Origin: Catellatospora sp. TT07R-123
GTDB taxonomy: Bacteria; Actinomycetota; Actinomycetes; Mycobacteriales; Micromonosporaceae
Assembly: GCF_018327705.1 (NCBI RefSeq)
Contig: NZ_BNEM01000001.1
Coordinates: 1,116,001 to 1,180,000 of the forward strand
Reading direction: 5' to 3'
DNA: 64,000 nt
Shown: in pieces, positions 1 through 64,000 of the stretch
How positions within the stretch are numbered: position 1 is the stretch's first letter
How the letters are laid out: each line of letters starts with the position of its first letter
Notes under the pieces: generated by a model
Databases searched by the model: none
The model's input: only the letters and a program-made list of their open reading frames with translations
Told to the model about the DNA's origin: nothing
Position numbers and translations under genes: made by a program

Positions 1-1630
1 CCGCGCCGCCGTCGATGCGCAGCGCCACCCCGTGCGGGGGCTGGAACCCGAGGTCCAGGTCGGCGGGGCCGAGGTTGCCGCCGCCGTCGGGGAAGCTGAG
101 CTTCGCGCTCATGCCGACGCCCTGCACGGTCACCCCGACCGGGCCCAGGCGCACCTGACCGGACGCGACCGCCCGCAGGACCAGAGCCTTGACGGCGGCG
201 TCCTTGGGCGACGGCACCAGGTCGACGTCGAGGGAGTCGAGTCTGGCCACGTCGCCGAGCACGGCGCGGACGTCGAAGTGCGCCTTGAGGGCCGCGCCGC
301 CGGTCAGGAACAGCCCGCGCCGCCGCGACCAGCCGATGCCGAGGTCGAACTCCAGCTTCGCGTCGTCGGGCAGCACCTTGCCGAGGAAGCCGTCGCCGTC
401 GCCGCCCGACACGATCAGCCGGGCCTTGCCGCAGCCGAACTCGACCCCGAAGTCCTGATAGTCGCGGGTGAGCTCGGCGAAGGCGGTCACCTGGACTGGG
501 CCGTCGATCTCCAGCCGGGTGCCGGTGGTGCCACCGATGCGGATCATCTCGCCGGTGCGGACCAGGCCGAGGTCGGCGCGCAGGTTGAGGGCGGTCGCGT
601 CGGGCAGGTCGGTGACCAGCCCGTCGGGGCCGACCGCGATCACGCTCGCCGACTGGAGCGCCGCGGTGACCGTCGCGGTCCAGTCGCCGAACGTGTCCTG
701 GAACGCCACCGTGCCCTTGGGCGCGAGCATCAGGCCGAGGCCGCCGTCCTGCTCGCCGGCCAGGCCGACGACCAGCTCGAACCCGGCCTGCCCGTCGGCG
801 AAGGCACCTTCGGCGGTACGCACGAACACGTGCAGCAGGTGCTCGGCCGCCGCGGCGCTGTCCCCGAGGTCGGGGATGTCGCTGCCGTACACGGCGGTGA
901 TCGGGCTGCCGAGCCGGTTCAGGATGCCGCCGAGGGCGGGCAGCAGCAGGTCGGCGACGGCGTCGGTGGCCTCCCGGGTCGCCAGGCCCTCCTTGGTGAG
1001 GTAGTGCTCGCGCAGCTGGCCGACCGGGTCGCCGACGAGCGCGGGCAGCCGGTCCAGCCGTACCCGGGCGGTGTCGGACGAGAAGCGGACCAGCTTGCCG
1101 GTGGCCGGGTCCACGACGGGGTCGATCTGCGGCGCCGGGCCGTCGACCAGCGCCAGCGCCCACAGCACCGCGCCCAGCACCGGCCGGTGCCGCTGGAGGT
1201 ATGTGACGACCAGCAGGTTCACCAGGTCGGTGCCCAGCGCCGGGGCGTCGGGCAGGTTGATCCCGCCCCAGCCGTCGAACGCGGTCTTGAGCGCCCGCAC
1301 CGCGTCGAAGCACCGCTTGAGCGCCGCGAACGCCGGCTTGTACGCCTTGAGGTCGGTGGTCGGCGTCTCGATCAGCGGCTTGAGCGCGTCGACGGCCGCG
1401 CGCACCGCGCCGAACAGGGTCTCCAGCTTCGCGGTCGGGAACCCGGCGATCCCGTCGAGGTTCCACCCGATCTTCGCGAGCAGCTCGGCCCGCCAGATCG
1501 GATCGTCGGCGGCCGCCCGCAGCGGCGCCAGCAGCAGGCTGACCTCGCGGATCAGCTCGGCCCGGACGTCGACCGCGGTGGCGGTCGGGGCGGGCATGGT
1601 GTCCAGCGCGGAGGAAGGCTGGCTAGTCAT
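1..1630 (-). CDS. DUF6603-like large protein, N-terminal 543 residues (runs off left edge)
   Basis: An open frame on the minus strand starts at ATG 1630 and is still open at base 1, so only the N-terminal part is visible. It begins MTSQPSSALDTMPAP, continues through Leu/Ala/Asp-rich helical sequence (residues 20-110), then becomes beta-rich with repeated Gly/Asp turns such as DLGIGWSRRRGLFLTGGAAL. There is no signal peptide. The texture matches proteins annotated DUF6603, which are typically much longer and of unknown function; this assignment is from memory and moderate. The start codon lies inside the end of the upstream PhoD-like gene (8-bp overlap, 1623-1630), so the two are almost certainly translationally coupled and act together. 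Confidence 0.6.
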   Translation of the reverse strand, partial: MTSQPSSALDTMPAPTATAVDVRAELIREVSLLLAPLRAAADDPIWRAELLAKIGWNLDGIAGFPTAKLETLFGAVRAAVDALKPLIETPTTDLKAYKPAFAALKRCFDAVRALKTAFDGWGGINLPDAPALGTDLVNLLVVTYLQRHRPVLGAVLWALALVDGPAPQIDPVVDPATGKLVRFSSDTARVRLDRLPALVGDPVGQLREHYLTKEGLATREATDAVADLLLPALGGILNRLGSPITAVYGSDIPDLGDSAAAAEHLLHVFVRTAEGAFADGQAGFELVVGLAGEQDGGLGLMLAPKGTVAFQDTFGDWTATVTAALQSASVIAVGPDGLVTDLPDATALNLRADLGLVRTGEMIRIGGTTGTRLEIDGPVQVTAFAELTRDYQDFGVEFGCGKARLIVSGGDGDGFLGKVLPDDAKLEFDLGIGWSRRRGLFLTGGAALKAHFDVRAVLGDVARLDSLDVDLVPSPKDAAVKALVLRAVASGQVRLGPVGVTVQGVGMSAKLSFPDGGGNLGPADLDLGFQPPHGVALRIDGGA

Positions 1631-4076
1631 TGGGGCGGCGCTCCACATGGGTCGGCGGGACGGCGTCGGCGTCCTCGGGGTTGAGGGTCACGTCGAAGGT
1701 GGTGCAGTAGGCGGGCTGCCCGGTCGTGGTGATCTGCCACCAGATCCGGTGCTGCGCGGCCAGGGCGGCCTTGCTCGGCGAGCTGCCCGCGGCGAAGCGG
1801 ACCTCGCCGAGGTTGTTGTTGCCGACCAGCTCGGTGCCGTCGTCGCCGCGCTTGAAGTCGACGACCGCGCTGCCCACGCTGTGGAACCAGGCCGCGACCG
1901 CGCCCTTGGGCGCCCCGGGCGCGGGCCGGGTCAGCGGGGTCGTCTTGGGCCGGGCACCGCTGCGCTTGCCGATGCCGTAGCGGGTCCGGTGCCGCCAGTG
2001 CTCCTCGACGTAGTAGTACGGGATGTCGTACCTGTCGCTGACGTCCAGGCGGGCGGGCGTCTTCTGGAAGTGCGGGTGGCCGGACTTGTTGCGCGAGCGG
2101 TACTCGGTCCAGTACTCCAGCGGCACCGCCCAGCCGACCTCGTCGGCCGGGTTGTGCGCGAGGCTGCCCGACGCCACCGGCACCCCCAGGGGCAGCACGT
2201 TCCAGCCGCCGCCCTGCAGCTTGTCGGTGGTCAGGTCGAGTTCGGAGTTGGTCTCGTTCTTGAACGCGCTGGCGGTGAACTGCGCGATCTCGCTGCGCAG
2301 CGGGGTGGCCAGCGGCGACGCGGTGCCGTACGGCTGCCGGTTCCACACGCTCATGTGGATCGTGAAGCCGTAGTGGACGTCGCCGGACAGCAGCACCACC
2401 CGGGGCCGCCGCGCCAGCTGCCCGAGCAGCCGGTGGAACGTCTTCTGCCGCAGCCCCCACGCCTCGGCGTCGTGCCCCCAGATCATCTCCGGGGTGCGCT
2501 CCTCCTGATGCTCCTCGATCCACGGCACACCCAGGACCGGCCCCGGCACCACGACCAGCGTCAGGTACGGCGGGTTGGCGGCGGGCAGCTGCTCGGCGAT
2601 CGCGGCGTCGGACATGACCGCGGGCGGCTCCATCGGCTGCGGGTCGAACGAGCGCGTGGTGCGCGGATCGGTCACCAGGATCTCGTACGGCCGGCCGGCC
2701 CAGGTCAGCCGGTAGTGGTACCGCAGCGAGTCGGCGGCCCGGGGCAGGCTGTCGACCCCGCCCGAGGGCAGCGGGCCGGTCGGCACGCCCAGCAGCGACG
2801 CGAGACCGTCCAGTTTGGCCTGGTTGGCGGGGTTGCCGTCCCACTGCGGCAGCTGCGCGAGCAGGCGCGCGCCGGGGGCGTCGCCGGTGAACTGGCTCGG
2901 CGTGCTGCCCCAGCTCTGGAAGATCGCGTGGGCGAGCATGCCGTTGGTGACGATGCGCCGCCCCAGCGGCCGCCCGACCGTGACGCCCTGTTCGCCCCAG
3001 ACCCGGCGGCACCACTGCCGGTTGAGGTTCCAGTCGTCGGTCACCTCATGGTCGTCCCAGCTCATGTACGTGATCACGTTGGCCAGCGCCCGGCGCACCT
3101 GCGGCAGCGTGGTCCGCATCAGCTCGACCCGCTTGCGCTCGCCCGCGTCGTAGAAGGCGTTGGAGGTCGGCAGCCGGTCGGGCCACAGCACCGGCGACCA
3201 GACCAGCAGGTACATCGCCACGTACTCGCCGAAGCCGATCAGCTGGCTCTTGGCCAGCTCCGGCTTGTCGACCATCGAGCCGGTGAACCCGGCGATGTCG
3301 GTGACCAGGTCGGCGCGCGCCCCGGGCGCGTACGCCGCCGGGGTGTTCGTCCCCAGGCTCGGCAGCTGCTCCCCGGGCGTCCAGCCGAGCAGCGCGTCGC
3401 CGAAGTCGGTGCACATCGCCAGCACGCTGTCGGCGACGTCGTCGGCGTAGATCTGGTCGCCGGTCATCAGCAGCAGGTGCGGGCGCACCAGCGGCCACGG
3501 GTCGGCCTCGGTGGACTCCCAGTACGACGCCTCGATCAGGTGGTGCACGGCGGCCAGGCCGTCGTACTCGTCGGCGTGCGGCTTGCGGCACGAGCCGTGC
3601 AGCACCCGCAGCCGGCCCAGGTCCGACGGCGGCATCGCGAAGCTGGGCAGCTTCTCGGTGCCGAAGGTGATCGTCTTGATCCGCTCGGCCTCGTCGGCGT
3701 GCGTGGACAGCACCCCGGGGCTCTTGAACGTGCGCCCGTCGGCCAGCCGCACGTCGTAGTAGTAGGTGACCCCCGCACTCAGCGGCGGGTGCGGCGGCAG
3801 CACGGCCGCGGTCACCGCGACCACGTGCAGGTTCTTGCCGACCCGCACGGTCGGCGCCGGGACCGCGGTGACCGCCGTCGGCGTGCCCGCGCCGTCGGGG
3901 TCGTCGTACACGGTCAGGCTCACGGCGGTCGGCTCCTTGAACGCCAGCCATACGGTCACCGTGGTGTCGCCGGTGTGGCGCAGGATCGGCCCCGCCAGCA
4001 CCGACGGCATCGCGGCCAGCCGCCCCGCGAGCTTCCAGTCGGCGGCGCCCAGCGCGGCCGGATCTGGCGTCGACAT
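1623..4076 (-). CDS. PhoD-like metallophosphatase/phosphodiesterase
   Basis: An 817-residue protein. Metallophosphoesterase (PhoD family) motifs appear in order: GSCRKP at about residue 161, TGDQIYADD at 205, WDDHEVTDDWN at 340 and LLSGDVHYG at 562. These supply the Asp, Asn and His metal ligands of the family, which hydrolyses phosphodiesters and phosphomonoesters. An N-terminal beta-sandwich segment (residues 25-125) resembles the PhoD N-terminal domain. No Tat signal is visible, unlike classic secreted PhoD, so it may be cytoplasmic. I chose ATG 4076 because a GGGGG ribosome site lies about 9 bases upstream; an in-frame extension to 4211 is possible but lacks such a site. It is much longer than typical PhoD (about 500 residues), with a large C-terminal extension. 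It overlaps the downstream DUF6603-like gene by 8 bp. Confidence 0.85.
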   Translation of the reverse strand: MSTPDPAALGAADWKLAGRLAAMPSVLAGPILRHTGDTTVTVWLAFKEPTAVSLTVYDDPDGAGTPTAVTAVPAPTVRVGKNLHVVAVTAAVLPPHPPLSAGVTYYYDVRLADGRTFKSPGVLSTHADEAERIKTITFGTEKLPSFAMPPSDLGRLRVLHGSCRKPHADEYDGLAAVHHLIEASYWESTEADPWPLVRPHLLLMTGDQIYADDVADSVLAMCTDFGDALLGWTPGEQLPSLGTNTPAAYAPGARADLVTDIAGFTGSMVDKPELAKSQLIGFGEYVAMYLLVWSPVLWPDRLPTSNAFYDAGERKRVELMRTTLPQVRRALANVITYMSWDDHEVTDDWNLNRQWCRRVWGEQGVTVGRPLGRRIVTNGMLAHAIFQSWGSTPSQFTGDAPGARLLAQLPQWDGNPANQAKLDGLASLLGVPTGPLPSGGVDSLPRAADSLRYHYRLTWAGRPYEILVTDPRTTRSFDPQPMEPPAVMSDAAIAEQLPAANPPYLTLVVVPGPVLGVPWIEEHQEERTPEMIWGHDAEAWGLRQKTFHRLLGQLARRPRVVLLSGDVHYGFTIHMSVWNRQPYGTASPLATPLRSEIAQFTASAFKNETNSELDLTTDKLQGGGWNVLPLGVPVASGSLAHNPADEVGWAVPLEYWTEYRSRNKSGHPHFQKTPARLDVSDRYDIPYYYVEEHWRHRTRYGIGKRSGARPKTTPLTRPAPGAPKGAVAAWFHSVGSAVVDFKRGDDGTELVGNNNLGEVRFAAGSSPSKAALAAQHRIWWQITTTGQPAYCTTFDVTLNPEDADAVPPTHVERRPND

Positions 4077-4229
4077 GATGATGTGCCCCCAACGGTCGGA
4101 CTCTGCCTGTGTGAGGCGAGCTTCGGCCGGGGCACTTGGCGTCCACTTGGAACAGGGTTGGAACCAGGGATTCAAGTCGGCCGCAAGTCGGCTCAAGCGC
4201 CGCAGCCGCACCCTTGACCTGGGGCCGGG

Positions 4230-5705
4230 CTAGGCGAGGTCGCGCCAGACGTGCACGCGCTCGTGCTCGTCGTGCTTGGCGGCGTACATCGCCCGGTCGG
4301 CACGGTGCAGGGCGGACTCGGCCGACTCATCCCGGCGCCGGACCGCCACGCCGACGCTGACGGCGCAGCCGCGCTCGCCGACGGCGGCGACCAGCCGCGC
4401 GGCCGTGGCCGCCGCCTGGACCTCGTCGACCACGTCGAGGACCGCGACGAACTCGTCCCCGCCGACCCGGAAGACCTCGTCCTCGGCGCGCAGGGCGCCG
4501 CGCAGCGCCTCGGCGACCTCGACCAGCAGCCGGTCCCCGGCGGCGTGCCCGGCGGTGTCGTTGACCTGCTTGAAGTTGTCGACGTCGACGACCAGCAGCG
4601 CCGTACGCCCCGCGCGGGTGGCGGCCAGCCGCTGCGTGAACGGTCCCTGGTGCCGCAGCCCGGTGAGCGGGTCGGAGTCGGCCAGCTGCTGGAGGCGGTG
4701 CAGCGCGGCCAGCCGCTCGCGGCACATGACCGCGTTGGTGATCAGCAGTTCCAGCACGCTGACCGTCGCGACGTCGACCCGCACCGCCGCCTCGTCCATG
4801 ACCAGCAGCGCCGCTTCGAGCCGCGGCACCTCCGACATCCGGCCGCCCAGCGGGATCGGCACCGCGATCAGGGTGCGCACCCCGGCCCGCACCAGCGCGT
4901 CGAAGCCGCGGGTGTCGGCGCTGCCCGAGTCGCCGAAGGTGTGCGACGCGCCGAGCCGGCACACCGTGTCGATCATCTGGGAGAGGCGGGACGGTTCGAA
5001 CGCGGCCACCCGGGCCGGCAGGTCGGCCGCCCCGGCGGCGGTGTGGGCCGCCAGCAGCACGTGGACCCCGGTCGTGGGCGAGGACGGCGAGCCCCGCAGC
5101 AGCATGATCGCGCTGGCCAGGCCGGCGACCTCGACCGCCGCCTGGCAGACGTGCACCGCCAGCTCCGTGCCGTTGGCGGCCGAGCCGAACGCGATGGTGT
5201 GGCGCAGCAGCCGCTCGGCCCGCGACTGCTCGGGCGGCCCGCCGAGCTGCCCGATCCGGGCGCCGAGGCGGCTGCCGATCTGGGCCAGCCCGCTGCCCCA
5301 CGGAGCCAGGTTCCCCACGAGCCGGTCGAATTCGAGGTTCAGGACACCTATCGCGCCCTCGGCGGGGCCGGGCACGGGTGCGCACACGACCGAGCCGACG
5401 GGGCGGCCCGGATGAACTCCAGCGTACTCGATCGAGGCGTCGCCGATGACCACTGTCCGGGCCGTGGCCAGCACTCTTCCCACGATGCCGTAGTGCGTCG
5501 GCACGGCCGCCGGGGCCTGCCACGCCCCGCTGCACGCCACCACGGCCAGCTGGCCCGCCGAGACCAGCAGCGCGTCGGCCGCGCCGCCGGTGCGGGCGTT
5601 CAGGACCGACACCGTGGCGTTGCACGCTCGTGCCGGCGAGTCGCAGTCGGCCAACGCCGCCGCGACCTCGTCCAGCACCTCGGATTCGAAGTCCAGCCGC
5701 ACCAT
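4230..5705 (-). CDS. GAF-domain diguanylate cyclase (GGDEF)
   Basis: A 491-residue protein without a signal peptide or membrane segments. Two GAF-like sensor regions (roughly residues 20-160 and 175-325) precede a C-terminal GGDEF domain that begins near SDPLTGL. The signature RVGGDEF is intact, and DVDNFKQVNDTAGHAAGD supplies the metal and substrate contacts, so it should make cyclic-di-GMP from GTP. No EAL domain is attached. An AGGGGAA ribosome site is only 2 bases from the ATG, so the adjacent in-frame GTG (5702) may be the true start. It reads convergently with nothing and is divergent from the membrane-anchored gene at 5975. The ligand of the GAF domains cannot be told from sequence. 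Confidence 0.88.
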   Translation of the reverse strand: MVRLDFESEVLDEVAAALADCDSPARACNATVSVLNARTGGAADALLVSAGQLAVVACSGAWQAPAAVPTHYGIVGRVLATARTVVIGDASIEYAGVHPGRPVGSVVCAPVPGPAEGAIGVLNLEFDRLVGNLAPWGSGLAQIGSRLGARIGQLGGPPEQSRAERLLRHTIAFGSAANGTELAVHVCQAAVEVAGLASAIMLLRGSPSSPTTGVHVLLAAHTAAGAADLPARVAAFEPSRLSQMIDTVCRLGASHTFGDSGSADTRGFDALVRAGVRTLIAVPIPLGGRMSEVPRLEAALLVMDEAAVRVDVATVSVLELLITNAVMCRERLAALHRLQQLADSDPLTGLRHQGPFTQRLAATRAGRTALLVVDVDNFKQVNDTAGHAAGDRLLVEVAEALRGALRAEDEVFRVGGDEFVAVLDVVDEVQAAATAARLVAAVGERGCAVSVGVAVRRRDESAESALHRADRAMYAAKHDEHERVHVWRDLA

Positions 5706-5769
5706 TTCCCCTGGCAGTACGCCGTACGGTCGATCCTACCCGGGCGCCTCCTGCGCACGGCCCTGGCCA

Positions 5770-5831
5770 CAGTTTCCGGGAAACTGCCGCCAAAGCGGCT
5801 GGATTCGTGCAGTTTCCCGAAACTGCACGAA
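5770..5831. repeat. Two related palindromes (CAGTTTCC core)
   Basis: Between the divergent genes at 5705 and 5975, two perfect inverted repeats share the core CAGTTTC/GAAACTG. The first (5770-5786) has 8-base arms around one G. The second (5804-5831) has 13-base arms around CC. They could form hairpins or bind a dimeric regulator of either neighbour. Confidence 0.6.
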
Positions 5832-5974
5832 CGATCGGGCGGGTGTGGTACCGGCGGGGAGGGACCGGGGTCGGCGTCTGGGAGCGCTACCGGTAGGTTC
5901 GCCCGGACGGGAACGGAATTCGTCTTCCACGATGGGTCCGGTCGTACGCAGCGACGAGTCTGGTGAGGATTCGC

Positions 5975-7378
5975 ATGGACACGAGCACCGGCCCTCGCTC
6001 CCGGCCCGGCCGCCACGCACGCCGCTGGTCCGCCCGGCGGCGCATCGCGGTCATGCTGGCCCTCGTGCTGGTGGCCGTCGCCGCGGTCACGACCGTGACC
6101 CTGTCCCTGTCGTCCCCGGCAGCCGACGTCCAGGCCGGTGCGGACCCGTCCGCCACCGCGCCCGCGACCGCACCGGCCACCGGCGCCGCAGGCGCCTCCG
6201 CCACCCCGTCACCGCAGCCGTCGGCGGGCTGCGCCCGCCCGGCCGGCCCGAAGCCCGCGGTCCGGATCACCGAGGTCAAGGTGGGGGTACGGGTGACCGG
6301 CTACGGCCGGGAGACCGACACCGAGCCGCTGCCCATGGCGATCGCCGCCCGGCCCGACGGCGGCTCGTGGCTGGCGTGGCTGGGCACCGACGGCAAGGTC
6401 TACCTGGGCGCCCTCGACTGCGACGACCACCTGGTCGGCAAGCCCACCGGCTTCACCGGCATCGACCTGCAGGACCTGCACGCCGACGCCGACGGCGGGG
6501 TGCTGCTGCTGACCCGCCGGGGCACCTGCGGCGACGGCCCGCTGTGCGGCGGCACGTCGAGCCCGTGCAACACCATGCACATGATCCGGTTCGACCTGGC
6601 CGGGCACCAGGTGTGGGAGCGGCAGGTCACCAACCTCGGCGGCGGCCGCGACGGCTACGACGACGGCGCCCGGTTCGTCTGGTGGTACCAGCACCACGGC
6701 CGCCTCGCCTCCGACGGCAAGACCTTCGCCGCCTACTTCGGGGTGGCGATCACCGTCCAGAACGGCCGCTGCGTCGACATCCACGAGGGCGACCGGATGC
6801 AGGTCGTCGACGCCAAGGGCAACCTGGTCGGGCGGCACCGCGACAGCTTCGAGGTCGGTTGCAGCCACAGCTGGACCACCCGCGTGCTGTGGGATCCGCG
6901 CACCAGCCGGTACGTCACCGTCTGCGCCACCGACAACGGCTGCCGCATCGCCCGCCCGCAGCCGTACCGGACGGTCGCGGCGGGCACGTGCGACGGCACC
7001 CTGTTCGGCGGCGACCTGGTGCTCGCCCGCGACAAGGGCTACTGGACGGCGTGGAGCCAGGGCGGGCAGGTGCGCCTGGCGCACTTCAGCACCGGCGCGG
7101 CCGACACGACAGTCCGGACCGGGGCCGGGTCGAGCCATCCGCACCTGGTCGGCTACGGCACCGGCCGGATGCTGCTGGCCTGGTCGTCCGGGTCGGCGAC
7201 GGCCGCGCAGGTGTACGACTCCGCGACCGGCAAGGCCGTCGGCGACCGGTTCACCATCGGCGTCAAGGACCACGACTACCAGGCGTTCAAGTCGTACCCC
7301 GACGGCAGCGCCGCCTACCCGGCGGCGGGCGGCACCGCCACCTCGATCCGGATCGCCCGCGTCCTGCCCGCCGCCTGA
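5975..7378 (+). CDS. Membrane-anchored or exported hypothetical protein
   Basis: A 467-residue protein. A basic N-terminus (RPGRHARRWSARRR) is followed by a single hydrophobic segment (about residues 20-42), then an Ala/Thr/Pro-rich spacer to about residue 80. A beta-rich extracytoplasmic domain follows, with repeated Trp/Gly patterns (WLAWLGTDGKVYLG, FVWWYQHHGRL) and several Cys, such as CGDGPLCGG and SPCN. The repeating texture suggests a beta-propeller. I recognise no family. ATG 5975 is preferred over GTG 5963 because the GTGAGGA at 5963 acts as its ribosome site. It converges on the secreted propeller gene with only 7 bp between stops. Confidence 0.8.
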   Translation: MDTSTGPRSRPGRHARRWSARRRIAVMLALVLVAVAAVTTVTLSLSSPAADVQAGADPSATAPATAPATGAAGASATPSPQPSAGCARPAGPKPAVRITEVKVGVRVTGYGRETDTEPLPMAIAARPDGGSWLAWLGTDGKVYLGALDCDDHLVGKPTGFTGIDLQDLHADADGGVLLLTRRGTCGDGPLCGGTSSPCNTMHMIRFDLAGHQVWERQVTNLGGGRDGYDDGARFVWWYQHHGRLASDGKTFAAYFGVAITVQNGRCVDIHEGDRMQVVDAKGNLVGRHRDSFEVGCSHSWTTRVLWDPRTSRYVTVCATDNGCRIARPQPYRTVAAGTCDGTLFGGDLVLARDKGYWTAWSQGGQVRLAHFSTGAADTTVRTGAGSSHPHLVGYGTGRMLLAWSSGSATAAQVYDSATGKAVGDRFTIGVKDHDYQAFKSYPDGSAAYPAAGGTATSIRIARVLPAA

Positions 7379-7385
7379 CCGCCCG

Positions 7386-8651
7386 TCACGGGTACGGGAA
7401 CAGGCCCACGCGGCCGTGGTATTCGTGGCCGAGCTGGTCGGTGTCGGAGCCCACCAGCAGGCCGCGGCCGCTGGTGAGGAAGGCCCGCAGCCCCTCGCCC
7501 CGGGTACGGGTGGGGTTCCAGGCCAGCGCCCGCCCGCTGACCGGGTCGATGGCGCCGATGCCCTTGCGGACGACCGCCCCGGCACCCATGGTCTTGTGCC
7601 CGTGCGGGTTGTCCAGCCACTGCAGGTGCCCGCCGACGTAGACCGCGGCGTCGGTGGCCTCGACGGCGTACAGGGAGTTGCCGCCGGTGTAGTTGATCCA
7701 GGTCGGCTTGCGGGTCGCCGCCCCGGTCTCGAACCGCGCGGCGGTGTCGCAGGGCAGCCCGACCCGGGACTCGTGCCCGCTGGTGACGATCACGACGTAC
7801 GTGCCGGTCGGGTCGAAGTCGGCGGCGCGCAGGTAGGTGTTGAAGTCGTCGCTGCACTTGTCGACGCCGTAGAAGTCGGTGTGCCAGCCGGTGACCTTCA
7901 CCTCCGGGGCGGAGATGTCGAGCATGGCCGCCTGGGAGCGCGGCTTGCCGTTCACCGAGACGAACGTGCCCAGGGCCAGCATGCGGGTGCCGTCGGCGGA
8001 GACGGTGAGGTCCTGCACCTTGACCGGCCGGTCGTCGGGCGAGGCCAGGTCGAGGTCGAAGGTGTCGTCGACCTCGCCGGTGACGGCCGACAGCCGGATC
8101 ATGCCGCGCCCCTCGGACCGGCCCTCGACGTAGACGCGGCCGCCGACGTACAGCTGGCGGCCGCTGCGGGCCAGGGTGAAGACCTCGCCCTTGACCGGCG
8201 CGGTGAAGCCGGGGACGGCGTGCCCGGTGGCCACGTCGATCCGGGCGATCGCGCGCTGGTCGGTGCCGTCGACCTCGTCGAAGTCGCCGCCCGCGATGAC
8301 GGAGCCGTCGGGGCCGGTGGTCAGCGCGTACACGGGGCCGTCGAAGTCGGGGGCGAAGTCGTCGACGACGGTGCCGTCGGACAGCCGGAAGGCCATCAGG
8401 TTCTTACGCTTGTAGGTGGTCTTGCCGTCGGCGCTGGTCGCGGTCGTGAAGTGGCCGCCGACCACGACGACGTCGCCGACGCGGGCCAGGGCCCAGACCT
8501 CGCCGTCGGTGATGTGCGGGGTCCAGTCGACCGGGTCGGCGCTCACCAGGGCCGGGGGCGACGGCTCGGCGTACGCGTGCCCGGTCGCGGCGGCCAGCAG
8601 TGCGCCGGTGGCCGCGAGCGCGGCGAGCAGCACGGGCAGGTGTCTACGCAT
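7386..8651 (-). CDS. Secreted beta-propeller protein (delta-60/DUF5122-like)
   Basis: A 421-residue protein with a clear Sec signal peptide: MRRHLPVLLAALAATGALL, ending near AYA-EP. The mature part contains repeats of the form VYALTTGPDGSVIAGGDF, VFTLARSGRQLYVGGRV and VEATDAAVYVGGHL. These match the DUF5122/delta-60 beta-propeller repeat, found in actinobacterial surface proteins of unknown role. No enzyme motif is visible. ATG 8651 was chosen because it starts the signal peptide. The gene lies downstream of the NACHT gene on the same strand, 83 bp from its stop. Confidence 0.8.
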   Translation of the reverse strand: MRRHLPVLLAALAATGALLAAATGHAYAEPSPPALVSADPVDWTPHITDGEVWALARVGDVVVVGGHFTTATSADGKTTYKRKNLMAFRLSDGTVVDDFAPDFDGPVYALTTGPDGSVIAGGDFDEVDGTDQRAIARIDVATGHAVPGFTAPVKGEVFTLARSGRQLYVGGRVYVEGRSEGRGMIRLSAVTGEVDDTFDLDLASPDDRPVKVQDLTVSADGTRMLALGTFVSVNGKPRSQAAMLDISAPEVKVTGWHTDFYGVDKCSDDFNTYLRAADFDPTGTYVVIVTSGHESRVGLPCDTAARFETGAATRKPTWINYTGGNSLYAVEATDAAVYVGGHLQWLDNPHGHKTMGAGAVVRKGIGAIDPVSGRALAWNPTRTRGEGLRAFLTSGRGLLVGSDTDQLGHEYHGRVGLFPYP

Positions 8652-8734
8652 GCCCTGGCAACGACGCGGCGGCCCCGGCCGTAACGCCCACCCCACCTCG
8701 ATCCGTACGACGCCGGTGCGGTAGGGCAACCGCC

Positions 8735-11700
8735 TCACCACGGAATGTGGCGCCCTCGTCGCAGCTCGGCCCGGAGTTCGTCGGACACCACGATCTCCAG
8801 CTGGTCGCCGTGTTCGCGCAACCACGCCGGATTGATCCTCAGCACCCCGAGCGCCGCGGGCAGACCCTCATCCTGGAAGAGCCGGTCCGCCAGAGCCGCT
8901 GCGGCGAAGATGTCCCCGTCGACAGCGCGCCTTCGCAGATCGGCAGCATCTGTCCGCTCGGCCTGCAACGTCTGGATCGTCCAACGCCACGAACGGGCAG
9001 CGGCACCGAAATCCGGGTCATGGGTGCGGCTGCCACCGGCGGCCGACTCGCGGAGTCCCTCGACGAGCAACGCGACCGCACCACTGATGTCGCCCTGGTC
9101 GGCGAGCAGCGTGGCGAGCTCGTCGATGGCGTCACCGTTCCTTCGCCTGGCCCTGTCACGTAGTTCGTCGATCTCTGCACGCTCCCGCAGCATCCGCGCC
9201 AACCGGCTACTGGCCATCACGTTGCCGCCGTCCGCCCGTGGACGCAGGTAGGCGATGGCACCGTCGAAATCTCCCAGGTCACACAGCAGGTCGACGAAAT
9301 GCCCGAGGCCTTCATCGGAGCGGAAAGACCAGAACCGCAGCCGTGGCACGTCGGCCTGCTCGTGCAGCAGGCGAAGCAGCCGGCTCCGGGCCGGGCCGCC
9401 GCCCTTGAGCGCCCGGCGTTCGAGCACCGCGGTCGCGTCGCCGATCTCCCCGAGATCCACGAGTATCTCCGCCAACCGGACCGCTGCGATATCGCTCGAG
9501 GAGGACAGGGGCTTCAGGACACCGATCTCACGGGTAACGCCGCCCTGGCTCTTGAGGAGGTCCACCAGCGCACGGGCGGCCGGCTCACTCCGCTTCGCCC
9601 AGCCCCTCAGCATCGGCACCGCACCCGGGCGGCCCTGGGCCTCCAGGAGCAGGGCCAGTTCGATCGCCAGACTCGCGTCGCGTCGACATCCTTTGCGCAG
9701 CACCTCCTCCGCTTCGGCCGGCCGACCCGCCAACCGATACAGACGAGCCAGCACCAAAGCCGCCGGGAAGTCGCGATGAGCAGCGCGCAGGCGAAGCTGC
9801 TCGAAGTCCCCGCGCTCCCCGAGTATGCGCGCCAGCTGCTCCTGCGCGAGATAGACACCACTATCGGCAAGGCGTGTCAATCCATCCAGATCGCCCTGCC
9901 GCACCAGCCGATCGACCCGCTCGGAGAGAGAAACGAATTCGGCGCCGGAATCGCTGCGTCTTGACTGGGCCGCGTCGAGTACCTCGTGCCTGCGGACCCA
10001 GCGGCGGTGGCGCCACCCGCCGAGCCTGGCCCGCAGCAGCTGCCCAGCTCCTTCGGGGTCCACCACGCGGAGAAGGTCAGCCAGGGCGATCGGCTCGAAC
10101 GCGTCGGCGCGGGCGAGCGCCGTTCGCAACGTGGCCACCGCGGCAGCCTCGTCGCCTCGGCTCCGGAGTAATGCGTAGTGCATCCGCGCCGGATAGGCGA
10201 ACCCCTGCTCGGCCAGCGCGCGCAGTCCGTCCTCATCCCGCCGCTGCCGGTACAGGTCGGCCAGGTCGTCGGCGGCGCCCCGGTCACCACGCCGGGTGCG
10301 TTCGAGCAGGAGCGAGATCGCCGCTGCGTGGTCGCCCTGCTGGTACCTCAGCAGAGCCAGTGCGCGAACCGCGCCGCCGTCGCCGCGTTCGGCCCGGCGG
10401 TGCAGCACCGCCGTCGCCTCCTCGATCTCACGACCGGTCCCTCCGGAATAGGCCAGCTGACGTTGCGCGGACTGGCGTCCCGCCGCGGCCGCGAGATAGA
10501 GCTCCAGCCGCTGCAGGGGTGCCCGCAGCCGGTCGTTGATCAGGGCATGCCGGAACTGCCAGACCGATCCGCTGCGCCGCATCACCCCTCGGGCGTGAGC
10601 GTCTGCCATGAAGACGCTCACCCGCAGCGGCAGCCACCCCTTCACTACCAGGCGAAGGTGAGCAGCCGCGGCAAGTGCTCGCGGCCGACCCAGTTCTGAC
10701 ATCAGCACGCTGGTGCCGAAGACCAGGGCGGCAAGGCCCGCCCAGCGCGCGACGTCTGCTGGCGCTCGCCACAGCGCAGCACAGGCCCCGCCGACTGAGG
10801 CCAGGGCGACCCAGAGGAGCACCCGTGCCATGCCCTCAGGCCGCACCCGCACCGTCAGCAGCGTGTAGACGGCTCCGATGCCGAGGCCCGCTACCGGCCC
10901 GGTGACGGGCGCACCGACCAGGATGCCGAAAGCCGCCCCCGGAAACGCGGCGAGCAGGGGGATGCCCACGTAGCGCCCCCAGAACTCGTACGCCTCCTCG
11001 GACGGGCTCCACATGAGGGCCAGCAGGACTGCCATGATCAGGGTTGCCAGCGCCGTCCGCGCGGAACCCAGCAGATAGGCCGCCGTGGTGGCCGACACCA
11101 CCGCGACCGCCGACACCCATGCCTGGAAGAGGACAGGTCTGGCGTTGAGCAGCTCCAGCGGCAGGCCGTGCCAGGTGATGTCCCGGGTGCCCGCCTGGTA
11201 AGCGCGGTAGGCGAGCGTGCCCAGCCAGCGCGCGGCATACTCGGCCGGATAACGGCGCAGCCTCGCCGCCGACGTGGCGGCGACCAGCCGCGGATCCTCC
11301 TGGTCGTAGGCAGCCTGCACGTAGCGGTCGATGAGAAGGTTGGTGATCTCGGTCTTCGTCTTCAGGCCGAGGAGCTCGCCGGGCGACCCGGCCGCCGCCT
11401 GATAGGCGGTCCGCGCCATCGCGACCATCAGGGGGGTGGTCAGCGCCGAAGCGAGGATGCCGTGCTGGTCGGCACGCAGCTTGCCGAAGACGTCGACCCA
11501 CCGGGAACGCTGAGCCGCAGGCAGGGAGAGGTACCCGACGACGTCCTCGATCTCGACCGGCTTGATGTCGATCACCGCTGCGGACGGCAGCGGACCGCGG
11601 GCGGCCTTCACGATGAGCGCGTACTCGCGGGCGCGGCAGGTCACCACGAGCGGATGGCCCGCCGCCGTGAACCTGTGCAGCTGCGTGATCGCCTTCTGCC

Positions 11701-12412
11701 GCAGCGCGGCCGGCAGCTCGTCCAGCCCGTCGAGCACCGGCATCAGCAGGTATCCGCCGCCGGCCCGCTCGCGCAGCAGCGCACGGGCGAACCCTGCCCC
11801 GGCACGGCCGGGAAAGAGCCGAGGGTGTTCCTCGGACAGGCGCCGAACCACGAACTGGTCGACCGACTCGGCACCAGGATCCCATGAGGAGATCGGAAGC
11901 AGGACAGGCACCGGTTCCCCGGCGGGACGCTCGGACAGCAGCCGCCGCGACAAGAGCAGAGCCAGCACCGTCTTGCCGGAACCGGGCTCGCCCAGCACCA
12001 GCAGCTGGCGGTGTGGCAGCGATTGGAACGCCTCCACGATCCGCTCAAGTTCACCGTCGTACGGCAGCAGCTCGCCGTCGCCGCCGCTGGCGCGGAAGCG
12101 CACCTGCAACGGCAGCGAGGTCTGGCTGACCCCGTGGCGCCACTCCTGGTCCCGGTACCGTTTGAGCAGGCGGTCGGCGAGGGCCTCTGCCGCCTGCCTC
12201 TCCTGTTCCGGGTCGGCCGGACGCGGCCGGGTCTCGACGAGCACGGCCAGTGACACGAGCACGATCACGAGGCTCCACAGCAGCCACGGCCACCAGCGGG
12301 CGTCGACTGCCACGGTGCTGGTGGCCAGGTTGCCCACGAGTGCCAGCGCGCTGGCGAGCAGCAGGACGGCCGTCGGCGAATGCCGCCAGCGGCCGCCTCT
12401 CCATCGACTCAC
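8735..12412 (-). CDS. NACHT NTPase with membrane segments and C-terminal helical repeats
   Basis: A 1225-residue STAND-type protein. Two N-terminal membrane helices (about residues 12-31 and 41-58) precede a NACHT domain with Walker A GEPGSGKT (141-148) and Walker B MPVLDGLDEL (about 223-232). TCRAREY at about 258 looks like sensor sequence. A second hydrophobic block of several helices covers about 420-570. From about 640 to the end the protein is a series of Ala/Leu/Arg helical repeats (for example ADDLADLYRQRRDEDGLRALAEQG) resembling Sel1/TPR repeats. It starts at GTG 12412 after a GAGGGAGC ribosome site. Related bacterial NACHT proteins include antiphage sensors, and TPR-bearing NTPases are common in actinomycete signalling; which applies here is unknown. 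No effector or conflict gene is adjacent. Confidence 0.85.
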   Translation of the reverse strand: MSRWRGGRWRHSPTAVLLLASALALVGNLATSTVAVDARWWPWLLWSLVIVLVSLAVLVETRPRPADPEQERQAAEALADRLLKRYRDQEWRHGVSQTSLPLQVRFRASGGDGELLPYDGELERIVEAFQSLPHRQLLVLGEPGSGKTVLALLLSRRLLSERPAGEPVPVLLPISSWDPGAESVDQFVVRRLSEEHPRLFPGRAGAGFARALLRERAGGGYLLMPVLDGLDELPAALRQKAITQLHRFTAAGHPLVVTCRAREYALIVKAARGPLPSAAVIDIKPVEIEDVVGYLSLPAAQRSRWVDVFGKLRADQHGILASALTTPLMVAMARTAYQAAAGSPGELLGLKTKTEITNLLIDRYVQAAYDQEDPRLVAATSAARLRRYPAEYAARWLGTLAYRAYQAGTRDITWHGLPLELLNARPVLFQAWVSAVAVVSATTAAYLLGSARTALATLIMAVLLALMWSPSEEAYEFWGRYVGIPLLAAFPGAAFGILVGAPVTGPVAGLGIGAVYTLLTVRVRPEGMARVLLWVALASVGGACAALWRAPADVARWAGLAALVFGTSVLMSELGRPRALAAAAHLRLVVKGWLPLRVSVFMADAHARGVMRRSGSVWQFRHALINDRLRAPLQRLELYLAAAAGRQSAQRQLAYSGGTGREIEEATAVLHRRAERGDGGAVRALALLRYQQGDHAAAISLLLERTRRGDRGAADDLADLYRQRRDEDGLRALAEQGFAYPARMHYALLRSRGDEAAAVATLRTALARADAFEPIALADLLRVVDPEGAGQLLRARLGGWRHRRWVRRHEVLDAAQSRRSDSGAEFVSLSERVDRLVRQGDLDGLTRLADSGVYLAQEQLARILGERGDFEQLRLRAAHRDFPAALVLARLYRLAGRPAEAEEVLRKGCRRDASLAIELALLLEAQGRPGAVPMLRGWAKRSEPAARALVDLLKSQGGVTREIGVLKPLSSSSDIAAVRLAEILVDLGEIGDATAVLERRALKGGGPARSRLLRLLHEQADVPRLRFWSFRSDEGLGHFVDLLCDLGDFDGAIAYLRPRADGGNVMASSRLARMLRERAEIDELRDRARRRNGDAIDELATLLADQGDISGAVALLVEGLRESAAGGSRTHDPDFGAAARSWRWTIQTLQAERTDAADLRRRAVDGDIFAAAALADRLFQDEGLPAALGVLRINPAWLREHGDQLEIVVSDELRAELRRGRHIPW

Positions 12413-12534
12413 GTGCGCTCCCTCACGACCGGGTCGTACGCAGTGTCACATGAAGCGGCCACCCAGGCCGAGCAGACTATCGTTTGTGGACTACCGCCCG
12501 AACGACCGGCCCGGCCGTGGTACGTACCGGCACT

Positions 12535-13188
12535 TCAGGCCGCGCCGACATGGCCGGTCGCGGGTGCGGTGAGGTGGCGGGTGTTGGCCCAGACGACGTA
12601 CAGGGCGGGGGCGGGCAGCAGGAGCAGGCCGATCGCGGGCCGGGTGACGACCGCGGCGGCGAGCACCCCGAGGATCGCCAGGTTGGCCAGGCTGAGATAC
12701 CAGCGGCGCACCGACAGGTACGCGCAGGCCAGCAGCCCCCTGGGCGTCCACCGGGCACCCGTGGCCAGCAGCGCCGTGGTCGCCGCGACGACCAGGGCGA
12801 TCAGCAGCGCGAGCAGCGGGGTGGTCGCACCGAACGGGCCGCCGAGCGCGAGCCGGAAGTCGACGGCGAGCACGATGACCAGCGCGGCCGCGATGCCCGC
12901 CGCGGCCAGCGCCCGCCCGAACGACGCCCGGTAGGCGGCCCGGAAGACCCGGCCGACGCGCTGGTCCCCGTCGGCCAGGGCACCGAACGCGGCGAAGGCG
13001 GCGGCCGCGGCCGGTCCGCAGACGGCGGCCAGGGCGACGAAGAACGGCCAGGCGTCCAGCGGCCGGTCGGTGGCGGCGAGCGCGGCCAGCAGCGGGGCGC
13101 AGGCCGCGACCAGGCAGAGATTGAGCTTCAGCCCGGCGTACACCGTGTTGAAGACGGTGTCGTAGGGCAGGCGGGCCAGCAGTCGCAC
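12535..13188 (-). CDS. DUF624 (YesL-like) membrane protein of the sugar locus
   Basis: A 217-residue protein with about five hydrophobic helices and a conserved N-terminal VFNTVYAGLKLNL segment. DUF624 proteins are habitually encoded beside CUT1 sugar ABC transporters; their function is not established. The GTG start (13188) is only 3 bp after the stop of the MalG-type permease gene, which makes it the last gene of the transport operon. It ends 122 bp before the NACHT gene, which reads in the same direction. That gap would hold the NACHT promoter, but I see no strong motif there. Confidence 0.8.
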   Translation of the reverse strand: MRLLARLPYDTVFNTVYAGLKLNLCLVAACAPLLAALAATDRPLDAWPFFVALAAVCGPAAAAAFAAFGALADGDQRVGRVFRAAYRASFGRALAAAGIAAALVIVLAVDFRLALGGPFGATTPLLALLIALVVAATTALLATGARWTPRGLLACAYLSVRRWYLSLANLAILGVLAAAVVTRPAIGLLLLPAPALYVVWANTRHLTAPATGHVGAA

Positions 13189-13191
13189 GGC

Positions 13192-14046
13192 CTATCCCTT
13201 CATGCCGGAGGTGGCGATGCCCTGGATGAAGTACCGCTGGCCGAGCAGGAAGATGATCGTGATCGGCAGAACGGACAGCACGGACCCCGTCATGATCATC
13301 GCGTAGTCGGCGTCGAACTGGCCGACGAACGACCGCAGCCCGAGCTGGATCGTCCACAGGTCGTTGCTGGTCAGGTAGATGAACGGCCCCATGTAGTCGT
13401 TCCAGGTGTTGACGAAGGTGAGCAGGGCCAGGCTCGCCAGGGCCGGCCTCGACAGCGGCAGCACGATCCGCGCCCAGATGCCGTACTCGCTCAGGCCGTC
13501 GACGCGGGCCGCCTCGCACAGCTCGTCCGGGATGGTCAGGTAGTACTGGCGCATCAGGAAGACCCCGAACGCGCCGAACGCCTGGAGCAGGATCAGCGAC
13601 CAGAACGTGTCGGTCAGCCCGGCCTTCTGCATCAGGATGTACTGCGGGATCATGTACGCCTGCCACGGCACCGCGATCGTCGCGACGTACGCGAGGAACA
13701 GCGCGTCCCGTCCCCGGAAGCGCACCTTGGCGAAGCCGTACGCGGCGAAGCTGCCCGTCAGCACCTGGAGCAGCGTGATCGCCAGGCTGAGCAGCACGGT
13801 GTTGCCGAGGTAGGTGCCCAGGGGGATCCGGTCCCAGATGTCGGCGAAGTTGTGCCACTGGAAGTCCCTGGGGATCCAGCGGACCGGGATGGTGAAGACC
13901 TCGTTGTTGCGCTTGAGCGAGGCGCCGACCATCCACAGGAACGGCACCAGGATCGCCCCGGTGAGCACGAGCAGCACCGCGTACAGGATGACGCGCCGCA
14001 GCAGCGGGAGCGGCCCGCGCGCCGGGCGCGGCGCGGCGGTGGTCAT
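13192..14046 (-). CDS. Carbohydrate ABC transporter permease, MalG type (CUT1)
   Basis: A 284-residue inner-membrane protein with six predicted helices. The EAA loop is visible as ELCEAARVDGLSEYGIWARI, which contacts the transporter ATPase. FNTWNDYMGPFIYL late in the protein is also typical of MalG-type subunits. ATG 14046 overlaps the stop of the partner permease by 4 bp (ATGA). No ATPase gene lies in the locus. A shared MsiK-like ATPase encoded elsewhere, as in streptomycetes, is the likely motor (inference). Confidence 0.92.
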   Translation of the reverse strand: MTTAAPRPARGPLPLLRRVILYAVLLVLTGAILVPFLWMVGASLKRNNEVFTIPVRWIPRDFQWHNFADIWDRIPLGTYLGNTVLLSLAITLLQVLTGSFAAYGFAKVRFRGRDALFLAYVATIAVPWQAYMIPQYILMQKAGLTDTFWSLILLQAFGAFGVFLMRQYYLTIPDELCEAARVDGLSEYGIWARIVLPLSRPALASLALLTFVNTWNDYMGPFIYLTSNDLWTIQLGLRSFVGQFDADYAMIMTGSVLSVLPITIIFLLGQRYFIQGIATSGMKG

Positions 14047-14942
14047 CGGCGCTCCCCTCGGTTGTTGAACCAGAACTGGATCAGGGTCAGGACCAGCACC
14101 AGCAGGAACAGCACGAGGGAGATGGCCGAGGCGTAGCCGAACTCGCCCTCGATGATGCCCTGGCGGTAGATCTGCTGGGAGAGCACGAGGGTGGCCCGGC
14201 CGGGGCCGCCGTCGGTCATCACGACGATGAGGTCGAAGACCTTGAAGCTCTGCACGGTCAGCAGGATCAGCACGAGGAAGGTCACCGGCCGCAGGCCGGG
14301 CAGGGTGACGGCCCGCAAGCGCTGCCAGGGCCCGGCGCCGTCGACCCGGGCGGCCTCGTAGTGCTCCTGCGGGATGGCCTGGAGGCCGGCCAGGAACAGG
14401 ACCATGTAGTAGCCCATGTCTCGCCACACGCTGGTGAGGACGACGGCGGGCATGGCCCAGTCGGTGCTGGTGGTCCAGCCGGGCGGCTGGTCGACGCCGA
14501 GCAGGTGCAGGAACTGGTTGACCGGCCCGAAACTCGGGTTGAACAGCATGTTCCAGACGACGGCGACGGCCACCATCGAGGTGACGTACGGGAAGAACGC
14601 CGCGGCCCGGAAGAACCCGATCCCGGCGACCTTCCGGTTGAGCAGCAGTGCCAGCCCCAGCGCGGCGAGCGCCGTCAGCGGCACGTGCCCGAGCGCGTAG
14701 AGGGCGGTGTTGCGCAGCGCCACCTTGGTGGAGTCGTCGTCCAGCAGCCGCTGGAAGTTCTTCAGCCCGATCCACTCCGGCGGGTTGTACGAGTCCCAGT
14801 CCATGAACGACAGCACGAACGCCGCGATCATCGGTACGAGGGTGAGCAGCGCGAAGCCGAGGAAGTTCGGCAGGATGAAGCTCCAGCCGATGAGCGCGTC
14901 GCGCCGGCCGCGCCTGGGGCGGGCGGTGAGCGGGTCTGCCAT
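14043..14942 (-). CDS. Carbohydrate ABC transporter permease, MalF type (CUT1)
   Basis: A 299-residue protein with six predicted membrane helices. The first helix is FILPNFLGFALLTLVPMI, and the EAA loop is HYEAARVDGAGPWQRLRAVTLPGL. It pairs with the MalG-type subunit, with which it overlaps by 4 bp. The gene follows the lipoprotein gene after a 63-bp gap containing a strong hairpin, a frequent device for making more binding protein than permease. The substrate is probably an oligosaccharide or glycoside released from plant polymer, judged from the linked hydrolase (inference). Confidence 0.92.
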   Translation of the reverse strand: MADPLTARPRRGRRDALIGWSFILPNFLGFALLTLVPMIAAFVLSFMDWDSYNPPEWIGLKNFQRLLDDDSTKVALRNTALYALGHVPLTALAALGLALLLNRKVAGIGFFRAAAFFPYVTSMVAVAVVWNMLFNPSFGPVNQFLHLLGVDQPPGWTTSTDWAMPAVVLTSVWRDMGYYMVLFLAGLQAIPQEHYEAARVDGAGPWQRLRAVTLPGLRPVTFLVLILLTVQSFKVFDLIVVMTDGGPGRATLVLSQQIYRQGIIEGEFGYASAISLVLFLLVLVLTLIQFWFNNRGERR

Positions 14943-14956
14943 GTCGTCCTTCCGGG

Positions 14957-14994
14957 GGTTCGCGGGCGGCGCCGGGCAGCGCCGCCCGCGAACC
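14957..14994 (-). terminator. Intercistronic hairpin between binding-protein and permease genes
   Basis: Perfect 16-base arms (14957-14972 and 14979-14994) enclose a 6-base loop, 12 bases after the lipoprotein stop. It has no U-tract, as is usual in high-GC actinobacteria. It probably attenuates transcription or protects the upstream message so that binding protein exceeds permease. Confidence 0.75.
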
Positions 14995-15005
14995 TGGGCC
15001 CTGGG

Positions 15006-16271
15006 TCAGTTGACCTCGTTCTTGACGCGGGTCTCCATCTCCCTGATCCCGTCGTCGATCGACTTCTCCTTGGTCATGATCAGCTGGTGTTCCTCGGCCA
15101 GGATCGTGTCGACCTTCGCGGTCTTGTCGCTGGTCGGCATCTCCGGGTTGACCTTGTCGGGCGCGAACGCCTTCTTGGCCAGCTCGTCGGTGGGCATGCC
15201 GGGCAGCGTGAAGTACTGCGTCCGGATCTCGGCGCTCTGGTAGGCCGGGACCACGCCGATCCCGGCGATCGCCTTGGCACCTTCGAGCGAGCTGGCGAAC
15301 TCGACGAACTTCTGCGCCGCCGCCGCGTGCTTGGCCTTCTTGTTCACCGCGAACGCGGTCGGCGCCCCGAACGTGGTGACCTTGTCGGCGCCGGGCCGCT
15401 GCGGCATGGGCGCGATGCCCCAGTCCACGTTCGTGGTCCCGGCCTTCTTGTCGGCCAGCACCTTCGCGATGAACCAGGTGCCCATCGGCACCATCGCCGC
15501 CTTGCCGGTCTCGAACATCGAGGCGTAGCCGGTCTTCTGGGTGACCGCGGTGCCGAAGTCGAGCGTCGACCCGGCGTTCTGCAGCGCCAGCGCGGTCCGG
15601 TACTGGTCGGCGAGGAACTTGTAGTCGCCGCCGAGCTGGTCGCCGCCGGTCTGCGCGGCCGAGATCGCGTGCACGACCGACCGCCACACGTGCTGGTAGG
15701 CGCCGTAGACCTTGTTCTCGCCGCTGCCGGAGGTCAGCAGCTTGGCCAGGTCGGTGTACTGGTCCCAGGTCAGGTTCGCCGGGTACGGCTGCTTGGCGGC
15801 GTCGAACAGCTTCTTGTTGTAGTACAGCACCCAGAAGTCCTGCCGGTACGGCAGCGCGTAGTACTTGCCGCCCTGGTTGTAGGCGTCCAGCCCGGCGAGG
15901 TTCGCCCCCGTCGGCGAGGTGGCCAGCGAGGTCAGGTCCTGGAGCTGGCCCCGGCCGGAGAAGCGTACGTAGTCGGCCAAGGTCTTCATGGTGATCACGT
16001 CGGTGGTGTCGCCGCCGGCGAGCATCGTCGTGACCTTGGTCGGGTAGTCCGCGGCCAGGATGTCGACCGGCTTGACCGTGATGTCGGGGTTGGCCTTGTG
16101 GAAGGCGTCGAACAGGGTCTGGAACTCCGGCGTGGACGCCAGGCTCCACACGGCGACGGTGAGCTCGACGGGTCCGCTCTCGGCGCTGTCGTCGCCGGAG
16201 CCGCAGGCGCTCAGCGGCAGCAGGGCGGCCATGGCCAGACCCACCGCGGCCAGCATCTTCCTTCTGATCAC
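15006..16271 (-). CDS. Extracellular sugar-binding lipoprotein (CUT1 ABC transporter)
   Basis: A 421-residue protein. A lipoprotein signal, MLAAVGLAMAALLPLSACG, has lipobox LSAC, giving a diacylated Cys at the outer face of the membrane. The mature part has family-1 solute-binding features: VELTVAVWS, FHKANPDITVKPV, YNQGGKYYALPYRQDFWVLYYNKKLF and FETGKAAMVPMGTW. It starts at GTG 16271, seven bases after GGAGG. It sits downstream of the DUF2264 hydrolase gene and upstream of the two permeases. Confidence 0.93.
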   Translation of the reverse strand: MIRRKMLAAVGLAMAALLPLSACGSGDDSAESGPVELTVAVWSLASTPEFQTLFDAFHKANPDITVKPVDILAADYPTKVTTMLAGGDTTDVITMKTLADYVRFSGRGQLQDLTSLATSPTGANLAGLDAYNQGGKYYALPYRQDFWVLYYNKKLFDAAKQPYPANLTWDQYTDLAKLLTSGSGENKVYGAYQHVWRSVVHAISAAQTGGDQLGGDYKFLADQYRTALALQNAGSTLDFGTAVTQKTGYASMFETGKAAMVPMGTWFIAKVLADKKAGTTNVDWGIAPMPQRPGADKVTTFGAPTAFAVNKKAKHAAAAQKFVEFASSLEGAKAIAGIGVVPAYQSAEIRTQYFTLPGMPTDELAKKAFAPDKVNPEMPTSDKTAKVDTILAEEHQLIMTKEKSIDDGIREMETRVKNEVN

Positions 16272-16297
16272 GAACGTTCCTCCAACAGGACGGCCGC

Positions 16298-18271
16298 TCA
16301 CGCGGCGCGGGATCGGTTCTGTGCGTGGTGGTGCGTTTCGGTCGGCGGCAGGGGCAGCGCCGCCGTCGTGCGGGCCCCGTCGGGCCAGGTGACCTGGACG
16401 ACCGGCGCGTCCTCGGGTCCGTCGAGCTGCGCCAGCGGTGCTCGCGCGCCGCCGTTGAGCGCCAGGGCCGCGAGGTGCCAGGACCCCGGCGCGGGTACGG
16501 CCCGCAGCCACGGGATCGCGGTCCACTCCCCCAGCGGCCCCGCGTCGCGGGCCAGGTGCACCCCGGCGGCGGTCAGTCCGTGCAGCCCCGCCGCGGTCGA
16601 GGTGTGGGCGGTGCCCTCGGCCTCGGCGTACAGCGGCCTCGATCCGGTGCCGCCCGGTCCGGCGACGGCGACCGGCCAGCCGCCCAGCCGCAGCCCGACG
16701 ACCTGGTCCCAGCCGGGCGCACCGTCGGGGTCGACGTGTACGGCCCGGACCTCCCAGGCGCCGCGCACCAGCGACACGGTGGTGACCGTGGCCGCGTCGA
16801 CAGCCTCGCCGGGCAGGCCGGAGCCGTGGTCGGGGGCGGCGCGGTCGGGCCGCATCCAGCGGCAGCGGGCGCGCGAGGCCAGCACCGCGGCCTCGCCGCC
16901 GTCGCTCAGGCGTACGTCCAGGGTGGTGAAGCCGCTGCGGTGGGTGGCCTGACCGGTCGCGTCCAGCAGCACCACCGACTGGTCGAACGGCTGGTCCCAG
17001 CCGTCGTCGTCCAGCGCCGGGGCGGTCGCGGTGGAGTAGCCCAGCCGCGCGTACAGCGGCGAGTCGGTGGTGCGGTCGCCGGGGCGGGCGTGGTCGGTGC
17101 CGTGGTTGTAGACCCGCACGACCCCGTCGGCCCGGGTGCCCGCCAGCGCCCACCCGGGCGCGGCGACCACGGCGAGCTGGTCCTCCTGCTCGACCGGAAG
17201 CGGCTGCTCGACCGCGGTCCACACCGGATGGTCGGCGGGCAGCGCCAGGCCGAGCATGCCCTTGGACGCCCAGTAGGGGGAGGCGGTCCCGGAGTAGCGC
17301 TGGGCCATGCGCCGCCACGGGTGGTACCAGCCGAGCGTGAGCAGCCCGTCGGCGTCGGGGGCGCCCCGGTCGGTGAAGTGCTTGACGATCCCGGACGCCG
17401 CGCGGCGCAGCAGGCCGGGGTCGAGGGCGTCGGAGCCCGCCACGGCCCCGGCCCAGAACGGCGCGGCGGCCGCGAACCGGTAGACCAGGCTGCGGCCCTG
17501 CACCAGCGGGCAGCCGTCCGCGCCGACCAGGCGTACGGCGTCGAGCAGGAAGCCGTCCAGGCGGCGGCGGTATTCCGGCAGCCGGGGCGCGGCCAGCTCC
17601 TGCGCGCCCGCCATCCGCGCCCACATGATCGGGTAGAGGTGCAGCGCCCAGCCGACGTAGTGGTCGTAGCTGCGCTCGTCGCCGTCGCTGTACCAGCCGC
17701 CCGCGCGGGCGAACGACTCGTGCCGGGCCAGGTCGGCCTCCATGTCCCCGCGCGACCACGGGCCGCCGACCGAGGCGAGGAACTGCTCGACCACGATCCG
17801 GAACCACGCCCAGTTGTTGCGCGGGTAGGTGTCGTCGCCGACTACCTGGGCCAGGTAGGCCACGACCCGCTCCTGCACGCCCGCGTCGAGCCGGTCCCAC
17901 AGCCACGGGCGGGTCAGGTCGAGGATCAGCGCGATCGACGCCGCCTCCACCTTCGCCTGGCCGTGCTCGCGCGGGGTCACCCACCGCTCGGAGCTGTCCG
18001 GGTCGGTGCCGGCGGCGATGCCGCGGGCATACCGCTCCAGCAGGTTGTCCGGGTCGCGGCCCTGCTCACCGGCGACACGGAACCCGGCGAGCAGGAATGT
18101 GCGGGCGAACCCCTCCAGCCCGTCGACGGCGGTGCCGTATCCGCCGGGCGCTCCCGGCGGGGTGATCCGGGCACCGGTCGGCGAGGCGTGCCGCCACGCG
18201 GCGGCGAGCATGCGGTCGGCCAGCCCCGCCCACTCGGTGCGGGTCCAGCCGGTGTACGGCGAGATGCTCAT
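16298..18271 (-). CDS. DUF2264 protein, probable glycoside hydrolase
   Basis: A 657-residue protein without a signal peptide. The N-terminal two thirds form an (alpha/alpha) barrel-like region with DUF2264 hallmarks: NNWAWFRIVVEQFL, WYSDGDERSYDHYVGWALHLYPIMWARM and YHPWRRMAQRYSGTASPYWASKGM. A C-terminal beta-rich part follows. Relatives of DUF2264 have been placed in a glycoside hydrolase family acting on uronic-acid-containing glycosides (GH154, from memory), which would suit intracellular cleavage of an imported sugar. Its ATG overlaps the stop of a tiny ORF by 4 bp, and it is followed 26 bp later by the binding-protein gene. Confidence 0.82.
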   Translation of the reverse strand: MSISPYTGWTRTEWAGLADRMLAAAWRHASPTGARITPPGAPGGYGTAVDGLEGFARTFLLAGFRVAGEQGRDPDNLLERYARGIAAGTDPDSSERWVTPREHGQAKVEAASIALILDLTRPWLWDRLDAGVQERVVAYLAQVVGDDTYPRNNWAWFRIVVEQFLASVGGPWSRGDMEADLARHESFARAGGWYSDGDERSYDHYVGWALHLYPIMWARMAGAQELAAPRLPEYRRRLDGFLLDAVRLVGADGCPLVQGRSLVYRFAAAAPFWAGAVAGSDALDPGLLRRAASGIVKHFTDRGAPDADGLLTLGWYHPWRRMAQRYSGTASPYWASKGMLGLALPADHPVWTAVEQPLPVEQEDQLAVVAAPGWALAGTRADGVVRVYNHGTDHARPGDRTTDSPLYARLGYSTATAPALDDDGWDQPFDQSVVLLDATGQATHRSGFTTLDVRLSDGGEAAVLASRARCRWMRPDRAAPDHGSGLPGEAVDAATVTTVSLVRGAWEVRAVHVDPDGAPGWDQVVGLRLGGWPVAVAGPGGTGSRPLYAEAEGTAHTSTAAGLHGLTAAGVHLARDAGPLGEWTAIPWLRAVPAPGSWHLAALALNGGARAPLAQLDGPEDAPVVQVTWPDGARTTAALPLPPTETHHHAQNRSRAA

Positions 18272-18342
18272 GCTGGTTCCCCGCTCCGCGGGCGACCAGC
18301 ATGAGGCTCCGATCGCACTGAGCCCATGATTCGCTCGCTCAT
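18268..18342 (-). CDS. 24-codon bridging ORF
   Basis: ATG 18342 overlaps the dehydrogenase stop (ATGA), and its TGA overlaps the ATG of the DUF2264 gene (ATGA). The product would be 24 residues, MSERIMGSVRSEPHAGRPRS plus four more. It resembles nothing I know. It could carry ribosomes from one large gene to the next instead of making a functional peptide. Confidence 0.3.
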   Translation of the reverse strand: MSERIMGSVRSEPHAGRPRSGEPA

Positions 18343-19349
18343 GCGCTGACCTCCAGGGCCTCGCTGGTGACCGCGTCCAGCGGGGGCTCGCCGCGGACCA
18401 GTCGTTCCAGCTCGTCGAGGGCGTGCGCGCTCAGCCGGCGGGTCTCCGAGCCGAGCGAGCCCGCGATGTGCGGTGTGATCATGACGTTGGGCAGCTGCGA
18501 CAGCAACGACCCGGCGGGCAGCGGCTCGGGGTCGGTGACGTCGAGGATCGCGTTGAGCCGTCCGGTGGCGCACTCGCGCTCCAGGGCCGCGGTGTCGAGC
18601 ACGGCGCCGCGCGCGGTGTTGATGACCGTGGCGCCGTCGGGCAGCAGCGCGAGTTCGCGGGCGCCGATGGCGTGCCGGGTCTGCGGCAGCTCGGGCAGGT
18701 GCAGGGACACGATCGACGAGGCGGCGAGCAGCACGTCGAGGTCGACCAGGCGGGCGCCCGCGGCGGCGACGGCGGCGGGATCGCCGTACGGGTCGGTGAC
18801 CAGGACCTCGGCGGTGTCGAGGGCGCGCAGCCGGTCGACCACGCGGCGGCCGATCCGGGAGAAGCCGACGATGCCGATGGTGCGGCCGTGGTTGGACAGG
18901 TCCTCGCGGTGGTGCACGGCGTCCCAGTCGGCCGGGCGCAGCCGCGACTCGGCGGCCAGCACGTGGGCCTTCTTGCCCGCGAAGATGATCGCGGCGAGGG
19001 TGTACTCGGCGACGGGCGTGGCGTTGGCCGCCGCGGCGCTGGTGACCAGGATGCCGCGCCGCCACAGCTCGTCGGAGACCAGGTGCCGCACGCTGCCCGC
19101 GCAGTGCAGGACGGCGCGCAGCGCGGGGGCGGCCGCCAGGCGGGCCGGCGTCAGGGGCGGGCAGCCCCAGGAGGTGAGCAGCACCTCCGTCTCGGCCAGG
19201 CGGGCCCGGGTCTGCGGGGAGTCGATGTCGTCGGACCACACCGGGTCGCCGAGCTCGGCCAGCGACCGCAGCCGCTCCAGCTCCTGCGGACCGAACTGGA
19301 TCCGGAACGTCTCGGGCCGCATCACGAGCAGGGCCTGCGGACGGTACAT
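18339..19349 (-). CDS. D-2-hydroxyacid dehydrogenase, NAD(P)-dependent
   Basis: A 336-residue cytoplasmic enzyme of the D-isomer 2-hydroxyacid dehydrogenase family. The nucleotide-binding motif is GIVGFSRIGRRV (about residue 172). The catalytic triad is visible as Arg in INTARGAVLD, Glu in TDPEPLP and His in ITPHIAGS. It reduces a 2-oxoacid or oxidises a hydroxyacid, perhaps a sugar-acid intermediate of the pathway fed by this transporter (inference). It is the first gene of the minus-strand operon, directly behind the operator-rich region shared with the divergent regulator gene. It is coupled to the next ORF by an ATGA overlap. Confidence 0.9.
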   Translation of the reverse strand: MYRPQALLVMRPETFRIQFGPQELERLRSLAELGDPVWSDDIDSPQTRARLAETEVLLTSWGCPPLTPARLAAAPALRAVLHCAGSVRHLVSDELWRRGILVTSAAAANATPVAEYTLAAIIFAGKKAHVLAAESRLRPADWDAVHHREDLSNHGRTIGIVGFSRIGRRVVDRLRALDTAEVLVTDPYGDPAAVAAAGARLVDLDVLLAASSIVSLHLPELPQTRHAIGARELALLPDGATVINTARGAVLDTAALERECATGRLNAILDVTDPEPLPAGSLLSQLPNVMITPHIAGSLGSETRRLSAHALDELERLVRGEPPLDAVTSEALEVSA

Positions 19350-19383
19350 GCGGGGCTGCCCTCCCGTTCGTTGTCTTGCTGAT

Positions 19384-19520
19384 ATGTTCGTTTCTGTTCT
19401 TTCGAACAGGGCGCAGAGAGTAGAACAGGCGACAGAACGGCACGACAAGGCTCCGTTACCGAGCTGTAATATGAACCGTCGCCCACCAGGCCTTATCTTT
19501 GTGTACGAAAATGTTCGTTT
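19384..19520. promoter_or_regulatory. Operator region of the sugar locus
   Basis: In the divergent gap 19350-19610 the decamer ATGTTCGTTT occurs twice in the same orientation (19384-19393 and 19511-19520). A perfect inverted repeat, CTGTTC-TTTC-GAACAG, lies at 19394-19409 right next to the first copy. The repeated GTTCG/CGAAC half-sites are good candidates for binding the adjacent DeoR/LacI-type regulator. The sequence here is also less GC-rich than its surroundings. Confidence 0.6.
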
Positions 19521-19610
19521 GACGGCCGAGGCTGCGCCGCCCTCCGGGTCCGGCGAACCGCCCGTGCACAATCGAGCCCGACGCGCGAACACCACCGTGG
19601 AGGCACATCC

Positions 19611-20750
19611 GTGACGTTGTCCGAGCCCGCGCTGCTGCCCGCCCAGCGCCGCGAGCGGCTGTTGGCCGACCTGCGCACCCACGGGACGCTGCGGGTCAGC
19701 GAGATCGCCCGCGCCCTGGGCGTCACCACGGTCACCGTGCGCCGCGACCTCGCCCAGCTCGCCGACGAGGGCGCCATCGAGCGCGTCCACGGCGGCATCC
19801 GGCTGCCGCGCGGCGCTGACACCCCGCCGCCGCTGCCCGCCGCCGTGGAGGACCCGGGCCGCCCGGCCGGCGGCGACGAGGCGACCCGGCCCGCCGTCGG
19901 CATGGTCGTGCCGTCGCTGGACTACTACTGGCCGGAGATCATCCGCGGGGCCCGCGACGCCGCCCCCGACGCGGGCGTACGGGTGGTGCTGCGCGGCTCC
20001 TCCTACGACGACGTCGCCGACGTGCGCCGCCAGGCGTCCTGGCTGCTGGAGACGGTCGGGGTCGAGGGCCTGCTGATCGCCCCGCCGACCGTCGGCGACG
20101 AGGCCGCGGCCCTGATCTCCTGGCTGGCGGGGCTCGCGGTCCCGGTCGTGTTCGTCGAGCGGACCGCCACGGTCGGCCCGTACCAGGAGCACGTCGAATC
20201 CGTCTCCACCGACCACGCGTTCGGGGCGAGCCTCGCGGTGCGGCACCTGGCCGCCGAGGGCCACCGCCGGGTCGGGTTCCTGGCCTCGGCCAGCAGCCCG
20301 ACGACCGCCGCGGTGCGGCGCGGGTGGCGGCGCACCTGCACCGACCTGGGCCTGGACCTCGACGGAACCCCGGAGGTCATCTCCTCCGACCATCGCGAAC
20401 CGGGCTGGGGCGACGACGTCGACCGCGCGATCGACGCGTGCGCCGCGACCGCGACGACCGCGCTGCTGGTGCACTCCGACCGCGAGGCGATCTCGCTGAT
20501 CGCCCGGTGCGAGGAGCGCGGCATCCGGATCCCGCGCGACCTGGCCGTCGTCGCGTACGACGACGAGGTCGCGGGCCTGGCCAACCCCGCGCTGAGCGCG
20601 ATCCGCCCGGCCAAGTACACCATCGGCGAGACCGCGATGGAGCTGCTGTCCAAGCGCATCCAGGGCGGCGCGGACCGGCCCGTGCACCGGGTGCGGATCA
20701 GCCCGCAGCTCATCGTGCGCGACACGAGCCGGGTGCCCGGACCGCGCTGA
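19611..20750 (+). CDS. Transcriptional regulator: DeoR-type HTH with LacI-type sugar-sensing domain
   Basis: A 379-residue protein starting at GTG 19611. The N-terminus (residues 12-65) is a DeoR-type winged helix: RRERLLADLRTHGTLRVSEI, then LGVTTVTVRRDLAQLADEG, then VHGGI. From about residue 100 the sequence is a LacI/PurR-type periplasmic-binding-like sensor: GMVVPSLDYYWPEIIRGA, EGLLIAPPT, VSTDHAFGASLAVRHLAAEG, VAYDDEVAGLANPALSAIRP. It is transcribed away from the sugar operon across a region with inverted repeats, so it most likely represses that operon until an inducer sugar binds (inference). Confidence 0.9.
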   Translation: MTLSEPALLPAQRRERLLADLRTHGTLRVSEIARALGVTTVTVRRDLAQLADEGAIERVHGGIRLPRGADTPPPLPAAVEDPGRPAGGDEATRPAVGMVVPSLDYYWPEIIRGARDAAPDAGVRVVLRGSSYDDVADVRRQASWLLETVGVEGLLIAPPTVGDEAAALISWLAGLAVPVVFVERTATVGPYQEHVESVSTDHAFGASLAVRHLAAEGHRRVGFLASASSPTTAAVRRGWRRTCTDLGLDLDGTPEVISSDHREPGWGDDVDRAIDACAATATTALLVHSDREAISLIARCEERGIRIPRDLAVVAYDDEVAGLANPALSAIRPAKYTIGETAMELLSKRIQGGADRPVHRVRISPQLIVRDTSRVPGPR

Positions 20751-20888
20751 CCCGTACCTGCCGCGGCAGCTCCCGGTGGTCCTGCGCACGACCGCGACGC
20801 CGCCGGCTCGCCCGCAACCGCGACGCCCCGCAAGAGCTGCGCGACTACGCCTCGTCCGCCCGCGCCGGGCAGGTCATGTAGGCAGGTA

Positions 20889-21797
20889 TCACCGCGTCGC
20901 GGCGTCGGCGAGCACCGCCTCCAGCCTGGCCAGGCACTCGGCGACGAACTCCGGGTACGTGTCGCGGTAGTAGGCGACGCCGCTGACGCCGACCGCGACC
21001 GCCCACGCGCGGGCGCGCAGCCAGGTCGGCTCGTCGAGGCCGACCTCGGCCCAGTACGCCTGGCGCGCCAGCGGCGGCAGGTCCCAGACGGTCGAGTGCT
21101 CCGCGTCCGGCCAGCCCACCGACAGCGCCCCGAAGTCGATGACCGCCCCCAGCCCGCCGCCCGCCGCCAGCAGGTTGGCGGGCCGCAGGTCGCCGTGCAG
21201 CCATACGTGCGGCCCGGCCGGTTCAGGCAGGGCGAGCGCGTCGCGCCACAGCCGGTGCAGAGCCGCGACGTCGAGGCCGAGGTCGTCGAAGGCCAGGCAT
21301 TCGGCGAAGTACTCGCTGATCCAGCCGTCGCTGGCGGACAGACTGCCGCCCCGGTACCAGCTGAGGTCGCCGGTGCGGGTGGCGCCCATCAGGTCGATGC
21401 CGTGCAGGTCGCGGACGAAGGCGGCCAGGTCGGTGCCGAACGCGGCCCAGTCGGTGACGGTGTCCGGCCGGACCGGCTCGCCGTCGATCCAGCGGTAGAC
21501 CGACCAGGGCAACGGGAACTCCGCGGTGGGCGCCCCGGCGTGGACCGGCTCCGGGACCGGGCGGCTCAGCAGCGGCGCGAGCCGGGGCAGCCACTGTTGC
21601 TCCTTGCGCAGCGACCGCGCCTTGTCGGGCGTACGCGGCACCCGCACCAGCAGCTCACCGCCCAGCCGGAACATGGTGTTGTCCGTGCCCGCCCCGGCCC
21701 GTGCCAGCGGCAGGCCGGACAGGTGCGGGCACTGCGCGGCCAGCAGCGACCGCACCACGGTCTCGTCGACCGGCACCTCGTCCTCGTGCAGCTTCAC
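20889..21797 (-). CDS. Aminoglycoside phosphotransferase/choline-kinase-like protein
   Basis: A 302-residue protein of the APH kinase fold. The catalytic loop is VWLHGDLRPANLL, and the metal-binding DFG-equivalent is VIDFGALSVGWPDAE. RVPRTPDKARSLRKEQQWLP supplies the N-lobe Lys and Glu region. It transfers phosphate from ATP to an unknown small molecule; most chromosomal members are not proven resistance genes. GTG 21797 is preferred because a GAGAGGG ribosome site lies about 11 bases upstream; a longer in-frame start at 21851 exists. It follows the HTH gene on the same strand. Confidence 0.85.
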   Translation of the reverse strand: MKLHEDEVPVDETVVRSLLAAQCPHLSGLPLARAGAGTDNTMFRLGGELLVRVPRTPDKARSLRKEQQWLPRLAPLLSRPVPEPVHAGAPTAEFPLPWSVYRWIDGEPVRPDTVTDWAAFGTDLAAFVRDLHGIDLMGATRTGDLSWYRGGSLSASDGWISEYFAECLAFDDLGLDVAALHRLWRDALALPEPAGPHVWLHGDLRPANLLAAGGGLGAVIDFGALSVGWPDAEHSTVWDLPPLARQAYWAEVGLDEPTWLRARAWAVAVGVSGVAYYRDTYPEFVAECLARLEAVLADAATR

Positions 21798-21852
21798 GCC
21801 GGCATTCTGCCCTCTCGTTGACGGCCGGGCCAGCGGATGCATCCCCGGCATG

Positions 21853-22341
21853 TCACTGGCTGCCGCCCGCGCCCGGCCGCCTGCTCTGGCGCGGCCGCGG
21901 ATGTCGGCGCAGGAAAGCGGTGGCCCGAGCCCGGTCGTCGGGGCTGCCGCCGTGCTCGTAGATGCGCCGTGCCTTGCCGTGCGCGTGCGCCAGGTCCGCC
22001 AGCAGTAGCTTCTCCGTCTGCGCGGCGCCGACGCGGTTCTGGTATCGCTGGTGGACCGTCTGCTTGGAACGGCCCAGGCGCCCGGCGATCTGGGCCCAGG
22101 ACGCCCCCCGCCGGTACGCCTCGGTGATGAGCAGCAGCGCGTCGTCCTCCATCGCCCGCATCGCGGCGTCGAGTCCTTCCAGGACGTCCAGCACGGCGTT
22201 CGTGCGCGCCAGCGGCCGGGCGTGCGCGGCCGTCGCGGGCAGCAGCAGGCGGCGAAGGCCTGCGCGGGGCTCGGGAACCCAGTCCCAGGCGACGAATGAC
22301 GGTGACAGATAGGGCCAGCGGGGGTCTTCTCCCTGATTCAC
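21853..22341 (-). CDS. Helix-turn-helix DNA-binding protein
   Basis: About 162 residues from GTG 22341; the start is uncertain, because the frame is open to 22626. The central part reads EDDALLLITEAYRRGASWAQ, then IAGRLGRSKQTVHQRYQNRV. This is a sigma-70 region-4/MarR-style helix-turn-helix common in small actinobacterial proteins. The C-terminus is Arg/Pro-rich. An ATG at 22419 would place the palindrome at 22392-22417 inside the coding sequence, so the shorter start is favoured. It is divergent from the two unknown genes that follow and is the natural candidate for binding the palindrome. Confidence 0.7.
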   Translation of the reverse strand: MNQGEDPRWPYLSPSFVAWDWVPEPRAGLRRLLLPATAAHARPLARTNAVLDVLEGLDAAMRAMEDDALLLITEAYRRGASWAQIAGRLGRSKQTVHQRYQNRVGAAQTEKLLLADLAHAHGKARRIYEHGGSPDDRARATAFLRRHPRPRQSRRPGAGGSQ

Positions 22342-22391
22342 GGCTATCCATCCTGGCAGAGTGCGTGCAATTTGATGGTGATTTTTACTTC

Positions 22392-22417
22392 GATTCGTCA
22401 GGAAATCCTGACGAATC
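22392..22417. promoter_or_regulatory. Perfect 12+12 palindrome in divergent gap
   Basis: GATTCGTCAGGA (22392-22403), AA, then TCCTGACGAATC (22406-22417): a flawless inverted repeat in an AT-richer stretch of the 323-bp gap 22342-22664. This is a classic dimer operator, and the divergent HTH protein is the obvious ligand. The rest of the gap holds no gene that I can support; it ends in the strong ribosome site AAAAGGAG of the next gene. Confidence 0.75.
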
Positions 22418-22664
22418 ATGCCGTCTCCGTCACCGCCGATCCCGGCGGAACCTAGGTTCGATCTCAAGGAAAGGCAACGGAAACGGCCTTTCCACAACAG
22501 AGGGAGACCGAGCGAAAAGGAGGGTCCGGTGGAGTCCGTGACATTGGCGAGGGATAGAAGAATTTCTGCCGGTACACACCACCAAGCAGTGCCTTCGGCC
22601 GTCATGAATCGTGTCGGCCGCCTCATTCACAGGCTCGTGGAGCCACGCGTAAAAGGAGCACGAA

Positions 22665-23282
22665 ATGACGACCTACCAGCTTTCCATCGATTTCGACAGC
22701 GATGGCCTGACCACCCTCCAGGCCGCCGACCAGTTCGTGACGATCGTCAAGACGATCCCCCGCAGCAAGTCGCTGTCGTGGATCACCTTCAGTCCGATGC
22801 GGAGCAACACGATCACCTGGACGGAGTCGTACTCGGTCTACGCCTCGACCACGCAGATCCAGGAGGGCGCGCTGATCGAGACCATGTCCACCCAGGCCGC
22901 CGCTGCCGGGAGCACCTACGAGCTGTTCGGCGGGCAGTTCGGCCTCGCCGCGGCGAGCGCCGACCCGAACACCTACAGCGTGATCAACGGCGACATCAAC
23001 TGCAAGGTCAACGGTGTCCGGATGGTCACCAGCGGCCTCTACCAGAGCGCGACGGTCAACGGCACGCCCCACCAGGGCGCGATCAACGCCGTGGCCGTCC
23101 CGTACCTCGACACCGCCACCTTCATCCCGAAGGAAGTGGTGCAGGTGTTCGCGTCGAGCTACCACGACAACGGCCTGGTGATCAGCAAGGTGCAGAGCTC
23201 GGCGCTGGAGGTCGACCTGACCACCAAGACCGCGCAGTCGCTGCACTACAACGCCGCGATCAACCAGTTCGCGCTCGTGTAG
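22665..23282 (+). CDS. Hypothetical cytoplasmic protein, first gene of a two-gene cassette
   Basis: A 205-residue protein with an exceptionally good ribosome site (AAAAGGAG, 6 bases from ATG). There is no signal peptide and no membrane segment. The sequence is beta-rich, with many Thr, Ser, Tyr and Val: SLSWITFSPMRSNTITWTES, YSVYASTTQIQEG, TYELFGGQFGLA, VVQVFASSYHDNGLVIS. I recognise no family. The alternating polar/hydrophobic pattern suggests a soluble beta-sandwich that could oligomerise. It is divergent from the HTH gene. A strong hairpin separates it from the second gene of the cassette. Confidence 0.85.
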   Translation: MTTYQLSIDFDSDGLTTLQAADQFVTIVKTIPRSKSLSWITFSPMRSNTITWTESYSVYASTTQIQEGALIETMSTQAAAAGSTYELFGGQFGLAAASADPNTYSVINGDINCKVNGVRMVTSGLYQSATVNGTPHQGAINAVAVPYLDTATFIPKEVVQVFASSYHDNGLVISKVQSSALEVDLTTKTAQSLHYNAAINQFALV

Positions 23283-23301
23283 CGCGCGAACCTCAGCCGT
23301 C

Positions 23302-23341
23302 GGCGGCGGGCGCCGCGTCCCCGACCGCGGCGCCCGCCGCC
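23302..23341 (+). terminator. Hairpin between the two cassette genes
   Basis: Perfect 16-base GC arms (23302-23317 and 23326-23341) with loop TCCCCGAC lie 20 bases after the stop of the first gene. They probably reduce expression of the second gene relative to the first. Confidence 0.7.
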
Positions 23342-23414
23342 GGCATCCCGCCAGCACGACGACCTCATCACCGATCCAGCGGGCGGCACGCCGCCCGAGA
23401 TACGGAGCAATGCC

Positions 23415-23930
23415 ATGGAAATGCTGCTGCTGTGCCACGGAGTCCAGGACCCGGGCGGCCGGTTCACGGTCAACGAGGGCCAGACGCTGAAGTACCGGTG
23501 GAACTTCGGCACCAAGCTGTACCCCTTCGACGCGGCCCGGCTGGTCCAACTGCTGTACGACGACCCCGGCGTCTCCGACGAACGCATCCGGATGGAGATC
23601 GCCCAGTACAACCCGCCGCCGCCGGTGATCGGGCCGACGACGGCGGCGCCCAACATCCAGCTGGGCGGCGGGGACGACCCGCCGTGCTACTGGGTGAACA
23701 TCACCATGCAGACCTGGGCGCCGCTGGACGGCTCCTGGCGCTCGGACCTCGACTCGGTGCTCTCCGGCCTGGCCGGGGTTCCGCTGACGCTCAACCTGCT
23801 GTCGTGTTCGGAACTTCCGAAGATCGACCTCATGCAGCCGCACCTGGCCGACTTCGTCCAGCACGACAACTGGCAGTCGGTCGCACGCGGGGTCGCGCCG
23901 CCGGCCACCAGCGCGGCCGCGGCCCGATAG
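23415..23930 (+). CDS. Hypothetical protein, possible Stv-like domain
   Basis: A 171-residue protein that begins MEMLLLCHGVQDPGGRFTVN and continues EGQTLKYRWNFGTKLYPF. The short strand ending in CHG followed by a G-x-T-L strand is reminiscent of the putative adhesin Stv domain in actinobacterial proteins; this is a weak match from memory. The middle is Pro/Gly-rich (YNPPPPVIGPTT), and a second domain-like part reads PPCYWVNITMQTWAPLDGSW and LTLNLLSCSELPKID. There is no signal peptide. It lies 132 bp after the first cassette gene on the same strand and shares its regulatory region. Confidence 0.8.
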   Translation: MEMLLLCHGVQDPGGRFTVNEGQTLKYRWNFGTKLYPFDAARLVQLLYDDPGVSDERIRMEIAQYNPPPPVIGPTTAAPNIQLGGGDDPPCYWVNITMQTWAPLDGSWRSDLDSVLSGLAGVPLTLNLLSCSELPKIDLMQPHLADFVQHDNWQSVARGVAPPATSAAAAR

Positions 23931-23940
23931 GGCGGTAGCG

Positions 23941-23987
23941 GCGGGGCGTTCGCGGGCGGCAGGATCCACTGCCCGCGGACGCCCCGC
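23941..23987 (+). terminator. Hairpin terminator after the two-gene cassette
   Basis: 17-base arms (23941-23957 and 23971-23987), nearly perfect with one mismatch, begin 10 bases after the stop of the second cassette gene. Confidence 0.7.
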
Positions 23988-24021
23988 TCGGCTTAGGCCG
24001 CTCGGGCCCCCGAACCGGCTG

Positions 24022-24074
24022 AAACCTGCAACAAACCTGCAAACGCGAAGCCTTGTTCGAGGAAAGCGCTTTCC
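24022..24074. promoter_or_regulatory. Promoter region of pectate lyase with LacI-type operator
   Basis: GGAAAGCGCTTTCC at 24061-24074 is a perfect 14-bp palindrome with the central CG typical of LacI-family operators. Just upstream the decamer AAACCTGCAA is repeated directly (24022-24031 and 24033-24042), 11 bp apart. Together they suggest a catabolite- or inducer-controlled promoter for the secreted enzyme that follows. Confidence 0.7.
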
Positions 24075-24140
24075 ATACGCTGGCGTTGTTTCGCATACAT
24101 GTCGATCAATTTCGGCCCCGATATGGAGAGGCGAACGACC

Positions 24141-25946
24141 ATGCATCAGAAGACCCGGCACAAAGGACTGCTGGCCGCGGCGACCGGCGCGCTCACCGCG
24201 GCGGCCGCCGTCGTGCTCGCCCTGTCCTCCCCCGCCGCCGCCGCCGCGCCCCTGTTCGGCGACGACTTCAACGACGGCAACGCCACCGGCTGGACCACCT
24301 CCGGCGGCACCTGGTCGGTGGCCACCGACGGCACCCCCGCCTACCAGCAGGCCGGCACCAGCTCCGACGCCCGCGCCCGCGCCGGATCCACTGGCTGGAC
24401 CGACTACACGGTCACCGCGCGGGTCAAGCCGACCGCCGTCAACGGCAGCAACCGCTTCGTCGCCCTGCTCGCCCGCGTGCAGTCCGCGACCAGCTACTAC
24501 TACGTGGCGCTGCGCAGCAACAACACCGTCGAGCTGAAGAAGCTGGTCGGCGGTTCGTCCACGACCCTGGCCACCGGCAGCGCCACGTTCACCACCGGCA
24601 CCTGGTACACGCTGAGCCTGGAGGTCTCCGGCAGCACCCTGCGCGCCTCGGTCAACGGCGCCACCCCGCTGACCGCGACCGACACCCAGTTCGCCAGCGG
24701 CCAGGTCGGCGTGGCGACGTACTACGCCGGCGCCCGGTTCGACGACGTCGCCGTCACCGACGGGGCCGCGCCGTCCCCCAGCGCCTCGGCCAGCCCGTCG
24801 CGCAGCGCGTCCCCGAGCCCGTCGGCCAGCGCCTCGCCGAGCCCGTCGACCTCGCCGTCGTCCGGCACCGTCTATGTGTCGCCGACCGGCCGCGACAGCG
24901 CCGCCGGCACCCAGGCCGACCCCACCACGCTGCCGTCGGCGATCACCCGCGTCGCCGCGGGCGGCACCATCTACCTGCGCGGCGGCACCTACAACCTGTC
25001 CCAGACCGTCACCATCGCGCCCGGCAACAACGGCACCTCCGGCGCCCGCAAGAAGCTGTCGGCCTATCCCGGCGAGACGCCGGTGCTGAACTTCTCGGCC
25101 ATGCCCGAGGACCCGGCCAACCGCGGTCTGGCCGTCAACGGGTCGTACTGGCACGTCTTCGGCGTCGTCGTGGAGCGGGCCGGGGACAACGGCATCTTCG
25201 TCGGCGGCAGCCACAACATCATCGAGCGCACCGTGACCCGCTACAACCACGACACCGGGCTACAGCTGTCGCGAATCGCCTCCGACACCCCGCGCGCCCA
25301 GTGGCCGGCCGACAACCTGATCCTGAGCGCCGAGTCCCACGACAACGCCGACTCCGACGGTGAGGACGCCGACGGCTTCGCCGCCAAGCTCACCGTCGGT
25401 GCCGGCAACATCTTCCGGTACGCGGTGTCCCACAACAACATCGACGACGGCTGGGACCTCTACACCAAGCCCGACACCGGCGCGATCGACCCGGTGACCA
25501 TCGAGGACTCGCTGTCGTACGACAACGGGACCCTGAGCAACGGCGGCCAGGCCGGCGCGGGCGACCGCAACGGCTACAAGCTCGGCGGCGAGGACATCGG
25601 CGTCAACCACATCGTGCGGCGCAGCATCGCCTACCACAACGGCAAGCACGGCTTCACCTACAACAGCAACCCCGGCTCGATGACGATCACCAGCAACGTC
25701 AGCATCGACAACGCCGAGCGCAACTTCAACTTCGACGCCGGGACCTCGGTGTTCCGCAGCGACACGTCCTGCCGTTCGGGCAGCGGCACCAACGACCGGA
25801 TCATCGGCGACGCCGACAGCTCGAACCAGTTCTGGAGCGGCGCCAACGGCTCCCGGTGCTCGTCGTACACCGGTGCGCTGGGCTGGTCCTTCGCCGCCGA
25901 CGGCCACCTGGTGGTGACCTTCGGCGGCCGCGTGGTCACGCCGTGA
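24141..25946 (+). CDS. Secreted pectate lyase, PL9-like, with N-terminal jelly-roll domain
   Basis: A 601-residue protein starting at ATG 24141 after GAGAGGCG. The signal peptide ends near AAAAAAPL. An N-terminal jelly-roll (residues 33-200, FGDDFNDGNATGW to ARFDDVAVTDG) resembles LamG or DUF1080 carbohydrate-binding modules. A Ser/Pro/Ala/Arg linker (about 203-240) joins it to a right-handed beta-helix beginning YVSPTGRDSAAGTQADPT. The PL9 signature is present: DGFAAKLTVGAGNIFRYAVS, HNNIDDGWDLYTK and YKLGGEDIGVNHIVR, including the Asp and Lys residues expected for calcium-dependent elimination of polygalacturonate. It acts outside the cell on pectin and stands alone, ended by two strong hairpins. 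Confidence 0.9.
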   Translation: MHQKTRHKGLLAAATGALTAAAAVVLALSSPAAAAAPLFGDDFNDGNATGWTTSGGTWSVATDGTPAYQQAGTSSDARARAGSTGWTDYTVTARVKPTAVNGSNRFVALLARVQSATSYYYVALRSNNTVELKKLVGGSSTTLATGSATFTTGTWYTLSLEVSGSTLRASVNGATPLTATDTQFASGQVGVATYYAGARFDDVAVTDGAAPSPSASASPSRSASPSPSASASPSPSTSPSSGTVYVSPTGRDSAAGTQADPTTLPSAITRVAAGGTIYLRGGTYNLSQTVTIAPGNNGTSGARKKLSAYPGETPVLNFSAMPEDPANRGLAVNGSYWHVFGVVVERAGDNGIFVGGSHNIIERTVTRYNHDTGLQLSRIASDTPRAQWPADNLILSAESHDNADSDGEDADGFAAKLTVGAGNIFRYAVSHNNIDDGWDLYTKPDTGAIDPVTIEDSLSYDNGTLSNGGQAGAGDRNGYKLGGEDIGVNHIVRRSIAYHNGKHGFTYNSNPGSMTITSNVSIDNAERNFNFDAGTSVFRSDTSCRSGSGTNDRIIGDADSSNQFWSGANGSRCSSYTGALGWSFAADGHLVVTFGGRVVTP

Positions 25947-25951
25947 CCGGC

Positions 25952-26039
25952 GGGCCGGGCGCGCACCCCCACCGCCTCCGGTGCGCGCCCGGCCCGTGGG
26001 CCGTGCCCGGGTGGGGTCGTGTGTACGACCCCACCCGGG
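25952..26039. terminator. Twin bidirectional hairpin terminators
   Basis: Two adjacent perfect hairpins fill the 103-bp convergent gap. The first has 16-base arms (25952-25967 and 25980-25995). The second has 15-base arms (26006-26020 and 26025-26039) around GTGT. They terminate the pectate lyase gene on the plus strand and the sulfonate-type operon on the minus strand. Confidence 0.85.
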
Positions 26040-26049
26040 TGCGGCGCCG

Positions 26050-26667
26050 TCAGACCTGGCTGACGACGTCGTCGTAACCGAGCCGGGGCGGCCGCTCGCG
26101 CCCCGGGCCGGCCGCCGGATGGCCGATCAGCACCACCAGGAACGAGCGCAGCCGCCCGTCCGGGAAGAACGCCGCGTCGACCCCGGCCGGATCGAAGCCG
26201 CTCATCGGCCCGGCCGCCAGCCCCGCCGCGCGCACCGCGATGAGGAAGTACCCGGCCTGTAGCGCGGCGTTGAGCCGCGCGTGGTGCTCGCGCTGCGCCG
26301 GGTCGGCGAACCACTCGGCGGCCCGCGGCTCGTACGGGAACAGCTCCGGCAGCCGCTGCGGGAACCCGGTGTCGGCGGCCAGCACCGCCACCAGCGGCGC
26401 GGCCGCCGTCTTGGCCCGGTTGCCGCTGCTCAGGTGCGGCAGCAGCCGCTCGCGGGCCGCGGCCGAGCGGACCAGCACCACCCGCAGCGGCTGCGAGTTG
26501 AACGCGGTCGGCCCGTAGCGGGCCAGGTCGTGCACCAGCTGGATCTGCTCCTCGGTGACCGGTTCGGCCGCGAAGGCGTGCGCGGTGCGGGGCTGCCGGA
26601 ACAGCAGGTCCTGGAGTTGCTCCGGCAGCGCGGTGACGGGCGGCGCGGTCACGTTCGGCGCGGTCAC
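26050..26667 (-). CDS. Nitroreductase family protein (RutE/HadB-like)
   Basis: A 205-residue FMN-dependent oxidoreductase. The N-terminal arginines (FRQPRTAHAF), YGPTAFNSQPLRVVLVRS and the C-terminal GYDD motif (PPRLGYDDVV) match the malonic-semialdehyde-reductase/nitroreductase group. It starts at GTG 26667, overlapping the flavin reductase stop by 4 bp. It is the last gene of the six-gene operon and could reduce the aldehyde left after oxidative desulfonation (inference). Confidence 0.87.
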   Translation of the reverse strand: MTAPNVTAPPVTALPEQLQDLLFRQPRTAHAFAAEPVTEEQIQLVHDLARYGPTAFNSQPLRVVLVRSAAARERLLPHLSSGNRAKTAAAPLVAVLAADTGFPQRLPELFPYEPRAAEWFADPAQREHHARLNAALQAGYFLIAVRAAGLAAGPMSGFDPAGVDAAFFPDGRLRSFLVVLIGHPAAGPGRERPPRLGYDDVVSQV

Positions 26668-27173
26668 GGCTCGGCCCGGTCCAGCAACCGGTAGGCGCCC
26701 TGGTGGTACAGCAGCGGCTCGGCGTCGCGGTGCTCGGCGTGGACCGGGCGGCCCAGCACGATCACGTGGTCACCGGCGGGCACCCGGGCGTCGACCTCGC
26801 ACACCAGGGTCGCCATGACGCCGTGCAGCAGCGGCATCCCGTACGGGCCGGGCGTCCACGCGCCGAGGTCGGCGAACCGGTCGACGTTCTTGGTCGCGAA
26901 CGTGCGTGCCAGCTCCTGCTGGTCGGCCGCGAGCAGGTGCACGGCGACGTGCCGGGCCTGCTGGACGGCCGGCCAGCTGGTGGAGTCGCGGTCCAGGCAG
27001 AACGAGACCAGCTGCGGGCGCAGCGACACCGAGGTGAACGAGGTGGCGGTGAACCCGGCCGGGGGCAGGCCCGGCCCGCCGGGCGCGGTGACCACGGTGA
27101 CCGTGGTCGCGTGCCGGCGCAGCGCGCCCAGCAGCAGGTGCGGGTCGATGCCGTACGGCGCGGTGACCGTCAT
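26664..27173 (-). CDS. Flavin reductase domain protein (FMN reductase partner)
   Basis: A 169-residue protein of the flavin-reductase (split-barrel) family: ALRRHATTVTVVTAPG, GFTATSFTSVSLRPQLVSFC and FATKNVDRFADLG, followed by CEVDARVPAGDHVIVLGRPV. It reduces FMN with NAD(P)H and hands it to the two-component monooxygenase encoded immediately upstream. It overlaps the neighbours on both sides by 4 bp, which ensures stoichiometric synthesis. Confidence 0.9.
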   Translation of the reverse strand: MTVTAPYGIDPHLLLGALRRHATTVTVVTAPGGPGLPPAGFTATSFTSVSLRPQLVSFCLDRDSTSWPAVQQARHVAVHLLAADQQELARTFATKNVDRFADLGAWTPGPYGMPLLHGVMATLVCEVDARVPAGDHVIVLGRPVHAEHRDAEPLLYHQGAYRLLDRAEP

Positions 27174-28504
27174 ACCAGGGCCTCCTGGCGGATCAGGCTC
27201 GGCACCGGCGGCAGGCCGTAGTGCTCGCGCAGGTTCGTCCCCGTGTACGCGGTGCGGAACAGCCCCCGCTCCTGCAGGATCGGCACGACCTGGTCGACGA
27301 ACTCGGCCAGCCCGCCCGGCAGGTGCGGCGGCATGATGTTGAACCCGTCCGCGGCACCCTGGGTGAACCACAGTTCGATCTCGTCGGCGATCTGCACCGG
27401 CGTGCCCGCGACGACCCGGTGGCCGCGGCCGCCGCCGAGCCGCCCGAGCAGCTGCCGGATGGTCAGGTCCTCCCGGCGGGCCAGGTCCACCACCAGCCGG
27501 TAGCGGCTCTGCATGCCCTCGGTCGAGGTCTCGTCCGGCAGCTCGGGCAGCGGGCCGTCCAGCGGGTGCCCGGACAGGTCCGTGTTGAGCAGCGACGACA
27601 GCTGCGCCAGCGCGTACTCCGGGATGATCAGCTCTTCCAGCTCCCGCGCCAGGGCGTCGGCCTCGGCCCGCGTGGCGCCGAGCACCGGGGCGATGCCGGG
27701 CAGGATGAGCAGCTGGTCGGGGTCGCGGCCCAGGGCCAGCGCGCGTGCCTTGACGTCGGCGTAGAACGCCTGCCCGTCGGCGAGGGTCTGCTGCGCGGTG
27801 AAGACGGCCTCGGCGTACCGGGCGGCGAAGTCCTTGCCGTCCTCCGACGAGCCCGCCTGCACCAGCAGCGGCCGCCCCTGCGGCGAGCGCGGCACGTTCA
27901 GCGGCCCGCGTACGGCGAAGTGGTCGCCGACGTGGTTGACCTCGCGGACCAGGTCGGTGTCGGCGAAGACGCCGCCGTCCTTGTCGTAGCGCAGCGCCTC
28001 GGCGTCCCAGCTGTCCCACAGCCGCAGCGCCACCTCGACGAACTCCGCGGCCCGCTCGTAGCGCCAGGCGTGGGTGGGCAGCACGCTGCGGTTGAAGTTC
28101 TGCGCCTCCCGCTCGGTGCCGGAGGTGACGATGTTCCAGCCGGCCCGGCCGCCGCTGATGTGGTCCAGCGAGGCGAACTTGCGGGCCAGGTGGAACGGCT
28201 CGTTGTAGGTCGTCGACGCGGTCGCGATCAGGCCGATGTGCTCGGTGACCGCCGCGATGGCCGCCAGCAGCGTCAGCGGCTCGAACACGCTGGAGACGTT
28301 GCGGCGTACGTTGTTCCAGGTGGCGAGCCCGTCGGCGAGGAACACCGAGTCGAGCAGGCCGCGCTCGGCGGTCTGGGCCAGGTGCTGGAAGTGGCGTACG
28401 TCGGCGACCTTGCTCGGGTCGGCGCGGTCCAGGCGCCAGGCGGCCTCGTGATGGCCGACGCCCATCAGGAACGCGTTGAGATGGAGCTGCCGTCGGGTGG
28501 TCAC
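27170..28504 (-). CDS. LLM-class flavin-dependent monooxygenase (NtaA/SnaA/DszA family)
   Basis: A 444-residue protein starting at GTG 28504. Family features are LHLNAFLMGVGHHEAAW at the start, ATASTTYNEPFHLARKFASL, HISGGRAGWNIVTS and GRPLLVQAGSSEDGKDFAA. The length fits the NtaA/SnaA/DszA subgroup, which uses reduced FMN to oxidise compounds such as nitrilotriacetate, sulfones or sulfonates. With the SsuABC-like transporter and flavin reductase it probably releases sulfite or opens an organosulfur compound (inference). It overlaps both flanking genes by 4 bp. Confidence 0.92.
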   Translation of the reverse strand: MTTRRQLHLNAFLMGVGHHEAAWRLDRADPSKVADVRHFQHLAQTAERGLLDSVFLADGLATWNNVRRNVSSVFEPLTLLAAIAAVTEHIGLIATASTTYNEPFHLARKFASLDHISGGRAGWNIVTSGTEREAQNFNRSVLPTHAWRYERAAEFVEVALRLWDSWDAEALRYDKDGGVFADTDLVREVNHVGDHFAVRGPLNVPRSPQGRPLLVQAGSSEDGKDFAARYAEAVFTAQQTLADGQAFYADVKARALALGRDPDQLLILPGIAPVLGATRAEADALARELEELIIPEYALAQLSSLLNTDLSGHPLDGPLPELPDETSTEGMQSRYRLVVDLARREDLTIRQLLGRLGGGRGHRVVAGTPVQIADEIELWFTQGAADGFNIMPPHLPGGLAEFVDQVVPILQERGLFRTAYTGTNLREHYGLPPVPSLIRQEALV

Positions 28505-29361
28505 GGGGTGTCCTTTCGCCAGGGTGACAGGCGCCGCTCCAGCAGCAGCAACCCGGAGTTGATCGCGACGCCGAGCGCGGAGATGGTGATGATGCCGGCG
28601 TACATGTCGGGGATCGCGAAGTTGTACTGCGCGTAGTTGATGAGGTAGCCGAGCCCGGCCTTGGCGCCGACCATCTCGGCGGCGATCAGCACCAGGATGC
28701 TGACCGCCCCCGCCAGCCGGACGCCGGTGAAGATCGCGGGCACGGCGGCGGGCAGCACGACCTTGGTGAACAGCCGCGGCCCGCGCAGCCCCATCGACCG
28801 GGCCGACTTCAGCAGCAGCGGGTCCACCCCGCGTACGCCGCTGACGGTGTTGAGCAGGATCGGCCATGTGCACGCGTAGCAGACGATCGCGATCTTGGAG
28901 GTCTCGCCGATGCCGAGGATGAGCACGAACACCGGCAGCAGGGCCAGCACGGCGGTGTTGCGCAGCGCCTCCAGCACCGGGTTGAGCAGCCGGGCCACCG
29001 GACCGTACCCGCCGATGAGCAGCCCCAGCGGCACCGCGACCGCCACGGCGAGGGCGAATCCGGCCACGGTGCGCACCAGGCTCGCCTCCAGGTGCACCCA
29101 GAGCTCGCCGCCGGCGGCCAGCTGCCACCAGGCTTGCAGCACCTGCGACAGCGGCGGCAGGAACACCGCGTCCACCAGGCCCAGCCGGGGCGCGGCCTCC
29201 CAGACGGCGGCGAGGGCGACCAGCGCGGCCGACCGGGTGGTCACCGAGCCGAGCAGGCCCCGGACGGTCAGCCGCGGTCGGACCGGCGCGGTGCGGGCGG
29301 CCGGGGCTGCCCGTTCGGCCCGTTCGGCCTGGGCGGTGGGCGCGGGCAGCAGCGCGGTCAT
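28501..29361 (-). CDS. ABC transporter permease, SsuC/TauC type
   Basis: A 286-residue protein with a 45-residue Ala/Arg-rich cytoplasmic start followed by about six membrane helices. The EAA-type loop reads LLLKSARSMGLRGPRLFTKV followed by VLPAAVPAI, as in nitrate/sulfonate/taurine permeases. It overlaps the ATPase gene (ATGA) and the monooxygenase gene (GTGA). Confidence 0.9.
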   Translation of the reverse strand: MTALLPAPTAQAERAERAAPAARTAPVRPRLTVRGLLGSVTTRSAALVALAAVWEAAPRLGLVDAVFLPPLSQVLQAWWQLAAGGELWVHLEASLVRTVAGFALAVAVAVPLGLLIGGYGPVARLLNPVLEALRNTAVLALLPVFVLILGIGETSKIAIVCYACTWPILLNTVSGVRGVDPLLLKSARSMGLRGPRLFTKVVLPAAVPAIFTGVRLAGAVSILVLIAAEMVGAKAGLGYLINYAQYNFAIPDMYAGIITISALGVAINSGLLLLERRLSPWRKDTP

Positions 29362-30182
29362 GCGGCCACCTCCGCCGCGGCACGGGCACCGGCCCGGTCG
29401 GCTTCGGCCTGCTGCGCGGCCAGGACCTCGTCGCGCAGCAGGGTCCAGATCTCGTGCCGGTACCGGCGGAAGTCGGCGCCCGAGCGGACGTCGTCGCCGC
29501 CCCGGTCCAGTGCGACGTCGATGACCTGCTTGATCCGGCCGGGGTTGGACGTCATCACCGCCACCCGCTGCCCGAGGTAGACCGCCTCGTCGATGCCGTG
29601 CGTGATGAACACGATCGTCTTGCCCGTACGCCGCCAGATCCGCAGCAGCTCCTCCTGCAACTGGTCGCGGGTCTGGGCGTCCAGGGCCGCGAACGGTTCG
29701 TCCAGCAGCAGCACGTCGGGGTCGTAGGCCAGGCTGCGCGCGATCGCGACCCGCTGCTTCATCCCGCCCGACAGCTGGTGCGGGTACCGGTCGGCCGCGC
29801 CGCCCAGCCCCACCAGGTGCAGGTACTCGCGGGCCAGCTGCGCCCGCCGCCGCCGCGGCAGCCCCTTGGCCTCCAGCCCGAACTCCACGTTGGCCTGCGC
29901 GGTGCGCCACGGGAACAGGGCGTACTGCTGGAGCACGATCCCCCGGTCCAGACCGGGACCGGTGACCGGGCGGCCGCCGACGCTGATCTCGCCGGTGTCG
30001 GGCCGGGTCAGGCCGGTGAGCAGGTCCAGCAGCGTCGACTTGCCGCAACCGCTGGGCCCGACCAGGACGAAGAACTCCCCCGCCGCGATCTGCAGGTCCA
30101 CGTCGGCCAGCGCGGTCACCCGCCGGCCGGGACCGCCCGGGAACGTCTTGCCCACGCCGGTGAGGCTGATGGCGCTGCTCAT
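29358..30182 (-). CDS. ABC transporter ATP-binding protein, SsuB/TauB type
   Basis: A 274-residue ATPase with a complete set of motifs: Walker A GPSGCGKST, Q-loop VLQQYALFPW, signature LSGGMKQR, Walker B DVLLLDEPFAALD and H-loop FITHGIDEA. RKRR-type basic runs and VMTSNPGRIKQVI are typical of the nitrate/sulfonate/taurine subfamily. It powers the permease encoded next and is coupled to it and to the binding protein by 4-bp overlaps. Confidence 0.94.
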   Translation of the reverse strand: MSSAISLTGVGKTFPGGPGRRVTALADVDLQIAAGEFFVLVGPSGCGKSTLLDLLTGLTRPDTGEISVGGRPVTGPGLDRGIVLQQYALFPWRTAQANVEFGLEAKGLPRRRRAQLAREYLHLVGLGGAADRYPHQLSGGMKQRVAIARSLAYDPDVLLLDEPFAALDAQTRDQLQEELLRIWRRTGKTIVFITHGIDEAVYLGQRVAVMTSNPGRIKQVIDVALDRGGDDVRSGADFRRYRHEIWTLLRDEVLAAQQAEADRAGARAAAEVAA

Positions 30183-31192
30183 CGGGCACCGTCCCGGAAC
30201 GGGTTGTACTCGTTGGTGTACACGTCGGCGACCTTGACCTGCTTGCCCTTCAGCTCGCCGGTCAGGTTGAGCCAGTCCAGCCAGGTCTGGAAGTCGCGCT
30301 CGGCGATGACGCCGCCCTTGGCCGAGATGCCGAAGCTCTTCCAGAACTTCAGCGCCGAGGCGTCCTCGGTGCGCCCGCGCCGCCCGATGATGTCGGTGAA
30401 CCGGGCCACGACCTCCTCGCGCGGGTGCTGCTTCGTCCACTCGATCGCCTGCGCCACGCCCTCGACGAAGGTGCGCACCGTGGTCGGGTTCTTGGCCAGC
30501 ACGTCCTTGCGGAACACGTACGTGCCCGCGTTGAACGCGCCGATCAGGTCGTAGTCGCTGAACAGCTTGCGGACGCCGCCGCGCTCCAGCGCCTTGTCAC
30601 GAAGGATGCCGCCCAGGGCGGCCACGTCGATCTGCCCGGCGCGCAGCGCCTGCTCGGTGTTGACCGGCGGCAGTGCCAGCAGCTCGACCTGCCTGATCTC
30701 GTCGTCGCTCAGCCCGCCGCGCTTGAGGTAGGTCTTGAGCACGGCCTCGGCGTGCGCGCCGAGGGTGTTCATGCCGACCTTCTTGCCGATCAGGTCGCGG
30801 GCCGTGCGGACCGGACCGCCGTCGAGCACGTAATAGCCGATGAACGTGCTCTCGTCCGTGCCGTAGTAGCTGATCACCGACTTGATCGGGGCTCCGGCGG
30901 CGGCCAGCTTGATGACGGCGCCGTTGAAGGCGCCGCCGAAGTGGGTGTCGCCGGTGGTCGCCGCCTGGATGTCCTGCGGGCCGCTGATGGTGTTGCCGAC
31001 CCACTGCAGGGTCAGGTCGCCGAGCAGGCCCAGGTCGGCCGCCAGCTCCGGCAGGGTGACGGCGCCGACCGAGCCCTGGTACTTGAGCTGCTTGAGCTCG
31101 CTGCCGCCCGCGGCGGCCTCCGCACCGCACGCGGCCAGCGGGCCCGCCAGCGCGGTGAGTCCGAGCAGTCGCAGAGAGGTTCGCCTGTTCAT
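30179..31192 (-). CDS. Sulfonate/nitrate-type ABC substrate-binding lipoprotein
   Basis: A 337-residue protein. The N-terminus, MNRRTSLRLLGLTALAGPLA, runs into a lipobox LAAC with an arginine pair, so it may be a Tat-exported lipoprotein. The mature domain is NMT1/SsuA-like: AATTGDTHFGGAFNGAVIKL, GTDESTFIGYYVLDGGP and DLIGKKVGMNTLGAHAEAVL. It is the first gene of the operon, so expression is set by the region 31193-31601. The exact substrate cannot be read from sequence; an alkanesulfonate or related organosulfur compound is the best guess. Confidence 0.9.
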   Translation of the reverse strand: MNRRTSLRLLGLTALAGPLAACGAEAAAGGSELKQLKYQGSVGAVTLPELAADLGLLGDLTLQWVGNTISGPQDIQAATTGDTHFGGAFNGAVIKLAAAGAPIKSVISYYGTDESTFIGYYVLDGGPVRTARDLIGKKVGMNTLGAHAEAVLKTYLKRGGLSDDEIRQVELLALPPVNTEQALRAGQIDVAALGGILRDKALERGGVRKLFSDYDLIGAFNAGTYVFRKDVLAKNPTTVRTFVEGVAQAIEWTKQHPREEVVARFTDIIGRRGRTEDASALKFWKSFGISAKGGVIAERDFQTWLDWLNLTGELKGKQVKVADVYTNEYNPFRDGAR

Positions 31193-31464
31193 GGGTGCCT
31201 TTCGATGCGCGCCGGGCAGGGTCGTCGCCGGCGCGTTGAGGGGTTTTTCGGGTGTGCGGCATCGCCTCGGTGCCGCAGCCTGCGGCGGGCATGCCGAGCG
31301 GGGATCGCCGTGCGAAGTGGGGGGTGCCTTGTCAGCCGGTCAGGCGGCTGCGGGCAGAGGGCCGCCGTCGTTGGCGGGCGGGGTGCTCGCGGCCTGGGTC
31401 ACCGAGGACATCGGGGTGCGCGGGTCATGAGAGGACCGTAGCAGGGACCGGACGGATACTCAAC

Positions 31465-31489
31465 ATCTCCTACCGGATTTATAGGAGAT
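31465..31489. promoter_or_regulatory. Inverted repeat in the divergent gap before the sulfonate-type operon
   Basis: ATCTCCTA (31465-31472), a 9-base spacer, then TAGGAGAT (31482-31489): a perfect inverted repeat in the only AT-rich stretch of the 409-bp gap 31193-31601. The gap otherwise holds no supportable gene; short ORFs on the minus strand do not look like known leader peptides. The repeat is a candidate operator for a sulfur-responsive repressor, with the minus-strand promoter close by (inference). Confidence 0.55.
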
Positions 31490-31601
31490 AGAAGATCGTA
31501 AACACGTTTCGCGTCGCGGCCCGCCCGGTCCATGGCGTGCTACAACTGGGTCGGCCGGAACCGTCCGGTCACGACCGAAGATCCGTGGAACAGGAGTGGC
31601 G

Positions 31602-32339
31602 ATGACCGAGCCGCAGGCCCCGAGCACCGCTCGAATGATCGACTACTGGCTGGGCGGGACGAACCACCACCCGGTCGACGTCGCCGCCGCGCAGGCGTTC
31701 GAGGGTGCGTACGGTCCCTGCGCCGACATCTTCCGGTCGCTGCGCGCCTTCTCCGGCCGGGCCGCCCGGCAGATCGCCGCCGACGGCGTCGACCAGTTCC
31801 TCGTCTTCGGCGCGGGCATCCCGGCGCAGGGCAACGTGCACGAGACCGTGCCGGGCGCCCACGTCCTCTACACCGACTTCGACCCCGAGATCGTCGCGGC
31901 GGGCCGCGAGCTGGTCGCCGGGCTGCCGAACGTCGGCTACGCGCCCGGCGACGCCGCCGACCCTCGCGGCATCGACCCCGGCGCGCTCGACCGGGCGCTG
32001 CCGCAGTGGCGCACCCGCCCGGTCGGGCTGGTCTTCCTCGGGCTGGCCGCGTTCCTCGACGACCCGACCCTGGCCCGCGCCCTGGACCAGATGTACGACC
32101 TGGTGCCCGAAGGCAGCCTGCTCGCATTCGACTTCGACGCGATGGAGCTGACCGGCTACCCCGAGGCCCTGGCGATGATGGGCCCCGGCTTCCACATGCG
32201 CGAGCCCGCCGACTTCGGCGCCCTGCTGGGCCGCTGGCAGGTCACCGCCGACGGCATCGTCCCGGTGGCGCAGTGGCGCCCCGACGGCCCCGCCGAGCAG
32301 GTCCCCGACGCCTTCTGGGGCGGCCTCGCGGTCAAGTGA
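31602..32339 (+). CDS. SAM-dependent methyltransferase, DUF574 (PF04672) family
   Basis: A 245-residue protein starting at ATG 31602 after AGGAG. It has the hallmark start PSTARMIDYWLGGTNHHPVD, followed by GVDQFLVFGAGIPAQGNVHE in the SAM-binding region and VLYTDFDPEIV. Actinomycetes carry dozens of these methyltransferases; their substrates are mostly unknown. It is somewhat shorter than usual (about 265) and has Ala-Gly for the common Gly-Ser in the binding loop. It is monocistronic and ends at a bidirectional hairpin. Confidence 0.88.
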   Translation: MTEPQAPSTARMIDYWLGGTNHHPVDVAAAQAFEGAYGPCADIFRSLRAFSGRAARQIAADGVDQFLVFGAGIPAQGNVHETVPGAHVLYTDFDPEIVAAGRELVAGLPNVGYAPGDAADPRGIDPGALDRALPQWRTRPVGLVFLGLAAFLDDPTLARALDQMYDLVPEGSLLAFDFDAMELTGYPEALAMMGPGFHMREPADFGALLGRWQVTADGIVPVAQWRPDGPAEQVPDAFWGGLAVK

Positions 32340-32395
32340 CCGACCGGACCGCCGCCCCGCGCGACGCGGCCCGCCGGACCGGTCAAGATCGCGCA

Positions 32396-32452
32396 AGTTG
32401 CCGGGCGATCGGGCGTATGTCGGGGAGGAATACGCCCGATTGCCCGGCAACT
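32396..32452. repeat. Convergent-gap hairpin family, copy 1
   Basis: Arms 32396-32418 and 32430-32452 (23 bases, one G-T wobble) around an 11-base loop. The arms share the core AGTTGCCGGGC...GCCCGGCAACT with copies at 47087-47183 and 60641-60707. It sits between the convergent methyltransferase and dioxygenase genes and probably works as a bidirectional terminator. Confidence 0.85.
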
Positions 32453-32468
32453 CGGGTGAAGGGGTGGC

Positions 32469-33293
32469 TCAGCGCAGGCGCCACAGGGCTGGGGTGTTCG
32501 GGGGCTCCCAGCCGGGCAGCGACGTGTGCGCGATCTGGCAGGCGTACGTGGCGCCGCCGTAGGTGACCTGCGCACCGACCGAGTAGGACACGTACGGCTG
32601 CCACGTGCCACCGCTCGGCGTGGTGGGTGTGGGCGACGCGGGCGGCTTGGGCGACGGCGACGACGGGGTGCCCGGCACGTTGAGCACGAAGTCGAACGTC
32701 GCCTGCCGGCCCGAGCCGACCGTCTGCACGTTCATGAGCAGCGCCGGGTCGTACAGGGTGTCGGTGGCGTTGCGCGGCTCGTTCGGGAAGTACAGCTGCG
32801 CGGTCAGGATCGGCCGGCCCGGCGCCTGCACCTTGACGTGGATGTGCCGGGTACGGCCCGGGTACAGCCCCGGCACGATCGCGGTCAGCGTGAACCGGCC
32901 CTGCGCGTCGCTGAACTGGTGCGCGCGGAACCGGTTGCCGACGTTGTCGTAGTTGCCGCCGTTGTCGGCCTGCCAGAAGTCCAGCAGCGCCCCGGCGATC
33001 GGCTGGCAGGCCAGGCCGACGACGTAGCCGGTCAGCGTCAGCGCGGTGCCGGGCCCGTCGACCATCGAGGTGCGCAGCGGCGAACCCGGCTTGAAGTACG
33101 GCCCCTCCATCTGCGGCGGCGTCAGGTCGTCGTCGTCGCAGGCCTCCGGCGTGGCCGCGAGCGGCTGCCCGGAAGGGGTGCGGGCCAGTGCGGGCACCGC
33201 GCCCACCAGCAGCGGCACGGCGGGCGCGACCATCGCCGCGCGCAGCAGGGTCTTGCGTGAGATCCCCGGCGGACGGGGTTGCTCCTCGGTCAT
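32469..33293 (-). CDS. Secreted intradiol dioxygenase fused to a CBM5/12-type binding domain
   Basis: A 274-residue protein. A long Tat-like signal (SRKTLLRAAMVAPAVPLLVG) ends near ALA. The catalytic part is an intradiol ring-cleavage dioxygenase: QMEGPYFKPGSPLR, then LDFWQADNGGNYDN, then GLYPGRTRHIHVKVQAPG. The two Tyr (GPYF, GLYP) and two His (RHIHV) are the expected Fe(III) ligands. After a Pro/Ser/Thr linker the last 45 residues (TWQPYVSYSVGAQVTYGG to the final TPALWRLR) form a chitin/cellulose-binding type-3 domain. A similar fusion, from a cellulolytic Streptomyces, is described in the literature as acting on lignin-derived catechols. It starts at ATG 33293 after AAGGAGA. Confidence 0.93.
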   Translation of the reverse strand: MTEEQPRPPGISRKTLLRAAMVAPAVPLLVGAVPALARTPSGQPLAATPEACDDDDLTPPQMEGPYFKPGSPLRTSMVDGPGTALTLTGYVVGLACQPIAGALLDFWQADNGGNYDNVGNRFRAHQFSDAQGRFTLTAIVPGLYPGRTRHIHVKVQAPGRPILTAQLYFPNEPRNATDTLYDPALLMNVQTVGSGRQATFDFVLNVPGTPSSPSPKPPASPTPTTPSGGTWQPYVSYSVGAQVTYGGATYACQIAHTSLPGWEPPNTPALWRLR

Positions 33294-33363
33294 GGCGGTC
33301 TCCTTGGTGATGGCCTTGCCGGGAACCCTAGCCGCCCAAATAGCCTGATATCGATGGACTTGT

Positions 33364-34242
33364 TCAGGTGATCGTGGTGTTTTCGCCATCGCCGCGCCAC
33401 GTCCACGACACCGACCGCCGGAACTCCCCCGCGCTCGACCCCGTCTCCCGCCGGAAGAACCGGCAGAAGTAGGCCTGGTCGGCGAACCCCAGCTCCCGCG
33501 CGATCTGCGCGATGCTCGACCCGGTGCCCGCCAGCAGCCGCATCGCCTCCACCACCAGCGCGTGCCGCAACAGCTCGCTGGGCGGGCGGCCGGTCGCGTC
33601 CCGGACCGCCTCACCCAGATAGCCCGTCGACACCCCGAGCGCCGCCGCGCACTCGCGCACCGAGCAGCGCCCCGCGCCGGGCCTGGCCAGCAGGTCCAGG
33701 AAGCGCGCGGCCAGTTCCGCCCGCTGCCCCGCCACGGCCGCCACGGGCGCCGCACCGCCAGTGCGGGCCGCCTTGGCCAGCAGGATGTGCAGGTACGCCT
33801 GGAGCACCCCGAGCGAACCCGCGGCGGGTGCGACGTACTCCCGGCGCATCCGCGCCAAGACCGCCAGCGCCTCGTCGGCGTCCTGCGGGTCCAGTGCCAC
33901 GCACGGGCGGCGGCCGAGCTGGTGCAGCAGTTCGCGCACCTGCGGGCACCCGGCCAGGAACGGCTCGTCGAACAGCACCAGCCAGCCGTCCAGCCCGGAC
34001 ACGTCCTGCCAGTGGTGGCTGCGGCCCGGCAGCACCACCGCCAGCTGCGGCGGCCGCAGCGGATACGCCGCCAGGTCCACCACGTGGCTGCCGGTGCCCG
34101 CCCGGACCACGGCGACCTCGTAGAAGGTGTGCCGGTGGGCGAACGGCGCGTGCGACATCGGCCCGTACGCGGCGAACGTGTCGACGGCGAACGGGACCGC
34201 CAGCGACTGCGGCGCGATGAACTCATGCAGCGGCAGGGACAT
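33364..34242 (-). CDS. AraC-family transcriptional regulator
   Basis: A 292-residue protein. An N-terminal cupin sensor (residues 20-110: HAPFAHRHTFYEVAVVRAGT, VLPGRSHHW) is followed by a C-terminal AraC double helix-turn-helix: SVRECAAALGVSTGYLGEAV, PSELLRHALVVEAMRLLAGT and ARELGFADQAYFCRFFRRET. It lies 70 bp upstream of the dioxygenase gene on the same strand, so it probably activates that gene or is co-transcribed with it. Its inducer is unknown; an aromatic breakdown product would fit the context (inference). Confidence 0.92.
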   Translation of the reverse strand: MSLPLHEFIAPQSLAVPFAVDTFAAYGPMSHAPFAHRHTFYEVAVVRAGTGSHVVDLAAYPLRPPQLAVVLPGRSHHWQDVSGLDGWLVLFDEPFLAGCPQVRELLHQLGRRPCVALDPQDADEALAVLARMRREYVAPAAGSLGVLQAYLHILLAKAARTGGAAPVAAVAGQRAELAARFLDLLARPGAGRCSVRECAAALGVSTGYLGEAVRDATGRPPSELLRHALVVEAMRLLAGTGSSIAQIARELGFADQAYFCRFFRRETGSSAGEFRRSVSWTWRGDGENTTIT

Positions 34243-34300
34243 CTCCCGAGCCTGCCGCCCCCTGGCTCGGGACGGCAGTTGTCAGGCGGGTCCTACCGGG

Positions 34301-34333
34301 CCGGTACGCGCCGGGTGGACCGGCGCGTACCGG
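34301..34333 (-). terminator. Hairpin terminator after the secreted hypothetical gene
   Basis: Perfect 14-base arms (34301-34314 and 34320-34333) around GTGGA, 9 bases after the stop of the minus-strand gene that begins at 35383. Without this site transcription would run into the AraC gene. Confidence 0.75.
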
Positions 34334-34342
34334 TGGTGCCGG

Positions 34343-35383
34343 TCAGGGGCAGGGCTTGCCGTAGTCCAGCGGCAGGGCCTGCAGTCGTTCCAGCGGCAGG
34401 TCGTAGAAGAGCAGGTACTTCTCCGACCCGTCCGGCACGATGTCGTGCGGGTCGATGAGCAGGGAGTACGGGTCCACCCCACCGTTACGGGCCATCTCGA
34501 TCCGCGGGTCCTCGGCGTACGTGACGACCGCCCCGGCCTTGTCGGTCATGATCACGCCGTATTCCTGCATGGCGCGGGCGATGGTCCGGGCCGCCGGGCT
34601 GAGCAGCGTGTTCACGTCGAACGCCGGGTCGAGCCGGAACCGCTGCCCCTCGCAGGGCAGGTCGTCGCCGGCGGTGTTGCCGTCGTCGCGGGTCGCGGGC
34701 CACGAGTGGCAGCCCGCCTTCGTCCGTACCGTGGCGATGTTGATCGCGTGGTCGATGCGGCCGCGCCGCAGCTCGTCGATCCGGATCGTGAACGCACCCA
34801 TCGGCAGGCCCGTGGCCGTGGCCCCGAGCGGGTTGGGGAAGATCCCCGGGTTGCGCGAGTAGTGGTCGATCTTTCCGCCCCAGCAGGCGGACCAGTGGCC
34901 CGCCGCGTCCTTCTCGGCACGCCAGAAGTCCCAGTACGTGTCGGTGTCGGGCTCGTAGATGGTGACGGCGGCGTCGGTGCCCAGCGAGGCGAACAGGTCC
35001 GGCGGGGTCGGCACCGCCGCCAGGCTGTCGGCGATCACCGGCCCGCCCTCGGGCAGGTTCAGGCAGTCCGAGAACGTCCACCGGGTCCGCGGCGTACGCC
35101 GGTCGACGGTGAAGATCGGCGTCGAGTAGGTGTCGGTGTTGATCGCCCAGGTCCCGTAGTTGTTCTCCTTGTCCAGTTCGATGTTGTGCACGATCTGCGC
35201 CGAGCGCGGATCGAGCGGCACGTCGCGGGGCAGTTTCGTGTTCCACGGCCCTGACCGTGCGAATCCGTTGACGGGCGCCGGGCGGTGCCCGGCGGCGGCC
35301 GGAGTGGGCGTTACCACCACCGTGCCCGCCACCAGGACCACGGCGGCGACCAGCGACGGCAGTACTCTGGCTGAGATCTGCAT
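34343..35383 (-). CDS. Secreted hypothetical protein
   Basis: A 346-residue protein with a clean signal peptide (MQISARVLPSLVAAVVLVAG, cleavage near AAA-GH). The mature part starts FARSGPWNTKLPRDVPLDPR and contains NYGTWAINTDTYSTPIFTVD, YEPDTDTYWDFWRAEKD, GATATGLPMGAFTIRIDEL, then IDHAINIATVRTK. Similar secreted proteins occur in other actinomycetes without known function. The many Trp, Tyr and Asp suggest a polysaccharide-facing protein, but I see no catalytic signature. Its stop is followed by a strong terminator. It is separated by only 36 bp from the end of the LAL regulator gene upstream. Confidence 0.8.
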   Translation of the reverse strand: MQISARVLPSLVAAVVLVAGTVVVTPTPAAAGHRPAPVNGFARSGPWNTKLPRDVPLDPRSAQIVHNIELDKENNYGTWAINTDTYSTPIFTVDRRTPRTRWTFSDCLNLPEGGPVIADSLAAVPTPPDLFASLGTDAAVTIYEPDTDTYWDFWRAEKDAAGHWSACWGGKIDHYSRNPGIFPNPLGATATGLPMGAFTIRIDELRRGRIDHAINIATVRTKAGCHSWPATRDDGNTAGDDLPCEGQRFRLDPAFDVNTLLSPAARTIARAMQEYGVIMTDKAGAVVTYAEDPRIEMARNGGVDPYSLLIDPHDIVPDGSEKYLLFYDLPLERLQALPLDYGKPCP

Positions 35384-35419
35384 GCCCGGCAGCGTAGGGA
35401 CGGCCGCCGATGCCGTGCC

Positions 35420-38089
35420 TCAGGGCGCGACCCCGGAGTTCGGCGGCGACCACCCCGGCCCGGCGGCGGCCAGCGACCGCAGCTCGGCCCGCCCGGTGAC
35501 GTCCAGCCGCCGGAAAGCGCTGCTCAGATGCGTTTCGACGGTCTTGGGGCTGAGCACCAGCCGGGCGGCGATCTCCCGGTTGGACAGTCCTTCGCAGACC
35601 AGGTTCACCACCGCCCGCTCGGCCGGGGTCAGGTTCTGCCACACCGCGCCGCCGGTCAGCGGCAGCCCGGCGGCGTCGGCGTCGGCCCGGACCCGGTCGG
35701 CGTAGGCGTGCGCGCCCCGGTCGGCGTACCGGTCGTGGGCGAACCGCCAGGCCCGTTCGGCCGCGGCGCGGCGGCCCGCCCCGACCAGGTAGCCCGCGCT
35801 CAGCGCCGCGGCGCGCGCCGCCTCCAGCGGCAGCCCGGCCGTCTCGGCGAAGGCCTGGGCCGCGGCGCAGCGCGCCACCGCACCGGCCAGATCGCCCCGG
35901 GCGGCGAGGAGCCGGGCCTGGACCCGGGCGACGGCGGCACGGGCCGACACTCGCACGACCGGCCGGGCGGTGAAGCGGTCGAGCGCCGCCTGCGCGGCCT
36001 CGGCCCGGCCGGTCCGGGCCAGCGCGTCGGCCAGCAGCGGTCCGAACAGGTGGGTGCCCGGTTCGCGGGAGTCGTAGACGCGCTCGAACGCGGTCGCAGC
36101 CGCCAGCAGCCCGTCCAGGTCCCCGGCGGCGTCGCTGACGGCGGCCTGGGCCAGCGCCGCGTACGTCTGCGCGGCCCGCGAACCGATCCGCCGGGCCCAG
36201 GTCCGGGCCTGCTCGGCGTGCTCCACCGCGGCCGGGTCGCCCTGCGCCGCCAGCGGGTACGCGGCCAGCGCGTGCACGAGCGAGAAGTCCCACACCCGCC
36301 CGTTGGCCTCGGCGTCGCCGACCGCGAGGGTGGTGTGCAGCACCGCCTCGGCGATGTTGCCGCGCCGGAACTCGGTCTCCCCCAGGTATGCCGGCGCCTG
36401 GCCGACGCGCAGCGCCTCGCCCCGCACCGCGCGGGCGACCGCGCCGGACAGGTCCGCGTACGCCCCGGCGAGGTCGTCGGTCCACAGCCGGATCATGCCC
36501 CGGGCCACCAGCCCGTCCAGCCCCGGCGGCTGCGCCGGCAGCTCGGCCAGCGCCTGCTGCCCGGCGCCGGTCAGGGTCAGCCCGACCGACCGGGCGAACC
36601 ACGCGAACGACGCCACCGACGGCTCGCGGGCCGCCGACAGCGCGGTCCGGCCGTGGCCGATCATCGCGTCGTAGTCGGTGTCCACGATCGCGATGACCGC
36701 CAGCTGGACCGCGACCCGGGCCGTCAGCTCGCCGTCCGCCCCGGCCAGCGCCCGTTCCAGCAGCTGCCTGGCCTCGGCCGTGCGGCCGCTGACCATGGCG
36801 TGGTATCCGCACAGGTAGTCCCGCCACGGTGCGGGCGGCAGGGCGCTGATCTCGGCGGCGTACCCGTCGGCGGCGCGCAGGTCGCCCGCGACCAGCAGCG
36901 CCTCGCACGCGGCGAACAGCCGCACGGTCCGGGCCGGGCCGGGCGGGGTGAGGTCGGCGCTGTGCCGCAGGTATGCCGCCGCCTGGTGCGCCTGCCGTCC
37001 GGGCGCCTGCTGCCCGGCCAGCGCCGCCGCCTCGGCGGCGACCCGCTGCGCGAGCTCTTCGTCGGGGCCGTCGGCGCCCGCGACCAGGTGCGCGACGGCA
37101 CGGGCATGGTCGACCTCGGCGGCGCGGCGGTGCAGCTCCCGGCGGCGGCTCGGGTCGAGTCCGTGGTAGACGACCGACCGGGACAGGGTCGCCGTGAACG
37201 CGAGCTCGTGCCCGCCCGCGCCCGGCACCTCGCTGAGCAGCCGGGCCGCGACCGCCTCGGCGACGGCGCCGGCCGCTGGGGCGAGGTCGGCCAGTTCCCG
37301 GGCCTGGCGCAGCGGGAACTCCGTACCGAGCACGGCACCGGCCTCGACCAGGCGCCGCGCCGCCGGGCTGAGCGCGGCGACCCGGTCGGCGATGACCGCC
37401 GACACGCCCGCCGGGGCGGGCAGCGGGCCGTCGCCGTGGGCCAGCACCCGGGGCGGCACCCGGTCGAGCACGTGCTGGGCGTGCAGCGGGTGCCCGGCGG
37501 TGTGCTCGTGCAGGCGCGCGGCGCCCGCGGGCGACAGCGGATGCCCGCCGGCCAGCGCGAACCGGGTCAGCTCGGCGGCGTCCAGGCCGCGCAGGACCAG
37601 GCGCTCGCCGCGGTCGCCGTCGACGATCCGGCGCCAGCCGTCGTCCGCGGCGACCCCGGTGTCGGCCTGGCTGGCGAGCACGACCAGCACCGGGTCGGCG
37701 GTCATCGACCGCAGGGCCAGCCGCAGCGCGGTCAGCGACGGCTGGTCGGCCCAGTGCGCGTCGTCGACGACGATCAGCAGCTCCCCGGCCTGGCCCAGCT
37801 CGCGGGCCACGGCGCGGCCGGCGTAGGCGACGTCGGCGGCCTCGACGCCCGGGACGAGCCGGCCCAGCACCGCCCAGGGCAGCGCGGTCTCGTCCGGGTC
37901 GCCGGACACCCACCGGTGGGCGTGCGGCGCGGCGAGCGTACGGAAGTGGCGCAGCAGGGCGGTCTTGCCGATCCCGGCCTCGCCCTCGACGGCGACGACC
38001 CGGGTCTGTCCCTGACGGGCCGCAGTCCAGGCGCGGTGCAGCACGTCCAGTTGCGGTTCACGGCCGATGAAGCGCGGGGCGTCGCGCAT
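35420..38089 (-). CDS. LAL-type LuxR-family regulator with AAA ATPase
   Basis: An 889-residue protein. The N-terminus has a STAND/AAA ATPase with Walker A GEAGIGKT (36-43) and Walker B LLIVVDDAHWAD (about 104-115). A long TPR-like helical middle (about 330-800) precedes a C-terminal LuxR helix-turn-helix: LTPAERAVVNLVCEGLSNRE, IAARLVLSPKTVETHLS, AFRRLDV. LAL proteins activate catabolic or antibiotic operons in response to small molecules. It reads in the same direction as the secreted hypothetical gene 36 bp downstream, which may be its co-transcribed partner. Confidence 0.92.
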   Translation of the reverse strand: MRDAPRFIGREPQLDVLHRAWTAARQGQTRVVAVEGEAGIGKTALLRHFRTLAAPHAHRWVSGDPDETALPWAVLGRLVPGVEAADVAYAGRAVARELGQAGELLIVVDDAHWADQPSLTALRLALRSMTADPVLVVLASQADTGVAADDGWRRIVDGDRGERLVLRGLDAAELTRFALAGGHPLSPAGAARLHEHTAGHPLHAQHVLDRVPPRVLAHGDGPLPAPAGVSAVIADRVAALSPAARRLVEAGAVLGTEFPLRQARELADLAPAAGAVAEAVAARLLSEVPGAGGHELAFTATLSRSVVYHGLDPSRRRELHRRAAEVDHARAVAHLVAGADGPDEELAQRVAAEAAALAGQQAPGRQAHQAAAYLRHSADLTPPGPARTVRLFAACEALLVAGDLRAADGYAAEISALPPAPWRDYLCGYHAMVSGRTAEARQLLERALAGADGELTARVAVQLAVIAIVDTDYDAMIGHGRTALSAAREPSVASFAWFARSVGLTLTGAGQQALAELPAQPPGLDGLVARGMIRLWTDDLAGAYADLSGAVARAVRGEALRVGQAPAYLGETEFRRGNIAEAVLHTTLAVGDAEANGRVWDFSLVHALAAYPLAAQGDPAAVEHAEQARTWARRIGSRAAQTYAALAQAAVSDAAGDLDGLLAAATAFERVYDSREPGTHLFGPLLADALARTGRAEAAQAALDRFTARPVVRVSARAAVARVQARLLAARGDLAGAVARCAAAQAFAETAGLPLEAARAAALSAGYLVGAGRRAAAERAWRFAHDRYADRGAHAYADRVRADADAAGLPLTGGAVWQNLTPAERAVVNLVCEGLSNREIAARLVLSPKTVETHLSSAFRRLDVTGRAELRSLAAAGPGWSPPNSGVAP

Positions 38090-38163
38090 GACGGCAGATC
38101 CTACCCGGCGTCAAGCGGAGCCGATGCGCGCCACGCTGTCGTGATCGGAGCGGAACGCGGCGA

Positions 38164-38188
38164 GGCCCCGCCCGGAGAGGGCGGGGCC
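38164..38188 (-). terminator. Hairpin terminator after the DUF998 gene
   Basis: 10-base perfect GC arms (38164-38173 and 38179-38188) around GGAGA, in the gap between the DUF998 stop and the LAL gene start. Confidence 0.6.
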
Positions 38189-38215
38189 GCATATGTCCGA
38201 TGTGGTGCGAAGGGG

Positions 38216-38881
38216 TCAGCGGGCGCGCAGGTGGCGGGCGGCCACCACCGAGATCCACAGCATCGCGCTGATGACACCGACGGCCAGCGTGAGCGAGCCG
38301 CCCTTGCCGCCGGACATCGCCCACAGGTTGCCCACCAGCGCGGCGGTCCCGGCGATCCGGGAGGTGACGGCGACGGCGCGGTCACCGGCGCGGCTGTACC
38401 GGCGGGCCAGCACGTAGCAGGCGGCGATCAGAGCGGCGAAGGCGACGGTCCCGGAGGCGAAGTGAGCGTAGCTGTGCCAGCTGAGCGACGCGGGCACCCC
38501 GGCGGGCGTGCCGGCCGGGAAGCCGTCGGCCGCGTCCATCGAGAAGACCCCGGCGGCGATCATGCCGAGCCCGTTGACACGGACCAGCCGCGGCGCCCAC
38601 CGGCTGGGCATGACCCGGGCCAGGCCCGTGGCCCCGATGACGGTGAGCAGGCCGCAGACGAGGAAGTTGGTGATCTGGAGCCAGCCCAGCGAGCCGGTGC
38701 TCAGCATGCTGAGCGGGTGGCGGGTCAGGTCGAAGCCCGCACGGGTTGCCGCCTGGACCAGGCTGACGACCGCCCAGAGCGGGGCGGCGACGGCCGCGCA
38801 GGCCAGCAGCGTACGGGTGCCGGCGGCGGCGGGGGCGGGGGTGACGGTCGGGCGGGCGGTCGTGGTGGCGACGGCGGTCAT
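38216..38881 (-). CDS. DUF998 membrane protein
   Basis: A 221-residue protein with six predicted membrane helices. The DUF998 hallmarks are DLTRHPLSMLSTGSLGWLQI near the second helix, and MDAADGFPAGTP followed by SWHSYAHFASG. DUF998 members are membrane proteins of unknown biochemical role, often under ECF sigma or TetR control. It starts at ATG 38881, 37 bases from a 64-bp inverted repeat. The other arm of that repeat faces the DGPF/sigma genes, so the two units are probably induced together. Confidence 0.88.
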   Translation of the reverse strand: MTAVATTTARPTVTPAPAAAGTRTLLACAAVAAPLWAVVSLVQAATRAGFDLTRHPLSMLSTGSLGWLQITNFLVCGLLTVIGATGLARVMPSRWAPRLVRVNGLGMIAAGVFSMDAADGFPAGTPAGVPASLSWHSYAHFASGTVAFAALIAACYVLARRYSRAGDRAVAVTSRIAGTAALVGNLWAMSGGKGGSLTLAVGVISAMLWISVVAARHLRAR

Positions 38882-38917
38882 GTCCGGGCTCCTGTGTTCG
38901 AAGTGTGTGTCCGCCGG

Positions 38918-38981
38918 TACGTCGGCTCGGCGATCTGACAGGGAATAGACTCGTTCCCTGTCACATCGCCGAGCCGACGTA
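38918..38981. promoter_or_regulatory. 64-bp inverted repeat: possible twin divergent promoters
   Basis: Arms 38918-38945 and 38954-38981 (28 bases, one mismatch) around an 8-base loop, placed centrally between the divergent DUF998 and DGPF genes. Reading outward, each arm gives TGTCA(C/G)ATCGCC then CGACGTA, so each strand carries the same putative -35 and -10 elements. ECF42 factors reportedly use a TGTC-containing -35 element (from memory), so the repeat may be two back-to-back ECF promoters. Hairpin or operator function is also possible. Confidence 0.65.
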
Positions 38982-39015
38982 TGGGCGTCCCGACAACTCC
39001 ACGAAGGAGACAGAC

Positions 39016-39339
39016 ATGCGCTTCCTGATGACGTCCATGGCCACCGACCAGGCCCCCGACGAGAAGCTGTTCGCCGAGATGGCGAAGTTCATCGACGAGA
39101 TGACCGCCGCGGGCGTGCTGCTGGCCACCGGCGGGCTGGAGCGCGGCGGCGTGCGGCTGACCTCGTCCGGCGACGAGATCACCGTGACCGACGGGCCGTT
39201 CGCCGAGGCCAAGGAGGCCGTGGCCGGGTTCGCCCTGATCGAGGTCCGGTCCCGGGAGGAGGCGATCGAGCTCGGTCGCCGCTTCCGCAGCATCGTCGGC
39301 GACGGCGTGAGCATGATCCAGCAGGTCTTCGGGCCGTAG
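39016..39339 (+). CDS. YCII-related DGPF-domain protein
   Basis: A 107-residue protein starting at ATG 39016 after GAAGGAGA. The DGPF signature is intact (VTDGPFAEAKEAVAGFALIE), as is the N-terminal MRFLMTSMATDQAPD. Such dimeric alpha-beta proteins are the constant companion of ECF42 sigma factors and are among their targets; their enzymatic role is unclear. The sigma gene follows after 6 bp, so the pair is one operon. Confidence 0.92.
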   Translation: MRFLMTSMATDQAPDEKLFAEMAKFIDEMTAAGVLLATGGLERGGVRLTSSGDEITVTDGPFAEAKEAVAGFALIEVRSREEAIELGRRFRSIVGDGVSMIQQVFGP

Positions 39340-39345
39340 TCCGGC

Positions 39346-41259
39346 ATGTCCACCGCCATCCACCGCACCGTCGACGCGGTCTGGAGACTCGAGTCGGCCC
39401 GGCTCATCGCCGGGCTGACCCGTCTCGTCCACGACGTCGGACTCGCCGAGGAAATCGCCCAGGACGCCCTGGTCGCGGCCCTCGAACAGTGGCCGGTCGC
39501 AGGCGTGCCCGACAACCCCGGCGCCTGGCTGACGACTGTCGCCAGGCGCCGGGCGGTGGACCACATCCGGCGGTCGCAGCTGCTTGAACGCAAGCAGGAG
39601 GAGCTGGCCCGCGAGGCCGAGCAGCAGCCCGAGCGCGAGCCCGACGACGTGCTGCGGCTGATGTTCATCTCCTGCCATCCGGTGCTGCCCACCCCCGCCC
39701 GGGTCGCGCTCACGCTGCGGCTGATCGCGGGCCTGAGTGCCGCCGAGATCGGCCGGGCCTTCCTCACCACCGAATCGAAGATCACTGCTCGGATCGCCGA
39801 CGCCAAGCAGACCCTCGCCGACCGGCGGGTGCCGTTCGAGCTGCCCGCCGGGGCGGAACTGGCCGACCGGCTGTCGTCGGTGCTCGAAGTGGTCTACCTG
39901 GTCTTCAACGAGGGCTACTCGGCCAGTGCGGGCGACGACCTGATCCGCGCCGATCTCTGCCTGGAGGCCCTGCGGCTGGGCCGCCTGCTGGCCGAGCTGG
40001 CGCCCGCCGAACCCGAGGTGCACGGCCTGGTCGCGCTGATGGAGATCCAGGCGTCGCGCGCCGCGGCCCGGACCGGCCCCGACGGCGAACCCGTGCCGCT
40101 GCCCGAGCAGAACCGGGCCCGCTGGGACCAGCTGCTCATCCGGCGCGGCTTCACCGCCATGCTGCGCGCCCGCGACCTGGGCGCCCCGCCCGGCCCTTAC
40201 GTGGTGCAGGCCGCGATCGCGGTGTGCCACGCCCAGGCCCGCACCGCGCAGGACACCGACTGGGCCCAGATCGCCTCCCTGTACGACGTCCTGGTCCGGC
40301 TGCTGCCGACCCCGGTCGTGCAGCTCAACCGGGCCGTCGCGATCGGCATGGCGCGCGGCCCGCAGGCCGGGCTCGACCTGGTCGACTCGCTCACCGGCGA
40401 CCCGGCACTGCGCGACTACCACCTGCTGCCCGCCGTCCGCGCCGACCTGCTGGCCAGGCTGGACCGGCCCGCGCAGGCCCGGCGGGAGTTCGAGCGGGCC
40501 GCGGCGGCCGCCCGCAACGCCGCCGAACGCGAGTTCCTGCTGCGCCGCGCGGCGGCACTGCCCGAAGCCCCGGCGACCGGGCCGACCCTCGGGCAGTCGG
40601 CCCGGGAGTTCCTGCTGCGCACCGACCTCGATGCGCAGACCATCCGCTCGTACGCCCAGACGCTGCGCCGCCTGTGCCTCGACCTCGGCGACAGCCTCCC
40701 GCTGTCCGCGCTGACACCGGAGCGGGTGGGCGGCGTGTTCACCGCGTCCTGGGGTGACGCGGCGGCCCGCACCTGGAACCGGCACCGCGCCGCGGTCCGC
40801 TCCTTCGGCACCTGGGCCGGGCTCGCCGACCCGGCCGCGCGGCTCGACCTGCGCACGCCGGAGCCCTCCCCGAGGCCGGTCCTCGACCTGGACCCGCTGT
40901 GGGCCCGTGACCTGCCGCTGCGCGAGCACACCCTGTGGCGGCTGCTGCACGAGTCCGGCGTCTCGGCCCGCACGGCACTGGCCCTCGACGTGGCGGACCT
41001 GGACCTCGACGACCGCCGGGCCCGCGTCGGCGGCCGGTGGATCGGCTGGCGCGCCCGCACGGCCGCGCTACTGCCGCAGCTGCTCGCGGGCCGTACGCGC
41101 GGACCGGTCTTCCTCGCCGACCGGCGGCCCGGACCGGCCCGCACCCCCGCCGCCGCCGACCGCTGCCCCGACACCGGCCGCGGCCGCCTGTCCTACGAGC
41201 GCGCCGAATACCTGTTCAAGCAGGCCACCGGCCACACCCTGCGCGATCTCAAGCACTGA
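39346..41259 (+). CDS. ECF42-type sigma factor fused to a degenerate tyrosine-recombinase domain
   Basis: A 637-residue protein. Residues 1-160 are sigma region 2 (GLAEEIAQDALVAALEQWPV, WLTTVARRRAVDHIRR) and region 4 (LTLRLIAGLSAAEIGRAFLT). Residues 165-405 are the helical extension of the ECF42/SigJ-like group, which normally ends near EREFLLRRAAAL. Here the protein continues for about 225 residues. These resemble the core-binding and catalytic domains of an actinobacterial integrase: DLDAQTIRSYAQTLRRLCLD, LREHTLWRLLHESG, ALALDVADLDL, LLPQLLAGRTRGPVFLADRR, CPDTGRGRLSYERAEYLF. The first catalytic Arg position appears to be Ser540. The protein stops at TLRDLKH, where recombinases have LRHS, so no catalytic Tyr remains. 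Its stop abuts the next minus-strand gene. Confidence 0.85.
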   Translation: MSTAIHRTVDAVWRLESARLIAGLTRLVHDVGLAEEIAQDALVAALEQWPVAGVPDNPGAWLTTVARRRAVDHIRRSQLLERKQEELAREAEQQPEREPDDVLRLMFISCHPVLPTPARVALTLRLIAGLSAAEIGRAFLTTESKITARIADAKQTLADRRVPFELPAGAELADRLSSVLEVVYLVFNEGYSASAGDDLIRADLCLEALRLGRLLAELAPAEPEVHGLVALMEIQASRAAARTGPDGEPVPLPEQNRARWDQLLIRRGFTAMLRARDLGAPPGPYVVQAAIAVCHAQARTAQDTDWAQIASLYDVLVRLLPTPVVQLNRAVAIGMARGPQAGLDLVDSLTGDPALRDYHLLPAVRADLLARLDRPAQARREFERAAAAARNAAEREFLLRRAAALPEAPATGPTLGQSAREFLLRTDLDAQTIRSYAQTLRRLCLDLGDSLPLSALTPERVGGVFTASWGDAAARTWNRHRAAVRSFGTWAGLADPAARLDLRTPEPSPRPVLDLDPLWARDLPLREHTLWRLLHESGVSARTALALDVADLDLDDRRARVGGRWIGWRARTAALLPQLLAGRTRGPVFLADRRPGPARTPAAADRCPDTGRGRLSYERAEYLFKQATGHTLRDLKH

Positions 41260-42237
41260 CTACTGTCTGCGCAGGTCGAAACCGACACCGTCCCCAGACA
41301 CGGACATGGACTTCTCACTACACGTATAACCTGCCACCCAGTCGGGCAGGTAGGAGTACCCGCGCGACGGAAGAAGGTCGTCTACCTTGGTCTTCTTCCA
41401 CGGTCCGTCATCTTCCCGTTGTTCAGCCGCTCCCGATTTCGACACCTCCCGCAGCGCGAGTTCTCCGCTACTAGCCGAGTATCTGAACGTGAACGCGAAG
41501 GTCGCCCGCCGGTTGAAGGACCGACTCACCCCGCTGACGGTCGCCGTACCCAGATACTCGACCTCTCTGCCGGTGAATGCCCCGGTTCCGTCGGAACCAA
41601 GGTGGAGTGAGCCGCCGCCTCCCACGAATGTCGTCGACGGCTCGGTGCCCTCGAAAATATGTGACGCGATCTCCCAGTCGCCGGCGACGCATTCGTCTGG
41701 CAGCTGCGTGTTATGGCCCTGCACCAACGCGGCCACCGTGCCGCCGACAGCGTAGAGAAGCACAACCACCGCAAGGAGCGTTCCGAGCGTCAGGCGGGTC
41801 CGGCGAAGACGGTATCGCCGCCCAGCTGCGCGTGACCTGTAGATGATGGAACCGAGCCGGACCAGGCCGGTGGCTATGGACCCCCAGCCCACCACGGCCA
41901 GAAGCAGAGGCCCGACGAACAGACCGAGACCGACGGCCAGAAGCACGCCCATTGCTGCGACCAGTACGCCACCGAGCAGAAGGCCCAGACCCGCGCGGAG
42001 CCGCCACCGGCGTTGCACTTCGACATCGCCGCCAGTGGGCGCTCGAAACAACGGGGCCATACGCGAAATCAACCGGCGCCAGAAATCACTCGAAACCGCT
42101 GGCTCCGCAATACGGCCGGCCTCAGGCTGCTGCGGGGTCTGGCGCCTGAATGCCAGCACTGCCAGAACTGTCGCAATCACCGAGGCCAAAGCAGACAGCA
42201 CAGCCGACGAAGCATCAACGACTTCGAGTATTGACAC
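41260..42237 (-). CDS. Membrane protein of unknown function
   Basis: A 325-residue protein. There is one helix at residues 10-28 (SAVLSALASVIATVLAVLAF), two adjacent helices at about 83-130 and another at about 150-172. A C-terminal soluble domain (about 180-325) contains the paired Cys DECVAGDW and GYTCSEKS and a beta-rich stretch, STTFVGGGGSLHLGSDGTGA. It has more Ser, Thr, Arg and Gln and is less GC-biased than its neighbours, so it may be an acquired gene. The stop codon directly touches the stop of the sigma-fusion gene. I recognise no family. Confidence 0.8.
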   Translation of the reverse strand: MSILEVVDASSAVLSALASVIATVLAVLAFRRQTPQQPEAGRIAEPAVSSDFWRRLISRMAPLFRAPTGGDVEVQRRWRLRAGLGLLLGGVLVAAMGVLLAVGLGLFVGPLLLAVVGWGSIATGLVRLGSIIYRSRAAGRRYRLRRTRLTLGTLLAVVVLLYAVGGTVAALVQGHNTQLPDECVAGDWEIASHIFEGTEPSTTFVGGGGSLHLGSDGTGAFTGREVEYLGTATVSGVSRSFNRRATFAFTFRYSASSGELALREVSKSGAAEQREDDGPWKKTKVDDLLPSRGYSYLPDWVAGYTCSEKSMSVSGDGVGFDLRRQ

Positions 42238-42375
42238 GGACGCATCCTGCCAAGGATGTCGTTATGGAAACAAGATGTCCGTTCGGCTCGACAAGGGGAA
42301 CGGCATTGCCGGGCAGGAGGCCCGATTCCATACGGACAAGATCGGCTTTACCTGCCAGGCCTTGTCCCTGCGCGG

Positions 42376-42417
42376 CTTACACCTGTGGTGGTGTGGATAC
42401 ACCACCACAGGTGTAAG
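42376..42417. repeat. TTACACCT hairpin, copy 1
   Basis: Perfect 19-base arms (42376-42394 and 42399-42417) around GGAT, 9 bases beyond the stop of the RING/TerD-like gene. The outer bases CTTACACCT/AGGTGTAAG and inner GGTGT/ACACC are shared with the hairpin at 54307-54356, so this is a small repeat family that probably acts as a terminator here. The rest of the 42238-42426 gap holds no gene I can support. Confidence 0.8.
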
Positions 42418-42426
42418 GCACCGCAG

Positions 42427-45261
42427 TCAGTCGTCCTCGGGCGCCGGAATCAGCGCGGCCATGAGGTCGGCCGCCGTCACCGCCGTCCACGGCGGCGCCG
42501 CCTCACCATCCACCAGGATCGCCGTGCTGCCTGCGGTGACCTCAGCTCCCGCGAGCTGCGCCAGCCGAGTCGGGTCGACCGCGGCCGCCAGAATCCGGCC
42601 TGCCCGCTCGGGAGCGGGGTCGCCGGTCGGCGCGACGGCTGCGGCACGGACCGCGGCGACGGTGGCAGCCGGGTCGGCCGCGACGATCTCGGTCGCGGTG
42701 CCGTCGGCGTGGACGACCAGCACGCGGTCGGCGCGGGCCGCGGCGTGCCAGGCGGCGACGTCGAGCAGGGTCGGCCGGTGCCCGTCCTGGAAGTGGTCCC
42801 ACAGATCGGCGGCCAGGCGGCCGAGGCGGGCGCCGTGGGCGCCGATGCTGTGGCCGTACCCCTTGGTGGACATGCTGGCGTCGACCCACATCACCGACCC
42901 GGCGGCCACGTCCAGGACCAGCGGGGCCAGCGACTTGGCGTCGCCGCGCAGCCCGAACTTCTGCATGACCCGGCCCGCGTCGAGGCCGCGGCTGCGCGGC
43001 CCCGGCAGCGAGAACCCGGCGAAGGCCGCGTCGAGCAGCTCGAACGGCACGTCGTTGTAGCTGAGCACGACCGGCACCGCCCAGCGCACCCCTGCCGTGA
43101 GCAGCGCCGACCGGTTCAGGTCGAGGAACTCGGTGGCCCCCAACGGCGCCGGGGCGGAGGTGAGGTCGCCGGAGTGGACCGCGGCGTCGTGCCGGAACCG
43201 GAGCTGGGTGAAGTCGCAGTGGCCGACCGGGTTCCAGCCCTCGTCGTAGAAGCCGCAGGACAGGTCCAGGTCGACGCGGTGGCTGCCGCTGTCGACCCAG
43301 TGCAGGAACAGGCGCACCGTCGCCGCATCCGGCAGCGGCCGTACGCTGCCGCGCGGCCAGCCCGCCAGCTGCGCGGACCCGGCGCGGTCCCGGCCCGGCG
43401 CGGGCACCTGCGCCAGCGCGGCATCGAGCACGGCCAGGTCGAACCGCTCCAGCCGCGCGGCGCGCGCGGTCAGCTCGGCGTCGGCGACGGCCCGCACCCG
43501 GGCGGTCAGCTCGGCCGGCAGCGGGGCGCGCTGCTCGGGGGCGGTCCAGGCGCGCACGACGTCGCCCTTGGGGAAGAACGTGCGCCGCGGGGTGCCGGGC
43601 ACCTGCACGGCATAGCCCGTCGGCGTCGCGACGCGGATGTTCAGGCCCGCCGCGCGGCGCAGGGCGGCGCCGAGCGCGCCGACCGGCGCCGACCCGGCCG
43701 CGCCGACGGCCTCGGTGACGGACGCGCCGACGGGCACCGACGCCGCGGCCGTGGCCGGGCGGGCGCGGTCGCCGTCCCGGCCGGTCAGCGCGGCGGCGGC
43801 GACCGCCAGGACGTTCGGCGACACCCGGGCCGCGGCCTGCGCGATCGCGTCGGCGACGACAGCCGGCGCGTCCGGGTCGTCGGCGGCCAGCCGCAGCAGG
43901 TGGTCGGCGCGCCGCCAGAGGTCGCCCGGCCGGTGGGCGAGCAGCGCGGCGGCGGTGAACGCGTCGCCGTACGCGATCGCCTCCTCGACCAGGGCCGCGA
44001 AGCTGCGCACCCGCACCGAGGCGGTGCCGCGGTGGTAGGAGACGATCAGCCGCTCCGGGCGCCGCGCGGCCGCCTCGGCCATGGCCAGTCCGAGCGGCCC
44101 GTCCACGGGGGTGCGGGTGCCGCGCAGGGTCGCGAACACCACGGCCGCGCGGGGGTGCGCCCCGACCGCCTCGTACGGGTGCAGGCGCTCGCCCAGCCGC
44201 TTCCACACCACCGGGTGCCGGGCCACGTCCTCGGCGGCCGTGGCCGGGTCGAGCCCGTCGACGAAGGCGAGCACGGCACGGCGCAGCACGCGGGGCAGCG
44301 CCCGCACCCGGGGCACGGCCACGGTCAGCCGGGGCTCGCCGACCGGCCGGAACCCTTCCATCGGTCCACCGGTCACCGGCTTGCGGGGCAGGATCAGGCC
44401 CGGGTCGCCCCCGGAGTACGCCCACAGCGCGCGGGCGGCGTCGGTGGCCGTCGACCACCGGCCCGCGGCCTCGCGCAGGACCGGGCCGTACCCGTCAGTG
44501 AGGGCGGTCGCGTGCAGCGCCCACGCCACCAGCAGCGCGAGCGTCTCGCGGGCGGGCACGGTCGGCGGCAGCCAGTCGAGGCGGCCCGGTGCGGTGGCCG
44601 CGACCAGGATCTCCAGGTCGGCACGGTCGGCGGCGCCGAGCGCGGCGGTGCGGCCGACGAGTTCGTCGCGCAGCCGGACCGCGCTCGCGGCGGGCGCCTC
44701 GTCCAGGGTGATCCGCCGCAGGCGCAGCGCCGGACCCGGCGGCGCCGGTTCGGCGGGCTCGGCCAACACCAGGTACGGGCTGTCGGCGGTGAGCCGCTGC
44801 CCGCAGATCGGGCACCCGGAGTATGCGGCGGGGTCGAAGCACTCGGTGCACGCGAGGTGCCCGCACGGGTCCATCGGCCGGACCGCGCCGGTGATCCCGC
44901 ACAGCGCGCACGGCGCCCCGGCGGCCTGGAACAGGTGCGCCAGCAGGCGCTGGACGTAGAGGCTGTCCGGCGAGACCGGGATGTCGGGGAAGTCGCGGAA
45001 CAGCGGGGCGTGCTCCCGGTCGGCGCCGACGGCCTCGTCGGCCACCGCGGACATCCAGTCCGCCCAGCTCAGCCGGGTCGGGGCGGCCAGCGCGGCGAAG
45101 CGCCGGCGCAGGGCGGGGTCCAGCAGCCAGCCCCGGGCGGCCAGATCCGCCTCGAACGCCCGTACCCACTGGTCGCCGTCGGCGGGCGGCTGCCCGGCGG
45201 CGTCCTGCGGCAGGGCGACCGCGCCGGCGCGGCGCAGCAGGACCGTGGCGAGCGCGTCCAT
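42427..45261 (-). CDS. RING-finger/TerD-like large protein (MXAN_6230/SCO0854-like)
   Basis: A 944-residue protein starting at ATG 45261 after GGAGGAA. A C3HC4 RING-type zinc finger lies at residues 118-153, with Cys118, Cys121, Cys133, His135, Cys138, Cys141, Cys150 and Cys153 spaced as in RING domains. The central 500 residues are helical. A C-terminal TerD-like beta-sandwich includes FLHWVDSGSHRVDLDLSCGF and YDEGWNPVGHCDFTQLRF, and DDAAVHSGDLT-like sequence (RHDAAVHSGDLTS). Orthologues are annotated as RING-domain proteins of the MXAN_6230/SCO0854 family (from memory), function unknown. It stands alone and is divergent from argG. Confidence 0.87.
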   Translation of the reverse strand: MDALATVLLRRAGAVALPQDAAGQPPADGDQWVRAFEADLAARGWLLDPALRRRFAALAAPTRLSWADWMSAVADEAVGADREHAPLFRDFPDIPVSPDSLYVQRLLAHLFQAAGAPCALCGITGAVRPMDPCGHLACTECFDPAAYSGCPICGQRLTADSPYLVLAEPAEPAPPGPALRLRRITLDEAPAASAVRLRDELVGRTAALGAADRADLEILVAATAPGRLDWLPPTVPARETLALLVAWALHATALTDGYGPVLREAAGRWSTATDAARALWAYSGGDPGLILPRKPVTGGPMEGFRPVGEPRLTVAVPRVRALPRVLRRAVLAFVDGLDPATAAEDVARHPVVWKRLGERLHPYEAVGAHPRAAVVFATLRGTRTPVDGPLGLAMAEAAARRPERLIVSYHRGTASVRVRSFAALVEEAIAYGDAFTAAALLAHRPGDLWRRADHLLRLAADDPDAPAVVADAIAQAAARVSPNVLAVAAAALTGRDGDRARPATAAASVPVGASVTEAVGAAGSAPVGALGAALRRAAGLNIRVATPTGYAVQVPGTPRRTFFPKGDVVRAWTAPEQRAPLPAELTARVRAVADAELTARAARLERFDLAVLDAALAQVPAPGRDRAGSAQLAGWPRGSVRPLPDAATVRLFLHWVDSGSHRVDLDLSCGFYDEGWNPVGHCDFTQLRFRHDAAVHSGDLTSAPAPLGATEFLDLNRSALLTAGVRWAVPVVLSYNDVPFELLDAAFAGFSLPGPRSRGLDAGRVMQKFGLRGDAKSLAPLVLDVAAGSVMWVDASMSTKGYGHSIGAHGARLGRLAADLWDHFQDGHRPTLLDVAAWHAAARADRVLVVHADGTATEIVAADPAATVAAVRAAAVAPTGDPAPERAGRILAAAVDPTRLAQLAGAEVTAGSTAILVDGEAAPPWTAVTAADLMAALIPAPEDD

Positions 45262-45325
45262 GGCAGTTCCTCCGTGACCTGCGGACGGGCGCCGGATGAC
45301 CGGCAAGGAAAGGCCGGGTCGGTGA

Positions 45326-46999
<1,674 letters not shown>

Positions 47000-47086
47000 C
47001 CCGCGTCACGCACCACGCGCCGACGGCGCGGCGCACGGCCCCTGAGCCGCGCACCGCGCCGTCGCCGTTTCCCCACCGTCCCGGGC

Positions 47087-47183
47087 GACCCGTTCAAGAT
47101 CGCGCAAGTTGCCGGGCAGTCGGCCGTATCTTGGGGACTTATTCGCCCGATTGCCCGGCAACTTGGCCGACCTTGAACGGGTC
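47087..47183. repeat. Convergent-gap hairpin family, copy 2 (extended)
   Basis: Left arm 47087-47129 and right arm 47141-47183, about 43 bases each with a few mismatches, around an 11-base loop. The core is that of copies 1 and 3, lengthened outward by GACCCGTTCAAG/CTTGAACGGGTC. It lies between the convergent argG and permease genes and provides the last codons and stop of the permease. Confidence 0.85.
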
Positions 47184-48206
47184 GGCCGGGGCGGGCAGGG
47201 ACGGGGGCTGGGGCGGGGGGCCGGTGATGGACTCGATCGCGCGGGTGACGGCGGCGCCCAGCAGGACGGCCACGGCGTACAGCAGCAGCTGGAGCCAGAA
47301 CGCCGCACCCTCCAGGAGCAGGATCTGCCCGACACCGGTGACCAGCAGCGCGGCGAACAGCGTGCCGGTGACCCCGCCGCGCCGCCCGAACAGGCTGACC
47401 CCGCCCAGCAGCGCCACCCCCAGCGCGCCCAGGGTCAGCGTGGCGCCGCTGCCCACCGGGAAGCTGCTGTTGAGCCGGGCGGTCATCGCCACCCCGACGA
47501 TCCCGGCGAGCAGCCCGGACCCGGTCAGCCCGACCACGGCGCCCAGGCCGGGGCCGAACCCGGCCCAGCCGCCCGTGATCCGGGCCGGACCCCGGTCGGC
47601 ACTCAGCCGCGACCGCACCCCCGGGATCAGCCACAGCGCCCCGCCGACCAACGTGACCAGCACGAACAGCACGAACCACACCCAGCCCTCGCGCAGGTCG
47701 AACGCGGTGGCGGGCACCATCTGGCCCTCGGTCGTGGCGAGCACGATCGCGTCGGCCGCCGCGCCGACGCCGAGCGTCGCCGCCCAGGACGGCACCGACA
47801 GCAACGCGACCACCAGCCCGCTCACCAGCCCGATGACGGTGGCGGCGGCGACCCCCAGCAGCGCGGCCACCACGATCGGGGTGTCGTCGGTCATCGCCTG
47901 CGCCGTGATGGTGCTCGCGACGACCACCAGCGCGCCGAGCGACAGGTTCGGGGTGCCGGTGCGCAGCGACAGCGACATCGCCGAGGCGGCCAGCCCGGCG
48001 GTGCCGGCGATCGCCAGCAGATTGGTCAGGGCGAGGCTGGAGGGGTAGCCGATCGCCACGTACGCGGTCACGCCGAGGGCGGCGACGGCCAGCAGCGCCT
48101 CCCAGACGCCGTGCGCGAGCAGCGCCCGGCGGCCGGGCGAGCGCACCGGCGCGACGGGCGGCGGCGGCCACGGCGGGGAGAACGGGGCGGGGGTGGGTTC
48201 GCTCAT
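47139..48206 (-). CDS. RbsC-type ABC sugar permease (BPD_transp_2), orphan
   Basis: A 355-residue protein with about ten hydrophobic helices. The family features are LLAIAGTAGLAASAMSLSLR, GTPNLSLGALVVVAS, AMTARLNSSFPVGSGATLTL and GGVSLFGRRGGVTGTLFAAL. It resembles ribose/xylose-type permeases, but no ATPase or binding-protein gene is next to it, so partners must be encoded elsewhere or the gene is a remnant. The last 15 codons (PFKVGQVAGQSGE and stop) are formed by the repeat copy at 47087-47183. ATG 48206 has only a weak ribosome site. Confidence 0.82.
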   Translation of the reverse strand: MSEPTPAPFSPPWPPPPVAPVRSPGRRALLAHGVWEALLAVAALGVTAYVAIGYPSSLALTNLLAIAGTAGLAASAMSLSLRTGTPNLSLGALVVVASTITAQAMTDDTPIVVAALLGVAAATVIGLVSGLVVALLSVPSWAATLGVGAAADAIVLATTEGQMVPATAFDLREGWVWFVLFVLVTLVGGALWLIPGVRSRLSADRGPARITGGWAGFGPGLGAVVGLTGSGLLAGIVGVAMTARLNSSFPVGSGATLTLGALGVALLGGVSLFGRRGGVTGTLFAALLVTGVGQILLLEGAAFWLQLLLYAVAVLLGAAVTRAIESITGPPPQPPSLPAPADPFKVGQVAGQSGE

Positions 48207-48243
48207 CGGTCCATGGTGGACCTTGAAGGCGAATCTGGCCATC

Positions 48244-48278
48244 GGCGGCGGGCGGCGCCGGGGACGCCGCCCGCCGCC
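48244..48278 (-). terminator. Hairpin terminator after the membrane GH5 gene
   Basis: Perfect 14-base GC arms (48244-48257 and 48265-48278) begin 4 bases after the stop of the gene ending at 48283. Confidence 0.75.
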
Positions 48279-48282
48279 GGGG

Positions 48283-50895
48283 TCAGGGCACGACCGTGAC
48301 CGTGTACGTGCCGGTGGCGCACCCGGTGACCTGCCAGCCGCCCGGGACCTGCACCATCGCCGCGTCGCGTACGCCGTCGGCGCTCAGGTGCGGCTTCGCG
48401 TCGCCGGGCACCCACACGTCCAGGTGGCAGTCGCCGCCGTCGGCGGCGGTCGCGGTGAACACCAGCCCGGCCCCGGCCGGGTCGGACTCCAGCCGGTCCA
48501 GCCGGCCCGGGAACGCGCGCGGGTAAGCCCGCGACAGCGGCCGGGCGAACCCCGGCCGCGGGGCGTACACGGTGGACCCGTGGCAGTCGACGCGGACCAG
48601 GTTGCCCGAGGCCTCTGCGTCGGGGCCGGTCTCCGGCGAGCCGCAGCCCTGCCGCCACACCCAGAACGCGCCGCCGATGCCGAGCCGGTCCTGGGCGGCG
48701 GCGAACCGCCGCACCTTCGCCCCGTCCACGTCCGGATCGCCGAACCAGCCCCACTCCCCGGCCCACAGCGCGGCGCCGTAGGCGGCGGCGGCGCGGGCGG
48801 AGACGGCGAGGTTGCGCTCGATGGAGGCGATGGTGAACCCGAGGCCCTGGTCCATCGTGATCGACTCGCTGTAGGGGTGGGGCGCGAAGACGAGGTCGCG
48901 GTCGGCGGTGAAGCCGGGCGGCGGGGTCACGTCGAAGGCCAGCCCGGACCAGAGCACGCTCGGTTCGAAGAAGACCAGGTGGGGGTATCCCCCACCGGCG
49001 CGCTCGGCCTCGCGGATAGCCGTGATGGCGGCGTCGTAGTACCGGCCGAGCAGCAGTCCGGAGCTGACCGGCGGATTCGCCCCGATGCCGGGTTCGTTCA
49101 GCAGGTCGAAGCCGGCCACGGCGGACTCCCCGGCGAACCGGCGGGCCACGAACGCCCAGGTGCGCACCAGTTCGCTCTGGATGCCGTCGCGGTCGGTGTA
49201 GAAGTTCCCGTACGCCGTGGCGACCGCCGGGGCCAGGTCCCGGGCCATGAACTGGCAGTGCAGCGTGCCGTCGGTGACGGTGGCCCAGGCGGGCGCGCCG
49301 TCCCAGCCGGTGGTCGGCGAGGTGCCGCCCCCGCACTGCTCGCCGGGCGCGGCCAGCGCGTTGCCCCAGGCGTCGGAGTGCATGTCGAGCACGGTGTACA
49401 GGCCGTGCGCCTTGGCCGAGGCGACCGCTGCCGCGATCTGGTCCAGGTACGCCTGGTCGAGCACGCCGCGCTGCGGTTCGAGCCGCGACCAGGACATGCC
49501 CAGCCGTACGACGTTGAAGCCCATCGCCGCCATCTGGGCGAAGTCGGCGTCGGTCAGCGGCGCGACCGCCGGGACGGCCGGATCGCGCAGGTAGTAGTCG
49601 ATCAACTGGTTCACGTTGACGCCGCGCAGGATCACCTGGCGGCCGGTCTCGTCCCCGATGACCGGCGGCTGCGCCTGGTCGGGGGCGGGCAGCAGCCGCA
49701 GGCGCGCCATGCCGCCGGCGGCCGCCACCGGGGCGCCCGCGTCAGGGCCGGGCGCGGCGGCGGTGCCGGTGGCCAGCGCGACCGCCACGAGCACCACGGC
49801 GAGCACGGCGTCGGCGAGGCGGTGGCGCGGCGTGCGGCGCGGCTGCGCCGGTACGCGGCCCCGCCGCCGCAGCAGGCCGGTGGCGGTCGCGGCCAGCAGG
49901 CCGACGGTGGCGCCGTAGCCGAGGCCGGTGCCGATGCTGAGCAGGGTGGTCGCGATCCACCAGTCGTCGGCGCCCGCGTGGTCGAGCCGGGCCGAGACCG
50001 GCAGCGCGGCCATGGCGGCGTCGACGAGACCGAGGACCAGCCCGGCGACGATCGCGGCCAGCCAGGTGGCCGCGGCGGCGGGCAGCGGCGCGGCCGGGTG
50101 CGCGACCCTGCGGTGCAGCGCGCGTACGGCCAGGGCGAAGGCGCCCAGGAACAGCGCGGTTCCGGCGAGGAACCCGGCGATCCCGGCGCTCGCGGTGGGC
50201 GCGATCAGGGGCCCGGTGAAGGCGTAGCCGACGGGCCCGCCCCGCCACCAGCGTGCCCCGAACCCGGCCGCGACCAGTGTCACCACGGCGAACATGGTGG
50301 CCACGGCCGGGCCGGTCGCCACGGCCGGGCCGGTCGCCACGGCCGGGCCGGTCGCCACGGCCGGGCCGGTCGCGGCCGGGCCGTCCGGGGCGGGGCGCGG
50401 GCCGACGCGGTGCGCCAGCGCGGCCGCGGCGGCGACCAGCGGTCCGGCGAGCAGGAACTTCATGGCCGCGAAGCCGCTGGTGGCGAACGTGAACCGCAGC
50501 GCGGCGCCGACCGGCAGGTGCTGGTCCAGCAGCGGGATCACGGCTGCCGTGCCGGTCGCGGCGGCGGCCGTCGCGGCGGCGCCCACCACGGCCGTCCATG
50601 CGACCAGGAAGACCCGGCGGGACGCGCGGCCGAGCACCGCGATCGGCAGGCCCGTGCCCAGGAGCAGGACCGGCAGCCCTACGGCCAGCGGCGCCCAGCG
50701 GTAGACGCCTCCCGTCCCGGCCAGGGGCAGCCCGCTGCCGCCGACGGGCGCGAGCAGTCCGCTCGGATCCCATACGGCGGCCGCCGCGACGACGGCGAGG
50801 ACGGCCAGGACTGCTGCGGCGCAGGCGCGCAGCTCGGGGCGGTGGGGCAACGGCGTGCGCCCGGAGGCGGGGCGCGGGGAGGTGAGTGCGGCCAT
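48283..50895 (-). CDS. Polytopic membrane protein with C-terminal GH5 (endoglycosylceramidase-like) domain
   Basis: An 870-residue protein. The first about 430 residues carry roughly ten membrane helices. The remainder is an extracytoplasmic GH5 barrel: VILRGVNVNQLIDYY, MGFNVVRLGMSWSRLEPQRG, YTVLDMHSDAWGNA, FDLLNEPG (acid/base Glu) and LWAGEWGWFG (nucleophile Glu), then a beta-sandwich tail. The pattern matches endoglycosylceramidase-like GH5 enzymes, normally secreted single-domain proteins; a polytopic anchor is unusual. A four-fold 18-bp tandem repeat (50300-50371) encodes VATGPA repeats in a loop. ATG 50895 lacks a good ribosome site and may be leaderless. An imperfect palindrome GCGAAT-CTT-ATTCGC lies at 50903-50917. 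Confidence 0.85.
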   Translation of the reverse strand: MAALTSPRPASGRTPLPHRPELRACAAAVLAVLAVVAAAAVWDPSGLLAPVGGSGLPLAGTGGVYRWAPLAVGLPVLLLGTGLPIAVLGRASRRVFLVAWTAVVGAAATAAAATGTAAVIPLLDQHLPVGAALRFTFATSGFAAMKFLLAGPLVAAAAALAHRVGPRPAPDGPAATGPAVATGPAVATGPAVATGPAVATMFAVVTLVAAGFGARWWRGGPVGYAFTGPLIAPTASAGIAGFLAGTALFLGAFALAVRALHRRVAHPAAPLPAAAATWLAAIVAGLVLGLVDAAMAALPVSARLDHAGADDWWIATTLLSIGTGLGYGATVGLLAATATGLLRRRGRVPAQPRRTPRHRLADAVLAVVLVAVALATGTAAAPGPDAGAPVAAAGGMARLRLLPAPDQAQPPVIGDETGRQVILRGVNVNQLIDYYLRDPAVPAVAPLTDADFAQMAAMGFNVVRLGMSWSRLEPQRGVLDQAYLDQIAAAVASAKAHGLYTVLDMHSDAWGNALAAPGEQCGGGTSPTTGWDGAPAWATVTDGTLHCQFMARDLAPAVATAYGNFYTDRDGIQSELVRTWAFVARRFAGESAVAGFDLLNEPGIGANPPVSSGLLLGRYYDAAITAIREAERAGGGYPHLVFFEPSVLWSGLAFDVTPPPGFTADRDLVFAPHPYSESITMDQGLGFTIASIERNLAVSARAAAAYGAALWAGEWGWFGDPDVDGAKVRRFAAAQDRLGIGGAFWVWRQGCGSPETGPDAEASGNLVRVDCHGSTVYAPRPGFARPLSRAYPRAFPGRLDRLESDPAGAGLVFTATAADGGDCHLDVWVPGDAKPHLSADGVRDAAMVQVPGGWQVTGCATGTYTVTVVP
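50300..50371. repeat. 18-bp tandem repeat, four copies, in coding sequence
   Basis: GCCACGGCCGGGCCGGTC is repeated four times without change (50300, 50318, 50336, 50354), followed by a partial copy. On the minus strand it encodes a run of six-residue Ala-Thr-Gly-Pro-Ala-Val units in a loop between membrane helices. Copy number could vary by slippage without breaking the frame. Confidence 0.9.
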
Positions 50896-50997
50896 AGTGA
50901 TCGCGAATCTTATTCGCCTCTGCGGGCGCTTCCAGCAGCCGTTCGGCCCGGTGCCCCACACCGTTGCGATCCGACCGGTGGCCGAACGGTCGGGTGG

Positions 50998-51036
50998 ACA
51001 CCGGGGCCTGCCCCGGTGTGGCGGGGACGCCATACT
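50998..51036. promoter_or_regulatory. Inverted repeat and -10-like element in divergent gap
   Basis: ACACCGGGGC-CT-GCCCCGGTGT (50998-51019) is a perfect 10-base-arm inverted repeat. It is followed by CATACT (51031-51036), a -10-like hexamer only 7 bases before ATG 51044. A second imperfect pair, CCGTTCGGCC/GGCCGAACGG, brackets 50939-50989. The short distance suggests a leaderless transcript for the small membrane protein. Confidence 0.5.
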
Positions 51037-51043
51037 CGTGGCC

Positions 51044-51427
51044 ATGGCGATGACCCCCCGTTCCCGGGCCGTGCTGCGCGTGCTGGCACTGGCGATGCTG
51101 GCGTCGCTGGTCGTCGCGTTCGGATTCGGGCGGCCCGGCGATGACGACCTCGGCGCATGGTGGGACTCCGGCGCCCGGCTGTCGGCGGACGCCCTGGCCG
51201 CGCACCTGGGCGACTTCTTCGGCGATGACGCGGTCAGCGGCCTGTTCGCCCGGCTGGCCGGGCTGCTCGCGCGGCCGGGCCTGGCGCTGTGGAACGCGGT
51301 GACCGCCAGCGAGCTGGGCCGCTGGCTGGTGCTGGGGGTGGCCGGGGCGGTCGCGGTCGACGCGGTGCGCAACGGCCTGGGCTTCCTCCTGCGCAAGCCC
51401 GCGCCGCAGGACCCGCCGACGACCTGA
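51044..51427 (+). CDS. Small membrane protein
   Basis: A 127-residue protein. A first membrane helix (about residues 10-28, AVLRVLALAMLASLVVAF) is followed by an Asp/Gly-rich extracytoplasmic part. A second hydrophobic stretch lies near 90-108 (WLVLGVAGAVAVDAVRNGLG), with a short basic cytoplasmic tail. No family is recognised. ATG 51044 is chosen for its position behind the CATACT hexamer; ATG 51050 is equally possible. It is divergent from the membrane GH5 gene. Confidence 0.65.
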   Translation: MAMTPRSRAVLRVLALAMLASLVVAFGFGRPGDDDLGAWWDSGARLSADALAAHLGDFFGDDAVSGLFARLAGLLARPGLALWNAVTASELGRWLVLGVAGAVAVDAVRNGLGFLLRKPAPQDPPTT

Positions 51428-51616
51428 GCCGCGACGTGCGGCAGCCCGGCCAGGGCTGAGACACCGCTCGATGGTTATAGTTGCATGTCTAAACGAATAC
51501 ACCTAGGCTGGCTTCCGCGCGGGTGAGTTGGGCAGCGACCAGCGGTCAGGCGTTCACGCCTTCGAACCGTCATCGTCACCGCCCCTGTCCTGGGGCCTTC
51601 CTGCCTGAGGTAGGTC

Positions 51617-53029
51617 ATGAGAAGACTGCTCACCGCGATCGTCACGGCCATCGTGGCCTTCGTCGCCGCCGTACTCGTATCGGCCAGTCCCGCCAACGCC
51701 GCCGTCGGCCTGCACATCAGCGGCCGCGACATCGTCGAGGCCAACGGCCAGAAGTTCATCATGCGCGGGGTCAACCACGAGCACGTGTGGTTCACCGGCC
51801 AGACCGGCTCGTTCGCCAACATCAAGGCCAAGGGCGCCAACACCGTCCGCGTCGTGCTCGGCAGCGGCAAGCGGTGGGGACCGTCCACCGACGTCCCGAA
51901 CATCATCACCCTGTGCAAGCAGAACAAGCTGATCTGCGTCCTGGAGGTGCACGACACCACCGGGTACGGCGAGGACGGCGCCGCCGCCACCCTCGACGAG
52001 GCCGTCAACTACTGGATCAGCCAGAAGGCGAACCTGGTCGGCCAGGAGAGCTACGTCGTCATCAACATCGGCAACGAGCCGATCGGCAACACCAACCCGG
52101 GCCAGTGGACCGCCGCGACCGTCGCCGCGATCCAGAAGCTGCGCACCAACGGCTTCGAGCACCTGCTGATGGTCGACGCCCCGAACTGGGGCCAGGACTG
52201 GCAGTACGTGATGCGCGACAACGCCCAGACCGTGCTGGACGCCGACAGCAAGCACAACACCGTGCTGTCGATCCACATGTACGACGTCTTCAACACCGCC
52301 ACCGCGATCACCGACTACCTCAACCGGTTCCAGACCAACGGCTGGCCCCTGGTGATCGGTGAGTTCGGCTGGCAGCGCTCGTCCAGCAACGTCGACGACC
52401 AGACCCTGATCGCCGAGGCGAACGCCCGGGGCCTGGGCTACCTGGGCTGGTCCTGGGCGGGCAACAACGACCCGTACCTGGACATGACCAACAACTTCGA
52501 CGCCAGCCAGCTCACCACCTGGGGCCTGCGGATCTTCAACGGGCCCAACGGCATCACGGCCACCGCGAAGGAGGCCACGATCTACGGCGGCACCTCCTCG
52601 CCGAGCCCGTCGGCGTCGGCCAGCCCGTCGCGCTCGGCCAGCCCGTCGCCGTCGGCCAGCCCGTCGCGGTCGGCCAGCCCGTCGCCGTCGGCCAGCCCGT
52701 CCCGGTCGGCCAGCCCGTCGCCGGGCGGGCGCACCTGCACCGCCGTGTACACGATCACCAACTCGTGGCCGGGCGGGTTCCAGGCCGAGGTCAAGGTGAC
52801 CGCCGGAGCATCGGCGATCACCGGCTGGACCGCGAACTGGACCTACGCCAACGGGCAGGCCGTCACGCAGTTCTGGAGCGCGACGGTGACCAGCAGCGGA
52901 GCGGCGGTGACCGCGCGCAACGTCAGCTACAACGGCAGCCTCGCGGCGGGCACGAGCACCAGCTTCGGCTTCCTCGGGTCATCCACCGGCACCAACAGCG
53001 TCCCCGCGGTGACCTGCACCGCCAGCTGA
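51617..53029 (+). CDS. Secreted endo-beta-mannanase (GH5) with CBM2
   Basis: A 470-residue protein with a signal peptide ending NAA-AV. The GH5 subfamily-8-type barrel runs over residues 30-310: KFIMRGVNHEHVWFTGQTGS, VINIGNEPIGNTNPGQW (acid/base Glu), LVIGEFGWQ (nucleophile Glu) and LGYLGWSWAGN. A linker of SPSASPSRSASPS repeats (about 325-372) leads to a family-2 cellulose-binding domain: CTAVYTITNSWPGGFQAEVK, GWTANWTYANGQ, VSYNGSLAAGTSTSFGF. It cleaves mannan chains outside the cell while bound to cellulose. The start follows GAGGTAGG. The 51428-51616 leader holds a TATAGT at about 51475 and nothing else I can name. Confidence 0.92.
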   Translation: MRRLLTAIVTAIVAFVAAVLVSASPANAAVGLHISGRDIVEANGQKFIMRGVNHEHVWFTGQTGSFANIKAKGANTVRVVLGSGKRWGPSTDVPNIITLCKQNKLICVLEVHDTTGYGEDGAAATLDEAVNYWISQKANLVGQESYVVINIGNEPIGNTNPGQWTAATVAAIQKLRTNGFEHLLMVDAPNWGQDWQYVMRDNAQTVLDADSKHNTVLSIHMYDVFNTATAITDYLNRFQTNGWPLVIGEFGWQRSSSNVDDQTLIAEANARGLGYLGWSWAGNNDPYLDMTNNFDASQLTTWGLRIFNGPNGITATAKEATIYGGTSSPSPSASASPSRSASPSPSASPSRSASPSPSASPSRSASPSPGGRTCTAVYTITNSWPGGFQAEVKVTAGASAITGWTANWTYANGQAVTQFWSATVTSSGAAVTARNVSYNGSLAAGTSTSFGFLGSSTGTNSVPAVTCTAS

Positions 53030-53038
53030 ACCACGACC

Positions 53039-53074
53039 GCGGGCGGGCCGGGGCGCAGTGCCCGGCCCGCCCGC
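53039..53074 (+). terminator. Hairpin between mannanase and esterase genes
   Basis: Perfect 14-base GC arms (53039-53052 and 53061-53074) start 9 bases after the mannanase stop. They probably terminate or attenuate, leaving the esterase gene partly dependent on read-through. Confidence 0.7.
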
Positions 53075-53105
53075 GCCGTCCCGACCACTTCGCTGAGGAG
53101 CTGTC

Positions 53106-54272
53106 ATGTTCCGCAGATCCTTCCTGTACGCGATCCTGGCCGCGGTGCTCGCCGCGGTCGCCGTCACCGTCGCCCACCCCGCGCTGTCGGCCGCCCCGGC
53201 GCCGGTGCGGATCATGCCGCTGGGCGACTCGATCACCGCCGGGCCCGGCTGCTGGCGGGCCATGCTCTGGCACCAGCTCCAGACCGCCGGATACACCAAC
53301 ATCGACTTCGTCGGCGGCGTGTCCGACGGCGGCGGTTGCAACCCGGGCTACTCCTACGACTTCGACCACGAGGGCCACGGCGGCTACTCGGCCACCGGCA
53401 TCGCCGACAACAACCAGCTCCCGCCCTGGCTGGCCGCGGCCCGGCCGGACATCGTCCTGGTGCACCTGGGCACCAACGACATGTGGGGCCACTACATCCC
53501 GACCGCGACGAAGCTGACCGCGTTCACGAAACTGGTCGGCCAGATGCGGGCCGCCAACGCGAACGTCAAGATCCTGGTCGCGCAGATCATCCCGATGACC
53601 GCCGCCGCCTGCTCCACCTGCCCGGCCGACATCGTCGAGTTCGACAGCGCGATCCCGGGCTGGGCCGCCGGGCTGACCACGGCCCAGTCGCCGATCACGG
53701 TCGTGGACCAGTGGACCGGCTTCGACGCCGCCGCCGACACCGGCGACGGCGTGCACCCCAACACCGGCGGCTTCCAGAAGATGGCCGCCCGGTGGTATCC
53801 GGCACTGGCGCGCGTGCTCGACGGCGGGGTGCCGCCCTCGCCCTCGGCCAGCGCCTCCCCCAGCCGGTCGGCCTCGCCCAGCCCGTCCGCGTCGCCGAGC
53901 GCGTCGCCCAGCCCCTCACCGAAGCCCAGCAGCTCGCCGTCGGCCAGCCCCAGCCCGTCGGCGGGCGGCGCCTGCGCCGCGACCTACCAGATCACGTCGC
54001 AGTGGGGCGGGGCGTTCCAGGGCGAGGTGAGCGTGCGCAACTCCGGCACGAGCGGCATCTCGGCATGGACGGTCGCCTTCTCGTACGCCAACGGCCAGCA
54101 GGTGACCCAGTCGTGGAACACCACGCTGGTCCAGAGCGGAGCAGCCGTCACCGCCCGCAACGTGACCTACAACGGCACCCTGGCCGCGGGCGCGTCGACC
54201 ACCTTCGGGTTCCTCGCGAACTGGAACAACACCGCCAACGAGATCCCCGCCGTACGCTGCACCGCCGGCTGA
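53106..54272 (+). CDS. Secreted SGNH/GDSL esterase with CBM2
   Basis: A 388-residue protein with a signal peptide ending LSA-AP. Block I is IMPLGDSITAG (nucleophile Ser), block III is VLVHLGTNDMWG (oxyanion Asn), and block V is DTGDGVHPNTGG (Asp and His). The layout matches carbohydrate-esterase family 3-like acetylxylan esterases. A Ser/Pro linker (about 240-285) leads to a CBM2 (CAATYQITSQWGGAFQGEVS, YNGTLAAGASTTFGFLANW) closely similar to that of the preceding mannanase. It probably strips acetyl groups from mannan or xylan so the mannanase can act (inference). The ribosome site is GAGGAG. Confidence 0.92.
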   Translation: MFRRSFLYAILAAVLAAVAVTVAHPALSAAPAPVRIMPLGDSITAGPGCWRAMLWHQLQTAGYTNIDFVGGVSDGGGCNPGYSYDFDHEGHGGYSATGIADNNQLPPWLAAARPDIVLVHLGTNDMWGHYIPTATKLTAFTKLVGQMRAANANVKILVAQIIPMTAAACSTCPADIVEFDSAIPGWAAGLTTAQSPITVVDQWTGFDAAADTGDGVHPNTGGFQKMAARWYPALARVLDGGVPPSPSASASPSRSASPSPSASPSASPSPSPKPSSSPSASPSPSAGGACAATYQITSQWGGAFQGEVSVRNSGTSGISAWTVAFSYANGQQVTQSWNTTLVQSGAAVTARNVTYNGTLAAGASTTFGFLANWNNTANEIPAVRCTAG

Positions 54273-54306
54273 GCCGGACAGCCCGGCTCGGCCGGCATGC
54301 CATGCC

Positions 54307-54356
54307 GCGGGTTACACCTCCTGTGGTGTCGTCACACCGCAGGAGGTGTAACCCGC
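54307..54356. repeat. TTACACCT hairpin, copy 2
   Basis: Perfect outer arms 54307-54323 and 54340-54356 (17 bases), extended inward with one mismatch to a CGTC loop. It shares TTACACCT/AGGTGTAA and GGTGT/ACACC with the hairpin at 42376-42417. It lies 34 bases after the esterase stop, as a terminator would. Confidence 0.8.
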
Positions 54357-54461
54357 GCAGCATGTGGTGCGCCCCGCGGCCGCCTCGGTCGCGGCCCGAG
54401 CCGGTAAGGTCGCGTAGTCGGGTTCGGCCGCGCGGCCTGCGACCTGGGAGCGAAGGGTCTG

Positions 54462-55157
54462 ATGCCGGTGGCTGGCCGTGGCAGGGGCGTGGAGGCGCGG
54501 GCCCCGCTGAGCCGGGACCTGGTGCTGCGGGCCGCGATCAAGCTCGCCGACGAGGGCGGCATCGCCGCCGTGACGATGCGGCGGCTGGCCGAGGAGCTCG
54601 GCGCCGAGGCGATGTCCCTCTACCACCACGTGGCCAACAAGGATCAGGTCCTCGACGGCGTGGTCGACGTGATCACCGCCGACATCAACGCCGCCGTGGA
54701 CCGGGTCGACGCACCGGTGGACGGCGCGGCCTGGAAGAGCGCGGCGCGCCGGCGCATCCTCACCGCGCGGCAGGTGCTGCTGCGCCACCGATGGGCCCCG
54801 GCGGTGTTCGCATCGCGTACGGCGACCAGCCCGCAGGTGCTGCTGTACTTCGACGGCCTGATCGGCATCATGCGCGCCGGGGGCTTCTCCAACGACCTGG
54901 CCCACCACGCCATGCACGCGCTGGGCAGCCGTGCGCTGGGCTTCAGCCAGGAGCTGTTCAGCCCGAACGACGGGCCGGCCGACGGTGAGCCGGACCCGGT
55001 CGTGGTCGGCATGGCGCCCCGGCTGCCGAACCTGATGGGGATGCTGGCCGAGGTCGCCCACGACGATCCTGATTCGACGCTGGGCTGGTGCGACGACCAG
55101 AGCGAGTTCGAATTCGGCCTCGACCTGCTCCTGGAGGGCCTCGACCGCCGCCGCTGA
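54462..55157 (+). CDS. TetR-family repressor (TetR_C_1 type)
   Basis: A 231-residue protein. The N-terminal helix-turn-helix reads LRAAIKLADEGGIAAVTMRR, then LAEELGAEAMSLYHHVANKD and QVLDGVVD. The C-terminal ligand domain has AARRRILTARQVLLRHRWAP and LAHHAMHALGSRALGFSQEL, as in tetracycline-repressor-type C-termini. It most likely binds the three CTTACG...CGTAAG operators in front of the next gene. No such site is seen at its own promoter, so autoregulation through the same site is not evident. Confidence 0.9.
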   Translation: MPVAGRGRGVEARAPLSRDLVLRAAIKLADEGGIAAVTMRRLAEELGAEAMSLYHHVANKDQVLDGVVDVITADINAAVDRVDAPVDGAAWKSAARRRILTARQVLLRHRWAPAVFASRTATSPQVLLYFDGLIGIMRAGGFSNDLAHHAMHALGSRALGFSQELFSPNDGPADGEPDPVVVGMAPRLPNLMGMLAEVAHDDPDSTLGWCDDQSEFEFGLDLLLEGLDRRR

Positions 55158-55177
55158 GCGCGGGTCGGCCTGGATCG

Positions 55178-55208
55178 GCGCGGGTCGGCGCGGGTCGGCG
55201 CGGGTCGG
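55178..55208. repeat. Short GC tandem repeat after tetR
   Basis: CGGCGCGGGT units recur at 10-bp intervals, with a diverged flanking unit, just after the TetR stop. It is a low-complexity repeat of no evident function. Confidence 0.6.
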
Positions 55209-55216
55209 CCTGGGCG

Positions 55217-55306
55217 CGTGGGGACATGATCGCGGTTTGCGGTCCGATCATCGCGTTTGAGGCCATGTTCTGACCGCAAACCGCGATCACCCACCGGTTC
55301 CCCACG
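55217..55306. repeat. Long two-part inverted repeat between tetR and the oxidoreductase gene
   Basis: Inner arms 55227-55244 and 55272-55289 (18 bases, perfect; GATCGCGGTTTGCGGTC core) and outer arms 55217-55224 and 55299-55306 (CGTGGGGA/TCCCCACG) fold around a 27-base loop. It may terminate tetR transcription or be a remnant mobile palindrome. The sequence differs from the other hairpin families in the window. Confidence 0.7.
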
Positions 55307-55351
55307 AAGATCACGGCTTCCGGTCACCTCGCTCACCCCTCAAGCACCCGC

Positions 55352-55409
55352 TTGACTCCCTTACGCTGTAAGGCTACCTTACGGCGTAAGGGAGACTTAC
55401 GGCGTAAGG
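55352..55409 (+). promoter_or_regulatory. Promoter with three phased TetR-type operators
   Basis: TTGACT (55352-55357) and TACCTT (55375-55380) are spaced 17 bp. Three 15-bp palindromes overlap them: CCTTACGCTGTAAGG (55359-55373), CCTTACGGCGTAAGG (55377-55391) and ACTTACGGCGTAAGG (55395-55409). Their centres are exactly 18 bp apart. Binding by the upstream TetR protein would occlude RNA polymerase. Confidence 0.85.
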
Positions 55410-55422
55410 TTTGGAGTGATCG

Positions 55423-56406
55423 ATGAAGGCGTATGTGCTCAGCGAGTTCGGGCCGGCGGAGAATCTGCGGCTCACCGAGGTCGAGACGCCCGTCCCCGGG
55501 GACGGGGAGGTGCTGGTGCGGGTCCGGGCCACCTCGGTCAACCCGTACGACTGGCACCACATGCGCGGCGAGCCGGTCGTCGCGCGATACCTGGACAAGG
55601 GCCTCGGCCGCCGCCCGAACCGGTCCGTCCTCGGCTGCGACCTCGCGGGCGAGATCGCGGCGGTCGGCCCCGGCGTCACCGGGTGGCGCCCCGGCGACGA
55701 GGTCTACGCCCTGGTCCGCAACGGCTCCTACGCCGAGTACGCCCGCGTCCCGGCCGCCAACCTGGCGCCCAGGCCGCGCAGCCTGAGCTTCGAGCAGGCC
55801 GCCGCGCTGCCGATGGCGGCGGTGACCGCGCTGGTGGCGCTGCGCGACGCCAAGATCGCCGCCGGGCACCGGATCCTGGTCAACGGCGCGTCCGGCGGGG
55901 TCGGCACGTTCGCCGTGCAGCTGGCGTGCGCCATGGGGGCCGAGGTGGTCGGGGTGTGCAGCGGCCGCAACGCCGACCTGGTCCGCTCCCTCGGCGCCAC
56001 GCACGTGATCGACTACACCGCCCAGGACTTCACCCGCGCCGCCCGCGGCTTCGACGCGCTGCTGGACGTGGCGGGCAGCCCGTCGGTGTGGTCGGCGCGC
56101 CGGGTGCTGCGGCCCGGCGGCACCTACGTCGTGGTCGGCGGCGTGGCCGGGCGCTGGGTCCGGCCCATCGACCACCTCGTCGCCGCCCAGCTGATGGGCA
56201 GGCTGGCCCGCCGGCCCGTGGCCGCCACCGCCTTCGGCATCGGCGCCGCCAGCGCCCGCGACCTGCGGGAGCTCACCGAACTGTGCGACAGCGGCAAGGT
56301 CAGCCCGGTCATCGCGCGGCGGTACCCGTTCGCCGAGCTGCCCGAGGCGGTCGACTTCGTCGAGCGGGGGCACGCGCCCGGCAAGGTCGTCGTCGCGGTC
56401 GGCTGA
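55423..56406 (+). CDS. NADPH:quinone oxidoreductase-like MDR protein
   Basis: A 327-residue medium-chain dehydrogenase/reductase without the structural-zinc Cys cluster, hence of the quinone-oxidoreductase type. Motifs are VRVRATSVNPYDWH, LGCDLAGEIAAVGPGVTGWR, the Rossmann loop VNGASGGVGTFAVQLA, and RVLRPGGTYVVVGG. It reduces quinones or reactive enones with NADPH, a typical target of TetR stress repressors. ATG 55423 lies 13 bases after the last operator. It converges on the MFS gene, with 3 bp between the stops. Confidence 0.92.
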   Translation: MKAYVLSEFGPAENLRLTEVETPVPGDGEVLVRVRATSVNPYDWHHMRGEPVVARYLDKGLGRRPNRSVLGCDLAGEIAAVGPGVTGWRPGDEVYALVRNGSYAEYARVPAANLAPRPRSLSFEQAAALPMAAVTALVALRDAKIAAGHRILVNGASGGVGTFAVQLACAMGAEVVGVCSGRNADLVRSLGATHVIDYTAQDFTRAARGFDALLDVAGSPSVWSARRVLRPGGTYVVVGGVAGRWVRPIDHLVAAQLMGRLARRPVAATAFGIGAASARDLRELTELCDSGKVSPVIARRYPFAELPEAVDFVERGHAPGKVVVAVG

Positions 56407-56409
56407 GCG

Positions 56410-57573
56410 CTACCCGGCGGCGAGCCCGGTCCGCCGCGAACCGACCACGTACACGGCCATCCCGGCCGCGACCAGCAGCACCCCGAGCGGCGCGATCCCG
56501 CCCAGGCCCCACGTGTCCAGCGCGAACGCCCCGATCAGCGCCCCACCGGCCACCCCGACGTTGTACGCGCTGGCGTTGATGCCCGACGCCTGCTCGGTGT
56601 GCTCCGGCGCCACCCGCAGCGTCAGGGCCTGCATGAAGATCGGCAGCAGGCCCATGCCGAACCCGAACAGCACCACCGCGGTGATCGCCGCCCACATCGC
56701 GGTCCCCTGCCACCACAGCAGCACCAGCCCCGCCAGCAGCAGGCCGCCCGCGGCCACGACCCCGATGCGCAGCCGGCGGTCGGCCACCCAGCCGGCCACC
56801 GGCAGCATCAGCGTCCCGGCCAGGCCGTTGGCCAGCAGCACCGGCGCGAGCTGGGTCTCGGCCAGGCCCGCGCGGTGCAGCAGCGGCGCCGTATAGGTGA
56901 TCATCAGGTACGCGCCGAGCATCGTCACCGCGGTCATCGCCACGACCGGCGGGAAGCTCGGCAGCCGCAGCACCGCCCGCATTGGCGTACGCACCGCGGC
57001 GGTGCTGCCCGGCACCTGCGGCAGCAGTCGCCACGCCAGCAGCGTGAGCCCGACCGCGACGGCGGTCAGCAGCCCGAACGCGGCCCGCCAGCCCAGCGCG
57101 GTGCCGAGGCTAGTCCCGGCGGGCACGCCGATCAGCACCGCCATGCCGCCCCCGGCCGACACCACGGTGACCGCGCGGCCCACCCGGTCCGGGCTGACCA
57201 GCCGCGCGGCGAACCCGCCCACCACCGCCCAGAACAGCCCGTGGGTGATCCCGCCCAGCAGCCGCGCCCCGAAGGCGACCGGGTAGTTCGGCGCCACCAG
57301 CATGACCGCGTTGCTGGCCGTGTACGCCGCCAGCGCCGCGACCAGCAGTTCACGCCGGGGCAGCCGGGCGGTGAGGGTGCCCAGCGGGGCGGCGAACAGC
57401 GCGACCATCGCCGCGTACCCGGTGACCAGGAGCCCGAGCCGCGACGGCGACACGCCCAGGTCCCGGCTCATGCCCAGCAGCAGCCCGGTCGGGACCAGCT
57501 CGGTGGTCACCGACACGAACACGGCGGAGCTGAGCAGCAGCAGTGACGGCCAGGGCCACGGGTTCCGTTCCAC
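56410..57573 (-). CDS. MFS transporter (AraJ/CmlA-like efflux)
   Basis: A 387-residue protein with 12 predicted helices. The start PWPSLLLLSSAVFVSVTTEL, followed by VPTGLLLGMSRDLGVSPSR, and the loop between helices 2 and 3 (FAAPLGTLTARLPRRELL) are typical of drug/arabinose efflux permeases. It exports a small molecule using the proton gradient; the substrate is unknown. It starts at GTG 57573 just upstream of the first helix, with no clear ribosome site. It faces the oxidoreductase gene tail-to-tail, so it is not under the same operators. Confidence 0.88.
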   Translation of the reverse strand: MERNPWPWPSLLLLSSAVFVSVTTELVPTGLLLGMSRDLGVSPSRLGLLVTGYAAMVALFAAPLGTLTARLPRRELLVAALAAYTASNAVMLVAPNYPVAFGARLLGGITHGLFWAVVGGFAARLVSPDRVGRAVTVVSAGGGMAVLIGVPAGTSLGTALGWRAAFGLLTAVAVGLTLLAWRLLPQVPGSTAAVRTPMRAVLRLPSFPPVVAMTAVTMLGAYLMITYTAPLLHRAGLAETQLAPVLLANGLAGTLMLPVAGWVADRRLRIGVVAAGGLLLAGLVLLWWQGTAMWAAITAVVLFGFGMGLLPIFMQALTLRVAPEHTEQASGINASAYNVGVAGGALIGAFALDTWGLGGIAPLGVLLVAAGMAVYVVGSRRTGLAAG

Positions 57574-57767
57574 GCGCCGATCTTGTACGGGTGCCGCGCG
57601 CGGGCGCAAACCCGATACCGCCTGGTGGCCGCCGCGCGTTCGAGTCGGCCACAACCCTGCCACAACCGCGTGACAGCCACCGCGGCGTTGGCTGTGGCCG
57701 CGGCCGGGATCACCGGCCCGTCCCCTGTCAGCCACGGCAGCCACCCGCCGCGGCGGAACGGAGTCCC

Positions 57768-58370
57768 ATGTCCACGCTCACCCGGCTCACCCGCCGGATC
57801 GGCCTGCTCGGCGCGTTCACCGGCGTCGCGGTCGCGGGCGGCCTGGCCGCGGCGGTGCCCGCGCACGCCGCCAGCACCCTGCGGGTCGCCACCGTCCAGT
57901 GCGACGAGGAGACCGACGAGATCGGCGACGACAGCCCGTACTTCGTGGTCTTCGCCGCCAGCACGACCAACCCCAACGCCACCGCGTTCGGCAAGTGGGG
58001 CCCCGGCGCCTGGGACAACGCGGTCGCCACCGGCGACATCTACCACCCGAACGGCGCGGTCGTCAGCGGCGTCGGCAGCGGCTGGATCATCGTGTCGCTG
58101 ATGCTGGAGGAGGACGACGGCAACGACCTCACCGCGTCCGAGATCACCAGCATCGGCAACAACATGTACAACCAGTACCAGATCTCGTTCTGGAAGTCGC
58201 AGTCCACGATGCTGTCGGAGCTGCGCAGCACGCTGCGGTCCACGACGGACATGTACCTGACCAACGACGACCTGGTCGCCACGGCGACCGGCAGCGCGTC
58301 GGCGGGCGGCTCGTGGGCCCACTACGTCGGCGACGGCGGCCAGTACTGGGTCCAGTACACACTGCCGTGA
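57768..58370 (+). CDS. Secreted hypothetical protein
   Basis: A 200-residue protein starting at ATG 57768 after ACGGAG. The signal peptide (TRRIGLLGAFTGVAVAGGLA) ends at AHA-AS. The mature part is acidic: VQCDEETDEIGDDSPYFVVF, NATAFGKWGPGAWDN, SLMLEEDDGNDLTASEITSI. Asp/Asn-rich loops suggest calcium binding. I recognise no family. It is ended by a strong hairpin. Confidence 0.8.
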   Translation: MSTLTRLTRRIGLLGAFTGVAVAGGLAAAVPAHAASTLRVATVQCDEETDEIGDDSPYFVVFAASTTNPNATAFGKWGPGAWDNAVATGDIYHPNGAVVSGVGSGWIIVSLMLEEDDGNDLTASEITSIGNNMYNQYQISFWKSQSTMLSELRSTLRSTTDMYLTNDDLVATATGSASAGGSWAHYVGDGGQYWVQYTLP

Positions 58371-58375
58371 CCGGT

Positions 58376-58411
58376 CGCGCGGCCCGGTGGCCCCCGCCGC
58401 CGGGCCGCGCG
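58376..58411 (+). terminator. Hairpin terminator after the secreted acidic protein
   Basis: Perfect 12-base GC arms (58376-58387 and 58400-58411) begin 5 bases after the stop. Confidence 0.75.
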
Positions 58412-58539
58412 CCGCACCCTGAACTGGAAACTTCCGGTCATGGGAATAAATATCCGGTACGCGTGATTTGCTCGCTTTCTCGCTTATGTCGGATAGGCTG
58501 GCGGCTCGTGTGTCACCAGCCGACGCCGGAGGAGGCGAT

Positions 58540-60618
58540 GTGACTCCGCTGTCTGTGGCGCTTACGCCACGCACGCAACGGACGACAGCCGCACGCCGGG
58601 CGGCCATACCGGTGGGCCTCACCGCGACCGCGGTCATCCTGGCCGCGATCACGTTCGACCAGATCCAGCCCGCCCTGCACAAGGTTCCGTTCTGGGTCAT
58701 GACGGTGCTGGCGCTGGCCGCCGCCGCGGTCACCTACCTGCCCACCACCAGGCCGGTGCGCGGCATGGTGGTCAGCCCGTCGCTGTGCTTCACCTTCGCG
58801 ATACTGCTGTGCTGGGACCTCGGCCCCGCGATCGCGGTGCAGACCCTCACCGTCGCGATCATCGCCGTACGCGCCCGCCAGAGCCTGCCCGAGGCGGTGC
58901 TCAGCGCCGCCCGGTTCACCTGCGCGCTCGGCGCGGCATACGTCGTGCTGCTCATCGGCGAACCCGACCCGTTCCACAGCGGCTCGCTGACCGACCTGGC
59001 CAACGACACCGCCGCGGTCACCATCGCCTCGCTGGTCTTCACCGCCGTCTACGGCTGGACCGTGCTGGCCACCGCCCCGCAGGCCGGCGGCCTCGGCGGC
59101 ATCCGCGAGCGGCTCGCCGGCCTGCGCGACCCCGTGGTCCACCTGACCGCGCTGACCATGCTCAGCCCGGTGCTCGCCGTCACCGGCCATGTCAGCCTCG
59201 GCTTCGTGCCCCTGGTGATCATCCCGCTGTACGCGGTGCAGCGGATGGCCCGGCTGTCCCAGGACCGCCAGCGCGCCGCCCATACCGACGCCCTCACCGG
59301 CCTCGGCAACCGGGCCAGCCTCCAGGCCGCGTTCGCCAGCACCCGCGCCGAGCGCCCGCGCCACCGGCGCGGCCCGTCCCTGCTGCTGATGGACCTCGAC
59401 GGCTTCAAGTACGTCAACGACGCCCTCGGCCACGACACCGGCGACCAGATGCTCACCGCCGTCGCCAGGCGGCTGACCGACGCGCTGCCCGACGGCGCGC
59501 TCGCGGCCCGCCTCGGCGGCGACGAGTTCGGCGTGCTGCTGCGCGAGGCCGACACCGCGACCGCCCAGCAGACCGCCGAGCAGATCAGCGCCGCCGTCAA
59601 CGGCCCGGTGCAGCTCGGCGGCCTGGAGGTCGAGGTCGCCGCGGCGGTCGGCGTCGCGGTCAGCCCCCAGCACGGGTGCGACTTCGCCGCCCTCATGCGC
59701 CACGCCGACATCGCCATGTACGACGCCAAGCGCGACCATGCCGGCGTCGCGCTGTACCAGCCCGGCACCGACCGCCACGCCCAGCGGCTGGAGGTCCTCG
59801 ACCAGGTCCGGCACGCGGTCACCACCAAGGACCGGCAGGCCGTCGCGCTGCACTACCAGCCGCAGGCCGACCTGGCCACCGGCCGGATCGTCGGCGTCGA
59901 GGCGCTGCTGCGCTGGACCGGCCCGGACGGGCGCCCCGTGCCGCCGGACGCGCTGATCGCCATGATCGAGCACAGCCCGGTGATGCACCAGCTCACCGAC
60001 CGCGTCCTCGACGACGCCTTCGCGCAGACGGCGCGCTGGCGCGCCGACGGCATGGACCTGCGCACCTCGGTCAACGTCAGCATCCGCGACCTGTTCCGCG
60101 ACGACCTGGTCGCGTCGCTGCGGCGCAGCCTGGCCGCGCACCGGCTGCCCGCCGGGGCGGTCCAGCTGGAGATCACCGAGAGCGCGCTCATGTCCGACCC
60201 GACCCGCGCCATGCGGACCGTCACCGCGCTGCGCGACGTCGGCGTCGGCCTGGCCCTGGACGACTTCGGCACCGGCTTCTCGTCACTGCAGCACCTGCGG
60301 CGCATCCCGCTCGACGAGATCAAGATCGACCGGTCGTTCGTGGCCGGGATGGCCGGCAACCGCCACGACGACGCCATCGTCACCTCGGTCATCGCGCTGG
60401 CCCGCAAGCTGGGGCTGCGTACCGTCGCCGAGGGTATCGAGGACGAGCAGACCCGCCGCCAGCTGCGCACCGCGGGCTGCGGCCTGATGCAGGGCTGGCT
60501 GCTGTCGCGCGCCGTCCCCGCCGCCGAGATCCCGGCGCTGGTCGCCGCGACCACCGCCACCCGTCCCGCCGACCCGCCCCACCAGCCCCGCCTCGCCACC
60601 GCCTGCGCCACCCGATGA
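58540..60618 (+). CDS. Membrane GGDEF-EAL protein (cyclic-di-GMP turnover)
   Basis: A 692-residue protein. About seven to eight N-terminal membrane helices (residues 20-240, a MASE-like sensor) precede a GGDEF domain with intact LGGDEFGVL and MDLDGFKYVNDALGHDTGDQ. A C-terminal EAL domain follows with GVEALLRW, VNVSIRDL, EITESALM, DDFGTGFSSL, IKIDRSFV and TVAEGIED. Both active sites look complete, so it could make and degrade cyclic-di-GMP, with the membrane part choosing the direction. I start it at GTG 58540 because GGAGG lies 7 bases upstream; earlier in-frame ATGs (58468, 58486) lack a site. It ends at hairpin copy 3. Confidence 0.92.
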   Translation: MTPLSVALTPRTQRTTAARRAAIPVGLTATAVILAAITFDQIQPALHKVPFWVMTVLALAAAAVTYLPTTRPVRGMVVSPSLCFTFAILLCWDLGPAIAVQTLTVAIIAVRARQSLPEAVLSAARFTCALGAAYVVLLIGEPDPFHSGSLTDLANDTAAVTIASLVFTAVYGWTVLATAPQAGGLGGIRERLAGLRDPVVHLTALTMLSPVLAVTGHVSLGFVPLVIIPLYAVQRMARLSQDRQRAAHTDALTGLGNRASLQAAFASTRAERPRHRRGPSLLLMDLDGFKYVNDALGHDTGDQMLTAVARRLTDALPDGALAARLGGDEFGVLLREADTATAQQTAEQISAAVNGPVQLGGLEVEVAAAVGVAVSPQHGCDFAALMRHADIAMYDAKRDHAGVALYQPGTDRHAQRLEVLDQVRHAVTTKDRQAVALHYQPQADLATGRIVGVEALLRWTGPDGRPVPPDALIAMIEHSPVMHQLTDRVLDDAFAQTARWRADGMDLRTSVNVSIRDLFRDDLVASLRRSLAAHRLPAGAVQLEITESALMSDPTRAMRTVTALRDVGVGLALDDFGTGFSSLQHLRRIPLDEIKIDRSFVAGMAGNRHDDAIVTSVIALARKLGLRTVAEGIEDEQTRRQLRTAGCGLMQGWLLSRAVPAAEIPALVAATTATRPADPPHQPRLATACATR

Positions 60619-60640
60619 GAAGCCAGCTCGACCGCCGAGA

Positions 60641-60707
60641 AGCCGAGTTGCCGGGCAATCGGGCACTCCGCAGGTCACGATAAGCCCGATTGCCCGGCAA
60701 CTCGGCT
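60641..60707. repeat. Convergent-gap hairpin family, copy 3
   Basis: Perfect 24-base arms (60641-60664 and 60684-60707) around a 19-base loop, between the convergent GGDEF-EAL and TIGR03086 genes. The core is the same as at 32396-32452 and 47087-47183. Confidence 0.88.
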
Positions 60708-60746
60708 GATCTTGGGCCTTTTCGCCTCGCCTACCGTGCAGCTGGG

Positions 60747-61316
60747 TTATGCGGGCGACCAGCCGGGGTCGCGACCGGCGCGGCCCAGCAGCCGGGTGAA
60801 CGGGTCCGCGCCGTCGGGCACCGCGACCTCGTCGCCGAACACCTTCATCGCGCGAGCCTGCTCGTCCATCATCTCGACCAGCTCGCCCAGCCGGGCCACC
60901 GCGTCGGCGTCCGGCCGGTACGGCTGCCCCGTGGCCACCGCGAGATCCCAGGCGTGCACGGTCAGGTCCAGCAGGACCAGCTGCCCGACCACCGGCTGCG
61001 GCAGCCCCATCCCGGCCGACACGCCCTCCAGCGCCGACGGCTGCGACCACGCCGCCACCAGCGCGTCGGACTCGGCCGCGAACCGGGCCCGCCAGTCGGT
61101 TCCCGTCACGTCGGGGGTGGCCGAGAAGTCAGCCGGTTCGTGCCGCGCCAGGTGCTGGAAGTTCACGACGACGAGGAACAGGTGGTTGATCAGGTCGCCG
61201 ACCTGGTATTCGGTGCAGGGGGTCGGCAGATCCAGCTGGTCGTCGCCGATGCCGCGCAGCACGGGCAGGGCCGCGTCGGCGCTGCGGCGCAGCAGGTTCG
61301 CTACGGTCATGGTCAT
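60747..61316 (-). CDS. TIGR03086-family metal-binding (DinB-like) protein
   Basis: A 189-residue protein with the actinobacterial mycothiol-dependent/DinB four-helix pattern: DLPTPCTEYQVGDLINHLFL, DWRARFAAESDALVAAW and LLDLTVHAWDLAVATGQPYR. The conserved His residues in NHL and HAWD are the expected metal ligands. Its enzymatic role is undetermined. It starts at ATG 61316 after GGAAGGAA. It is divergent from the AraC gene across the IS200/IS605 relic. Confidence 0.88.
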   Translation of the reverse strand: MTMTVANLLRRSADAALPVLRGIGDDQLDLPTPCTEYQVGDLINHLFLVVVNFQHLARHEPADFSATPDVTGTDWRARFAAESDALVAAWSQPSALEGVSAGMGLPQPVVGQLVLLDLTVHAWDLAVATGQPYRPDADAVARLGELVEMMDEQARAMKVFGDEVAVPDGADPFTRLLGRAGRDPGWSPA

Positions 61317-61337
61317 CAGATTCCTTCCGTGGATATT

Positions 61338-61353
61338 CCGGCCTTCAGGCCGG
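61338..61353 (+). repeat. CCGGCC-TTCA-GGCCGG hairpin, IS605-end-like
   Basis: A six-base-arm hairpin with TTCA loop followed by AGAGGA, in the same layout and orientation as the right-end hairpin at 61541-61560. It may be a second, older IS200/IS605-type end or a coincidental hairpin. It lies 21 bases upstream of the start of the TIGR03086 gene. Confidence 0.45.
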
Positions 61354-61421
61354 AGAGGAAACGGAGCCCATGCGGAGCAGGACAGGCAAAGCCGATCCGC
61401 CGCCGGGGCGGACCGGCGTCC

Positions 61422-61570
61422 CCCCTGGCCGCCGGACTGGCGGTGACAGCCTGCGGAGACGATGTAAGACCTCAACGAGGAACCTCTCGGACAGGGCAGT
61501 CGTCGGCGAAACAGGAAGACCCGAGGGCGACCAAGGGAATCCCCGTCCTTCAGGGCGGGGAGGAAGTCAA
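61422..61570 (+). mobile_element. IS200/IS605-family relic: tail of tnpB plus right end/guide-RNA region
   Basis: The reading frame ending at 61583 contains LAAGLAVTACGDDVRPQRG from about 61425, followed by QSSAKQE. This is the usual C-terminal tail of actinobacterial TnpB (RuvC-type guide-RNA nuclease). It runs into the hairpin CCCCGTCC-TTCA-GGGCGGGG (61541-61560) followed by AGGAAGTCAA, the typical right end of these elements. Upstream of 61422 the tnpB sequence is lost, and no tnpA is present. In intact elements this same segment encodes the 3' part of the guide (omega) RNA, with the guide starting right after GTCAA. Confidence 0.8.
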
Positions 61571-61611
61571 CGGGCCACGCTAACCCGGCCCCGGCAGGAG
61601 CTCTTGAAGAA

Positions 61612-62445
61612 ATGCGACAGCCGCGCCGCGACACCCGCGGCATCGTCGACCCCGCGACACTGCTCCGGCAGGTCGCGTTCCGGCGCGCCGCCCCGGCCCC
61701 GGCCCTGGCCGACCTGGTGGAGCACTACTGGTTCATCGACTGGGACCTGGCCGAGCCGTACGCGCAGCACGTGCTCGGGCACCCGGCGGTCAATCTCGTG
61801 ATCATGCGAGCCGATGCCGGAGCACCCGTGACCGCCGAGGTCGCCGGGATCGCGCGGGCCACGTTCTCGATCACGCTGTCCGGCCGCGGCTGGGTGCGCG
61901 GGGTGCAGTTCCGTCCGGGCGGGTTCCACCCGTTCTCCGGCCGCTCCCCCGCCCCGCTGACCGACCGGCGGCTGCCGCTGGCACGGGTGCTCCCGGCCGC
62001 CGAGGCGGCGGTGCCCGCCGTGGCCGGGGCCGCCACCGACGACGCGGCGGCCCGCGCCCTGGACCGGCTGCTGCTGGACCTGCGCCCGCTGCCGGACGAG
62101 GCGACGCTGCTGGCCGCGGCGGTGACCGACCGCGTCCGCACCGACCGGTCGCTGCGCCGGGTCGACGAGGTCGCCCGCGCGGCCGGGCTGTCGGTACGGG
62201 CGCTGCAACGGCTGTTCCTCGACCGGGTCGGGGTCGGCCCGAAGTGGGTGCTGCTGCGATACCGGATCCAGGAGGCGCTGGAGCGCGCGGCGCCGCAGGT
62301 CGACTGGGCGGGGCTGGCCGACGAGCTCGGCTATGCCGACCAGGCGCACCTGGTGCGCGACTTCACCGCCGCCGTCGGGATGCCGCCCGCGGCCTACGCG
62401 GCGGTCTGCCGGTCGGCGGGACCGCCCGCGCCGCTCGTGAAGTAG
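61612..62445 (+). CDS. AraC-family regulator with DUF6597-like sensor
   Basis: A 277-residue protein. The N-terminal sensor begins ALADLVEHYWFIDWDLAEPY and contains GVQFRPGGFHPF, the hallmark of the DUF6597/AraC subgroup. The C-terminal helix-turn-helix pair is RVDEVARAAGLSVRALQRLF, LRYRIQEALERA and LADELGYADQAHLVRDFTAA. It starts at ATG 61612 directly downstream of the IS605 relic. Its 3' end overlaps the convergent Nudix gene by 52 bp. Confidence 0.88.
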   Translation: MRQPRRDTRGIVDPATLLRQVAFRRAAPAPALADLVEHYWFIDWDLAEPYAQHVLGHPAVNLVIMRADAGAPVTAEVAGIARATFSITLSGRGWVRGVQFRPGGFHPFSGRSPAPLTDRRLPLARVLPAAEAAVPAVAGAATDDAAARALDRLLLDLRPLPDEATLLAAAVTDRVRTDRSLRRVDEVARAAGLSVRALQRLFLDRVGVGPKWVLLRYRIQEALERAAPQVDWAGLADELGYADQAHLVRDFTAAVGMPPAAYAAVCRSAGPPAPLVK

Positions 62446-62915
62446 CGCTCGGCCACGGCCGTGTGCAGGCTGAACGCCAGCGGCGTAGCGGCGGTGACGA
62501 CCTCCCAGCCGGCCGACTCGTCGTTGGCGACCGACGGCGGCAGCTCGGCCAGGTCACGTGCGGGCAGCAGGCCGAACACGAGCAGGTGGCCGTCCGGGGC
62601 GCTGAGCGTGTCGTACAGGCGGACGTCGGCCGGGTCGGCCCGTACCCCCGTCTCCTCCCACAGCTCCCGCACCAGCGCCTCCTGCCAGGACTCGCCGATG
62701 TCGACGAACCCGCCCGGCAGCGCGACCTCGCCGACGCCCGGCGGGATGCTGCGGCGCACGCCGAGCAGTCCGCCGCCGACCGGCAGCACGGCCACCGCGA
62801 CCGGCGTCGGGTTCAGGTAGGTGAACCGGGCACACCCGGCGCACTGCCGCGGCCACGGCTGGTCGGGGGCGAACGCGTCGCCGCAGAAGGAGCAGTGTGA
62901 ATGGCGCACCGGCAT
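62394..62915 (-). CDS. Nudix hydrolase with N-terminal zinc ribbon
   Basis: A 173-residue protein. A zinc-ribbon (HCSFCG, then CAGC, residues 7-28) precedes a Nudix domain. The Nudix box GGFVDIGESWQEALVRELWE followed by ETGV is intact, so it can hydrolyse nucleoside-diphosphate-linked compounds. The zinc ribbon recalls NudC-type NADH pyrophosphatases, but the protein is shorter. It starts at ATG 62915. It overlaps the AraC gene tail-to-tail. Confidence 0.9.
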   Translation of the reverse strand: MPVRHSHCSFCGDAFAPDQPWPRQCAGCARFTYLNPTPVAVAVLPVGGGLLGVRRSIPPGVGEVALPGGFVDIGESWQEALVRELWEETGVRADPADVRLYDTLSAPDGHLLVFGLLPARDLAELPPSVANDESAGWEVVTAATPLAFSLHTAVAERYFTSGAGGPADRQTAA

Positions 62916-62942
62916 GCGCTCACCGTAGCGGCAGCGCGCGAA

Positions 62943-62980
62943 CCGCGGCCCGGCCCACCGCGCGGCGGGCCGGGCCGCGG
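62943..62980 (-). terminator. Hairpin terminator after the lipoprotein gene
   Basis: Perfect 14-base GC arms (62943-62956 and 62967-62980), 3 bases beyond the stop of the gene beginning at 63619. Confidence 0.75.
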
Positions 62981-62983
62981 GCG

Positions 62984-63619
62984 TCACGGCGTGTACGGCT
63001 CGTCGGTGTGCGACAGCTCCTTGAGGTTCCCGCCGTTCGCGGCGTACACGGCGGTCCGCTTGACGGACGTGCCCGCCGACGGCCCGTCCGCCGGGCGGGT
63101 CAGGTAGACCAGGGTGAGCTTCTTGTCGGCGATGGCGACGGACTCGATCGGGTCGCGGTCGTCGAGCATGAAGTGCACCATGCACTGCGCGCGGTCGGCG
63201 GGCTTGGTGCACACCATCACCGCCCAGAACCGGCCGGTGGTGTCCACGACGCTGCTCATGATGGTGCCGACGGTGACCGTGCCGAGCTCCCCGCCGAGGT
63301 CCCCGGTGGCGCACGGCTTCTGCACGGCCAGGACCAGGCCGTCCTCTCCCGAGTGCATGCCCTCCAGCAGCGGCGCCCCGGCGTCGCCGAAAGCGTAGTA
63401 GGGGTCGATCAGGCCGCGGACCACGGCGTCGCGGACCTCGGCGCAGGTCGGGGCGGGCACCGCCGCCGGGCTCGGCGAGGCCGCGGGCGGCTCGCTCACC
63501 ACGGTGACCGCGCTCGGCGCGGCCGCGGGCTCCTCGGAGTTCTTGCAAGCGGCCAGCGGGCTCAGCAGCAGAGCCGACGCGACCAGCAGGCGGCCGGTGC
63601 GCAGGCGAAGGTGCGGCAT
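62984..63619 (-). CDS. Putative lipoprotein of unknown function
   Basis: A 211-residue protein with lipobox LAAC (LLVASALLLSPLAACKNSE), followed by an Ala/Pro/Ser-rich spacer to about residue 58. The globular part reads CAEVRDAVVRGLIDPYYAFG, VTVGTIMSSVVDTTGRFWAV, CTKPADRAQCMVHFMLDDRD, with four Cys that may pair. I recognise no family. It reads on the minus strand and is divergent from the partial channel gene. The 63620-63864 gap shows no recognisable promoter or RNA gene. Confidence 0.8.
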   Translation of the reverse strand: MPHLRLRTGRLLVASALLLSPLAACKNSEEPAAAPSAVTVVSEPPAASPSPAAVPAPTCAEVRDAVVRGLIDPYYAFGDAGAPLLEGMHSGEDGLVLAVQKPCATGDLGGELGTVTVGTIMSSVVDTTGRFWAVMVCTKPADRAQCMVHFMLDDRDPIESVAIADKKLTLVYLTRPADGPSAGTSVKRTAVYAANGGNLKELSHTDEPYTP

Positions 63620-63864
63620 GGGTGGTTCCTCACGGCGAAGACGTCGGGGTCAAGGCACGATATGGCCCCGCGCCGCCGCGATGATCGTCCAGTCGGGTCC
63701 GCGACAGCGCGACCTGCTCAAGCCCGGCTACCATCGCGCAGACACCTAACCTGAGCTGCTCGTCTTTTCCACACAGGACCGTGTTGATAGGTTTTGCTGC
63801 GGTCGTGGCGCGCCTGGATCCTCCTGGGAAGTCGTCAGCGGGAGCCAGCGGCGCAGGAGGCGAA

Positions 63865-64000
63865 GTGAAGATGCGGTGGCGCGACCGCCTGCGGTCGTGG
63901 TTCGACTCCACCATGGACCGCGGCACCCCGGCGCTGATCGGCTGGCTGGGCATCGCGTCGCTGGCCCTGATCCTGGTGGTCACCTTCGCGGCCTGGCTGC
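63865..64000 (+). CDS. Castor/Pollux-like ion channel, N-terminal fragment (runs off right edge)
   Basis: Only the first 45 codons are visible: a basic start (MRWRDRLRSWFDSTMDRGTP) and a first membrane helix (ALIGWLGIASLALILVVTFA). This start is characteristic of the actinobacterial Castor/Pollux-related putative ion channels, which carry RCK-like NAD-binding domains further on. GTG 63865 or ATG 63871 may be the start; AGGAGG lies at 63855-63860 and favours the latter by spacing. Confidence 0.65.
   Translation, partial: MKMRWRDRLRSWFDSTMDRGTPALIGWLGIASLALILVVTFAAWL

Follow-up and report, generated by a model that had tools for sequence, protein, structure and literature searches.

What is a tyrosine-recombinase domain that stops short of its catalytic tyrosine doing at the end of a sigma factor? 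The question is raised by a single gene of Catellatospora sp. TT07R-123, located in a 64-kb stretch of the genome that we analysed as a whole and refer to here as the window. We examined the gene and its relatives, the promoter that precedes it, and the sites that lie beside free recombinases with similar domains.

An ECF42 sigma factor with a recombinase-derived tail

The frame at 39346–41259 is continuously open over 637 codons (Table 1). In its product Pfam identifies Sigma70_r2 at residues 20–78, DUF6596 at 175–275 and Phage_int_SAM_1 at 428–491 (E = 3e-5), together with a Sigma70_r4_2 match at 106–157 that scores 23.4 bits, slightly below the 25.7 cut-off. An ECF-type sigma2 and sigma4 followed by DUF6596 is the ECF42 arrangement, here with a marginally sub-cut-off sigma4 match, and the neighbouring gene is of the YCII/DGPF type expected for ECF42; a YCII match accompanies 91 of the 92 fusions, and only a decayed locus (L025) has none. 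The fusions branch beside tail-less ECF42 paralogues, six of which are encoded in the same genome as the window with 46–61% identity. ECF42 proteins are described as having a TPR extension that is essential for activity in an interaction-driven mechanism (in the available part of PMC8999054); no TPR family was found by Pfam in the 637-aa protein at E = 1.

Table 1. Coordinates of the fused gene, its parts and the upstream region, numbered from the first position of the window.
Feature	Position	Strand	Basis or remark
ECF42 sigma factor with cut-off tyrosine-recombinase domain, 637 aa	39346..41259	+	open frame, Pfam, relatives
sigma2-sigma4 part, residues 1-157	39346..39816	+	Pfam, alignment
Residue 152, Asp; Arg in the compared tail-less ECF42s	39799-39801	+	alignment
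DUF6596, ECF42-type C-terminal domain, residues 175-275	39868..40170	+	Pfam
Recombinase-derived tail, residues 411-637: SAM-like core-binding domain and catalytic domain cut at box II	40576..41259	+	
Near-invariant helix RLSYERAEYLFKQA, residues 614-627	41185..41226	+	at Cre helix J by hand register
YCII-domain protein, operon gene 1, customary ECF42 partner	39016..39339	+	Pfam
Divergent gene for a DUF998 membrane protein; second target by prediction	38216..38881	-	
Box TTCCCTGTCACAT, right arm of inverted pair	38954..38966	+	
Left-arm copy of the box, TTCCCTGTCAGAT; 8 bp separate it from the right arm	38933..38945	-	
Complete inverted repeat, arms 38912-38945 and 38954-38987	38912..38987	.	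34-nt arms, 91% complementary, 8 nt between
-10-like CGACG of YCII/sigma operon, 12 nt past box TGTC	38975..38979	+	
-10-like CGACG of divergent DUF998 gene, 12 nt past left-box TGTC	38920..38924	-	

Searches with the full protein and with the tail yielded at least 118 loci, at least 92 of which have the sigma part and the tail in one frame; at least 87 of these are distinct after removal of duplicates, and because the best 80 of 117 confirmed places were used, the fusion counts are lower bounds. Fusions are present in Micromonosporaceae, Streptosporangiaceae, Pseudonocardiaceae, Streptomycetaceae, Nocardiopsidaceae and Thermomonosporaceae, and the number of distinct one-frame examples rules out a frameshift or an assembly artefact. 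One further fusion record is labelled Nocardiaceae and is placed among Kibdelosporangium in the tree, one fusion (L046) is divided over two frames, and the fusion copy in genome G016 is decayed.

When 65 tails and free relatives were combined into a profile, it matched XerC-like 4a8e (E = 3.6e-7) and XerD 1a0p (E = 1.7e-6); an AlphaFold2 model of the tail (mean pLDDT 95.0, pTM 0.74) starts with four helices, after which alpha and beta elements are mixed. As judged by the sequence profile and a compatible predicted secondary structure, the tail has a tyrosine recombinase fold. It does not have the Arg, Lys, Arg, His and Tyr of an active tyrosine recombinase: a Ser is aligned with the first catalytic Arg, and since the protein ends in TLRDLKH, the box II Arg is replaced by Lys and the later His and Tyr are missing. 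Among 86 fused tails the box I Arg is retained in four, the beta-strand Lys in four, the box II Arg in 54, the His in one and the Tyr in two, and only one tail (L089) extends more than 40 residues past the helix listed in Table 1 to reach the Tyr. The other tail scored as having the Tyr (L098) is probably an alignment effect. In 15 free relatives the counts are 15 for the first Arg, 11 for Lys, 15 for the second Arg, 11 for His and 11 for Tyr; L029, L031, L037 and L038 among these are themselves truncated.

In the near-invariant helix of Table 1, all 86 fused tails have R, S, Y, R, A, L and K. By our own hand register the helix would correspond to helix J of Cre, residues of which contact DNA bases and help to set site choice, Cre half-sites being 13 bp long (as described in the portion of PMC7438526 available). 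For ten pairs of fusions dN/dS is 0.16–0.37 in the tail and 0.09–0.26 in the sigma part; the tail is under purifying selection, and pseudogene decay is ruled out. In a tree of 86 tails, from which the decayed L025 was omitted, the fused tails form one clade separate from free recombinases (support 97); the clade also includes L116, which is cut by the end of its contig. The tail is an old, selected module whose truncation is conserved.

The original prediction had described an ECF42 sigma factor fused to a decayed integrase-like domain, with an apparent Ser at the first catalytic Arg and a stop at the LRH box before the catalytic Tyr, in which catalysis was lost and DNA-binding parts survived. 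The fusion is borne out by the single frame, by Pfam and by the profile matches, and it is widespread; the Ser is seen in the alignment, the end of the protein lies where it was said to lie, and the helix is near-invariant in tails from which most catalytic residues are gone. The word 'decayed' does not hold, given the dN/dS values and the single clade of tails.

The 13-bp box and the promoters of fusion operons

The telling feature is not in the gene itself but in the promoter at 38912–38987, upstream of the YCII gene. The inner 13 bp of the inverted repeat constitute a box, TTCCCTGTCACAT, whose presence upstream of fusion operons is new here, and the two copies flank 8 bp, as in the core sites of tyrosine recombinases, which have inverted arms of about 13 bp around 6–8 bp. 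Of 72 fused genome-contig loci, 57 have an exact box in the 250 bp preceding the YCII gene, 71 have one with up to one mismatch and all 72 have one with up to two. Box and -10 together occur at two sites within the 64-kb window, compared with 0.00 expected, and in the whole genome at these same two sites, both at the fusion locus; a regulon search found no third. The predicted regulon thus consists of the operon itself and the divergent DUF998 gene.

The distribution of the box among genomes follows that of the fusion. An exact box is present in 15 of 151 genomes (that of the window included), all of them among the 19 genomes with a fusion, one of which is G016 with its decayed copy; the remaining four have a box with one mismatch. 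None of the 132 genomes that lack a fusion has an exact box, and the box as the site of a widespread regulator is ruled out. With up to one mismatch the box occurs in 86 of the 151 genomes, so the exact match alone is telling. In 394 class-wide genomes, which partly overlap the first set, the exact box is present in 14 of at least 15 fusion genomes, a number derived from the best seven candidates per genome and from which fusions may be missing; the fifteenth (G323) has boxes with one mismatch. Six other genomes of this set have exact boxes at seven places, and a reversed control pattern gave, by our reading, five matches in the same 394 genomes. In G344, G385, G234 and G525 the 3-kb box locus contains no protein relative and no CGACG at 12–13 nt, G456 bears a recombinase fragment, and in G448 nothing was found on the stretch examined. 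At one G385 locus (L229), CGACC is located 13 nt from the box.

Ten exact boxes are present in G016. We considered these as a possible regulon and rejected it, as seven sit in mutually similar dispersed repeats (L151–L154, L157 and L158, with two in L158). An eighth accompanies the decayed fusion (L155), and two (L150, L156) have no such repeat similarity among the matches listed.

Fused loci fall into two classes by the position of the box. Class II consists of ten loci in which direct boxes precede the promoter, and class I of all other fused rows. In the tree in which fusions branch beside tail-less paralogues, obtained by a quick search with SH-aLRT supports and without bootstrap, class I is one clade except for L024 (75 of 76 rows, SH-aLRT 99), and class II is one clade of Streptosporangiaceae (94), sister to class I (81).

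In class I the box TGTC is separated from CGACG by 12 nt (26 loci) or 13 nt (34 loci) at the 60 of 63 genome-contig loci that could be scored with gaps of 8–16 nt permitted; at two of the 63 (L053, L083) the plus-strand box with -10 is not scorable, and both have a minus-strand box. Spacing between the arms at the 60 scored loci is 8 bp in 42, 9 bp in six and 10 bp in three, with 12, 22 and 55 bp at one locus each and a single box at six. The typical ECF42 promoter, with TGTC 18–19 nt before CG[AT], is absent from class I: at none of 61 loci is there a normal -35, sought as TGTC 14–22 nt before the -10. In contrast, the normal pair is present in 24 of 31 tail-less ECF42 operons (Markov-resampled control, mean 0.56 and maximum 4), and none of these 31 contains the box with up to two mismatches; the tail-less set represents chiefly one genus and near kin. 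The seven without the exact canonical pattern are L002, L167, L168, L177, L185, L186 and L191, and because L002, L167, L168, L185 and L186 are among the closest to the fusion, the ancestral promoter is uncertain. Class II promoters retain the exact normal pair in six of ten cases, and the other four, all from Acrocarpospora, have the first T changed as judged by eye; farther upstream, the class II loci have one or two direct boxes.

Presence of the second inverted arm is linked to a second promoter. Every one of the 46 class I loci that have DUF998 as a divergent neighbour has the arm, but only 9 of 15 other class I loci do (Fisher 9e-5), a comparison of divergent genes that covers DUF998 only. 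A separate CG[AT]C lies 10–15 nt from this arm at 45 of the 46 DUF998 loci compared with 5 of the 9 others.

Differences between the classes extend to the sigma factor. Residue 152 is Arg in 23 of 23 tail-less proteins and in 10 of 10 of class II, but in only 3 of 77 of class I (L085, L103 and L024). L024, which is outside the class I clade, has a box with no clear -10. The residue sits in the sigma4 recognition helix, aligned opposite the second Arg of RIFRAR in 6in7, and by our own register would be equivalent to R186 of sigmaH. That Arg is hydrogen-bonded twice to the initial G of the -35, and its replacement by Ala leads to a loss of activity (from the part of PMC6411747 available). The tail-less alignment comprises the 21 of 33 loci that passed a filter plus two paralogues. 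Only two columns, residue 152 and residue 29 in sigma2, sharply divide class I from the others, where a sharp division means that the commonest letter of the others reaches at least 85% there and at most 35% in class I; 15 more columns are conserved in class I and not in the others. The loss of the Arg and the loss of the -35 lie on one branch; three features agree strongly, yet they amount essentially to one event or co-occurrence rather than many.

Related sites beside free recombinases

Free recombinases with the helix RLSY[PE]RAEYLFKQ often have a box-like site of their own. In eight of twelve, the 450 bp that precede the gene contain an inverted pair whose arms are 7 bp apart; in one of these (L105) the arm is nearly identical to the box, and in the other seven (L112, L114, L117, L118, L028, L030 and L273) the arms are TTC[TC][CG]TGTCA-like with up to three mismatches to it. 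At L284 (genome G383) an exact box pair lies approximately 0.9 kb before the recombinase gene. No clean pair was seen upstream of L115, L270 and L271, which have the same helix, or of L272, in which it is near-identical. The spacing between arms is mostly 8 bp in fusions and 7 bp in free recombinases.

Some other helices are accompanied by other arms, with TTWWCTGCGGTA-like arms in three of eight free recombinases with RLSYRRA (L032, L034, L281), and the arm TTATCCGGTAG in one of three untruncated proteins with RLGYDRARILL (L274). On these few cases the pairing looks like a recognition code. Once eight loci that were truncated, fused or otherwise odd had been set aside, inverted repeats with 13-bp arms, gaps of 6–9 and up to one mismatch were counted upstream of 10 of 25 free recombinases, compared with 4 of 125 control windows. 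Two of the ten (L035, L282) resemble GC-rich chance matches. By comparison of arms and helices, the box appears to be a recombinase's site.

A proposed role for the tail in promoter recognition

We propose, with a probability of roughly 0.7, that a dead recombinase domain has taken over -35 recognition. Under this proposal sigma2 would still read the -10 (CGACG), and the catalysis-free domain would clamp a 13-bp half-site at the -35/spacer position and hold RNA polymerase at the promoter; a clamp at the spacer would have to fit beside the polymerase. The sigma4 has lost its presumed base-reading arginine, and recognition of the upstream element would have passed to the tail. Since the pair is inverted with 8 bp between its arms, two copies could fire in both directions, outward into the YCII-sigma operon and the divergent DUF998 gene, which would make an autoregulated switch that controls very few genes. 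In class II, where the ordinary -35 and the arginine are kept, the boxes would act as those of a classical activator. That the tail binds the box, and that binding activates, we infer from sequence; the signal sensed is presumably of the ECF42/YCII type. The DNA-tethering role suggested as a possibility in the original prediction would have a probable target in the 13-bp box upstream of the protein's own operon.

A first alternative is that the tail does bind the box but represses: seated between the -35 and the -10, it would block polymerase in a negative autoregulation, with transcription left to another holoenzyme or to a tail-free state. The class I box overlaps the promoter, which is the classical position of an operator. 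Repression is nonetheless unlikely: as none of the 61 class I loci has an ECF42-type -35, a tail-independent promoter is hard to see, the class II boxes are upstream of the promoter in the position of an activator, and the second arm accompanies a second promoter.

It is less likely again that the box is a variant -35 read by an altered sigma4 and that the tail has a structural function or contacts other proteins, even though TGTC is common to the box and the normal ECF42 -35 and sigma4 is altered in class I. We rejected this as the main reading on the spacing, which is 12–13 rather than 18–19 nt; in addition, TTCCC is conserved besides TGTC, the class II boxes are far from the position of sigma4, and the same type of site is found at free recombinases that have no sigma part.

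The boxes might also be relics or live sites of a recombinase acting in trans, by insertion or inversion, with the tail a passive passenger. Intact recombinases with a similar site do exist, and in one genome an ECF42 gene is interrupted by a segment that ends in such a core, but we consider this explanation very doubtful given that no second relative of the tail was found in the genome of the window (E = 1e-5, among the best 19 of 27 candidates), that the second arm has its own -10 and is tied to the divergent gene, and that the tail is under purifying selection. Finally, as tail-box binding is deduced rather than observed, an unrelated regulator could bind the box while the tail does something else; this is scarcely credible, with the exact box absent from all 132 relatives that lack the fusion and the same type of site often borne by intact recombinases with the same helix.

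If the tail does recognise the promoter, the fusion may have arisen when a recombinase gene joined an ECF42 gene, its binding site serving first as an auxiliary upstream element, as in class II. In class I the site would then have moved into the promoter and replaced the -35, after which the sigma4 arginine would be dispensable. Most class II tails have lost catalytic residues as well, so catalysis would have been lost in a different step from the one that changed the promoter. We lean, less firmly than to the proposal itself, toward a class of sigma factor in which a dead recombinase has replaced the -35 reader and sigma2 shares recognition with a captured clamp, and in which stages are apparently visible: these would be the complete catalytic domain of L089, the auxiliary boxes of class II and the boxes of class I that replace the -35.

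The fusion shares with other ECF42 proteins the sigma2-sigma4-DUF6596 layout, the upstream YCII gene and a CGAC-type -10, and differs in its additional 227-residue tail and, in class I, in lacking the -35 and the sigma4 arginine. DUF6596 is mentioned in the parts of PMC11119718 and PMC11256431 available, and in these and the corresponding part of PMC8999054 neither 'integrase' nor 'recombinase' occurs. Titles and the beginnings of abstracts in the open-licence literature include no sigma-integrase or sigma-recombinase fusion, which does not amount to a claim that none is in print. A regulatory C-terminal extension in the same chain is likewise present in ECF41 and ECF56, both with SnoaL, and in the CorE-like ECF238 (same part of PMC8999054), although by description these extensions act on the sigma domains, whereas the fusion tail would read promoter DNA.

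With XerC/D and Cre the tail shares the SAM-like core-binding domain and part of the catalytic domain, and the 13-bp half-sites and base-reading helix J of Cre/loxP can be likened to the fusion's box and helix; unlike those enzymes, the tail lacks catalytic residues, ends before the nucleophile and has its site at a promoter. Host reuse of a recombinase-derived domain has parallels in ALOG domains, with a predicted role in gene control (PMC3537659), and in Crypton-derived genes (PMC3212892), to judge from the parts of both papers available. Those are eukaryotic proteins, whereas the domain in the fusion is part of the sigma subunit of a bacterial polymerase.

Should the proposal prove true, a sigma factor has changed the way in which it finds promoters by taking in a DNA-binding domain that a mobile element supplied, and the family provides a ready series of evolutionary intermediates. 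A defined 13-bp site would open the ECF42 mechanism to testing, and the fusion would represent a modular route by which a sigma factor can come to recognise a new site that is long and almost unique. The label 'phage integrase' on a regulator could then signify promoter recognition rather than mobility.

Departures from the usual fusion architecture

The fusion in a Sphaerisporangium metagenome-assembled genome (L089) has a full-length C-terminal catalytic part with the box I Arg, box II, the His and the Tyr; its product is possibly a sigma factor that still acts as a recombinase. In Streptomyces tanashiensis (L046) the sigma factor and the tail occupy two overlapping frames, possibly through a frameshift or a sequence error; the promoter at this locus carries an exact inverted pair of the 13-bp box.

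Locations of features discussed
Feature	Location	Strand	Description
L089	L089:2705-4855		Fusion, Sphaerisporangium metagenome-assembled genome
L289	G456, C50:17500-25500		Tail-less ECF42 gene with interrupting segment
Reading frame	window 41260-42237	-	325 codons
Inverted repeat	window 42376-42417		Perfect; 19-nt arms, 4-nt gap

Downstream of the fusion in the window, a minus-strand reading frame directly adjoins the fusion stop codon in a stretch of lower GC content (about 0.62-0.69), and we found no Pfam family match to it at E 0.1. The inverted repeat lies between two minus-strand genes, downstream of the gene at 42427-45306, and looks like a terminator or operator.

Interrupted ECF42 gene and multiple boxes in one genome

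At L289 a segment of about 4.9 kb splits an ECF42 gene of the kind without a recombinase tail, within the sigma4 coding region. One end of the segment has a 13-7-13 core and the other a truncated start of a recombinase like L105 (a free recombinase with the fusion-type helix). The arrangement hints that elements of this kind are able to land in ECF42 genes, but the two ends do not form a clean att pair. Genome G016 (L150-L158), in which the fusion gene is decayed, contains ten exact boxes, seven of them inside stretches of dispersed, mutually similar repeats; these could be a small mobile repeat family with the same half-site as the fusion box.

Truncated and free relatives of the tail

Four loci (L029, L031, L037 and L038) encode integrase-like proteins that stand alone, are 255-294 residues long, likewise end just past box II and carry a different helix from the fusions, RLGYDRARILLDQ. 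No ECF42 gene was found within these 3.6-kb loci, and the proteins perhaps represent a second, independent domestication. In some free relatives (L032, L034, L281 and L274) the arms of the upstream inverted repeats and the reading helix differ together, and this joint variation, although seen in few cases, raises the possibility of a recognition code for the tail-related recombinase family.
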